NCBI GenBank assembly: GCA_017302015.1
Contig: JAFLEE010000040.1
Location: forward strand, 1-44,302
Origin: Spirochaetota bacterium
GTDB lineage: Bacteria; Spirochaetota; UBA12135; COTS27; JAFLEE01
Reading direction: 5' to 3'
Length of the DNA stretch: 44,302 bases
The notes under the pieces were generated by a model. It was not told the DNA's origin and did not search any database. It saw only the letters and a list, made by a program, of their open reading frames with translations. Below are positions 1 to 44,302 of the stretch, piece after piece. Position 1 is the stretch's first letter. Every line of letters starts with the position of its first letter. The position numbers and the translations under genes are program-made.

Positions 1-115
1 CGGGGCCCCGTCCCCCGCGGCGACGACGGCGGCGTCGGCGGCGCGGTCCGCCGCCTGGGCCGGAGCCTGAGGGATCATTGGGCGGAGTTGGGGGCCTCTG
101 GTCGTTCTCGCTCAT
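1..115 (-). CDS. 5' end of an Arg-tract, Pro/Gly-rich protein (partial)
   Basis: Reading the minus strand from an ATG at 115 gives an open frame of 38 codons that runs off the left edge. The start codon overlaps the TGA of the preceding aminotransferase gene (ATGA at 115-112), so translation is probably coupled. The peptide begins [14 protein letters not shown], continues with a Ser/Gly/Pro linker, then has nine consecutive arginines followed by RGGRGP-like residues after a GG. Such low-complexity Arg/Gly N-termini occur in RNA-binding proteins, Rho-type factors and ribonuclease E/G relatives, but nothing beyond the tail is visible, so no family can be named. The frame is real on the evidence of the overlap, the operon position and absence of stops; function is unknown. 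Confidence 0.55.
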   Translation of the reverse strand, partial: MSENDQRPPTPPNDPSGSGPGGGPRRRRRRRRRGGRGP

Positions 116-1256
116 AGTGCTTTGCCTCGCGCCAATTGGCACAGGATATCGATGCCGCGGCGCAGCGTTTCATCGCTCGCCGCGAAGGAGAGACGGAAAT
201 GGGAGGATCGGGAGGAGAAGACGCTGCCCGGGATGATAAGGACTTCGCGGGCCAGGGCTCTCTCGACGAAGGCGTCGCCATCGCCGTCGGGGGAACGGAC
301 GAAGAAGTAGAAGGCCCCCTCGCTGCGCACGAGATTCTTGTCGCCGAATGCCGGGAGGAGCCCTTCATAGACGAGATCGCGCTTCCTCGCGTAGTCGGCC
401 ACGTGGGCCCGCAGGATCTGTTGGGTCCCCTCGTGGAACCCGGCCAGGGCGGCCTTCTGGGCCACGCTCGGGGCGCAGACGAAGGTGTACTGCTGGAGTT
501 TCTTCATCTCGGCCAGGACGGGGGCCGGCCCGGCCGCGTAGCCCAGCCGCCACCCGGTCATGCTGAAGGATTTGGAGAAGCCCGAGAGCAGGATCGTCTT
601 CTCGTAGGCTTTCCAAGGGGAGGGCACCGGCGTATAAGCCCCGCCGACGTAGTTGAAGATCTCATAGATCTCATCGCAAAGGATATAGAGATCGTGGCGG
701 CGGGCCACTTCGATCACCGTGTCGATCTCGCCTTGGGTGAGGATCATCCCCGTCGGATTGGCCGGCGAGTTGAGCACGATCGCCTTGGTGCGCGGCGTGA
801 TGGCCGCCTCGAGGCGCTCCCGTCGGATGCGGAAATCGGGGTAGGTATCGAGGAGGACGGGCACGGCTTCGGCCAATTTGGCCGCATGCCGGTAGATCAC
901 GAAATAGGGGTCGGGCAGGATGAACTCGTCGCCCGGATCGAAGATCGCCTCGTAGGCGAGGAGGATGGCCCCGGACACGCCGGAGGTGACCAGGAGATCT
1001 TCGGGCTCCCGCCCTTTTTGGTCGCGGATCTGGCCTCGGAGGGCCGCCAGGAGTTCGGACACCCCCTGGGTGGGGGTATAGGCGTTGAAACCATCCGCGG
1101 TGAGGCGCTGCATCTCCGCCTTGATCGGGTCGGGCACGTCGAAATGGGGCTGCCCGATCCCCAAGTTCACGGGGCTCTTCATGGACGCCGCCATGTCGAA
1201 GATGCGCCGTATTCCGGAGGCGTCGATGGCCCCCATGCGCTTGGCGACGGGGGATT

Positions 1257-1260
<4 letters not shown>
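112..1260 (-). CDS. PLP-dependent class I/II aminotransferase
   Basis: A 382-residue fold-type I aminotransferase of the aspartate aminotransferase superfamily, expected to move an amino group between an amino acid and a 2-oxo acid in the cytoplasm. Visible motifs are the SPANPTG loop (NPTG at 168-171), the PLP-ring aspartate D196 in CDEIY, the Schiff-base lysine K230 in [16 protein letters not shown] and the following R238. Length is normal for the family. The ATG at 1260 is chosen because it overlaps the leuS stop codon (ATGA, 1260-1257), indicating translational coupling; an upstream extension in this frame lies inside leuS and reads as out-of-frame sequence. The TGA in turn overlaps the next gene. 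The exact substrate cannot be read from sequence. Confidence 0.93.
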
Positions 1261-3839
<2,579 letters not shown>

Positions 3840-3982
3840 GGGGACCTGACTTGTGAGCCCGAACCGGGGGCGCGCCTAGGCGGCGGCGTGGAAGCCGCGC
3901 CCGATTGCGTCCGTGGGCAGATCCCGGAAATTTAGCATCCGAGGGGTCCTTTTGCCATGGGAGAATTCAGCCGGAATCCCCC

Positions 3983-5233
3983 ATGAACTCCCGAGTCTGG
4001 CACCCCTTTACCCCCGTGCGCGCCCGCCGCGAGCCCCTGCCGGTGCGCCGCGCCAAGGGCGCCCGCCTCACCCTCGCCGCCGGGCGCGTCCTCATCGACG
4101 GCATCTCCTCTTGGTGGGTGAACCTCCACGGCCATGCCCACCCGTCCCTCGCCCGCGCCATCGCCGCCCAGGCGCGGAAACTGGAGCAGGTGATCTTCGC
4201 CGGCTTCACCCACGAGCCCGCGGAAACCCTCGCCGACCGGCTCTGCCGGATCCTCCCCGGGCCAATGGAACGGGTCTTTTTCTCGGACGACGGGTCGACC
4301 TCGGTGGAAGTCGCCATCAAGATCGCCCTCCAATACTGGCACAATCAGGGGCGCCCGCGCCGCAGCCTCGTGGCCCTGGACGGGGCTTACCACGGCGATA
4401 CCTTCGGGGCCATGTCCGCGGGGGCCCGGGGAATCTTCTCCGCCCCCTTCGACCGCCATCTCTTCCGGGTGGAGCGGCTCCCCTTCCCTTCCCCGGACAA
4501 GCTCGCGGCCGCCCTGGCGAAATTTCGGCGCCTCCTCGCCGGGGATCGAATCGCCGCGTTCATCTACGAACCCCTCGTCCAGGGTTCCGCCGGCATGCGC
4601 ATGTATCCCCCCGCTTCCCTGGCCGCCCTCCTGGAACTCGCCCGAACCGCCGGGGTCCCCTGCATCGCCGACGAGGTCATGACGGGTTTCGGCCGTACGG
4701 GCACCCTCTTCGCCTCCCAGCAGGTCCGTCCCCAACCCGACCTCGTCTGCCTCTCCAAGGGCCTCACGGGGGGGTTCCTTCCCATGGGTCTGACCGCGGT
4801 CTCCAGGCGCATCTTCCGAGCCTTCGATTCGGCCGAGCCCGACCGCGCTTTCTGGCACGGCCATTCCTACACGGCCAATCCCCTCGCCTGCGCCGCCGCC
4901 CTCGCGAGCCTCGACCTGCTCCTCGCGAAAGAGAGCCTCGAGGATCGGCGCCGCGTGGCCGCCACGTTCGCCGGCTGGGCGCGCAAACTCTCGGCCCACC
5001 CAGCCGCCTCGAACCCCCGCCACCACGGCTGCATCTTCGCCTTCGAGGTCCGCGCCTCCCGGGGGGGTTACTTAAGCCCCGTGCGCGACTGCCTCGAAAA
5101 GGCCTTCCTGGAGCGGGGCGTGCTTTTGCGCCCCCTCGGCAATACCGTCTACGTGCTGCCGCCCTACGCCATCACCGATGGGGAATTGGGCCGGATTTGG
5201 CGGGCGATCGAAGCGGTGCTCTCGGAAATCTGA
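3983..5233 (+). CDS. bioA: adenosylmethionine-8-amino-7-oxononanoate aminotransferase (BioA)
   Basis: DAPA aminotransferase, which converts KAPA to 7,8-diaminopelargonate in biotin synthesis, normally with S-adenosylmethionine as amino donor. The 416-residue product has the BioA hallmark GISSWWVNLHGHAHP (Trp-Trp at 44-45), a class III aminotransferase signature with D230 in DEVMTGFGRTG, and the PLP lysine K259 in CLSKGLTGGFLP. Those features separate it from acetylornithine and GABA aminotransferases. The ATG at 3983 (MNSRVWHPF) matches the usual BioA start; an in-frame upstream extension to 3905 is possible but unlike the family. It is a lone plus-strand gene with no other bio genes in view, so the rest of the pathway must be elsewhere. 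A weak hairpin follows the stop. Confidence 0.95.
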   Translation: MNSRVWHPFTPVRARREPLPVRRAKGARLTLAAGRVLIDGISSWWVNLHGHAHPSLARAIAAQARKLEQVIFAGFTHEPAETLADRLCRILPGPMERVFFSDDGSTSVEVAIKIALQYWHNQGRPRRSLVALDGAYHGDTFGAMSAGARGIFSAPFDRHLFRVERLPFPSPDKLAAALAKFRRLLAGDRIAAFIYEPLVQGSAGMRMYPPASLAALLELARTAGVPCIADEVMTGFGRTGTLFASQQVRPQPDLVCLSKGLTGGFLPMGLTAVSRRIFRAFDSAEPDRAFWHGHSYTANPLACAAALASLDLLLAKESLEDRRRVAATFAGWARKLSAHPAASNPRHHGCIFAFEVRASRGGYLSPVRDCLEKAFLERGVLLRPLGNTVYVLPPYAITDGELGRIWRAIEAVLSEI

Positions 5234-5326
5234 AAGGCGCGTCCCGATGAGAACGACCGGGAGCGAGGCCGCAGTTTCCAGGCTCCCCTTGCCCAAGAAT
5301 AGCTTGAACCACCGGGGGCGACCCAT

Positions 5327-5344
5327 CCCACCTGCGTGGGCTTT
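5327..5344 (+). terminator. weak intrinsic terminator after bioA
   Basis: A five-base GC stem CCCAC/GTGGG (5327-5331 with 5336-5340), a four-base loop and a short CTTTT run lie 94 bp after the bioA stop and just before the convergent STAS gene end. The stem is short, so this is tentative. Confidence 0.35.
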
Positions 5345-5359
5345 TGAATCGCGACGCGC

Positions 5360-5698
5360 TTAGGCTAGGGCGCCGAGGCTTTCTTCGAGGGTGAGGTCGA
5401 TATTGAGGAAGCTCTCGAGGCTGGAGGCCTTGAAGACCTCGAGGACGTCGCTGGAGAGATTGCACAGGCGAACGGCGCCCCCATCGGGCCCCTGGAGCCC
5501 CGTATGGATGGCCACGATCATTCCCACGGCCGAACTATCGAGATAGGTGACGTTCTTGAGGTCGAAGACCAGTTTTCGGTAGGCATCGCCCATTTTGCGG
5601 GTCACGAACTCATTGACCTCGCCGGCATTGCCCAGGGTGATTTCGCCCTCGGGGGCGAGGATCAGGATGCCGGGGCGGACTTCGGAAGCGATTTCCAT
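5360..5698 (-). CDS. STAS-domain anti-sigma factor antagonist
   Basis: A 112-residue single STAS domain of the SpoIIAA/RsbV type, which binds and sequesters an anti-sigma kinase in partner-switching regulation. The core pattern is clear: an early LAPEGEITLGNAGEV strand-helix, then FDLKNVTYLDSSAVGMIVAIH, where the DSS serine (about residue 58) is the expected phosphorylation site, and a final amphipathic helix. ATG at 5698 is chosen because it lies four bases after the folB stop; a longer frame starting within folB is unlikely. No RsbW/SpoIIAB-like kinase or PP2C phosphatase is in the window, so its partner is unlinked. It is the last gene of a long minus-strand run. Confidence 0.9.
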   Translation of the reverse strand: MEIASEVRPGILILAPEGEITLGNAGEVNEFVTRKMGDAYRKLVFDLKNVTYLDSSAVGMIVAIHTGLQGPDGGAVRLCNLSSDVLEVFKASSLESFLNIDLTLEESLGALA

Positions 5699-5702
5699 GG
5701 GC

Positions 5703-6131
5703 TTAATGATACGCCTTTTCCCGTAGGATGGCAAAACCCACGTTGCGGGCGAAGCGCAGGGCCCCGGGCTTATCGACCCGCACCCGCACCCGAAGCACCC
5801 GGGGATGGGAGAGGCAGAAATCGGCCAGGCGCTGGGCCAGGTGTTCCACGAGGCGGCAGGCGCTGGTCTCGGCGATCTTGAGCGCCCCCTCTTTCACCCA
5901 TTTATAGTCCACGGTGTCGCGGATCTCGTCGCTGCGGGAGGCGCGGGAGAGGTCGGCGTAGAGCGTGAGGTCGATGAGGAAGTCTTGCCGTTTTACCCGC
6001 TCGTCGGGGTTGAGGCCCAGGATCGCGCGCACGAGGAGCCCGTCGATATGGATCTCGTCGAGGCATCCCGGGGGCGCAGACGATTTCACGGTGGTCACCG
6101 GGGCCTTGGCGCCCCGCTTCTTGCTAGCCAT
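5703..6131 (-). CDS. folB: dihydroneopterin aldolase family protein (FolB)
   Basis: FolB-type T-fold protein of 142 residues. The family cleaves 7,8-dihydroneopterin to 6-hydroxymethyl-dihydropterin and glycolaldehyde in folate synthesis. Visible signatures are the opening DEIHIDGLLVRAILG, the DTVDYKWV stretch, the ETSACRLVEHLAQRLADFCL helix and the VRVDKPGALRFARNVGF block with the conserved lysine. An N-terminal Lys/Ala-rich extension of about 20 residues precedes the core. ATG at 6131 is preferred to a GTG at 6146. It sits between sufE (18 bp away) and the STAS gene (4 bp). Some relatives are FolX-like epimerases, and the two are hard to separate by eye. Confidence 0.88.
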   Translation of the reverse strand: MASKKRGAKAPVTTVKSSAPPGCLDEIHIDGLLVRAILGLNPDERVKRQDFLIDLTLYADLSRASRSDEIRDTVDYKWVKEGALKIAETSACRLVEHLAQRLADFCLSHPRVLRVRVRVDKPGALRFARNVGFAILREKAYH

Positions 6132-6149
6132 GGCTGATCTTACCACACT

Positions 6150-6578
6150 TCACGCCGGCGCCTGGCGGGCCTGGAGGGCGTAGGCGAAGAGGCGGAGCTG
6201 CTTGAGCATGGCCGAGAGGCCGTTGGCCCGGGTGGGCGTGAGGTAGCGGGTGAGTTCGAGTTTGTCGATGAGGGTCAGCGGCTCGGAGAGGATGGCCGCG
6301 GGCGCCTGGCCGTTATAAATGCGCACCAGGAGCGCCACGATGCCCTTCACGATGAGCGCGTCGCTATCGGCGTGGAAATACACGAGCCCCCCCTTCCACT
6401 CGGGGAAGAGCCAGACCTGGGCCTGGCACCCCTTGATCTTGTTCGCGTCGATGCGCATCGCCTCGGGCATGGGGGGGAGGGCCTTGCCGAGGAGGATCAA
6501 TTTCTGGTAGCGGGCATCCCAGTCGCCGCAGGAGGCGAACTCCGCGAGGAGGGCCTCCTGGGTTTCGGCGATGGTCAT
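6150..6578 (-). CDS. sufE: SufE-family sulfur acceptor
   Basis: SufE-like protein of 142 residues. SufE accepts persulfide sulfur from the cysteine desulfurase SufS and hands it to the SufBCD scaffold for Fe-S cluster assembly. The acceptor cysteine is C51 in NKIKGCQAQVW, the same position as in the well-studied E. coli protein, and the DWDARYQKLILLGKALPP and YLTPTRANGLSAML blocks are typical. ATG at 6578. No sufS or sufBCD gene is nearby, so it is an orphan within a mixed co-directional run. Confidence 0.93.
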   Translation of the reverse strand: MTIAETQEALLAEFASCGDWDARYQKLILLGKALPPMPEAMRIDANKIKGCQAQVWLFPEWKGGLVYFHADSDALIVKGIVALLVRIYNGQAPAAILSEPLTLIDKLELTRYLTPTRANGLSAMLKQLRLFAYALQARQAPA

Positions 6579-6594
6579 CGTGGCGGCGGTCCGT

Positions 6595-7080
6595 CTATTT
6601 CTTTGGGAGTTCGTAGGCCAGGGTCCAGCCGATATAGGCCGTGGTCTGGGAATTGTCGCGCCGGGGCTGGAGGCGGAAGAGGAACTTATAGGTGCCCGTC
6701 ACCGGCACGGAGAAGGCGTACTGGTTCTTCTTGAGGAACGAGATGTAGAACGGGAAGAGCGTGTCTTTCTCGGGGGTGCCGGCGGGGGGATCGAAGCCGA
6801 ATTTCCCCTCGACATCCAGGTTGTCGATGTCGTTATCGGTGGCGCAGACGAGGACGTAATTCACCTTGGTGAAGAGCGTGACCTCGAAGGTGAGGATATC
6901 CTCGGAGGTGGCGTAGAAGGTCTGCCGGAAATCCTTATCGCCGAAATAATAGCCGGGGAAGTTCTTGGCGACCACGGCGGAAAAGGCGTCGAGGCGCTTG
7001 CCGGCCTCGTCTTCGCTGGCGAAGGCCGCGACGAGGAGGAGCAGGCCGGGGAGGAGGAAACGGAGGTGCAACGGCTTCAT
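6595..7080 (-). CDS. exported protein of unknown function
   Basis: A 161-residue protein I do not recognise. It has a convincing signal peptide (KPLHLRFLLPGLLLLVAAFASE, cleavage near residue 21-22), so it should be periplasmic. The mature part is mixed, ending in strand-like aromatic stretches (FPFYISFLKKNQYAF, TYKFLFRL, AYIGWTLAYEL) that suggest a beta-sandwich like the pre-peptidase C-terminal or similar domains. It starts 10 bp after the upstream lipoprotein gene and ends 16 bp before sufE. The tight spacing to the lipoprotein suggests that the two work together. Confidence 0.75.
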   Translation of the reverse strand: MKPLHLRFLLPGLLLLVAAFASEDEAGKRLDAFSAVVAKNFPGYYFGDKDFRQTFYATSEDILTFEVTLFTKVNYVLVCATDNDIDNLDVEGKFGFDPPAGTPEKDTLFPFYISFLKKNQYAFSVPVTGTYKFLFRLQPRRDNSQTTAYIGWTLAYELPKK

Positions 7081-7090
7081 GTCGGGTGCC

Positions 7091-7873
7091 TCACTTCACG
7101 CCGTAGCGTGCTCGGAGTTCGCCCACCGATTTCTCGAGGGCCAGCATCTGGTCGCGGGTGAGCGTCTTGCCGGAGGGGGCGTTGAGGTAGGGCTCGTTCT
7201 TCTTGAGGAACTCGAGTTCCGGGTCGGCCACGCCCGCCTTCTTGAATTTTTCCCGGAAATAGGAGATTTCGGCGGCGCGGCTGAAGAAGCCCGGCAGCGA
7301 CTCGGCCAAGTTCTGGTTGAGCTGGACCCCGAGGGAGATGTGGAGGAACTCGAGCCAGGTGCCGAAGACCACCTGCTGGATGACGGTGTCGTTCCCGCGG
7401 GACTTGAAATAGACCTTGATGATCTGCTCGATGCCGGCGAGTTCGGAGAGCAGGTCGCCGTAATTGTCGGCCCGGGTATCCTGGACCATGGTGTTGATGC
7501 GCGTGGCCCGGTCTTTGATCTGGAGGAGGACGGCCTCGTCGTCGATGTCGATGGCCTTGGAGAGGTCGATGATGTCTTGGGTGAGCCCCTTGGCGGCCTG
7601 GTCGTTGCGCGTGAAGAGGGCGAGGGTCAGGTTGGGCACCTTGAGGCCGATCTGGAAGCCCACGAGCCCGGGGACGGGCTTGAGTTTCTGGCCGTCGATG
7701 GCCTTGTTCCAATCGACCCCGGCCAATTGGTTCTTGATGGAGATGAAGGCGAGCTGGGCGGGGGGTAATTTGGCCTCGTTCTTCTTGTGGTCGTCGCGGG
7801 CCCCGGAATCGGTGGTGCACGAGGCCAGGAACAAGGCCGCAATGGCCGACACGGGGATCAGGAAGCGCAACAT
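7091..7873 (-). CDS. putative lipoprotein
   Basis: A 260-residue product with a type II signal peptide: LRFLIPVSAIAALF, then the lipobox LASC near residue 18. The mature protein is predicted mostly helical (QLAFISIKNQLAGVDWNKAI..., LTQDIIDLSKAIDIDDEAVLLQIKDRA, repeated helices to the end) with no recognised enzyme motif. ATG at 7873 is chosen because it places the lipobox correctly and follows a GGAGAAAA ribosome site; the longer frame starting at 7918 would bury the signal peptide. It is followed 10 bp later by a second exported protein. A small periplasmic scaffold or chaperone role is possible, but function is unknown. Confidence 0.8.
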   Translation of the reverse strand: MLRFLIPVSAIAALFLASCTTDSGARDDHKKNEAKLPPAQLAFISIKNQLAGVDWNKAIDGQKLKPVPGLVGFQIGLKVPNLTLALFTRNDQAAKGLTQDIIDLSKAIDIDDEAVLLQIKDRATRINTMVQDTRADNYGDLLSELAGIEQIIKVYFKSRGNDTVIQQVVFGTWLEFLHISLGVQLNQNLAESLPGFFSRAAEISYFREKFKKAGVADPELEFLKKNEPYLNAPSGKTLTRDQMLALEKSVGELRARYGVK

Positions 7874-7889
7874 GGTTTTCTCCGCCCTA

Positions 7890-7918
7890 AATTTAGTTTC
7901 AATCGCGACCCGGTGCAA
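7890..7918 (-). promoter_or_regulatory. candidate sigma-70 promoter for the lipoprotein gene
   Basis: On the minus strand TTGCAC (7918-7913), 17 bases, then TAAATT (7895-7890), about 17 bases before the lipoprotein ATG and overlapping the end of the HAD gene. The -10 sits in a 10-base palindrome CTAAATTTAG. Both hexamers are imperfect, so this is tentative. Confidence 0.35.
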
Positions 7919-8558
7919 GTTCGGCCAAAACCCTGTCCACGGCGTCGGGGAGCGCGGCGGGGGCCTCGACGACCGCCCCCTGGGCCTCCCGCGCCAGGAC
8001 GGCCCCTGCGTTATAACCCCAGGCGACCCCCACGAAGGCGAGGTTATTGCGCCAGGCGGCCTCGAGATCCCGGAGTTCGTCGCCCACGACCACGCATTCC
8101 CCCGCCCGCAGCTCGAATTTTTTCGCGACTTTCTGCATGGTCTTCCATTTCCCGAAGATCGAGCGGTCGCTATGGACGAAATCGAAGCGGGAGCTGAGGT
8201 CGTTCTTCTCGAGGAAGCGCAGCACGTTCTTGCGCGCGTTGCTGGTGACGATGCCCAGGCGGTAGCCCCGGCGCCCCAATTCGGCCACCGCCTGGGGCAT
8301 TCCCGGGAACACGGGGATGCGCTCGATGCCGTCGCGGAGTTCCTTGCGCACGCGCCGGGCGAGGCGGGGGATCTTCCACGCCTTGATGCCGACGCGGCGG
8401 CAGCATTGCCAAGCGGTGAGCATCTTCATCTCGGGGATCTCCTCCCGGGTCACGGGGCGGTAACCGTAGCGCGGCGCGAAGCGGTTGATGAGCTCGTAGC
8501 CGACCTCGAAGGAGTCGGCCAAGGTTCCGTCGAAATCGAGGATCACCGTCTTCGCCAC
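7899..8558 (-). CDS. HAD-superfamily hydrolase, phosphoglycolate-phosphatase-like
   Basis: A 219-residue HAD phosphatase with a helical cap. Motif I is ILDFDGTLADS (nucleophile D8, acid D10), motif II is the VTSN threonine/serine region, the motif III lysine lies in FGKWKTMQKV, and motif IV is VVVGDELRDLEAA. The GDE-RD-EAA form with the later VAWGYN is typical of the PGP/AHBA-synthesis-associated subgroup. It probably dephosphorylates a small phosphoester in the cytoplasm; the substrate is not readable. The start is a GTG at 8558 with a strong AAGGGGG ribosome site five bases upstream. It lies 28 bp after the AEC transporter gene. Confidence 0.92.
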   Translation of the reverse strand: MAKTVILDFDGTLADSFEVGYELINRFAPRYGYRPVTREEIPEMKMLTAWQCCRRVGIKAWKIPRLARRVRKELRDGIERIPVFPGMPQAVAELGRRGYRLGIVTSNARKNVLRFLEKNDLSSRFDFVHSDRSIFGKWKTMQKVAKKFELRAGECVVVGDELRDLEAAWRNNLAFVGVAWGYNAGAVLAREAQGAVVEAPAALPDAVDRVLAELAPGRD

Positions 8559-8586
8559 GGGACCCCCTTGGTGGAGACGGCGGCCT

Positions 8587-9534
8587 TCACGCGAGCCCCC
8601 GCAGGTGCAACCAGGTCATCCAGACCGCCAAAGTGGCCACCGAGGCGAGGGTCGACAGGGCGACGATGGATGCGGCGAGGCGGCCGTCTTGCCCCATGCC
8701 GCGCGCCATGGCGTAACTCGCCACCGCCGTGGGCGAGGCCACCAACACCACCAGCACCCCGAGGCGAAGATCGCGGATGCCGAACCCCCAGCAGGCCGCC
8801 GCCGCCGCGGCCGGAACGACCAGGAGTTTCACCCCCGTGGCGAGGATCGTATTCCCCCAATCCGACCTTTCCCGTAGGCGCAGGAGATCGACGCCCATGG
8901 CGATCATGGCCAGGGGGAACGCCAGGCTCGCCAGGGTTTCGCCCGTCTTCAGGATGAAGAGGGGCGTTCGTCCCGGCGCGTAGAGGGAGAGGAGCACCCC
9001 GGCGATCGTGGCGAGGATCAGGGGATTGGTGGCCAAGGCGACCAAGGCCTGCCGCACGGCTTGGCGGCTCACCCCGGCCCCGGGCAGGGTGAGGACGATG
9101 ACCGCGAGGAGGTTATAGAGCGGCATGAGGAACGCCGTGAGCGCCACGGCGATCCCCAGGCTGCCCTCGGGGAAGGCGCGCTGGATGAGCGGGAGGCCGA
9201 CCACCACGAGGTTCGCCCGGAACATGCCTTGGACCAAGGGCCCACGGGATTCCCGGTTGCGGGTCGTGATCATGGAGACCGCGAGGCCCAGCGCCGTGAT
9301 GGCCAAGGTCACGCCGACCCCGACCCCCACGAGGGGAAGGTCGACCGCCTTGGTGAACGGGGTCTTCAGGAACTCGGTGATGATGAGGGCCGGCAGGGCC
9401 ACATTGAAGACGAGGGCGTTGGCGACCCGGGCGAAGCCCTCGTCGGTGATGCCGCGGGCGGCGAGGAAGAAGCCCAGGGCCAAGAGCACCCCGAAGGGCG
9501 CGATGGCCTGGAGGACGAAGAGGGGGGTTTCCAA
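8587..9534 (-). CDS. AEC (auxin efflux carrier) family permease
   Basis: A 315-residue polytopic inner-membrane protein with eight to ten hydrophobic segments, matching the AEC/Mem_trans family of secondary transporters for organic anions and other small metabolites. Supporting features are the N-terminal FGVLLALGFFLA segment, ALVFNVALPALIITEF (a conserved N...PAL half-site), the FRANLVVVGLPL motif in the middle and a C-terminal VVLVASPTAVASYAMARGMGQD block characteristic of the family. The start appears to be TTG at 9534, four bases after the isomerase stop codon, implying coupling. Substrate unknown. Confidence 0.9.
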   Translation of the reverse strand: METPLFVLQAIAPFGVLLALGFFLAARGITDEGFARVANALVFNVALPALIITEFLKTPFTKAVDLPLVGVGVGVTLAITALGLAVSMITTRNRESRGPLVQGMFRANLVVVGLPLIQRAFPEGSLGIAVALTAFLMPLYNLLAVIVLTLPGAGVSRQAVRQALVALATNPLILATIAGVLLSLYAPGRTPLFILKTGETLASLAFPLAMIAMGVDLLRLRERSDWGNTILATGVKLLVVPAAAAAACWGFGIRDLRLGVLVVLVASPTAVASYAMARGMGQDGRLAASIVALSTLASVATLAVWMTWLHLRGLA

Positions 9535-9538
9535 GACG

Positions 9539-10195
9539 TCAGGCGTCCCGGCGTTGGCCCGGGAAGAAGCGCTCCTCGAGGGCGAAGCAGATCGCGTGGT
9601 AGATGGGGAGGTGGAACTCTTGGATGAGGTAGACGGCGTCGGCGGGGGCCTTGACGGTCACGTCGCAGATCTCGGCGAGACGTCCGCCCTTGGACCCCGT
9701 GAGGCCGATGGTGGCGATGCCCCGGGCCTTGGCGACCTGGGCCGCCGCCACCACGTTCTTGGAGTTCCCCGAGGTGGAGATGGCGAGGAGCGCATCCCCG
9801 GCCTTGCCCAAACCCAGGAGTTGCTGGGCGTAGGCGTACACCCATTGGTTGTCGTTCCCGAAAGCCGTGGTGAAGGCCAGGTGGGAGGTCAAGGCCACCG
9901 CGGGCAGCGGCCATTCCAGGCGCGCCAGGATGGCCTCGGCGTCGGCGGGGTAGAGTTTGCGCAGGGCCTCGGCGAAGGCCGGATCGAGGAGGCGCTTCGA
10001 GCGGAAGCCCTTGAGGAGTTCGCCCACGATATGCTCGGCGTCGGAGGCGCTGCCGCCGTTGCCGCAGGTGAGGAGTTTCCCGCCGCCCTCGTAGCTGCGC
10101 TTCAGGAGCGCCATGGCGTCGAGCCAGGCCTGGCGGCAGGCGGAAAGCGGCGGGTAGCGCCGAACGAGGTCGTCGGCGATTTCTTCGTTGGTCAT
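9539..10195 (-). CDS. gmhA: SIS-domain sugar-phosphate isomerase, GmhA-like
   Basis: A 218-residue SIS protein like GmhA, which converts sedoheptulose 7-phosphate to heptose 7-phosphate for LPS core or S-layer glycans. The sugar-phosphate loops are CGNGGSASDAEHIVGEL (44-60) and STSGNSKNV (140-148). The four residues that act or bind metal in GmhA are all present with correct spacing: H55 and E59, then Q192 and H200. An inserted stretch of about 25 residues (62-95) precedes the first beta-strand repeat. ATG at 10195 overlaps the ABC transporter stop (ATGA). The DiaA family shares the SIS fold but lacks this full residue set, so GmhA activity is favoured. Confidence 0.88.
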   Translation of the reverse strand: MTNEEIADDLVRRYPPLSACRQAWLDAMALLKRSYEGGGKLLTCGNGGSASDAEHIVGELLKGFRSKRLLDPAFAEALRKLYPADAEAILARLEWPLPAVALTSHLAFTTAFGNDNQWVYAYAQQLLGLGKAGDALLAISTSGNSKNVVAAAQVAKARGIATIGLTGSKGGRLAEICDVTVKAPADAVYLIQEFHLPIYHAICFALEERFFPGQRRDA

Positions 10196-13100
10196 AGGAT
10201 CTCCCAGAATCTTCGGCGACGGACGCTATGCTGCAGGCGCAAGCGGGCCAGCGAAAGCAGCAGGAAGGCCCCCGTGAGGCCGAGAAGGATGATGAGGTTG
10301 TAGACGAGGGTGGGCAGCACGAACGGATAGAAGATCTTCCGATAATACGGGAAAAAATTCACGCTCCCCTGGAGGTCGTGGCGGACCATGGCGGCCGGCG
10401 AGACTTCCCATCTTTCCACGCGGCCGAGGAACTCGATGTAGGAGCGGAAACGCCGTTCCATCTCCGCGTCGAGGCGGGCGCGGAGTTCCTCGTCCGGGCC
10501 GGAGGCCCGGTTGTAGGCCGAGAAATAATCGGCGAGTTCGCGGTTATTGAAGGTGCCGAAGCGCGCGGCGAAGGAGGGGGTCTGGAAGGCGGGGATCTTG
10601 TCGGGGATCTCGTAGCGGAAGAGGTTGAGGGACCCCTCGAACATCCACCGGGCGTGGATCGTGTCGCACAGCAGCGGCACGGGCCGGTTGGGGTTGAAGA
10701 ACGAGAGCACGTTGAGTTCGTTGTACTTCAGGAACATCCCCCCGAAGATGATCTGGGGCACGATGAGCAGCGGCACGGCCAGGAACGCCGCCTTCTCAGA
10801 GCGGATGTAGGTGGAGACGAAGAGGGTGAGGGCCGTCATCGAGAGCGAGCCGACGAAGGAGAAGCCGACGAACATCAGGAACAGCCGCGCGTAGAGCGAC
10901 CCGTCGTGGAACAGGACGATCGGCACCCCCAGGACCGCGAACGAGAGGAGGGTGTAGATGAGGATCTGGTAGAGCGCCATGAACGCCAGCACGGCCAATT
11001 TGGAGAGCAGGTAATGCCCCTTGTCGTAGGCGATGAGGCGCTCCTTCCCCAGGAAGATCTGGTCCTTGAAGATCTCGTTGATGGCGTTGGAGACCGCGAG
11101 GAACAGGAAGATGATCACCGTCAGGAAAAGGAATTTCGGGAGGTGGATGTTCTGGGCGTAGGCGTAGGCCCCCACCTGGGGCTTGTAGCGCATGACCACG
11201 CCGATGGCCAGGGCGAGGACCGCCGGCAGCGCGAGGGAGAAGGCGACCGAGAAGCGGTCGCGGAATTTATTCTTCCAATTGCGCATGAAGAGCGCCAAGA
11301 ACTGGACTTGGCGCTCCTCGCGCCCGTAGCGCACCGTGGCGGGGAGCCTCCCCTCCTCCTCCCCCGAGACCGTGAGCGCCGAGTGGTAGCCGTCGCGGCG
11401 CTGGCGGTACTCCTCGGCCCATTGCCGCGGCGATTTCACGCGCATCGGCACGAGTTGCCCGCGCTCGTCCTCGTCGTAGATGAGTTCCCCGTCGGGGGTG
11501 CGCCGCACGGCCTCGAGGACCTCCAAGAGGTCGTCGGGCGTGCGCAGGGGCCGTCCGACGGCGTACTTGGCGAAATACTCGAAGGCCCGGCCCGTCTTCC
11601 CGAAATAGGCCTGGTAGCCGCCCCGGTCGAGCAGGAGCAGGTGGGTGAAGTGGTGGTAGAGTTCGGGGCTCGGCTGGTGGATGACCACATAGATGATCTT
11701 GCCCATCTGGGAGAGGTGGGCGAGCATCTGGATGATCTTGAGCGAATCGAAGGAGGACAGCCCGGAGGTGGGCTCGTCGAGGAAGAGCACGTCGGTATCG
11801 GCGATGAGTTCCAGGGCGATGTTGAGCCGGCGCTTCTCGCCCCCCGAGAGCACCTTCTCCTCGGGGCTCCCCACCGGCTCGTCCCGCTTGTCGAGGAGGC
11901 CCACCTCGCGCAGCACCTTCTCGATGCGCCGCTCGCGCTCCACCTCGTCGAGGTGGGGCGCCTTGATGCGCCCGTAATAGCGCATGTTCTCCCAGACGGT
12001 GAGGCGCTCGATGAGCACGTCCTCCTGGGTGACGTAGCCGAGGTGGTTCTTGAACAGGTCGAAATGGGCGGCCAGGGAATGCCCGTTGAAGCGCAGGCGG
12101 GAGGGGTCTTCGGGCTCGAGGTAGCCGGCCATGGTGCGCAGCAGCGTGGTCTTCCCGCAGCCGGAGGGGCCCATGACGCAGACGAAATCGCGGGCGGTGT
12201 TCTCGAGGTGGATATCGTGGAGGCCGAGCTTGAGCAGGCCCACCTTCACCGACAGCCCCTCCACGCGCACCTGGTGGATCTTATTCTCCACCAGCCGCAG
12301 GCCGTGGTTTTCGGGTTCGAAGAGGATCGTGCGCCCCAGGAGCCCGAGGACGGCCCCGCTCTTGAGGATCTGTCCCTCTTGGGCGCCCTGGCCGTCGACG
12401 GTGACGGGGCGGCCCATCTCGGTGAGGTCGAGCACCCATTCCTTGTCCGGGTTCTCCCAGACCGAGACCCGCCACGCGCCGGCGCCGTCGGCGAGGTAGA
12501 CGTCGCAGCCCGGCTGGTTCCCCACGGTGATGCGCCGCTTGAGGTCGATCTTGGCCCCGATGGAGTCGGAGAGGATGAGGGCCTTGATCTGCTGGGAGAG
12601 GTCGAAGAGGTAGGTGTTCTCGATGAGGATGCGGTTGTCGAGGCAACCGACGGTCTCGTCGCCCGGCCCCTCCACCCCCTCCAGGGCCACGGCCCGCCCG
12701 CCGTCGCGGTTGCGCAGCGTGAGGCGGCAGCCCCGCACCGAGACGGTGCCCAGGTCGTCGGCGCTGGCCTCGGGCGACAGGAGGAATTGCTGCTCCGAGC
12801 CCTTGCGCCGCAGGATATGGAAGGTTCGCTCCTGGGGGTCGGATTTGAGCTCGAAGCGGAAGAGCAGGTCGGCGAAGGTGAGGTACTCGCCCTTGATCTC
12901 GAGGCGGTCGGTGAACTCCACGCGGCGGACCATGTAGTCGAGCACGATCCGCTGGTTGAAGCGCACCAGGCCCTCGCTGCGGTCGGCGTAGAAGTAGTAG
13001 GAGTCGTTCCACCGGACCACGGCCGCAGAAACCTGCTCGCGGCACTTCATGATGTCGCAGGCGCGCGGGTCATTGCCGATGAAGAGGACGTCGGGGTTCT

Positions 13101-13503
13101 CGGGGTTGCGCTTGAGGAACAGGTCGTCGAGGAAGCGCCCCGGGTGCTCGCCGAGCCTCAGTTCCCGGGAGAGGGTGCGCAGGGCCTTATCCTGGCGGGG
13201 GCTGATCTGGTCGTAGGCCGTGAGCGCGGCGATCTGGAAGAGGTAGAAGAAGCGCACCTCGTCGGTGGGCAAGCCCTTCAGGTAGTCGAGCACCTGGAGG
13301 AGATTGGGCGGACGATAGTCGAGGATCGTGGCCAGGGCGTCGTCGCCCTCCTCCTCCGGGAAGGCCGCGGACATGCGCAGGAAATTGGAGAGGATCTCCT
13401 TTTCGCGCTCGGTGATCTCCCCATCGAGGTGGAAAATGAAGACCAGGGTCAGGAAGAAGACATTGGTATGCTCCCGGCCCAGGTCGAGGAACGGATTACT
13501 CAT
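10192..13503 (-). CDS. TerB-like/FHA-like/ABC-2 fused transporter
   Basis: A 1103-residue single-chain ABC half-transporter with extra N-terminal modules. Residues 1-130 resemble a TerB-type helical domain (FFLTLVFIFHLDGEITEREKEIL). About 318-395 reads as an FHA-like beta-sandwich (RRITVGNQPGCDVYLAD...). The ABC domain has Walker A MGPSGCGKT (444-452), the signature LSGGEKRR (552-559) and Walker B VLFLDEPTSGL (572-582), with an H-loop IHQPS. An ABC-2 membrane domain with six or so helices occupies roughly 750-1090 and carries a large exoplasmic insert. The ABC-then-membrane order and the EPTSGLSSFDS pattern resemble the ABCG/White group. ATG at 13503; stop overlaps gmhA. Substrate unknown; neighbours suggest a glycan or envelope role. 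Confidence 0.9.
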   Translation of the reverse strand: MSNPFLDLGREHTNVFFLTLVFIFHLDGEITEREKEILSNFLRMSAAFPEEEGDDALATILDYRPPNLLQVLDYLKGLPTDEVRFFYLFQIAALTAYDQISPRQDKALRTLSRELRLGEHPGRFLDDLFLKRNPENPDVLFIGNDPRACDIMKCREQVSAAVVRWNDSYYFYADRSEGLVRFNQRIVLDYMVRRVEFTDRLEIKGEYLTFADLLFRFELKSDPQERTFHILRRKGSEQQFLLSPEASADDLGTVSVRGCRLTLRNRDGGRAVALEGVEGPGDETVGCLDNRILIENTYLFDLSQQIKALILSDSIGAKIDLKRRITVGNQPGCDVYLADGAGAWRVSVWENPDKEWVLDLTEMGRPVTVDGQGAQEGQILKSGAVLGLLGRTILFEPENHGLRLVENKIHQVRVEGLSVKVGLLKLGLHDIHLENTARDFVCVMGPSGCGKTTLLRTMAGYLEPEDPSRLRFNGHSLAAHFDLFKNHLGYVTQEDVLIERLTVWENMRYYGRIKAPHLDEVERERRIEKVLREVGLLDKRDEPVGSPEEKVLSGGEKRRLNIALELIADTDVLFLDEPTSGLSSFDSLKIIQMLAHLSQMGKIIYVVIHQPSPELYHHFTHLLLLDRGGYQAYFGKTGRAFEYFAKYAVGRPLRTPDDLLEVLEAVRRTPDGELIYDEDERGQLVPMRVKSPRQWAEEYRQRRDGYHSALTVSGEEEGRLPATVRYGREERQVQFLALFMRNWKNKFRDRFSVAFSLALPAVLALAIGVVMRYKPQVGAYAYAQNIHLPKFLFLTVIIFLFLAVSNAINEIFKDQIFLGKERLIAYDKGHYLLSKLAVLAFMALYQILIYTLLSFAVLGVPIVLFHDGSLYARLFLMFVGFSFVGSLSMTALTLFVSTYIRSEKAAFLAVPLLIVPQIIFGGMFLKYNELNVLSFFNPNRPVPLLCDTIHARWMFEGSLNLFRYEIPDKIPAFQTPSFAARFGTFNNRELADYFSAYNRASGPDEELRARLDAEMERRFRSYIEFLGRVERWEVSPAAMVRHDLQGSVNFFPYYRKIFYPFVLPTLVYNLIILLGLTGAFLLLSLARLRLQHSVRRRRFWEIL

Positions 13504-13521
13504 GCCGTGGGGAGGATTTCC

Positions 13522-14421
13522 TCAAAACAACTCGAGGAGGCCGCGCGCGTCGGGCACCGCCGCCCAGGGACGCAACACCCAGGTCTCGTTCCAGGACAAA
13601 CGCTCGAAGGGCCCGAGGGGGGCTTCGGGGCCCATGCTCTCCATTTCGACCATGAAATTATCGGGGCCGACATAGCAGGCGAGATTGCAGGCCAAGGGGT
13701 GGGGCGCGTTCTTCTGGGGCGGGGCGCGCTTGGCGAAGAGGGCGTCCCGGCCGCGGTCTTCCATGGCGAAGATCCCGCGCTCGGCGCGCAGCATGCGCTT
13801 GGTCTCCTTCCCCCGGGGCGTGACGGAGAGGAGGTCTTTTCCCACGGCGAACTGGTCGTCCTCGAAATGGCCCTGCCCGTGGGTCGACCATTTCCGGAAA
13901 TGGACCATGGTGAAGGTGTCCCAGGGCCCGCCGTTTCCAAGGGGGATATGGTAGCGGGTTTCCGGGGAGGGCTTGGAGCAGGTCAGGGCCCATAAAAAAC
14001 CGCTATAGAGCATATCGCTATCGTTCACCACGAAATGCTCGATGGAAAGGCGATCCTCGGCTACGACGCGTACGGTGAAGCCGCGGCGGGTTTGGGTGGC
14101 GGGATCCCGGGCGCTGGTGAGGGTAAATCCATCGGCAGCCAATTGGACCTCGACCGCGCCATTATCGGGGGCGTAAGTTTCCTCGCTCTCATCCGCCCCG
14201 GGCCGGCCAACCCAGGTTCGGTGGCCGCCGCGCAGTTTCCAATCCCCGCGACCGAGCTCGCCCTTGGCGTCCCAAAACAGGAGGTTCGCTCCGCCCGGGC
14301 GGGAAAAATGGGCGATTCGGGGGCCGAAGGCGGTGGTGGCGACCAGGTGGAGGCCCTCGGTCTTCAGCTCGATGGCGTCCGCCCCGCCGAAGGCGGTTTT
14401 CTGGATCTGGGCAGCTTTCAT
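13522..14421 (-). CDS. aldose-epimerase/mutarotase-like protein
   Basis: A 299-residue beta-rich protein with the overall look of the galactose mutarotase superfamily: an N-terminal LVATTAFGPRIAHFSRPGGANLLFWD strand pair (commonly the start of these folds), a GGHRTWVGRPGADES segment, and a late VEMESMGPEAPLGPFERLSWNETWVL stretch seen in DUF4380/aldose-1-epimerase-like proteins. It probably binds a sugar in the cytoplasm, as no signal peptide is seen. ATG at 14421; a TATAAT lies eight bases upstream. It is the first gene of the minus-strand run that continues into the transporter 18 bp later. Specific activity not established. Confidence 0.75.
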   Translation of the reverse strand: MKAAQIQKTAFGGADAIELKTEGLHLVATTAFGPRIAHFSRPGGANLLFWDAKGELGRGDWKLRGGHRTWVGRPGADESEETYAPDNGAVEVQLAADGFTLTSARDPATQTRRGFTVRVVAEDRLSIEHFVVNDSDMLYSGFLWALTCSKPSPETRYHIPLGNGGPWDTFTMVHFRKWSTHGQGHFEDDQFAVGKDLLSVTPRGKETKRMLRAERGIFAMEDRGRDALFAKRAPPQKNAPHPLACNLACYVGPDNFMVEMESMGPEAPLGPFERLSWNETWVLRPWAAVPDARGLLELF

Positions 14422-14429
14422 GGTGCGGA

Positions 14430-14435
14430 ATTATA
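14430..14435 (-). promoter_or_regulatory. perfect -10 hexamer close to a start codon
   Basis: TATAAT on the minus strand (14435-14430) is eight bases before the ATG at 14421. No good -35 and no ribosome site are visible. A transcript starting at the usual distance would begin at or within a few bases of the ATG, so it would be nearly leaderless. Confidence 0.5.
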
Positions 14436-14502
14436 AACCGTAGAGCGCCCGTAGTGATAGGTCCCGACCGTTGGGAACGGAAACGTTTACGGCGCGAAAC
14501 CC

Positions 14503-14546
14503 AAAAAAAAAGGCCCGGTGCCCCCACTCAAGGGAGCACCGGGCCT
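14503..14546 (-). terminator. strong intrinsic terminator
   Basis: A perfect 11-bp inverted repeat (14511-14521 with 14536-14546, arm AGGCCCGGTGC) with a 14-base loop. On the minus strand it is followed directly by a run of T (complement of A 14503-14511). It lies 26 bases after the stop of the exported-protein gene at 14573 and ends that transcript. Confidence 0.93.
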
Positions 14547-14572
14547 GAAAAAGCCTCCGGTCGATCGGCGCG

Positions 14573-15325
14573 CTATTTGCCCACGTCGAGGCGCAATTGG
14601 CGCTCGTCCACGCCGGTGCGGGGATTGATGCCGACCTCTTGGGCCCAACCGCGCTCACGGCCGCCGGGGAGGGCCTCGTCGAAGTCGAACCATTTGGACC
14701 AGCCGCTGATATTGGCCCGCACGGTCTCTTCGAGGGCCTTGCGGTACCAATTCACGTTCGCCTTCCCCAGGCGCCCATCGGGGAGGGTGAACTCGTAGTT
14801 CTTCGATTCGGGGAAATAGTCGGCGATGAGCTCGCGGAAATTGCCGGCCGCGTCGATGTAGCCGATGCCATCGAGGCGGCCGTCTTTGTCGGTGCCCTTC
14901 ACGAGGAGGCCGTCGGCGGCGTCATCGCGGAAGACGAGGAGCACGCCGGCGAAGACGCGGGGATAATAATAGAGCCAGACCTCGTCGTTCTTGAAATAAT
15001 AATCGAGTTCTCCCTTCTTGTTTTTCAGGAAGGTGCCGCGATAATGGTTGACGAGTTTGGCCGGGATATCGTTGCGGTCGTCGAGCTTGAGCGTATCGTG
15101 GTAGGCCCACCCGTACTTCTTGTCGAGGTGCTCCGCCAAGGCGCGGAATTGGTAGGTCTCCCATTGCACGATCTCGCGCGGCCGGGCGGCCCCCCCGAAA
15201 TAATTGGTCTGACGGCGCATCCAGTCGTCGAAACTGATGTCGTCGTAAGGTCGCGCGCCGAACGCGGTCGCGAGAAGAATAGCCAGCGGGATCAGAAGTG
15301 ATACGCGCATGACAGGGAAACCCAT
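14573..15325 (-). CDS. exported protein of unknown function, single-gene unit
   Basis: A 250-residue protein I cannot assign. A signal peptide (RVSLLIPLAILLATAFG, cleavage near residue 23) indicates export. The mature part contains many Tyr/Trp/Asp residues (YDDISFDDWMRRQTNYF, WLYYYPRVFAGVLLVF, DKDGRLDGIGYIDAAGNFRELIADYF), with an internal DKDGRLDGIGYID stretch resembling a short calcium-type loop. The ATG at 15325 is preferred over one at 15310 because GGAGG lies six bases before it. Its own promoter and strong terminator make it monocistronic, which suggests independent and possibly high expression. Confidence 0.8.
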   Translation of the reverse strand: MGFPVMRVSLLIPLAILLATAFGARPYDDISFDDWMRRQTNYFGGAARPREIVQWETYQFRALAEHLDKKYGWAYHDTLKLDDRNDIPAKLVNHYRGTFLKNKKGELDYYFKNDEVWLYYYPRVFAGVLLVFRDDAADGLLVKGTDKDGRLDGIGYIDAAGNFRELIADYFPESKNYEFTLPDGRLGKANVNWYRKALEETVRANISGWSKWFDFDEALPGGRERGWAQEVGINPRTGVDERQLRLDVGK

Positions 15326-15357
15326 GGTGTCCTCCAGTAGATTCCCAATCTGGGTTT

Positions 15358-15386
15358 ATTTTACGCCATCCCCGCTCCCCCGGCAA
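15358..15386 (-). promoter_or_regulatory. candidate sigma-70 promoter
   Basis: On the minus strand TTGCCG (15386-15381), exactly 17 bases, then TAAAAT (15363-15358), 32 bases before the ATG at 15325, with a GGAGG ribosome site between. Spacing and hexamers are good for a GC-rich genome. Confidence 0.6.
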
Positions 15387-15451
15387 ATTCCTGGAGGAAA
15401 AAAAGGCATTTCCGGCGGCCTCAACTTTAAGGGGCGGCGGACCGGGGGGGC

Positions 15452-16255
15452 CTACTTGGCGAACCCCTCCAGCCAGGCATTGAGGAGTTCGGTCCACATG
15501 CCGACCCTTTTGTCATCCGCGGCCAAACCCACGCCGTGGCGATCCCCCGGGAAGACATGGAGTTCCACGGGCACGCCGTGGGCGTGGCAGGCATCGGCGA
15601 AGCGGGTCGAATTCTCCATGGGGACCACCGGGTCTTTGTCGGTGTGGAAGAGGAAGGTCGGGGGGGTCTGGGCGTCGACCTGCCGTTCGGCGGAGAATTG
15701 GAAGCGCTGGGGGATGGACGGGTTCGGCCCCAAGAGGTTCGTGCGGGACCCCTCATGCCCCCACTCCACGAAGGACAGCACCGGATAAGCAAGGATGAGG
15801 CCGTCGGGGCGGGCGCTAAATTTGGAGGCGAGTTCGTCGGCGGGTTCCCGGCGGAGTTCGGGCTGCACCGCCACCGTGGCGGCCAGGTGCCCCCCGGCGC
15901 TGAAGCCCATGATGGCGAGGCGATCGGCGCGCAGGCCCTCGGCCTCGGCCATCGATCTCGCGAGGCGCATGGCGCGGCAAGCATCGTCATAGGGCGCCGG
16001 GAACCCGAAGGGCTTCACCCGGTAATGCACCACCGCGGCCCAGAGGCCCAGGCCGTTAAACCACTCGGCGATGGGCGCCGCCTCGTGGGCCGCCCGTCCG
16101 GCGTAGCCGCCCCCCGGGCAGATCACCACCCCGGGAACGGGCCACGAGAGCGGCACCAGGGGGCGGTAGATCGTCATGCGGGGGAGGTCGGCGGGATCGT
16201 GCTCGCCAGGCACGCCCTGGGGCCAGAGGGGGATGGTTTGGGGGGAGTCTTCCAT
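15452..16255 (-). CDS. alpha/beta-hydrolase, acetyl-esterase/BD-FAE-like
   Basis: A 267-residue serine hydrolase. The oxyanion-hole strand is VVICPGGGYAGR (43-54), the nucleophile elbow is GFSAGG with S119, and the C-terminal acid and base appear in HTDKDPVVPMENS and FPGDRHGVGL. This order matches the acetylxylan-esterase/endo-1,4-xylanase-B-like esterases and the BD-FAE group, which remove acyl groups from carbohydrates. No signal peptide is visible, so it is probably cytoplasmic. ATG at 16255 follows an AGGTGA site; the GTG at 16264 lacks one. It is the last gene of the envelope run, 19 bp after the SurA-like gene. Confidence 0.88.
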   Translation of the reverse strand: MEDSPQTIPLWPQGVPGEHDPADLPRMTIYRPLVPLSWPVPGVVICPGGGYAGRAAHEAAPIAEWFNGLGLWAAVVHYRVKPFGFPAPYDDACRAMRLARSMAEAEGLRADRLAIMGFSAGGHLAATVAVQPELRREPADELASKFSARPDGLILAYPVLSFVEWGHEGSRTNLLGPNPSIPQRFQFSAERQVDAQTPPTFLFHTDKDPVVPMENSTRFADACHAHGVPVELHVFPGDRHGVGLAADDKRVGMWTELLNAWLEGFAK

Positions 16256-16274
16256 GGGATTCACCTTCGGGAGC

Positions 16275-16841
16275 TTATTTGAGGTCGAAACGCACGTTGG
16301 CCTCGCGGCGCAGCCGGGCCTTGTATTCCTTGAGGATCGCGTTTTTCTTTCGGTCGCGCACGAGGCCCTCGAGGCGCGAGCGCAATTCGGCTGGGTCGGC
16401 GGCCTCGAGGCGCAGGCCTTCGCGGGTGAGGCGTTCCCGCTCGGCTTGGATCTCGTCTTCGCCTACGGCGACCTCGCCGCAGACCCCGTCGAGGAAGGCG
16501 GCGACCTTGAGGCTTTTCTCGACATTCGCCTTGATGGCCTGGTGGTCTTCTTCGGTCTTCTCGAACCGGTCGTGGAAGGCGGCCTCGCCGCCGAAATGGG
16601 CGATCATCCGCTCGAACTCGGCCTTGACTTCCTGGTAATCGACCTCGGGGTCGGCCTCGAAGGCGGCCTGCTCGACGAGGATGCGGGCCACCACGTTCTC
16701 CCGCGCCAGGACCGGGATCGTCGCCGCGACCTCGAGGTATTCCTCTTCGGCCAAGCGCTCGCGGTAATGGCGCTCCAGGGCCTCGCGCTCCGCGACGATC
16801 CATTCCTCGGGGAAACGGGACCCGTTGATGCTGAACGCCAT
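16275..16841 (-). CDS. helical protein resembling SurA/trigger-factor N-domains
   Basis: A 188-residue highly charged, almost entirely helical protein without a signal peptide. It opens FSINGSRFPEEWIVAEREALE, which resembles the 'NGe-I-...' start of SurA_N/PpiC-type chaperone domains, and has long amphipathic helices (YQEVKAEFERMIAHFGGEAAFHDRFEKTEEDHQAIKANVEKSLKV is the central region, 70-115). No parvulin catalytic domain is present, so at most it is a chaperone-like or NifM-like fragment. It lies between a CsgG-like lipoprotein and an esterase in the same run. Cytoplasmic by default; a role in handling envelope-protein precursors is inference only. Confidence 0.65.
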   Translation of the reverse strand: MAFSINGSRFPEEWIVAEREALERHYRERLAEEEYLEVAATIPVLARENVVARILVEQAAFEADPEVDYQEVKAEFERMIAHFGGEAAFHDRFEKTEEDHQAIKANVEKSLKVAAFLDGVCGEVAVGEDEIQAERERLTREGLRLEAADPAELRSRLEGLVRDRKKNAILKEYKARLRREANVRFDLK

Positions 16842-16893
16842 GTCCCATTATCCCCTGAGGCGCGGGCCGGGCGCATCCCCGGGGGCGTCGGGC

Positions 16894-17613
16894 CTATTTT
16901 TTCTTCGTCGCCGCCGGTTTCGCGGGGGCCGGGGCGGCGTTGGTCGCCGCGGGCTTGGGCGCGCCCTCTGCCGGCGTCGCCTCGACGGCGGCGGGCGTTC
17001 CGATTTCGGTATAGGCCCCGGCCTCCAGGGTCTCGGTGAGGGTATCGATGACATTGCGCCAGGTGCCGCGCATCCGGCTGATCCAATAGACGGTGCCGTC
17101 GTAGGGATCGGTGAGTTTGAAATAGACCTCGAGGTAACTCTTGTCGTAATTATTCTCGGAGGAGAATCGGGTGATGCGGCCGGAGAGCACGGCGTCGACC
17201 TTGCGGTAGGGCGAGGCCTTGTAGGTGACGGTGGTGGCGAGTTCGCTCCGCTTGATGTTGAAGTCCCCCACCCGCTTCTCCACGCTATCGGCGACCTGCA
17301 CCGTGTCGACCACCTCGCCCAGGCTCACCCGGATCTTCCCGCCTTCGTAGAAGGAGCGTAGCAGATCGTCGGTGAAGGTGCGGGCCAGGTCGACGTAATC
17401 GACGAGGGCGCCCCGGTAGGTCTGCACCCCCTTCCCGTCGAAGCCCATGACGGTGATGCTGGCGATCTTCTTCTCGGAGAAGAGAGCGGCGGGACGGGTA
17501 TCGGTCTGGATCGACGGCCCGGTGCCGCTGGGGTTGATGGTGTCGGGCGTGGTGGCGCAGCCGCCCGCGAGGAAGGCGGCGGCGAGGATCGTCAGGGCGG
17601 GGATTCGGTTCAT
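16894..17613 (-). CDS. CsgG/LpoB-like outer-membrane lipoprotein
   Basis: A 239-residue lipoprotein: signal NRIPALTILAAAFLA and lipobox AGGC near residue 19. The core reads like the CsgG/FlgO/LpoB fold: KKIASITVMGFDGKG as the first strand, LARTFTDDLLRSFYEGGKIRV as the helix that follows, DAVLSGRITRFSS as the central SG-I strand, and VYFKLTDPYDGTVYWISRMRGTW as the terminal hairpin. An Ala/Pro/Lys tail (205-239) follows. This family anchors or activates envelope machines (curli export, penicillin-binding proteins, flagellar outer rings). ATG at 17613 overlaps the stop of the TPR gene (ATGA), suggesting that the two are made together and may interact. Confidence 0.75.
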   Translation of the reverse strand: MNRIPALTILAAAFLAGGCATTPDTINPSGTGPSIQTDTRPAALFSEKKIASITVMGFDGKGVQTYRGALVDYVDLARTFTDDLLRSFYEGGKIRVSLGEVVDTVQVADSVEKRVGDFNIKRSELATTVTYKASPYRKVDAVLSGRITRFSSENNYDKSYLEVYFKLTDPYDGTVYWISRMRGTWRNVIDTLTETLEAGAYTEIGTPAAVEATPAEGAPKPAATNAAPAPAKPAATKKK

Positions 17614-20600
17614 GGGGGGGCCTCCGTTTTCGGCGCGTCGCGTGTCTCGAAGCGCGTCCCGGTGCGCAAGCCGGGGACGCCGTTCTCATCGTTTAAGTAG
17701 ATCTGGTAGAGGTAGCCCCGGCGGGTGCACACGGCCATGAGGTCGTTATCGACATAGACCGGGGAGGCTGCGGGGGGGCTGTCGAGCCGCGCCGTCCAAC
17801 GCCATTTCCCGTCGGCGACGCCCGCGGCGCTCACCGCGCCCGTTTCGAGGGGGAAGAGCGCCACCTCATTGTCGGCCCAAGGAGCCGCCGAGAAGGACCC
17901 ATCGGCGGTCCACTCCCAATAAAAACGTCCCACCGCGTCGACCAGCCGGGCCCGGCCATCTAAGGTGCCGTAGAGCATCTGGTAGCCATAGGGCCGTTGG
18001 AACGCCGTGGCGGGGCTCTCGTTGAGGTAGGCGTAATCGATCGTGCCGGTGCGGGTATCGATGGCGTAATAGCGGTGGTCATCGCAGCCGACGTAGACCG
18101 TGTTTTCCTTCACCCGCAAATGGCCGCCGGGGTTCCCGCCCAGTTTGACCATCCGCAGGATCTTGCGGGAGAAGAGGTCGGCGCAGACCAGCGTGCCGTT
18201 GGAGAGGCCCACCCAGACCCGGGTGCCATCGAGTACCGGCGGGGTGCTCAAATCGGCGGCGAAAGTCAGGGCGCCCAAGGTCTGCCGATCCTGCATGACT
18301 TCGATTGTTCCCTGTTCGCAGGGAAAGAGAAAGAACGGGTTCTGGAAGGCCGGGGGGAAGGCGGGCTTGGATTTGAGGCGCACCAAGCCCTTCAGAACCC
18401 CGTCTTCGGTCATGAAGTAGATGCGCCCGGTCGTGGTCGCCACGGTGAGATAGGGGCCGTTGGCCACGGGGGAGAATAACGCGGGCGCATCGAGGGCGGT
18501 GGACCATTTCCGCTGGAACCGGCGGAGGTCCCAGGATTCGATGCGGCCATTCTCCAAGGCGACCACCAAACCATCGCCATGGACCCCGGTGATCAAGCCC
18601 TCGCCACGCACCGGGGCGCCCAGGGCTTCGCGCCGCCGTACGAAATCGAAATTGGAGAGGGCCGAAACGCGGGAAGCGGCCCAACGATAGGGCACCGAAT
18701 AGTAGCGGCTCCCCTCCATGGCGGCCGTATAGTAGGTCCGGGCGGTCCGGGTGATGACCTTGAAATCCGCGGGTTCGGCCCGGGGCAGGCCGCGCTCCAG
18801 CACATGGCCCAGGGCGCATAGGGCCCACGGATCCCCGGGCACCGCGAGGAGATAAGCCTCCAATTCCTCCCGGGCGGCCTTCCAATCGCCCAGGCGCAGG
18901 CGGGCCCGGGCGAGGTGGTAACGGGAGGCTTCGCTGTCCGGGAAAAGCAGGAGCGCCCGCTGGAAAAAGAACGCGGCTTCTTCGTTCTTGCCAGCGTAGA
19001 GCGCGCTTAATCCCGCGTTCTGCCAAGTCTCCACCGAACCGGGAGCTTCCTGGGTGAGGGTCTTGAACCGATCGAGGGCGGCAAGGAAATCGCCCATCGC
19101 AAAGGCCACCTCGCCCTCGGCCTGCCGAAGGCGAAGGTCGGCGCCGCACCTTCGCAGGCCCTTTTTGAGGCTCGCGACGGCCTCCGGGAAACGCTTTTGC
19201 CGCGCGAGGAGGCGGGCCTCCAGGGCGTAATAGGATGCCTCTTCGGGTTGGAGTCGAAGGGCCCAGCGGATGGCCGATAAGCCCGCGGCGGGGCTCTCCA
19301 TCCCCAGCTGGCACCGTGCGAGCTGATAGAAGAGGCCGCTGGATTCGGGGAAGGATCTCGCCGCGGCCTGGGCGACGCGCAGGGCTTGGCCGGGGCGCTC
19401 CCGGGCTAAAAGTTCGTCGGCGAGGGCCTCGTGGAACCAGGGGGAGCCCGCCGCACGGCCCCGGAGGGAGGCGATCTTCTCCCAATCCCCCGTCCGTTTT
19501 CCGCCCACAGCGAGACTCATGGCCCGCCGAAGGTCGAAGCGTTCCTCCAGGAGGGCGAAATCGAGGCGGAAAGCGTTACTTTCGACCTGGGAAGCGTGGT
19601 CGCTGCGCTCGCGGCGGAGTTCGTCCATGATCGTTTGGGCGCGGATGAGGTCTCCCTGGTCCAAGGTCGCGAGGCAAAGCACCGAACGGGGATAGAGGTG
19701 CCAAGCGAGGTGGGTGAGGCGGTCGCCCGTCTCGAGGAGTCGCGCGGTAATCAGGGGGAGATTGGCGACCGCTTCGGGGTCTCCCGTGATCCATGCAAGA
19801 CGGACCATGGCCTTGAGGCTCCCTTCGTCGGCTTTCGCCTCCACGCTGGCGACCTCCGTGACCTCCCCCGACCGCACCCGTGCGATGAGCATGCATTTCG
19901 TCATGGATCCGTAACGCGCGCTGACGATCGCCTTGAGGCGCGCGACCTCGGGAGAGGTGGCCTGCCCGAGTTGCTCCGCCCTGTCGAGGCATGTCGCGCT
20001 CTCCATGAGGATGAACGGAGGCGGCTCGGAGGCCGCCCACAAGGCCTCGAACCCGTCGGACAGGAAGCGGGAAGCCTCGCCCAGGCGTTGGGCTCCCCGG
20101 TACAGGCGCGCCAAGCCCCAGGCGACGAGGGCGGGGTCTTTCTTGCGGATCGAAACGAGGTAGGTCACCCGGTCTTCGATCGGCGCGGCGCTTAGCCCCT
20201 GGAACGCGAATTGAAGGTCGCGCAGGGCGGAGAGACTCGGGAAGGATTCCCGTTCCTCGTCCGACAGGAGTTGGGTCGCTTTTTCATACAGGCCGAAGCG
20301 GAAGTAATGGTCGGCCAATTGGAGCCTCGCCCCCCGTGAGGCGCGATCCTCCGCGCCCGAGGCGGAGGCATCGGTGGAGAGGAGCCGCTGACGGGCCACC
20401 AGGCGCTCCAGGGCCGCGCGCTGCGCCAACGGATTTCCCGTTTTCAGCGCCAACCCCGCGCGCAATTGAAGCATCTCGAGGTCGCCGGGAAATTGCCGTT
20501 CCCCCGACTCGAGGGTGCTCCAGGCCGCGAGGTCTTTGCGGTCCATGATCTGCAGGCGCGCGAGCAGGCGCCAGGAAGCCGCGTGGGCGGGCGCGTAGAT

Positions 20601-21587
20601 CAGGTTCGACTCGAGGCCGGAGATGGCGCGGGCGATGCCGGTGGAAAAGCGTTCCGCGTATCGCCCCCGCAGCCATGCCAGCAGGATGCCCTGGTCGGGA
20701 ACCGCCCCAGGGTTCGTGCCCGCTCGTTTGGCCCGCGTGGCGATCTCGAGATCGGTGAGATTCTTGGCGACTTCCTGGTCTTTGGCGCCCGGAGCATCCA
20801 TCGCCTTGGTCAAGGCCTGGACGCCGGCAAGGAATCGGTACTCCGCCTCCCGGGCCTCCAAACTCGAGGCGGGGGCGCGCAGGTGGGTGAGGAGCCAGCT
20901 CGCCCCTTCCGCCTTCCTCGCCTGGGTCCATTGCCTGGCTTCGAGGATCGTGAGGACGGCCCGATCCGCCCGGCCCATTCGGGCTTGGAGCGAGGCGAGG
21001 GCGAGGTGGGCATCGAGGTAGGGAAGGAGGGTCGCCCCGCTTCTCACGCGCCACGCCGCGCGGGTATAAGCGCGCAGGGCCGCATCCTGGCGCCCCATGC
21101 GCTCCTCGAGGATGCCGCCGAGGAGCGCGCTGGCAAAACTTCCCAAGAGGGGTTCCGCCCGCTCCAAGGCACGGCGGGCTTCTGCGAACTTTTCCTGGGA
21201 GAGGAAGACGGCGAAGAGGCGCTCGAAAGGCTCCCGGTTGCGCGGCGCCTTGAGCAGGGCCACAGAATATTCGCCTTCCGCCTCATAAAGGCGTTCTTGG
21301 CGCTCGAGGATCTCGCCGAGGAGGAGGTAGCCGTGGATCCCGTCGGGATCGGCGAGGAGCGCCTGGCGGGCCCAGTCTTCGGCGCCCTCCAAGTCCCCAT
21401 TTTTCATGAGGAGGGCGGCGCGGTCGGCCATCTGCTCCCCGCGCTTGGCTTCCCGCGCGGGCGTCGGGCTTCCGCGCCACAAGGGATTGCCCCTCCGGGG
21501 CTCCTCGAGGACCGAGGGTCTCGGGGCGCCTTGCCCCGCGCTGGACAGCAGCGCAAGGCATGCCAACGCCCGAAGGGTCCATTTCAT
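17610..21587 (-). CDS. giant TPR plus PQQ-like beta-propeller periplasmic protein
   Basis: A 1325-residue exported protein. After a signal peptide (KWTLRALACLALLSSAGQG) the first two-thirds consist of TPR-type helix pairs, for example GAEDWARQALLADPDGIHGYLLLGEI is the region near 70-95 and further units recur to about residue 970. The last 330 residues form a WD40/PQQ-like propeller with repeated blades (GRIESWDLRRFQRKWS, VWVGLSNGTLVCADL, VYVGCDDHRYYAIDTRTG). This is a scaffold architecture with no enzyme motif. ATG at 21587 was chosen because it opens the signal peptide. The gene is 10 bp after a barrel gene and overlaps the lipoprotein gene, so it probably assembles with these outer-membrane partners. 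Confidence 0.85.
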   Translation of the reverse strand: MKWTLRALACLALLSSAGQGAPRPSVLEEPRRGNPLWRGSPTPAREAKRGEQMADRAALLMKNGDLEGAEDWARQALLADPDGIHGYLLLGEILERQERLYEAEGEYSVALLKAPRNREPFERLFAVFLSQEKFAEARRALERAEPLLGSFASALLGGILEERMGRQDAALRAYTRAAWRVRSGATLLPYLDAHLALASLQARMGRADRAVLTILEARQWTQARKAEGASWLLTHLRAPASSLEAREAEYRFLAGVQALTKAMDAPGAKDQEVAKNLTDLEIATRAKRAGTNPGAVPDQGILLAWLRGRYAERFSTGIARAISGLESNLIYAPAHAASWRLLARLQIMDRKDLAAWSTLESGERQFPGDLEMLQLRAGLALKTGNPLAQRAALERLVARQRLLSTDASASGAEDRASRGARLQLADHYFRFGLYEKATQLLSDEERESFPSLSALRDLQFAFQGLSAAPIEDRVTYLVSIRKKDPALVAWGLARLYRGAQRLGEASRFLSDGFEALWAASEPPPFILMESATCLDRAEQLGQATSPEVARLKAIVSARYGSMTKCMLIARVRSGEVTEVASVEAKADEGSLKAMVRLAWITGDPEAVANLPLITARLLETGDRLTHLAWHLYPRSVLCLATLDQGDLIRAQTIMDELRRERSDHASQVESNAFRLDFALLEERFDLRRAMSLAVGGKRTGDWEKIASLRGRAAGSPWFHEALADELLARERPGQALRVAQAAARSFPESSGLFYQLARCQLGMESPAAGLSAIRWALRLQPEEASYYALEARLLARQKRFPEAVASLKKGLRRCGADLRLRQAEGEVAFAMGDFLAALDRFKTLTQEAPGSVETWQNAGLSALYAGKNEEAAFFFQRALLLFPDSEASRYHLARARLRLGDWKAAREELEAYLLAVPGDPWALCALGHVLERGLPRAEPADFKVITRTARTYYTAAMEGSRYYSVPYRWAASRVSALSNFDFVRRREALGAPVRGEGLITGVHGDGLVVALENGRIESWDLRRFQRKWSTALDAPALFSPVANGPYLTVATTTGRIYFMTEDGVLKGLVRLKSKPAFPPAFQNPFFLFPCEQGTIEVMQDRQTLGALTFAADLSTPPVLDGTRVWVGLSNGTLVCADLFSRKILRMVKLGGNPGGHLRVKENTVYVGCDDHRYYAIDTRTGTIDYAYLNESPATAFQRPYGYQMLYGTLDGRARLVDAVGRFYWEWTADGSFSAAPWADNEVALFPLETGAVSAAGVADGKWRWTARLDSPPAASPVYVDNDLMAVCTRRGYLYQIYLNDENGVPGLRTGTRFETRDAPKTEAPP

Positions 21588-21597
21588 CGCGGGGGCC

Positions 21598-22215
21598 TCA
21601 TGGGAAATACAGGTGGACATCCGCATGGAAGGCGATGGAAGTCTGCGGGTCTTGGACGAGCGCATAAGCGAAGGGATACTGGGTGAGGGAGATCCCGGGC
21701 CCGATGGAGAGGAAACCTCCGATGACCCACTCGAATCCGGTCTTTACCTGGTAGAATAAGGCCCCATCGTAACTCACCGTCGCGCCTTGGGCGCGGGTCG
21801 TCCCCCCGTTATAGCCGGTTCCGATCTGCACGTAGGGGAAGAAGGTCTTATCCCGGCGCCCATCGCGGAAGGAGAAGCCGAGGTGGATGGCGAACAGGTT
21901 CCACAGGCTCAGCGTCCATGCCTTCGAACCGAGGAGCATGGAACCGTAGGAGAACTCCAAGTCGGCGTAGACGCCTCGCAGGATAGGCGAGAAATCGCCG
22001 GCATCCGAGAGCAGGCGCAGCCGGGCGGCGAGGAGATCGAAGGGCGAGAGATCATACCAGTTATGGGTCGCCTTCGCGTAGGAGAAGCCGAGCCCCACCG
22101 TGACATGGCTTTTCACCTCGCGCCCGAAGGTGGAGTCGTCGATGGGGGCGAAGGTCTCCGCGGCCAACCCGACCACGAGGCAGGCGAAGAAACAGGCGGG
22201 ACGCAATGGGTTCAT
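21598..22215 (-). CDS. small outer-membrane beta-barrel protein
   Basis: A 205-residue protein with a signal peptide (NPLRPACFFACLVVGLAAE) and alternating amphipathic strands rich in aromatic residues: HVTVGLGFSYAKATHNWY, LEFSYGSMLLGSK, AIHLGFSFRDG, FPYVQIGTGYNGG, ALFYQVKTGFEWVIG, ending in ADVHLYFP. The pattern suits an 8- to 10-stranded outer-membrane barrel. No family could be named. ATG at 22215 overlaps the stop codon of the preceding barrel gene (ATGA), so the two barrels are coupled. Confidence 0.75.
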   Translation of the reverse strand: MNPLRPACFFACLVVGLAAETFAPIDDSTFGREVKSHVTVGLGFSYAKATHNWYDLSPFDLLAARLRLLSDAGDFSPILRGVYADLEFSYGSMLLGSKAWTLSLWNLFAIHLGFSFRDGRRDKTFFPYVQIGTGYNGGTTRAQGATVSYDGALFYQVKTGFEWVIGGFLSIGPGISLTQYPFAYALVQDPQTSIAFHADVHLYFP

Positions 22216-22895
22216 CCCAGGTAGAGCACGAGACCGGCGGTGAAACAGAAGAAGAAGAGGGGCTTGGAAAGCCCGGCGGCCATGGCCGAGAAGGGTTCCT
22301 GCCCCGCCGTCCCGAGGGCTTCGGCTCCCAGCCGCAACCCGATGCGGAAGGCGATGGTCGGCGGCAGCCCGACGAGTTCCAGTCCCAGATGCCCGAAGGC
22401 CGCGGCCCCGTTCCTCACCTCGTTCGTGGTCGTATACGCGCTATGGTTGAGCATGGCCACGCCCAGACCGAAGAGGGGGGCCACCGCGCCCATCTGGCGG
22501 GTATAGCGCCCGGCGTTGACGAAAAGGGACCAGGTGAACATGGTCGGGAGGAAGAGGCTGCCGGTGCCGCTGGAAACGGACAGATGGCTCAGGTTCGTCA
22601 CGCCCGTCTCGTAGCGCATGAAGCCGAGGTCGATGATGCTCCCCACCCGCCCGGCCCCCACGCGTTTACGCGCGGTGAGCCCGCCCTGCATCCCCGAAAG
22701 CCCGACGTTCTCGGCGCCGCTGCTCCACAGTCCGGGTCCGACGTAGAAGCCGAAATCCCACCAATGCCGTTCGATGTAGGTGAAGTAGCTCTCCGCCGGG
22801 GCGCGCCAAGGGTCGGCGAGGAGCGGGCTCATCATTCCGGTGCAAAGGACCAGGGCGGCGACAAGACGGCGGGGCGTAAAGCGGGCATTTTTCAT
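22212..22895 (-). CDS. outer-membrane beta-barrel-like protein
   Basis: A 227-residue exported protein (signal RLVAALVLCTGMMSPLLAD). Downstream segments alternate glycine/aromatic strands (FGFYVGPGLWSSG, GSIIDLGFMRYETG, MFTWSLFVNAGRYT, PLFGLGVAML, FRIGLRLGAEALG) and end with LFFFCFTAGLVLYLG, consistent with a small barrel or membrane-anchored beta protein. The very hydrophobic end leaves open an inner-membrane alternative. It precedes and is translationally coupled to a second barrel, and has its own TATAAT upstream. Confidence 0.7.
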   Translation of the reverse strand: MKNARFTPRRLVAALVLCTGMMSPLLADPWRAPAESYFTYIERHWWDFGFYVGPGLWSSGAENVGLSGMQGGLTARKRVGAGRVGSIIDLGFMRYETGVTNLSHLSVSSGTGSLFLPTMFTWSLFVNAGRYTRQMGAVAPLFGLGVAMLNHSAYTTTNEVRNGAAAFGHLGLELVGLPPTIAFRIGLRLGAEALGTAGQEPFSAMAAGLSKPLFFFCFTAGLVLYLG

Positions 22896-22913
22896 GGTTC
22901 GGCCGGGGGCCCT

Positions 22914-22919
22914 ATTATA
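22914..22919 (-). promoter_or_regulatory. internal -10 element before the barrel genes
   Basis: TATAAT (within TATATAAT) on the minus strand in the 69-bp gap between two genes of the envelope run, 18 bases before the ATG at 22895. It is a conspicuous AT island in GC-rich sequence, but no convincing -35 is seen. Confidence 0.4.
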
Positions 22920-22964
22920 TAACCCGCGGCGCCGGGGGCCCGGAAAAGGATTTCGCGAGGGGGT

Positions 22965-23903
22965 TCATTTCCCGCCCGCGAGGCTCGTCGACACGCGGAA
23001 ATCCCCGCCGAGGAGGTAGCGGCGGCGCTCCACGAAGCCCAGTTCCCAATCCATGGTCTGGTGGGTGAGGAAGACATGCTTGCGTTGGGCGGGGGTGAGT
23101 TCGTAGCCCGATTTCCGCCAGAGGACCAGGTTCGTCTCGTGGGAGATGAGCGTGTCGTCGAAGCAGAGCACCTCCTCCTCCACCACGGGCTTATTGGCCT
23201 CCCCCACCCTCACCAGGTGGAGTTTAACGGCCACGGCGTGGCCATCGTGGAAGACATAGACCGACGGGACGCTCGCCACCGATACCCGGGGCGTCATGAC
23301 CGCGTAGTCCGCGAGGAGGCGCCGCCGCTCCGTATCCGGTTGCCCGGCGACGCCGCCCCGGTCGGCGAGGAGGGTGAGCCAGACCTTCAGGTTCACGCGG
23401 TCGATCTGCTTCTGCAAATTGAAGCGATAGATCGAGCCCGTGGGGGATTCGAACTCGGTATCCACCCCCAGCACCGACTGGTCGAACCGGTGCTCCATGG
23501 CGTTGGAAGGGATCGCGGGCCCGTCCACCCCCGGGTCGCGCACCGCCTTTTGGCGCGCCTCGAACGAGGGCAGGAGGAACTCGGTCCGCACGAAGCGGGC
23601 CATGTCGAAGAGCACGAGGGAGATCTCGGTGTGCTCGGTATTGCGCCGTTTCTCGAAGACCGCCCAACGCCCGTCGAAGGAGCAGCCCCGCGGCCGCATG
23701 AGGATCTGGGCGGAATACGGGAGGTCGCGCTCCTTGCGTCCGCGCTTCCTGACGAGATCCTCCTGGATGTCCGCGAGCATTTTGGCCTCGCCGACCCGGG
23801 GAGCCTGGGCCGCGGCGCTCTGGGCCGCGAGCGGGGCGATCCAATGCCCCGCCCCGAGGGCGAGGAGGAGCGCGAGGCGACTCCAAGGGGTCATGCCGCT
23901 CAT
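22965..23903 (-). CDS. exported protein of unknown function next to flgF
   Basis: A 312-residue protein with a signal peptide (WSRLALLLALGAGHWIAPLAAQ). The mature part has alternating strand-like segments: GCSFDGRWAVFEKR, TEISLVLFDMARFVRTEFLLPSF, YRFNLQKQIDRVNLKVWLTLLAD, SVYVFHDGHAVAVKLHLVRVG, VEEEVLCFDDTLISHETNLVLW. It may be a periplasmic beta-sandwich; no family is recognised. Two ATG codons (23903 and 23894) are possible, neither with a clear ribosome site. It starts 20 bp after the flgF stop, so it is almost certainly co-transcribed with it. Confidence 0.75.
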   Translation of the reverse strand: MSGMTPWSRLALLLALGAGHWIAPLAAQSAAAQAPRVGEAKMLADIQEDLVRKRGRKERDLPYSAQILMRPRGCSFDGRWAVFEKRRNTEHTEISLVLFDMARFVRTEFLLPSFEARQKAVRDPGVDGPAIPSNAMEHRFDQSVLGVDTEFESPTGSIYRFNLQKQIDRVNLKVWLTLLADRGGVAGQPDTERRRLLADYAVMTPRVSVASVPSVYVFHDGHAVAVKLHLVRVGEANKPVVEEEVLCFDDTLISHETNLVLWRKSGYELTPAQRKHVFLTHQTMDWELGFVERRRYLLGGDFRVSTSLAGGK

Positions 23904-23923
23904 CCCGCGCCCGCCGGCGCGCC

Positions 23924-24775
23924 CTACCCGACGACCGCCATTTGGTTGATGAGTTTGTCGAGGGCGCCGTCGTGGGTGGTCACGGCCTTCTGGCTCGCTT
24001 CGTAGGAGCGCTGGACCTCGATCATGTGCACCATCTCGCGCACGACGTTCACGTTGCTGGATTCGAGGAACCCCTGCTGCACCTTGGGCGCCTTCTCCCC
24101 CGCCGCGGCCTGGGGGCCGCCGGTGGGTTCGGTATCCCGGTAGAGGGAACTCCCCACTTTCTGCAGGTAGCGTTCCCGGGGGAATTGGACGATCTTGAGC
24201 CGGTCGATCTTCTCGCCCTGGTCGAAGGCGTTCTCCGACATCTGCACCGGACGGCCGGGGGGCTCCTGGAAGCGCTGGTTCACCACGACTTCGCCGCGCT
24301 CCGAGATCACCAGGTTATTGTGCTTGACGTGCAGCACCCCGTTCTCCCCGAGCACGGGGAAGCCGTCTTTGGTCATGAGAATCCCGCTGCGGTCCACGGT
24401 GAAACTGCCGTTTCGCGTATAGCGCTCGCCTTCGGGGGTCTGGATGGCGAAGAAGCCCGGGCCGTCGAGGGCCAGATCGAAGGCGTTCTCGGTCTGCTGC
24501 AGGTTCCCCTGGGTGAATTGGGTATAGACCTCGTTCACTTCGACCCCGGTGCCCAACCGTCCCACCACGGGGCGCTTGTCGATGCTCCCGAGGGGGAACT
24601 TGATCACCCCGTCGTCGTCCTGGCGTTGGAGGAGCATCTCGGGGAACGCCTTGAAGAGCGCGAGGTCTTCTTTGTAGCTGGGCGTATTGACGTTGGCCAG
24701 ATTATTGGCCACCACATCCATCTGGGACAGGCGCGCGTTCATGCCGCTGGCGCCGGTGTATAGGCCTCGTACCAT
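23924..24775 (-). CDS. flgF: flagellar basal-body rod/hook protein FlgF (spirochaetal FlhO type)
   Basis: A 283-residue proximal/distal rod protein of the FlgE-FlgF-FlgG family, exported by the flagellar type III apparatus and assembled into the rod. The family N-terminus MVRGLYTGASGMNARLSQMDVVANNLANVNTPSYK is present in residues 1-35, followed by FPEMLLQRQDDDGV, a PVVGRLGTGVEVNE block, GPGFFAIQTPEGERYTRNGSF, and the C-terminal GFLESSNVNVVREMVHMIEVQRSYEASQK coiled segment. From memory these match spirochaete FlgF/FlhO best. ATG at 24775 has GAGGAG seven bases before it; longer frames upstream are non-family. No flgG lies next to it, which is unusual. Confidence 0.93.
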   Translation of the reverse strand: MVRGLYTGASGMNARLSQMDVVANNLANVNTPSYKEDLALFKAFPEMLLQRQDDDGVIKFPLGSIDKRPVVGRLGTGVEVNEVYTQFTQGNLQQTENAFDLALDGPGFFAIQTPEGERYTRNGSFTVDRSGILMTKDGFPVLGENGVLHVKHNNLVISERGEVVVNQRFQEPPGRPVQMSENAFDQGEKIDRLKIVQFPRERYLQKVGSSLYRDTEPTGGPQAAAGEKAPKVQQGFLESSNVNVVREMVHMIEVQRSYEASQKAVTTHDGALDKLINQMAVVG

Positions 24776-25114
24776 GGGAACTCCTCTTCGCGGCACCCGG
24801 TCGCGCCGTCCTTGGCGCGGATGCCCCGACGGGGTCCTCATGACCCCGCAAGGAAGGAAGCGGCTCTTGGGCCGCAACCGGGCGCCCCGATGGGGGTTCC
24901 CGGCTCTTCGTAGCTTCGGCCAAATCGAGGGGGACATGAGAACGCGGGCCGCTGACCGCCCTCCCCAGGCCCGAATGAAAAAGGACTAAAGTCATCCGGA
25001 AGGAATCGGGGAAAACTCCGCCGAATGGGCCAGACCGAAGGCCCATCCATGCGGGAAAGCCTCCCGACTCGTCGATAGCCCAAGTTACCTCCCCGGGGTA
25101 AAATCCACGTCTCT
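24776..25114. other. divergent intergenic region between flgF and the Omp85 gene
   Basis: A 339-bp gap. It holds the flgF ribosome site at its left end and a TAAAAT before the Omp85 gene at its right end. I searched by eye for a sigma-28 type promoter (TAAA-N15-GCCGATAA) for flgF and found none, nor a clear sigma-70 pair. No convincing coding frame is present. Confidence 0.6.
25099..25104 (+). promoter_or_regulatory. -10 hexamer close to the Omp85 start
   Basis: TAAAAT lies 10 bases before the ATG at 25115, with no ribosome site between them. It suggests a leaderless or very short-leader mRNA. Confidence 0.45.
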
Positions 25115-26317
25115 ATGCGCCTCCGGGCCCCCCCGCTCATCCTTTTCGGGCTCCTCGCGATCTGGAGCCCCGCCCAGGATACGAACCGCTCCACCCTGCG
25201 TTTCCGGGTCGTGCCGAACCTCGGCTTCACGCCCGATACGGGATGGCGCCTCGGGGCCACGGCTAGGTGGACGGGCTACGACCCCGGCTCGGAGCGCTAC
25301 CGATGGGCGCTGCGCCTCGATCTCACGGGAACCACCCTCGAGCAATTCATCCCCGCCGTCGAACTCGATCTGGCCCGGCTCCCCGGCCTGCGCCGGCCCT
25401 GGCGGCTCCTGAGTTCCCTCCGCATCCGGGTCCATCCCAACGAACCTTTTACGGGCTTCGGCAATAGCGATTTTGAAACCGGTTTTTCCCCTCGGGTGGA
25501 CCCTTCCTTCTATACCTACGGCAAGGCCTACGGGCGCCTCATGAGCACGGCGTTCTTCCCCCTTCGGGGCGACCTCCACGTGACGGGCAGCCAATGGACC
25601 CTTGCCGGGGGCCTCTCCGGGGAATGGGGCGCGTTCGCGGAATCCCGGTCCAATACCGCCTTCGGCCGGATAGGTCCCCTTTTCGTGGGTGCCCCCATCG
25701 GCTCGGGGGGCGGGGCCTGGCTCGGGGCGCGCCTCGGGCTCCTCTACGATAGCCGGGATGTGCCCCTTTATGCGCGCCGGGGCGTGGCCGCCGAAATTTG
25801 GTGGGAGGAGAACTTCGGGCCCGTCGGGCCCCTCCCCCGGGAAAGCCGGCGGTTCACCGCCGCCTTCAAGTTCTACCTCCCCTTCCTGCGTTCCTTCGTG
25901 CTCGCCAATCGCCTCACGGCGGATCTCCTCTTCGGGGAAGTCCCCTTCTTCATGGAGGAGCGCACGGGGGGGGAACGGGAACTCTCCGGGCCCGGGGGGG
26001 TCGATACCCTGCGCGGCATGCCCCTCCACCGCGTGAAGGGGCCGGCGAAGGCCATCATGAATACGGAACTCCGATTCCATATCCCGTGGACCGACCTGCG
26101 CCTCTTCAAGGCCGTGTGGCAATGGGAACTGGCGCTGTTCACCGATAACGGCCGCGTCTGGCAGGCCGCGGATCCCCTCAGCTTCGAGGGCCTCCATACG
26201 ACCTACGGGGGAAGCCTGCGACTACTGTGGGGACGGGATTTCGTCGTGACCCTGGAGCTCGCCTGGTGGCGGGGGCTATTCGGCGGGACCTATTTCACCG
26301 TCGGCCAGGCATTCTGA
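25115..26317 (+). CDS. Omp85/BamA-type surface-antigen barrel without POTRA domains
   Basis: A 400-residue outer-membrane protein. A signal peptide (RLRAPPLILFGLLAIWSPAQ) leads straight into barrel strands, so the POTRA repeats that normally precede Omp85 barrels are missing. Barrel evidence: GWRLGATARWTGY, LLSSLRIRVHPN, GAWLGARLGLLYDSRDVP (a typical D15 'YDTRD' strand), FTAAFKFYLPF, the GVDTLRGMPLHRVKG loop resembling the conserved L6 VRGF/Y motif, and a final ELAWWRGLFGGTYFTVGQAF strand ending in F. It may act as a barrel-type pore or a patatin-less surface antigen. It ends one base from the convergent gene. Confidence 0.82.
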   Translation: MRLRAPPLILFGLLAIWSPAQDTNRSTLRFRVVPNLGFTPDTGWRLGATARWTGYDPGSERYRWALRLDLTGTTLEQFIPAVELDLARLPGLRRPWRLLSSLRIRVHPNEPFTGFGNSDFETGFSPRVDPSFYTYGKAYGRLMSTAFFPLRGDLHVTGSQWTLAGGLSGEWGAFAESRSNTAFGRIGPLFVGAPIGSGGGAWLGARLGLLYDSRDVPLYARRGVAAEIWWEENFGPVGPLPRESRRFTAAFKFYLPFLRSFVLANRLTADLLFGEVPFFMEERTGGERELSGPGGVDTLRGMPLHRVKGPAKAIMNTELRFHIPWTDLRLFKAVWQWELALFTDNGRVWQAADPLSFEGLHTTYGGSLRLLWGRDFVVTLELAWWRGLFGGTYFTVGQAF

Positions 26318-26318
26318 A

Positions 26319-26870
26319 TCATAGACCCAGCAGGTCGCCCCGCAGGGAGGGATCGGGGGCGTTGTCGCCGAACCAGGTGGAGAGCAGGGCCTTCTTGAAG
26401 GGGAGCCCGGGGACCGTGACATTGGTCTTCCCGCTGAGCACGAGGGACACGCCGAAGCGGGGGCGGTAGACGACTTCCACTACATCCCCGATGGCCAGGG
26501 CCCGGTCGTAGCCCGCGACGTAGCGGGCGAACTCGGGCTTAAGCCCGGCCCGGTCCTTTCCCAGGGCCTTCGTGAAATGCTTCTCGATGCCGTCGACGAG
26601 CAGCCCGTGGGGGACGGGCATATAGCCGTAATGCATGCGCAGAACGAGCGGGTCGTCCCCCTCGATCACCTCTTTCACGCTGCCGGGCGCCTTCTTCAGG
26701 TAGAGGGCGCCGTAATAGATCTTGAGCCCGAACATGCGCTTCATGGCCCCCCGGAAAAACCGGACCTCCTGGCCGTCGACCCGCAGCGTCTCGGGAAACT
26801 CGACCCCTTCCCGGCTCACCCCAAAAGCGCAGAGGCCGAGGACGAGGCCCGCGGCGAGGAGGCGCCTCAT
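26319..26870 (-). CDS. chalcone-isomerase-like exported protein
   Basis: A 183-residue product with signal peptide (RRLLAAGLVLGLCAFGVS) and the bacterial chalcone-isomerase-like fold: FPETLRVDGQEVRFFRGAMKRMFGLKIYYGALYL, the MHYGYMPVPHGLLVDGIEKHF segment, and GDVVEVVYRPRFGVSLVLSGK. In bacteria this domain is usually non-catalytic and periplasmic, thought to bind lipid-like ligands. ATG at 26870 overlaps the stop of the upstream membrane-protein gene (ATGA at 26870-26867). Its own stop is one base from the convergent Omp85 gene. Confidence 0.85.
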   Translation of the reverse strand: MRRLLAAGLVLGLCAFGVSREGVEFPETLRVDGQEVRFFRGAMKRMFGLKIYYGALYLKKAPGSVKEVIEGDDPLVLRMHYGYMPVPHGLLVDGIEKHFTKALGKDRAGLKPEFARYVAGYDRALAIGDVVEVVYRPRFGVSLVLSGKTNVTVPGLPFKKALLSTWFGDNAPDPSLRGDLLGL

Positions 26871-27346
26871 GGGCGCGGACCCGCGGCGGGCTTGAAAAGG
26901 GTCTCCCCGTGCCCCGCCGCGCCATGGCGGTAGATGAGTTCGGTGCCGAGGAAGCCCGCGCGAAACGCCAAGGCGCCTTGGAAGACGGAAAGCCCCAGGG
27001 TGAGCCACAGGAAGGCGGCGCGGGACCGGGTCGTGAAGGCGCCTGCCATGGCCGCCAGGAGCGTCACCGCGGCGCTAACCGTGAAAAGGTTGGCGGCGTC
27101 TTCATGCTCGTCCAGCGGCGCCGCGGCGAGGGCGACCCCGGCCCGGCGGCCGTCCGCATTCCCGGTGCGGTTGGAAAGGAGCACCGAGGCGAAGAGCACC
27201 GCTTGGAGAAGGAGGACGACAAACCAACCCGAGCGCCCCTGGCTCTGGCGGCGCAGGCGCCCCCGGATGAGGTAGGCGAGGAGCGCCACGGGCAGGGCGA
27301 GGGCCAGCCCGAGCGGCAGGTGCACGAGGAACGGATGCAGTGGCAT
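26867..27346 (-). CDS. DUF2231-like integral membrane protein
   Basis: A 159-residue inner-membrane protein with four hydrophobic segments. It opens PLHPFLVHLPLGLALALPVALLAYLI, the hallmark of DUF2231 (H-P-hhVHhPhGL), then GWFVVLLLQAVLFASVLLSNRTG with the conserved T-G, then a DEHEDAANLFTVSAAV helix and a final helix. Relatives often sit with cytochromes or redox carriers, but function is unproven. ATG at 27346 has GGAGG four bases upstream and TAGAAT at 27371-27366 as a possible -10. It is coupled to the chalcone-isomerase-like gene and divergent from selD. Confidence 0.85.
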   Translation of the reverse strand: MPLHPFLVHLPLGLALALPVALLAYLIRGRLRRQSQGRSGWFVVLLLQAVLFASVLLSNRTGNADGRRAGVALAAAPLDEHEDAANLFTVSAAVTLLAAMAGAFTTRSRAAFLWLTLGLSVFQGALAFRAGFLGTELIYRHGAAGHGETLFKPAAGPRP

Positions 27347-27421
27347 GGCGCCTCCGGGAGCCCTTATTCTACAGGGAATCCCCTCCCCCGCGCGAACCGG
27401 CCCCCCGACCGCGGCGGATCG

Positions 27422-27427
27422 TAAAAT
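27422..27427 (+). promoter_or_regulatory. -10 hexamer immediately before selD
   Basis: TAAAAT sits five bases before the selD ATG at 27433, and no ribosome site is visible. A transcript from here would start within or at the start codon, so selD may be translated from a leaderless mRNA. Confidence 0.5.
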
Positions 27428-27432
27428 CTGCC

Positions 27433-28485
27433 ATGGAAGAAACACGCGTTCGCCTCACCGAGTTCAGCCACGGAGCGGGTTGCGGCTGCAAACTTTCCCC
27501 CAAGGTGCTGGGGGAGATCCTCCACGGGCAGATCCAGGCCCCCGAAGCGCGCCTCCTGGTGGGCAATGACGCCCGCGACGACGCCGCCGTCTGGCTCCTG
27601 GAGCGGGAAGACGAGACCCTCATCGCCACCATCGACTTCTTCATGCCCGTCGTCGATGATCCATTCGATTTCGGCCGCATCGCCGCGGCCAACGCCATCA
27701 GCGATGTCTACGCCATGGGGGGCCGGCCCAACCTGGCCCTGGCGGTCTTGGGCTGGCCCCTCGCCAAGCTCTCCCCCGGGATCGCCCGGCGGGTGGTCGA
27801 GGGGGGCCGCGCCGTCTGCGCCCAGGCCGGCTGCGTCCTCGCCGGGGGCCATTCCATCGACGCGCCGGAGCCCATGTTCGGCCTCTCGGTCTGCGGCACC
27901 GCGCCCCGCGCCCACATCAAAACCAACCGGGGGGGCAAGGCGGGCGACCTCCTCTTCCTCACCAAGCCCCTTGGGATCGGGCTCTACACCACGGCCGAGA
28001 AGAAGCAATGCCTCAAGCCGGAGCATACCGGCCGGGCCGTGGAAGCCATGCTTCGCCTCAATAAGCCCGGCGTCGACCTCGGCCGGGACAGCGGCGTCCA
28101 TGCCCTCACCGACGTCACTGGTTTCGGCCTCGTGGGCCACCTCAGCGAACTGTGCCTGGGTTCCGGGGTCGCGGCCCGGGTGAAGCGCTCCGCCCTCCCC
28201 CTCCTCCCCGACCTCGAGTTTTATATCGGGGCCGGGGCGGTCCCGGGCGGCACCGGGCGCAACCGGGACGCCTACCAGCACCTGGTCGAGCCCCTCGAGG
28301 AGCCCTGGTCGAGCATCGTCTTCGATCCCCAGACGAGCGGCGGCCTCCTCGTGGCCTGCGCCCCCGAGGCCGTGCCCGCCCTGGAGGCCGTCTTCCAACT
28401 CCACGAGATCGGCGAGTTCGCCTCGCCCATCGGCGAACTCGTCCCCGCGGAAGAGGGCCGACCGCCCATCCGTTTCCTGCCGTGA
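27433..28485 (+). CDS. selD: selenide, water dikinase
   Basis: Selenophosphate synthetase of 350 residues: ATP plus selenide gives selenophosphate, the Se donor for selenocysteine and 2-selenouridine. The active site SHGAGCGCKLSP is intact with C17 and K20 at the positions of the E. coli enzyme; the catalytic residue is cysteine, not selenocysteine. DDAAVW (metal site), FGRIAAANAISDVYAMGGRP, the GGHSI motif and a TSGGLL loop are typical. ATG at 27433 matches the family N-terminus. It overlaps selU through GTGA at 28482-28485. Confidence 0.97.
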   Translation: MEETRVRLTEFSHGAGCGCKLSPKVLGEILHGQIQAPEARLLVGNDARDDAAVWLLEREDETLIATIDFFMPVVDDPFDFGRIAAANAISDVYAMGGRPNLALAVLGWPLAKLSPGIARRVVEGGRAVCAQAGCVLAGGHSIDAPEPMFGLSVCGTAPRAHIKTNRGGKAGDLLFLTKPLGIGLYTTAEKKQCLKPEHTGRAVEAMLRLNKPGVDLGRDSGVHALTDVTGFGLVGHLSELCLGSGVAARVKRSALPLLPDLEFYIGAGAVPGGTGRNRDAYQHLVEPLEEPWSSIVFDPQTSGGLLVACAPEAVPALEAVFQLHEIGEFASPIGELVPAEEGRPPIRFLP

Positions 28486-29504
28486 ACGCCGAGGCGCTCG
28501 GGGTCGAGGCCTTCCTCGCCCGGATGGAAGGGAGCCCCTGCTTCGACGTGCGCACCCCCGATGAGCACGAGGGGGGGCGCATCCCCGGGAGCGTGAACCT
28601 GCCCCTCTTCACCAACGAGCAGCGCGCGGCCGTGGGCAAATGCTACAAGGAGCACGGCCCCAAGACGGCCGTCAAACTCGGCCTCGAATACGTCGGGCCC
28701 CGCATGCGCCACCTCGTGGAGGCGGCGGAGAAACGCGCCCCCGGGGGCCGGGTGCTCGTGCATTGCTGGCGCGGGGGGATGCGCTCCGGCGCGGTCTCGT
28801 GGCTCCTCTCCTTCTACGGCTTCGAGACCGCGGTCCTCCGCGGCGGCTACAAGGCCTTCCGGCGCTGGGTGCTGGACCGCTTCGAGGAAGAACGCGAGAT
28901 CCGGATCCTCGGGGGCATGACCGGGAGCGGGAAGACGCCCCTCCTCCACCGCATGGCCGCCCGGGGGGCGAAGATCGTGGATCTCGAGGGCCTGGCCCGC
29001 CATCGCGGTTCGGCCTTCGGCGCCCTCGGGCTCGCCGACCAGCCGACCCAGGAGAATTTCGAGAACCTCCTCGCCATGGCCCTCGCCGCCATCCCCCCCC
29101 AGATTCCCCTCTGGTTGGAGGACGAGAGCCGCCAAGTGGGCCGCTGCGTGATCCCGAAGGCCCTGTGGGACCGCATGCGCCGCGCGCCGCTGACCTTGCT
29201 ACGCCGCAGCCGCCAGGAGCGCATCTCCCAGATCCTGTCCGAATACGGCGCCTTCCCGGCGGAGAAACTCTGCGCCGCCATCGGGAACCTGGAGCGGCGC
29301 CTCGGCACAGTGCGGATGAAACAAGCCTGCGCCCTCGTGCGCGGCGGCGAAACCGCAAAAGCCGTTGACATCCTCCTGGATTATTACGACCCGGCCTACG
29401 CCTGGAGCATCCGGACCCCTCCCCACCCCGGGGGCCAAAATGGCCAGGCCATCACGGATGCGACCGAAGAGCAGATTTTGGGGGCGATACGCCCCCCTGA
29501 TTGA
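28482..29504 (+). CDS. selU: tRNA 2-selenouridine synthase (SelU/MnmH)
   Basis: A 340-residue enzyme that converts 2-thiouridine to 2-selenouridine at the wobble position of tRNAs for Lys, Glu and Gln, using selenophosphate and a geranylated intermediate. The N-terminal rhodanese domain carries C95 in VHCWRGGMRSG; a P-loop domain follows with GGMTGSGKT at 144-152. I chose GTG at 28482 because its GTG overlaps the selD TGA (GTGA) and its sequence (VNAEALGVEAFLARM) gives the rhodanese start; an upstream in-frame extension reads in the wrong frame of selD. Expressed with selD. Confidence 0.95.
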   Translation: MNAEALGVEAFLARMEGSPCFDVRTPDEHEGGRIPGSVNLPLFTNEQRAAVGKCYKEHGPKTAVKLGLEYVGPRMRHLVEAAEKRAPGGRVLVHCWRGGMRSGAVSWLLSFYGFETAVLRGGYKAFRRWVLDRFEEEREIRILGGMTGSGKTPLLHRMAARGAKIVDLEGLARHRGSAFGALGLADQPTQENFENLLAMALAAIPPQIPLWLEDESRQVGRCVIPKALWDRMRRAPLTLLRRSRQERISQILSEYGAFPAEKLCAAIGNLERRLGTVRMKQACALVRGGETAKAVDILLDYYDPAYAWSIRTPPHPGGQNGQAITDATEEQILGAIRPPD

Positions 29505-29525
29505 CCCCCGCACCGAAATCCTGGG

Positions 29526-29553
29526 GGCGGCTCCATGACCCCGTGGGGCCGCC
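29526..29553 (+). terminator. possible terminator hairpin after selU
   Basis: A 10-bp stem GGCGGCTCCA/TGGGGCCGCC (one G-T pair) with an 8-base loop lies 21 bases after selU. The nearest T run is over 20 bases further on, so it is at best a weak or Rho-assisted terminator. Confidence 0.3.
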
Positions 29554-29594
29554 GAGTTGCCGTATGAAATGCTTTTTTTCCTCCCGCCGCGCCA

Positions 29595-29624
29595 TTTACT
29601 CCTCGGGCTGTTTTTGGGGATAAT
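29595..29624 (+). promoter_or_regulatory. candidate promoter in the selU-STAS gap
   Basis: TTTACT (29595-29600), 18 bases, GATAAT (29619-29624). It is the best sigma-70-like pair in the 271-bp gap, about 150 bases before the STAS gene. The long AT-richer leader (29625-29775) shows no clear riboswitch. Confidence 0.35.
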
Positions 29625-29775
29625 GGGGGCTTGAGGGTCCCCGATCCCCTCCTAACACCATCCACCCGACGGTTTTTTTGTGAAGTCAGATCCCACCTTT
29701 TTGCCGATCGCCGGGGTTCAAACCTGGCCGACCCGGTGCCGATGATGAAATGATGCCCTCCCCGGGCCAAGCGCC

Positions 29776-30360
29776 ATGCGCACCAAAACCTTCAAGTTCC
29801 TCCATCCTCCCGACGCCTCCATGGTCGACCGCCTGCGGGAGCGGGTGGGCCTCGCCCTGCGGGAACCCATCGAGACCCTGCGCATCGACCTCACGGCCTG
29901 CCACGGCACGTCCGCCCCGATCCTCGACCGCATCGCCGGCCTCGCGGAGGAGGTGCGCGACCGCTTCAACAAGGAGATCGAGATCCTGCGCCCCGTCGGG
30001 CCGGAGGCCGACGTCGCCCACGACGCGGCGCCGGCGCCCCTCCCCGAGCCCGACGCCGAGGGCATCGCGGAACTCCGCCTGGCGGACCACGGCATCCAAA
30101 TCCTCGATCTCGCCGTCACCGACCGCTTCAAGGACCTCACCCGAAAGATCCACGCGGCCGGGGCGAAGCGCATCTTCATCAATTTTTCGGGGGTCCGATC
30201 CGTCAACGCCGGGGGGATCATGACGCTCGTGAAACTCAAGCGCGAACTCTCCGTCACCGGGGGCGAACTCATGCTGCTCATCCCCGACGATAGCCGCGTC
30301 TACGATATCCTGCGCGCCAATAACCTCACCGAAGAGTTCCGCATCGGGTTCACCCGCTAG
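29776..30360 (+). CDS. double STAS-like regulator
   Basis: A 194-residue protein. The C-terminal half is a clear STAS domain (IQILDLAVTDRFKDLTRKIHAAGAKRIFINFSGVRSVNAGGIMTLVKLKREL, about 100-160). The expected phospho-acceptor of the DSS loop is the RSVNAGGI region, where Ser is present but displaced by Val-Asn, so classical phosphorylation may be absent. The N-terminal half (FLHPPDASMVDRLRERVGLALREPIETLRIDLTACHGTSAPILDRIAGLAEEVRDRF) looks like a degenerate STAS copy or related fold. A Pro/Ala linker joins them. ATG at 29776. It is followed by a bidirectional terminator. Function: probable partner-switch or scaffold component, unproven. Confidence 0.75.
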   Translation: MRTKTFKFLHPPDASMVDRLRERVGLALREPIETLRIDLTACHGTSAPILDRIAGLAEEVRDRFNKEIEILRPVGPEADVAHDAAPAPLPEPDAEGIAELRLADHGIQILDLAVTDRFKDLTRKIHAAGAKRIFINFSGVRSVNAGGIMTLVKLKRELSVTGGELMLLIPDDSRVYDILRANNLTEEFRIGFTR

Positions 30361-30389
30361 GGAGCCCGCGGCGGGGCTTCTTCCCGAAT

Positions 30390-30416
30390 AAAAGGCCGCC
30401 CGGTGGGCGGCTTTTT
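30390..30416. terminator. bidirectional intrinsic terminator
   Basis: Perfect 7-bp stem GCCGCCC/GGGCGGC (30395-30401, 30405-30411) with a GGT loop, flanked by A-run on the left and T-run on the right so the stem extends to about 12 bp. It serves the STAS gene on the plus strand and the convergent nrdJ gene on the minus strand. Confidence 0.9.
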
Positions 30417-30443
30417 ATTTGTGCGGGATCCCCGGGAGGCGCC

Positions 30444-33400
30444 TCAGCTGCACCCTGAGGTGCTGCCGCAGGTGGTGCACTTCAGGCAGGTGCCGTTGCG
30501 CACCATGGTGATGCTCCCGCACTCGGAGCAGATGTCGCCCGTGTAGCCCTTCTGGATGGCCTGCTTCACCGCCACGAGTTTGGGCATGCTCTGGCCGACC
30601 GCGGGGGCCGGGCTGGCCGTGACGCCGGAGCGGGCCGCGGCGATGGGCTCGATGGGCGCCACGGTCGGGGCCTCCTCGTCGTCGATGAAGCGCTCGCTGA
30701 TGACCACTTCATCCTCGTACTCGGGGTCGTCTTCGGGGCGCTTGTCGGCCTTGCGCTTCTCCTCGAGTTCCATCGGGGAGATGTGGGCCAGGTCGTAGCG
30801 GCCCAGGTAGGTCACGGCGAGTTCCCGGAAGATGTAGTCGATGATGGAGGTGGCCATCTTGATCTTGTCGTTTCCCTGCACCATGCCGCTGGGCTCGAAG
30901 CGGGTGAAGACGAAGGCGTCGATGAACTCCTCCAGGGGCACGCCGTGCTGCAGGCCGAGGCTGATGGAGATGGCGAAGGAGGAGAGGAGGCTTCGGAAAC
31001 CCGCCCCCTCGCGGTGCATGTCGATGAAGATCTCGCCGAGCGTGCCGTCTTCGTACTCGCCGGTGCGCAGGTAGAGGGATTGGGGGCCGATCTTGGCCTT
31101 CTGGATATAGCCCTTGCGCCTCCAGGGCAGGCGCCGGCGCTTGGCGATGTAGCGGTGGATGATCTTCTCGGCGATGCGAACGATATCTTTTTTCTCGAGG
31201 TCTTCGATGAGCTCCTGCACCTCGGCCTCGTCGGTGACCGTGTTGAGGGGCTGGCTGAGTTTGCTGCCGTCGCGGTAGAGGGCGATGGCCTTGAGGCCGA
31301 GCTTCCAGGATTGGCGGTAGCTGTCTTTCACGTCCTCGATGGAGGCGTGGTTGGGGAGATTGATGGTCTTGGAGATGGCTCCCGAGATGAACGGCTGCGC
31401 CGCGGCCATCATGTGGATATGGGCCATGGCTTTGATGAACCGCGTGCCCTTCTTGCCGCACTTGGCGGCGCAATCGAAGACCGCGTAGTGCTCGGGGCGC
31501 AGGAACGGGGCCCCCTCGATCGTCATGCTGCCGCACACGTAGTCGTTGGCGGCGTTGATCTCGTCCTCGCGGAAGCCGAGGGCCTTGAGCAGGTTGAACT
31601 CGGGCGCCTCCACCAGTTCCGCCGGGAGCGCGAGCTGCTTGACGCAGAACTCCTCGCCGAGGGCGTACTTGGTGAACGCGAAGGAGATGTCGAAGGCGAT
31701 GGGCAGCCCGGCCTCGATCTTCGCCAGGGCCTCGTCGGTGAAGCCCTTGAGGCGCAGCGTCTGGGGGTTGATGCCGGGGCAGCCCGCGAGGGTGCCCGCG
31801 CCCTTGACGTAGCGCTCGATGGCCTCGATCTGGGCGGCGGGGTAGCCGAGGTGGGTGAGCGCGGGGGGGATGGACTGGTTGATGATCTTGAAGTAGCCGC
31901 CGCCGGCGAGCTTCTTGAACTTCACCAGGGCGAAGTCGGGCTCGATGCCGGTGGTGTCGCAGTCCATCACCAGGCCGATGGTGCCGGTGGGCGCGATGCA
32001 GGAGACCTGGGCGTTGCGGTAGCCGTGCGCCTCGCCGAGGCGCAGGGCGAGGTCGGCGTCTTCCCGGGCGGCCGCGAGGAGGTGCGGGGGGCAGGTGCCC
32101 TCTTTGATGGCCACGGGCTTGTTCTCGACGCCCTCGTATTCGGCGGCGGGCGCGTCGTAGGCGGCGCGGCGGTGGTTGCGCACCACGCGCAGCATCGCCT
32201 CGCGGTTGGCGCTGTATTCCTTGAAGGGGCCGACTTCCTTCGCCATCTCGGCGGAGGTGGCGTAGGAACGCATGTGCATGATGGCGGTGAGGGCGCCGCA
32301 GAGGGCGAAAGCCTGCTCGCTGTCGTAGGGGATGCCCTGCATCATCAGCAGCGAGCCCAGGTTGGCGTAGCCGAGGCCTAGGGTGCGGTAGTCGAAGGAC
32401 TTCTGGGCGATGGTGCGGCTGGGGAACTGGGCCATCAGCACCGAGATCTCGAGGACCACCGTCCACAGGCGCACGGCGTGGCGGTAATTCTCGAGGTGGA
32501 AGGAGGCGGTCTTCGGGTCGTAGAAGCGCACGAGGTTCAGGGACGCCAGGTTGCACGCCGTGTCGTCGAGGAACATGTACTCGCTGCAGGGGTTGGACCC
32601 CCGGATGGGGCCCCCGGCCGGGCAGGTGTGCCAATCGTTGACGTTGTCGTGGTATTGGAGGCCGGGGTCGGCGCAGGACCAGGCCGCGTAGGAGATGTCG
32701 TCCCAGAGGCCGCTGGCGTCGACGGTGCGCAGGGGCCGGGGATCCCGCTTCTCGCGGGCGGCCTTCTTCAGTTCATCGCGGGCGAAGAGCGGCCAGGGCT
32801 TGCCGGTCTCGAGGCAATCGAAGAAGGCGTTGCTGATGCGCACGGAATTATTGGAGTTCTGGCCGGCGACGGTGGCGTAGCCTTCCCCGCCCCAATTCGT
32901 GTCGTAGATCTTGAAATCGAAGCTCTTATAGCCCTGCTGGGCCAGGGAGATCGCCCGCTCGATGTAATTGCCGGAGACCTGGGTGCGCCGGGCGGCCTGG
33001 ATGGCCTGGGCGAGGCGCTTATTGGTCTTGCGGTTGAAGGGATCGTTCTCGGGGTGCTCGGCATGGCAGGCGGCGATGATGGCGTTGAGGGCCTTGTTCG
33101 CCAGGCGGCTGCCGGCCACCAGAGCGGCGACCTTCTGCTCTTCCTTCACCTTCCAGTTGATGAAAGGCTCGATGTCGGGGTGGTCCATGTCGAGGATGAC
33201 CATCTTGGCGGCCCGGCGGGTGGTGCCGCCGCTCTTGATCGCCCCGGCGGCCGCGTCGCCGATCTTGAGGAAGGACATGAGCCCGCTGGAACGCCCCCCG
33301 CCCGACAGCCGCTCTCCCTCGCCGCGCAGCGAGGAGAAATTGGTGCCGGTGCCCGAGCCGTACTTAAAGAGGCGCGCCTCGCGGACCCAGAGGTCCATGA

Positions 33401-34040
33401 TGCCGCCCTCGTTGACCAGGTCGTCGGCGACGCTCTGGATGAAGCAGGCGTGGGGCTGGGGATGGGTGTAGGCGTCGCTGGCCGTCACCATCTCGCCGGT
33501 CTTGGGGTCGACGAAATAATGGCCCTGGGAGGGACCGGTGATGCCGTAGGCCCAATTGAGCCCGGTGTTGAACCACTGGGGGCTATTGGGCGCCGCGACC
33601 TGGGCCGCGAGCATATACATGAGCTCTTCGTAGAAGGTCTTGGCGTCGTTCTCGGTGGTGAAATAGCCGCCCTTCCAGCCCCAATAGGTCCAACAGCCGG
33701 CGAGGCGGTGGAAGACTTGGCGGGAGTCGGTTTCGCCGACGAGGCGCTTCTCGGGCGGGAGGGCCTCGAGTTTGTCGGTGTCGGCCGTGGAGGCCTGGAG
33801 CCACTGGGGCACACCGACTTCCTCGATTTTCTTCAGTGCCGCGGGCAAGCCCGCCTTGCGGAAATACTTCTGGGCCAGGATGTCAGTGGCGGTCTGGGAC
33901 CAATCGGCGGGCACCCAGACGTCTTCCATGCGGAAGACGATGGAACCGTCGGGGTTCTTGATCTCGGAGACGCGCTTCTCGAAGGCCATGCCCTCAAGGA
34001 CGCTCTTTCCCGCATTGGAAAAACGATGCTCAAAAAACAT
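30444..34040 (-). CDS. nrdJ: adenosylcobalamin-dependent ribonucleotide reductase (class II)
   Basis: A 1198-residue class II reductase that converts ribonucleotides to deoxyribonucleotides using a cobalamin-generated thiyl radical; it works without oxygen or a NrdB subunit. The finger-loop radical motif NPCSE is at 483-487 (C485 radical, E487), and C199 in [11 protein letters not shown] is a redox cysteine. The C-terminal tail has four Cys in a zinc-ribbon-like CSECGS...CLKCTTCGS plus a terminal CS. Length is normal for NrdJ. ATG at 34040 has a GAGGGG ribosome site; a promoter lies about 130 bp upstream. No vitamin B12 biosynthetic or btuB gene is in view. Confidence 0.96.
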
Positions 34041-34121
34041 TGTGGACCCCTCCCCATTCGAAAGAAACGAACCGCAGGGCCGGTCGCCCGCCCCCGCCGC
34101 CGGTCTCCTTTCAAAGCCCGG

Positions 34122-34157
34122 GTTGCGCCGACTCGAACCCGCCCGGGCCCGCGCAAC
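34122..34157 (-). promoter_or_regulatory. inverted repeat in the nrdJ leader
   Basis: Perfect 7-bp arms GTTGCGC (34122-34128) and GCGCAAC (34151-34157) with a GC-rich 22-base interior. It lies in the roughly 110-base leader between the candidate promoter and nrdJ. Possible RNA structure or operator; function unknown. Confidence 0.35.
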
Positions 34158-34166
34158 ATCGAACCC

Positions 34167-34195
34167 ATCCTAACACGAAATTTTCGAAGGCTCAA
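34167..34195 (-). promoter_or_regulatory. candidate promoter for nrdJ
   Basis: On the minus strand TTGAGC (34195-34190), exactly 17 bases, TAGGAT (34172-34167). It is the only well-spaced hexamer pair in the gap and points at nrdJ. Confidence 0.5.
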
Positions 34196-34279
34196 AAAGG
34201 GGGGAGCCGATCCGCGTAACTTGACATTGCACGGGGGTAAAGAAGGGTTGCGATTCGGGACCAAAACCATTTTTTCCGC

Positions 34280-34304
34280 AAAAAACGTGGGGATTCTCCA
34301 TCCC
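34280..34304 (-). terminator. possible clpB terminator
   Basis: On the minus strand a GGGAT/ATCCC stem (34300-34304 with 34290-34294) with a 5-base loop is followed four bases later by six T. It lies about 75 bases after the clpB stop. The stem is short, so this is tentative. Confidence 0.4.
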
Positions 34305-34351
34305 GATTCCGGCCCCGAAATGGGGCCACGGCGCCGCGCTGCAGAAAGACC

Positions 34352-34369
34352 GAATTCCTCGAGGAATTC
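34352..34369. repeat. perfect 18-bp palindrome after clpB
   Basis: GAATTCCTCGAGGAATTC is a perfect palindrome (34352-34369). It is next to a short tandem direct repeat of GGAATTCAAT (units starting at 34364 and 34375) that runs into the last codons of clpB. It has no T run, so it is not a typical terminator; it may be an operator, or a hairpin that protects the mRNA end. Confidence 0.7.
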
Positions 34370-34378
34370 AATTGGAAT

Positions 34379-36913
34379 TCAATCGAGGAGGCAAATTTGG
34401 CCCTTTTTCCAGCCTAATTTCACCGAATCCCCATCCTTCACCGTCCCCTCCAGGATCGCCTGGGCGAGAAAATTTCCGAGCTCGCGTTGGACGAGGCGCA
34501 CCAGGGGACGCGCCCCGTAGGCCGGATCGTAGGAGGCGCGGCAGAGTTCCGAGCGCAGCGGGGCATCCACCGAAAGTTGGATGCGCCTCGGGGCGAGGGT
34601 GGCGGCCATGCGGGCGACGAGGAGGTCGAAGATCTCCTCCATCTGCTCGGGGGCCAGTGGTTGGAACTGGATGATCTCGTCGATGCGGTTTAGGAACTCG
34701 GGACGGAAGGCGGCCTTGAGGTCTTCCTGGGGGATATTGCCGGTCATGATGAGCACGGCGTTGCGGAAATCCACCGTGACGCCCTTGCTGTCGGTGAGGC
34801 GCCCCTCGTCGAACACTTGCAGCAGCAGGTTCCAGACTTCTGGGTGCGCCTTCTCGATCTCGTCGAAGAGCACCACCGAGTACGGCCGGCGCCGGATGGC
34901 CTCGGTGAGCACGCCGCCCTCTTCGTAGCCGACGTAGCCGGGGGGCGCCCCGATGAGGCGGCTGACGGAGTGCTTCTCCATGAACTCGCTCATGTCGATG
35001 CGCGTGAGGAGTTTCTCGTCGTCGAAGAGTTGGCGCGCCACCGTCTTGGCCAATTCGGTCTTCCCCACGCCCGTGGGCCCGAGGAAGAGGAAGACGCCCA
35101 CGGGGCGCCCCTCGGCGCCGACGCCGGCGCGGTTCCTGCGGATGGCGTCGCTGACGAGGCGCACCGCCGCGTCCTGCCCCACCACGTGGCGGCGCATCTC
35201 CCCCTCCATGCCCAGGATCTTGTGCTTCTCGGATTCCTTGAGGCGCTGCACGGGGATGCCCGTCCAGCGGGAGACCACCTGGCCGATGTCCTCCTCCGTG
35301 ACTTCCTTCTTGAGGAGGGAATCCTCCCCCCCGCGGGCCGCCGCCATCTGCTGGTCGAGGCGCTTTTGGAGTTCGGGGATCTTCCCGTAGCGGATCTCCG
35401 CCACCGCGCTTAAGTCCCCCTTCTGGGTGAGGCGCTCCTCCTCCCGATGCAGGCCCTCCAATTCTTCCTTGAGGCGGTGGATTTCCCCGTGGCGGCGGCG
35501 CTCGTTTTCCCACTGGAGCCGAAGGCCGGTGAGGGAGGTCTGGACCTCGGCCTTCTGTCGCTGGAGTTCATCGATTTTCTGCGTGATTTCGGCGGATTTC
35601 GCGCCTTTTTCGAACTCGGTCTCGCGCTGGAGGCCGCGGAGTTCGATCTCGATCTGCTGGAGTTTGCGCTCCTTTTCATCCAGGCTCTCGGGCATGCTCT
35701 CGATCTCGGTCTTGAGCCGGGCCGCGGCTTCGTCCACCAGGTCGATGGCCTTGTCGGGCAGGAAGCGGCCGGTGATGTAGCGGTTTGAGAGCACGGCCGC
35801 GGCCTTGAGGGCCTCGTCGAGGATGGTGATGCCGTGGTGGATCTCGTACTTTTCCCGGATGCCCCGCAGGATGGAGATCGTGTCCTCCACCGAGGGCTCG
35901 GGCACGGGGATGGGTTGGAGGCGGCGCTCGAGGGCGGCGTCTTTCTCGATGTACTTGCGGTATTCGTCGGTGGTCGTGGCGCCGATGACGCGGAGTTCGC
36001 CCCGGGCCAACGCGGGTTTCAGGAGGTTGGAGGCGTCCATGGCCCCGTCGGCCTTGCCGGCCCCCACGAGGGTATGGATCTCGTCGATGAAGAGCACGAG
36101 GCGCCCGGCGCTCTTCTCGGCCTGTTGGATGACGGCCTTGAGTCGCTCCTCGAACTCCCCCCGGAACTTCGCCCCGGCGATGAGGAGCCCCATGTCGAGG
36201 GAGAGCAGTTCGCATTTCTTGAGGCTCTCGGGAACGTCGCCCCGGGAGATGCGCCGGGCGAGGCCCTCCGCGATCGCGGTCTTTCCGACGCCGGGTTCCC
36301 CGATGAGCACGGGGTTGTTCTTCGTGCGGCGGGAGAGCACCTGCACCACGCGGCGGATCTCGTCGTCGCGCCCGATGACCGGATCGATGCCGTCGCGGCG
36401 GGCCAGCGCCGTGAGGTTCCTCGTGTACTTCTCCAGCGCGCCGCCGACCCCTTCTCCCCCGCCCTCCCCCTTCTCGCCGCCGGACTTTGCGCGGCCGAGG
36501 GCCGCCGTGAGGTCTTCCTTGCGCAGGCGATTGCGGTGGAAATAGTCGCGGGCCTTATTGTCGACCTCGAAGAGGCCCAGGAGCACGTGCTCGACGGAGA
36601 GGTATTCCTCGCCGGCGCGCTTGGCCTCGTCTTCCGCGGTCAGGAGCACCTTATAGAACGCCCTGGAGAGGCCGGCCTTCACTTGGGTCCCCTGGGTGCG
36701 GGGGAGTTTCTCGAGTTCGGCGCGCAGGAAGGCCTGGAAGGCCGCCACAGAGATGGGCGTTCCCGTCAGTAATTGGCCCACCAGGGGCACCTCCTCGAGG
36801 GCGGCGGCCAGGAAATGCAGTTCGGTGAGTTCGGGGTGGTCGGCGAGGGTCGCCTTCTTCTCCGCCGCCGCGAGCGTGGCGAGGAGGCTTTCCGAAAACT
36901 TTTCTTGGTTCAT
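34379..36913 (-). CDS. clpB: ATP-dependent disaggregase ClpB
   Basis: Hsp100 chaperone of 844 residues. With DnaK it threads aggregated proteins through its hexamer. The N-domain has two repeats (1-145), then a long Gly/Glu-rich linker (about 144-160). NBD1 has Walker A GEPGVGKT at 205-212 and Walker [12 protein letters not shown]; the coiled-coil middle domain (about 400-525) is present and separates it from ClpA/ClpC. NBD2 carries [28 protein letters not shown] and a C-terminal D2 small domain. ATG at 36913 has an AAAGGG site. A sigma-54 consensus lies 70 bp upstream. No CIRCE element is visible. Confidence 0.97.
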
Positions 36914-36983
36914 GGGGATTTCCCTTTCTTGATCGTTTGGAAGCGCTCAGGCGCCCGTGGGCCGCCCGACAAGGCACAAGCCG

Positions 36984-36999
36984 GCAAAACCCGTGCCAA
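36984..36999 (-). promoter_or_regulatory. sigma-54 (RpoN) promoter consensus upstream of clpB
   Basis: The minus strand reads TTGGCACGGGTTTTGC from 36999 to 36984: the -24 GG (36997-36996) and -12 GC (36985-36984) are separated by exactly 10 bases and every strongly conserved position of TTGGCACG-N4-TTGC matches. The predicted start of transcription is about 36972, giving a 58-base leader with the ribosome site before the ATG at 36913. Confidence 0.65.
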
Positions 37000-37202
37000 G
37001 TGTCGCGGCGGCCTCTCCAAGGCCCGGGAAGCCCCTATCAACCGCTCCTCATCGAGGAAATGCCCTGGAGAGCGTGCACCCTCTGGCTTTTCACGCAGTG
37101 GAAGGGTGTTTCCGATGGGCGCAAAAGGAAGTTCCCATCCTAGAAACCATCGGAGAACGGGCTCCACCCTACCCGCTCGAGAACGTGTGTGCGGGTGAAC
37201 CC

Positions 37203-37222
37203 TCCCGGGCCGTTTCCCGGGA
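37203..37222. repeat. GC inverted repeat in the clpB upstream region
   Basis: TCCCGGG (37203-37209), six-base loop, CCCGGGA (37216-37222), perfect 7-bp arms. It lies 80 bp after the giant gene end. It could be a Rho-type or protein-binding hairpin; no T run follows on either strand. Confidence 0.4.
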
Positions 37223-37301
37223 CCAAGGGGGCCTGCGGGCACCGATTTTTAACCCCGCCGCCGGTCGTCTGGGTCGAAATGACGCGAAGGGGCGCCGCCT
37301 A

Positions 37302-40300
37302 CTAGCGGGTGATCACCAGTTTGAAGTATTTTTCGGTGTGGGGCTCGGAGGACTGGAGGAGGATGAAATAGAGCCCCGCCGGGAGTTCGCGACCCTGGGC
37401 GTCGCGGCTTTGGAAATGGAGGGATTGCAGGCCCTCCTGGCGGATCACCACGACCTGCCGACGCAGGATGCGCCCGCCCAGATCGTGCACCAGCACGCTC
37501 ACCGTCTGGCCGATTTGCCCGCGGAAATAGAGGTCGAGGTCTTGGCCCTTGCGGATCGGGTTCTGGGTGAGGGTCGGGCCGCCGGAGAATTGGTCGATGA
37601 GGGCCTCGATATTGGAGGCCGGGACGTCGTAGAGGTCGAGGGAAATCCAGCCGTCAGAGGGGGCCTGGACGTCGCGCTTGGCCCGCTCGCCCTCGTTCAT
37701 GCCGCCGAGGTAGGCCGAAGCCACGTAGCGGCCCATGCCCGAGCCCGCCCGGTAGAGCGCCCGGAACTCGTTGCTTCCCGCGGGATCCATCGTCAGATCC
37801 TTCTGGAAATTGCTATTGCTATGGGCGTAGCGCAGGAAGACGAACGTGGGCAGGGTGCCCGCGGCGTTGGAGTAGGCGTCATTCGCCCACAGGCGGTTGG
37901 TGAGGTCGGTGGCCACCGTCCCTCCGATGGGTTCGACGGCGAAGAAGGAGGTATCGGGGACGGCGACCCCGCCGCTGACGGAGAGGGGCAGATTGGTGAG
38001 GTTCGTCGCCGAGGCCACCGTGAGCACCTGGGTCCCGCTCTTCACGGCGGTCAACATCACGTTGCTGGCGATCCCGGCGGTGAAGTTGATCGATGCCCAC
38101 GCGCCCTGGGCCGCCCCGCCCACGGCCGGGAGGTCGCCCTTGGGCGACAAGCCGAGCCCCGCGAACACGAGGGGGACGGCCCCGTTGGTCATCAGGCGAT
38201 TGGTGAACTGGTCGAAGAGGGTGAGGTGGAAGGGCGCGGCCACGCCCGCCACCAGATTGCTGGCGGGGGCCTCGAGAGCGGCGAATTGCAGGTGGTAACT
38301 GGTCGCATTGGTGACCTGGAGGTTGGTCGCATGGACGTTGGAGAACCACCCGGCGGCGTTCGTCAGGCTGAGGCGCAGGTCGTAGGTGCCGTTGGTGAGG
38401 GCGGTGGTGTCCCACGGCCAGGTCCAATTGCTGCCGGCCAGGCTCCCCAGTATCGACGCGCGCGCGACGGGCGTCCCGAGGGAGAGGACTTCGATGACGA
38501 GCTGGGTCGCCGGCGAGAAACTATCGGCGTAGCCGGCGATGACGGCCACATTCGAGACGTTGGAGTTCGGCACCGACGGGGCGAACCCGGCGGGCGGGCG
38601 CGTCAGTTCGAAGAGGTTGGTCTGGGAATTGGAGACCCCTCCGGTCCCGTTGGTGGCCAGGATCCAGAACGCGTTGGTGGTGCGGTTGAGGCCGATCCAA
38701 TTGCCGCTATTGGTGCTCCAGGCGGCCGTGCCGAGGGGGGGCCGCCAGGGGCCGGCGGCATTCGTGGCGAACAGCACGGAAAGGAGCGGGGCGGGAGCGC
38801 TCGTGGCCGTCCCGGAAACGGGCTCCGAGGCGTTGGTGATCCAGGCCATGGGGGCCGGCGCGGTAAAGAGGATGGTGGCCGGGCTATTGCTGACGTAGAG
38901 CGTGGGAGTGGTGATTTGGACCAGGCCCGCCGCGTTGGAGAGGCGCATTTGGAAGGGCATCGGGCCATTGGGCAGGAGGGTGGTATCGAGGGTCAGGATC
39001 CAAGCCGCATTGGTGTTGCTGGCGGCGCTCGTCCAAGTGGCGCCCCCATTGGTCGACCATTCCCAACCGAGGAGGGCGCTCTCGGGCTCCCGGTTCGTGC
39101 CCTGGAAGACGAAATTACCCCACGCGGTGCCGGCGGGGCCCGGATTGGTGACGAAGGCGGTGGCGCCCGTATTGTCGATGACGTTGGTGAAGAGCAGGTT
39201 ATTCGTCACGAAATTGGTGGAGACCGCCCGGAAGGTGAATACGTTCGTCCCGTCGGGCAGAAGACTCGTGTCGATGGGGATCGCCCAGTTCGTGCCCAGG
39301 CCGCTCCAGGCGAAGGCGGCATTCGTCCAGATTTCCACGCGCTGGTTGTCGTAGCCGGCGAACGCGTTCGTCGCGACGCCCCGGAAGGTATAAGTGCCCG
39401 TCAGGAGAGCGAAGGGCGCGGTGTTGGTCACCGACAAGACGGGCGCGAGGCGGTTGAGCCAGACCTTGACCGTCGCCGTGTTGGTCATGAGCCCGGCGCC
39501 GTTGGTGGTCTCCGTCCACAGCCAATAGGGGCCCTCCGGGAGCGCGGAAACGTTCCAGCCATTGCTGAATCCGGAGCCGCCGACCGGCACCATCGCCAGG
39601 GATCCCGCGCCCGAGAGGTTGCTCAGGCGAACGAAGGTGGTCAAGATCCCGGAGTGGGGATCGGCGTTCGTCCCGGTCAGCACGTGCCATCCCGTCGCCG
39701 AATTGAGGAATTGCCCCATGGCGAGGTTGGTCAGCGCCACCGCCGCCGGGCTATTGTCTACCACCACCGAGAGGTTCGTCAGCCCGTAGGGGAAGCCCGC
39801 CGCGTTCGTCGCCCGCACCGCGAACACCTGCGCCCCGTCGACGAAAGCCGTCGTGTCCAGGTTCGTCGCCCCGTTGCTCGTGGCCATCGCCATCGCCGCC
39901 CAACCGCCCGCCGTCGCGGCATTGCTCACGAACATCGCCGAATTGGGGGCGGTCACGAAGCCGGTGAGCATCGTCACCCCGCTGACATACTGGCCGTTGG
40001 TCGGTTTCAGCGTCGCCAAGGCGCCCGTGAAATTATTGAACAGGAGGTTCGTGGCGAAGATCAGGTTCGACCAACCCGCCTGGTTGGACACCGAGAGGCG
40101 AAGGTCGTACCAACCCAAGGCATAGGGAGTCGTGTCCAGGTTCGTCGCCCACGCCCCGTTCTGCGCCGGCAATTGGTAATTGCTGCGCACCGCGCCGTTG
40201 GTCAGGACCGAGAGTTGGAGGAAGGTGATCGGATCCATCGCGATCTCGGTCACCACGCCGCCCAAGTTGGTCGTCCCGGTGAAACTTGCGTTGTCCCAGA

Positions 40301-43300
40301 CGGCGTTCCAGGCGAGGGCCGGCGGGGTGAGGTCGATGCGGTTCGTCAGCCAATTCGTCGCCGCCCCGCCGCTTTGGTTGGAAGCGATGATCCAGAAGAC
40401 ATTGGTGCGGTCCGCGAGCCCCGTGAGGTTCACATTGGTGCTCCAGTTCGTCGTCCCGGACACCGCGGCGAAAGCGTTATTATTGGTCCCGAACACCACC
40501 GAAGCCAGCGCGACCCCCGAATTGGAGGCCCAACCCGAGAACACCACGCTGGCGTTGGTCAACCATTGCAGGTTGGTGGCATTGGTGATCGCCACGCTCG
40601 CCGCCCCCGCATTGGAAAGGAAGACATTCGTATGCAGCAGGAAGGCCCCCAAGCCGGCCGCATTGGACGCCGTGAGGCGTAAATCGTACATCCCGTCCGC
40701 GTAGCCCGCCGTATTGATGTTGGTGGCCCAATTGCTCGCCAGAGCGGAGAGATCCCATCCAACGACCTCGATCCCGTTGGTCACCAGACCCAAGCGCCGG
40801 AAAGTCACCGGGGCGAAGGGATCCCCCGCCGTGCCGGCGAGGTTCGTCAGGCCGTTCAGCACCCCGTTGGAGTAGGCGGCCGCGAAACTCAGCGCCGGGG
40901 GGGTGAGGTCGATGAGGTTGGTCACGACGTTGCTCGCGCCCTTCCCCGCCGCGTTGGAGACCAGGATCCAGAAGGCATTGGTCGTATTGGCCAGGTTGCT
41001 CACGTTCAGGTTGGTCGACCAGACCCCCGCGATCGCCGGCGCCGCCCAGGGACCCGAGGCGTTCGTGGCGAACCAGACCCCCGTCAGCGGCGCGGGGGCG
41101 CTGGAGGCCCCTCCGGTATAGGACTCGATGCCGTTCGTCACCCAGGCGAAATTCGTCGGCGCCGTGATGGTGGCCGTCGGCGCGTTATTGGTTACATACA
41201 CCGTGAAGGAGGCCGAGCCCTCCAAACCGGTGGCATTGGTGCTGCGCACCTCGAGGGTGAGCGCCCCGTCGGCGTGGGAGGTCGTATCCAGGGCGAGGAA
41301 CCAAGCGCTATTGGTATTGGACAGCGCCGTCGTCCAGGTCGCGCCGCCGTTGGTCGACCATTTCCAACCCTTGAGGAAGGACACGTTCTCCGCGTTCGTC
41401 CCGGCGAAGACCGCGCTGCCCCACACCGTGGCGCTATTGGTCGGGTTGGTCAGGAAGGTCAGCGCCGCGGTGTTGTCGATGAGGTTCGTCGCCGCGTAGG
41501 TATTGGTGCGGAAGTTCGACGAGATCGCCCGGAACGTGAACACGTTCGTCCCGTCCGGGAGAAGCGTCGTGTCGTAGGGGAGCACCCAATTCGTGTTGGT
41601 GGCCCCCGTCACCACGTTCCCGCCGTTGGTCGCCAGGTGCACGAAGGGCGGATCGAAGATCTTGGCCCCGTTGGTGGCCAGACCGCGGAAGGACCAGGTG
41701 CCCGAGATCCAGGCGAACGCCGCCGTATTCGTCTCCGCCACCACCGGGGCGTTCTCGTTGAGCCAGACCGAGACCGGGAGCGTGTTCGTCGCCAGGCCCG
41801 CCCCGTTCGTCGTCCCGATCCAGGCCCAGTAGGCCCCGTCGGGCAGCGCCGCCACGTTCCACGCGTTGCTCCACAGCCCCGCGCCATACGCCGCGGCCAG
41901 GTTCGTCCCAACCATCCCCGCGGCGTTGCTCAAATAGACCACCGTCTGGGAGATCCCCGAATGCGCGTCGCCGTTGGTGCCGTAGAACGTCGCCTTCCCG
42001 CCGGAGACCGCCAGGTACGCGCCCGCCGCCGGGTTCGTCAGCGCCACCGCCGCCGGGCTATTGTCCACCACCACCGATATGTTCGTCTGTCCGTAGGGCA
42101 GGCCCGCCCCGTTCGTCGCGCGGAAGGCGAACACCTGCGCCCCGTCGGCGAGCGCCGTCGTGTCGAAATTGCTGAGTCCGTTCGTGCCCGAGGTGGTCAT
42201 GGGGACCCACGCCCCCGCCGTCGCGCCGTTACTCATGAAGAAGGCCGAGTTCGGCGCCGTCACGAAGCCGGTGAGGATCGTCACCCCGCTGACGTAGGCG
42301 TTGTTCGTGGGCTGGAGCATCGCCAAGGCGCCCGAGAAGTTGTTGAACAGGATATTGGTGGCCAGCAGCCCGTTCGTCCATCCGGCCTGGTTCGACACCG
42401 TAAAACGGAGATCGTAGAAGCCCAGGGGGTAGACGCTCGTATCGAAATTGGTGGCGAAGGCGCCCGCAGCCGCCGCGAGGCTGTAATTGCTGCGAACGGC
42501 CCCGTTGGTCAACACCGACACCTGCAGGAACGTGATGGGGTCGATGGCCGCCTCGGTCACCGAGCCCGTGAGGTTCGTCGACGCCGTGAACGTCGCGTTG
42601 TTCCAGGCCGCCGCCAGAGAGAGCCCCGGAGGGGTGAGGTCGATGCGGTTGGTCAGCACGTTCGTCGCCGTCTTTCCGGCGGCGTTGCTCGCCACCACGT
42701 AGAACACGTTCGTAAGCCCGTCCACCGGCCCCATGGCCAGGGTCGTGCTCCAATTGGTCGTCCCCGTCGCCGGGGCGAGGGCGGCGAGGTTGCTCCCGAA
42801 GAGCACCGTGGACAGTTGGAAACCCGCATTCGAGGCCCAACCTGCGAAATACTGGTTCGCATTAGTGACCCACTGCAGGTTCGTCAGGTTCGTGATGGCT
42901 GCCACCGGCACGCCGGCATTCGAGAGGAAGAGGTTCGTTTGGAGGAGATTCGCCCCCAGGCCCGCCGCGTTCGTCGCCGTCAATCGGAGGTTGTAAGTCC
43001 CGTCGGCGAGCAGCGCCGTATCGATGTTCGTCGCCCAGTTCGTCGAAAGCGCCGTGAGGTCGAACGAGGCGATTTCCACCCCGTTGGTCTCGAAGGCGAG
43101 GCGGCGCAGCGTCACCGGGGCGAAGGGATCCCCCGCCGTGCCGGCGAGGTTCGTCAGGCCGTTCAGCACCCCGTTGGAGTAGGCGGCCGCGAAACTCAGC
43201 GCCGGGGGGGTGAGATCGATGAGGTTGGTCACGACGTTGCTCGCGCCCTTCCCCGCCGCGTTGGAGACCAGGATCCAGAAGGCATTGGTCGTATTGGCCA

Positions 43301-44302
43301 GATTGCTCACGTTCAGGTTGGTCGACCAGACCCCCGCGATCGCCGGCGCGGCCCAGGGACCCGAGGCGTTCGTGGCGAACCAGACCCCCGTCAGCGGCGC
43401 GGGGGCGCTGGAGGCCCCTCCGGTATAGGACTCGATGCCGTTCGTCACCCAGGCGAAATTCGTCGGCGCCGTGATGGTGGCCGTCGGCGCGTTATTGGTT
43501 ACATACACCGTGAAGGAGGCCGAGCCCTCCAAACCGGTGGCATTGGTGCTGCGCACCTCGAGGGTGAGCGCCCCGTCGGCGTGGGAGGTCGTATCCAGGG
43601 CGAGGAACCAAGCGCTATTGGTATTGGACAGCGCCGTCGTCCAGGTCGCGCCGCCGTTGGTCGACCATTTCCAACCCTTGAGGAAGGACACGTTCTCCGC
43701 GTTCGTCCCGGCGAAGACCGCGCTGCCCCACACCGTGGCGCTATTGGTCGGGTTGGTCAGGAAGGTCAGCGCCGCGGTGTTGTCGATGAGGTTCGTCGCC
43801 GCGTAGGTATTGGTGCGGAAGTTCGACGAGATCGCCCGGAACGTGAACACGTTCGTCCCGTCCGGGAGAAGCGTCGTGTCGTAGGGGAGCACCCAATTCG
43901 TGTTGGTGGCCCCCGTCACCACGTTCCCGCCGTTGGTCGCCAGGTGCACGAAGGGCGGATCGAAGATCTTGGCCCCGTTGGTGGCCAGACCGCGGAAGGA
44001 CCAGGTGCCCGAGATCCAGGCGAACGCCGCCGTATTCGTCTCCGCCACCACCGGGGCGTTCTCGTTGAGCCAGACCGAGACCGGGAGCGTGTTCGTCGCC
44101 AGGCCCGCCCCGTTCGTCGTCCCGATCCAGGCCCAGTAGGCCCCGTCGGGCAGCGCCGCCACGTTCCACGCGTTGCTCCACAGCCCCGCGCCATACGCCG
44201 CGGCCAGGTTCGTCCCAACCATCCCCGCGGCGTTGCTCAAATAGACCACCGTCTGGGAGATCCCCGAATGCGCGTCGCCGTTGGTGCCGTAGAACGTCGC
44301 CT
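37302..44302 (-). CDS. giant Thr-Asn-rich Ig-like repeat surface protein with FlgD/type-IX-like tail (partial)
   Basis: More than 2,330 codons are open and the frame runs off the right edge, so the N-terminus is missing. The protein is built of Ig-like beta-sandwich modules of about 75-90 residues, each with strings such as TNLIDLTPPALS, STNGGATWT, DTTLLPDGTNVFTFRA and VVDNSPAAVALTN. Thr-Asn dipeptides occur about five times per 100 residues. A higher-order unit of 769 residues recurs: two near-identical copies and a diverged third. The last 90 residues (VSVLVHDLGGRILRRQVVV, then RDAQGRELPAGLYFILLQS, ending KYFKLVITR) fit the FlgD-Ig/type IX sorting-domain pattern. Likely a secreted or surface adhesin. 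No catalytic motif was seen. Confidence 0.9.
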   Translation of the reverse strand, partial: ATFYGTNGDAHSGISQTVVYLSNAAGMVGTNLAAAYGAGLWSNAWNVAALPDGAYWAWIGTTNGAGLATNTLPVSVWLNENAPVVAETNTAAFAWISGTWSFRGLATNGAKIFDPPFVHLATNGGNVVTGATNTNWVLPYDTTLLPDGTNVFTFRAISSNFRTNTYAATNLIDNTAALTFLTNPTNSATVWGSAVFAGTNAENVSFLKGWKWSTNGGATWTTALSNTNSAWFLALDTTSHADGALTLEVRSTNATGLEGSASFTVYVTNNAPTATITAPTNFAWVTNGIESYTGGASSAPAPLTGVWFATNASGPWAAPAIAGVWSTNLNVSNLANTTNAFWILVSNAAGKGASNVVTNLIDLTPPALSFAAAYSNGVLNGLTNLAGTAGDPFAPVTLRRLAFETNGVEIASFDLTALSTNWATNIDTALLADGTYNLRLTATNAAGLGANLLQTNLFLSNAGVPVAAITNLTNLQWVTNANQYFAGWASNAGFQLSTVLFGSNLAALAPATGTTNWSTTLAMGPVDGLTNVFYVVASNAAGKTATNVLTNRIDLTPPGLSLAAAWNNATFTASTNLTGSVTEAAIDPITFLQVSVLTNGAVRSNYSLAAAAGAFATNFDTSVYPLGFYDLRFTVSNQAGWTNGLLATNILFNNFSGALAMLQPTNNAYVSGVTILTGFVTAPNSAFFMSNGATAGAWVPMTTSGTNGLSNFDTTALADGAQVFAFRATNGAGLPYGQTNISVVVDNSPAAVALTNPAAGAYLAVSGGKATFYGTNGDAHSGISQTVVYLSNAAGMVGTNLAAAYGAGLWSNAWNVAALPDGAYWAWIGTTNGAGLATNTLPVSVWLNENAPVVAETNTAAFAWISGTWSFRGLATNGAKIFDPPFVHLATNGGNVVTGATNTNWVLPYDTTLLPDGTNVFTFRAISSNFRTNTYAATNLIDNTAALTFLTNPTNSATVWGSAVFAGTNAENVSFLKGWKWSTNGGATWTTALSNTNSAWFLALDTTSHADGALTLEVRSTNATGLEGSASFTVYVTNNAPTATITAPTNFAWVTNGIESYTGGASSAPAPLTGVWFATNASGPWAAPAIAGVWSTNLNVSNLANTTNAFWILVSNAAGKGASNVVTNLIDLTPPALSFAAAYSNGVLNGLTNLAGTAGDPFAPVTFRRLGLVTNGIEVVGWDLSALASNWATNINTAGYADGMYDLRLTASNAAGLGAFLLHTNVFLSNAGAASVAITNATNLQWLTNASVVFSGWASNSGVALASVVFGTNNNAFAAVSGTTNWSTNVNLTGLADRTNVFWIIASNQSGGAATNWLTNRIDLTPPALAWNAVWDNASFTGTTNLGGVVTEIAMDPITFLQLSVLTNGAVRSNYQLPAQNGAWATNLDTTPYALGWYDLRLSVSNQAGWSNLIFATNLLFNNFTGALATLKPTNGQYVSGVTMLTGFVTAPNSAMFVSNAATAGGWAAMAMATSNGATNLDTTAFVDGAQVFAVRATNAAGFPYGLTNLSVVVDNSPAAVALTNLAMGQFLNSATGWHVLTGTNADPHSGILTTFVRLSNLSGAGSLAMVPVGGSGFSNGWNVSALPEGPYWLWTETTNGAGLMTNTATVKVWLNRLAPVLSVTNTAPFALLTGTYTFRGVATNAFAGYDNQRVEIWTNAAFAWSGLGTNWAIPIDTSLLPDGTNVFTFRAVSTNFVTNNLLFTNVIDNTGATAFVTNPGPAGTAWGNFVFQGTNREPESALLGWEWSTNGGATWTSAASNTNAAWILTLDTTLLPNGPMPFQMRLSNAAGLVQITTPTLYVSNSPATILFTAPAPMAWITNASEPVSGTATSAPAPLLSVLFATNAAGPWRPPLGTAAWSTNSGNWIGLNRTTNAFWILATNGTGGVSNSQTNLFELTRPPAGFAPSVPNSNVSNVAVIAGYADSFSPATQLVIEVLSLGTPVARASILGSLAGSNWTWPWDTTALTNGTYDLRLSLTNAAGWFSNVHATNLQVTNATSYHLQFAALEAPASNLVAGVAAPFHLTLFDQFTNRLMTNGAVPLVFAGLGLSPKGDLPAVGGAAQGAWASINFTAGIASNVMLTAVKSGTQVLTVASATNLTNLPLSVSGGVAVPDTSFFAVEPIGGTVATDLTNRLWANDAYSNAAGTLPTFVFLRYAHSNSNFQKDLTMDPAGSNEFRALYRAGSGMGRYVASAYLGGMNEGERAKRDVQAPSDGWISLDLYDVPASNIEALIDQFSGGPTLTQNPIRKGQDLDLYFRGQIGQTVSVLVHDLGGRILRRQVVVIRQEGLQSLHFQSRDAQGRELPAGLYFILLQSSEPHTEKYFKLVITR
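38495..39690 (-). repeat. diverged third copy of the module in the giant gene
   Basis: Approximate bounds. The protein here (TGTNADPHSGI..., LPEGPYWLWTETTNGAGL, LLPDGTNVFTFRA, GWEWSTNGGATW, SAPAPLLSVLFATNAAGPW) aligns in order with the two near-identical copies but with many substitutions and small gaps, at the same spacing of about 2,300 bp. Confidence 0.75.
40804..41995 (-). repeat. near-identical direct repeat, inner copy
   Basis: Matches 43111-44302 at a constant offset of 2,307 bp. By eye I found only three differences (40908/43215, 40995/43302, 41043/43350), all silent. Identity begins sharply at 40804; on the C-terminal side the two copies differ greatly. Confidence 0.92.
43111..44302 (-). 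repeat. near-identical direct repeat, outer copy (runs off the window)
   Basis: Partner of 40804-41995 and still identical at the window edge, so its true length is at least 1,192 bp and may reach the full 2,307-bp period or more. More copies may lie outside the window. Confidence 0.92.

Follow-up and report, generated by a model that had tools for sequence, protein, structure and literature searches.

We present here a giant Thr-Asn-rich repeat protein encoded by an uncultured spirochaete which, on balance, probably reaches the cell surface by a diverged and partial type-IX-like route and acts there as a stalk or adhesin. Export, anchoring and the adhesin role are what we infer, building on features that were observed, namely Ig-like modules, a register of Thr/Ser-Asn pairs within them, a C-terminal tail assigned to a superfamily, homology to SprA and PorV, and tail-PorV gene pairs. 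In the proposed route, the giant would be made with a Sec signal peptide (its own N-terminus lies off the contig, but such a peptide seems to be present on several sister proteins), would cross the outer membrane via a diverged SprA/Sov-like channel, and would be retained on the cell surface by a PorV-family barrel that recognises its FlgD-Ig/CTD-like tail. The Ig modules would form a long, near-neutral chain, with Thr/Ser-Asn pairs marking turns and strand ends.

The window, i.e. the whole stretch of DNA analysed, is the entire 44,302-bp contig (G000:C101), which terminates within the giant gene (Table 1). On the minus strand, a frame of 2,332 codons (44300..37302) is already open at the contig end and meets its stop at 37302; its visible product contains no Cys. 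No start codon is found in the window because the contig terminates inside the gene, cutting its 5' end. A preliminary description, made from the sequence alone, had proposed a 769-residue repeat unit, and this was confirmed with 46% identity at a lag of 769, the next best lag giving 22%. Each unit consists of eight Ig-like modules of 93-102 residues, and 21 modules were aligned in total. The contig probably breaks in a repeat at its end, so that the total number of units and the N-terminus of the giant lie beyond it. An exact repeat of 952 bp terminating the contig and an N-terminus out of view might also be expected of a broken or misassembled repeat gene without a working giant protein. We consider this highly improbable, since the 2,332 codons are uninterrupted by a stop, the modules have diverged in protein sequence yet kept their register, codon use tracks that of host housekeeping genes (r 0.91), and several similar genes are present elsewhere in the genome. 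When the giant itself was used as the query against genome contigs, three pattern matches were returned, with no confirmed relatives.

Table 1. Features of the giant gene and its surroundings in the window (44,302 bp)
Feature	Position	Strand	Description
Giant repeat protein ORF	37302..44302	-	2,332 aa seen, 5' end cut
First complete 769-aa unit, eight Ig-like modules	41763..44069	-	Residues 78-846; module alignment, coordinates converted from residue numbers
Second unit, eight Ig-like modules	39459..41762	-	Residues 847-1614; module alignment
Partial third unit, four modules	38316..39458	-	Residues 1615-1995; module alignment
Non-repeat region preceding the tail	37578..38315	-	Residues 1996-2241; sequence
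Putative FlgD-Ig / type IX CTD-like tail	37305..37577	-	Last 91 residues; FlgD_ig and TIGR04183 below cut-off; tail profile
Exact repeat at contig end	43351..44302	.	952 bp, identical to 41044-41995, 2,307 bp further in
clpB, next gene after the giant	34379..36913	-	TIGR03346, 1,091.6 bits, under the cut-off of 1,232.1

To examine the fold, we modelled the structure of two modules, using eight aligned rows of window sequence. The model (pLDDT 76) is all-beta with an Ig-like architecture, and its matches by Foldseek and VIA-align are Ig and FN3-like domains, including SiiE and an RTX adhesin among those of Foldseek, which bears out the Ig-like modules of the preliminary description. Single modules superpose with an rmsd of about 1.9 across about 92 residues, and within one unit the eight modules share mostly 19-29% pairwise identity, with two pairs at 40-41%. 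A sequence search of the PDB using a module pair as the query found no match, and Pfam matches of the giant to Ig_N_CWD1 and a ZNF598 domain were discarded as short stretches of biased sequence. The tandem Ig-like modules characteristic of bacterial Ig-like repeat adhesins are therefore present, as judged from the 21 modules, the model and its fold matches. Like SiiE and the RTX giant Ig-repeat adhesins, whose folds it matches, the giant is a long chain of Ig-like beta-sandwich modules. Unlike these adhesins, however, it has no sequence match to PDB chains and no visible RTX or type I signal, it ends in a different tail, and it is unusually (S/T)N-rich and poor in charged residues.

Thr-Asn pairs are indeed as abundant and regularly spaced as initially claimed, with 125 in the giant compared to a mean of 29 and a maximum of 43 in 1,000 shuffles, and a mean spacing of 17 residues (median 15). 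A further 51 Ser-Asn pairs occur, and 76% of all Asn are preceded by Ser or Thr. The pairs also keep the described register within the modules: (S/T)N is found at module column 49 in 20 of the 21 modules, at column 90 in 18, at column 102 in 13, and at columns 11, 66 and 70 in 10 each. Such stacking was never equalled in circular-shift controls (0/5,000), and restricting the comparison to a single unit, whose eight modules are mutually diverged, gave the same outcome. The codons of the pairs vary, so no single DNA word accounts for the bias. In the two-module model, Asn is placed within two residues of a strand end in 15 of the 18 pairs compared to 70% for any residue, suggesting a modest strand-end tendency, and the two columns that vary least correspond to hairpin turns, with the readings ETNG and ATNAAG. 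Thus, of the exposed ladder envisaged along strand edges, the register stood, in turns and at strand ends, whereas the continuous edge did not, the most constant pairs lying in hairpin turns.

Nor is this pattern special to the giant, since the same (S/T)N bias occurs in other large tail-bearing proteins. Relative to expectation, Thr-Asn reaches 4.4x in the giant and 2.6 to 4.8x in seven other large tail-bearing proteins of the same genome, as against 1.1x in the housekeeping proteins of the window. It stands at 1.6x in the SprA homologue described below, and the one PorV protein measured has no Thr-Asn. In four giant frames of a genome of the same class (G003, 41-44% G+C), only two of which (C7 and C88) have their tail within the available sequence, it ranges from 1.5 to 3.3x. 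The reverse order, Asn-Thr, occurs at 0.6 to 1.6x in the biased proteins, so the order is directional, and Pro is avoided directly after an (S/T)N pair. The Thr/Ser-Asn bias is therefore a composition signature shared by this genome's large exported proteins with a tail and by most of those examined in G003; housekeeping proteins, the SprA homologue and the PorV protein measured show little or none of it. We also noted a lipoprotein-like frame overlapping the end of a tail-bearing giant gene (L059:10190-11521), in which 84% of the 19 Asn follow Ser or Thr. A functional surface pattern, in which the pairs serve as glycan acceptor sites or as a regular face binding a crystal or a partner, would fit the directionality in the giant (Asn-Thr at 0.7x), the near-absence of bias in housekeeping proteins compared to the exported class, the avoidance of Pro and the stacking in fixed columns. 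We nevertheless regard it as improbable, because Thr/Ser-Asn is also structurally expected in hairpin turns such as the most constant columns, N-X-S/T sites are infrequent (36 for 232 Asn), and no ligand or enzyme was identified.

The tail of the giant, isolated as its last 91 residues, scored 20.7 bits against FlgD_ig (PF13860, cut-off 27) and 15.9 bits against the type IX type A domain TIGR04183 (cut-off 23), reaching neither cut-off, and found no match in a PDB sequence search when used alone. Sixteen tails, of which 15 come from the same genome and one from G003, were aligned to build a profile. It matches the window tail, itself a row of the profile, at E 1.4e-21, and finds 20 places in this genome and matches in 38 of the 41 spirochaete genomes searched. 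Against the PDB, its best match is FlgD (E 2e-9), followed by the C-termini of PorZ (6e-8) and PorU (4e-6), and gingipain CTDs are matched weakly. At E up to 0.1, 14 of the 16 individual tails match TIGR04183 and 7 match CHU_C; FlgD_ig is matched by 13 of the 16. A sister tail in the genome passes the cut-off of CHU_C PF13585 (29.8 bits, cut-off 27), and Pfam Por_Secre_tail (PF18962) has no match in this genome. We take these matches to indicate that the tail is a member of the FlgD-Ig / type IX CTD superfamily, as first described, within which FlgD-Ig and CTD cannot be separated by sequence alone. It is also shared by other proteins, with about 18-20 such tails in the genome. With FlgD_ig, the Ig domain of the flagellar hook cap, the tail has in common the core motif and the best PDB match; it differs in ending giant exported proteins rather than a flagellar cap protein, and in its score below the cut-off. 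A FlgD_ig match near the N-terminus of another large frame (L060:1-3774, G000:C81; 2,858 aa in the whole contig) was not counted as a tail. With FlgD as the best match of the profile and FlgD_ig matched by most tails, the tail may instead be a generic FlgD-like Ig cap without an export role, the giant taking another route to the periplasm or surface and the SprA-like protein and PorV barrels doing other work, although the profile's matches to the C-termini of PorU and PorZ argue against this reading.

A search for SprA was positive. TIGR04189 (SprA) matched 16 of the 41 spirochaete genomes at E up to 0.1, with every match short of the cut-off. In the genome of the giant, the homologue is a 2,296-aa frame on contig C16, adjoining genes that, by reading their sequences, we take to be rseP- and dxr-like. 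When the protein was scanned whole, TIGR04189 gave 111.6 bits (E 1.9e-32), the cut-off of 200 not being reached, and such whole-protein scans matched 8 of nine spirochaete SprA copies. A profile of the nine copies searched against the whole PDB found only Flavobacterium SprA (E 1.6e-33), in collinear pieces. The base composition and codon use of the gene fit the host genome, as for a native gene. Pfam SprA_N has no match in this genome, a misleading negative given the homologue that TIGR04189 detected. The organism thus encodes a diverged SprA/Sov homologue, whose homology is clear even though the curated cut-off is not reached. We scanned contigs for relatives using a three-row alignment, since the nine-row one lacked a sufficiently conserved stretch. 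Named records with a homologue are nearly all Spirochaetota; among them are MAGs labelled Leptospiraceae and Turneriella parva, and a direct test may thus be feasible in a cultured relative. MAGs labelled Bacteroidetes, Caldithrix and Hydrogenedentota (L096, L102 and L103) also contain spirochaete-like homologues, owing to wrongly labelled bins, contamination or transfer. The genome of the giant has three FlaA (PF04620) copies over the cut-off, and FlaA occurs in 40 of the 41 genomes searched and none of the 14 controls; together with the nearly all-Spirochaetota SprA relatives, this identifies the organism as a spirochaete, as had been thought probable. The only mention of SprA in a study of T. 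pallidum is among several fold predictions for TprL that disagree with one another (PMC7864442).

PorV-family barrels were likewise found. PorV_fam (NF033709) matched 34 of the 41 genomes, 11 of them above the cut-off; the genome of the giant has 8 matched places, all below it. In this genome, a PorV-family gene lies beside a tail gene at L056, L061, L078, L079 and L080, with the PorV gene preceding the tail gene at L061, and at L054 and L064 the neighbour of the tail gene reads as barrel-like without a family match. Across the 41 genomes, 36 tail-PorV pairs within 400 bp were present among the matches listed (the best 150 tail and best 150 PorV matches), in all of which the PorV gene follows the tail gene on the same strand, and none of the pairs among these matches had the opposite order (within 400 bp) or opposite strands. 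The tail-then-PorV order is strict only among the matches listed, because these do not include the PorV place of L061. Tail and PorV counts per genome are correlated (Spearman 0.73), and both are higher in genomes where SprA was matched (P 5e-5 for tails, P 6e-4 for PorV), although these P values are optimistic because the genomes are related. Three spirochaete genomes (G014, G026 and G036) each have 64-78 tails and 40-43 PorV-family matches; G036 (78% complete), with 75 tails and 43 PorV, has no SprA match. No PorV-family gene lies next to the giant on its visible side, where clpB is found instead. Elsewhere in the window, 25115-26317 encodes an Omp85-family protein (152 bits, cut-off 200).

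The proposed search for GldL and GldM was negative, with no credible match in the genome of the giant, at low sensitivity and with no known-positive genome among those searched. For GldL, hits at E 1e-4 to 0.1 were seen in control genomes as well and were attributed to chance, as was a GldM match at E 0.008 in this genome. Peptidase_C25 (PF01364, PorU-type) gave no match in the genome (93% complete), with no positive control among the 14. These absences are weak evidence, because diverged GldL and GldM may escape detection, SprA_N also missed an SprA that is present and no known-positive genome was included. Among the 41 spirochaete genomes, the only Peptidase_C25 match is L083 in G032 (E 1.3e-48).

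Taken together, we favour a stalk or adhesin on the type-IX-like route because of the 21 Ig-like modules in register, the SprA homologue and its native codon use, PorV_fam, the tail matches, the order of the pairs and the count correlations. Against it stand the lack of a PorV neighbour of the giant on the visible side, a tail of its own below every curated cut-off, SprA and own-genome PorV matches likewise below theirs, the failure to find GldL, GldM or C25, an N-terminus and signal peptide out of view, and G036 without an SprA match. The missing GldL, GldM and PorU peptidase domain and the missing PorV neighbour would equally suit a generic FlgD-like cap, a reading that we consider unlikely given the strict order of the 36 listed pairs and the presence of the SprA homologue. 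More broadly, it is possible, and we propose it only tentatively, that Spirochaetota have a type-IX-like route with a diverged SprA, a PorV barrel beside many cargo genes, unlike in Bacteroidota, and no GldLM or PorU, for which (S/T)N-rich Ig giants and other proteins are cargo in this class.

Type IX secretion has been described as confined to Bacteroidetes (PMC4793230; PMC5445135) or to the Fibrobacteres-Chlorobi-Bacteroidetes superphylum (PMC9581022). For Spirochaetota, the literature searched, which excludes most subscription journals and all bioRxiv preprints, contained no such report. With the system of Bacteroidota, the spirochaete shares an SprA homologue, PorV-family barrels, and tails matching PorU and PorZ CTDs and TIGR04183. 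A parallel to the tail-PorV gene pairs is porU-porV in P. gingivalis, whose PorV has been proposed as the anchor of PorU (PMC5445135). Apart from the host being a spirochaete, the differences are that SprA and the own-genome PorV matches fall under the curated cut-offs, that GldL, GldM and a C25 peptidase were not found in the genome of the giant, and that PorV-family genes lie beside many cargo genes, with up to 43 PorV matches per genome. Type-IX-like surface export may therefore work in spirochaetes too. If so, SprA-based outer-membrane export with C-terminal signals would extend past Bacteroidota and allied phyla, spirochaetes would gain a candidate route for the export of surface proteins, and natural pairings of barrel and cargo genes would help to tell apart what SprA, PorV and the motor each do.
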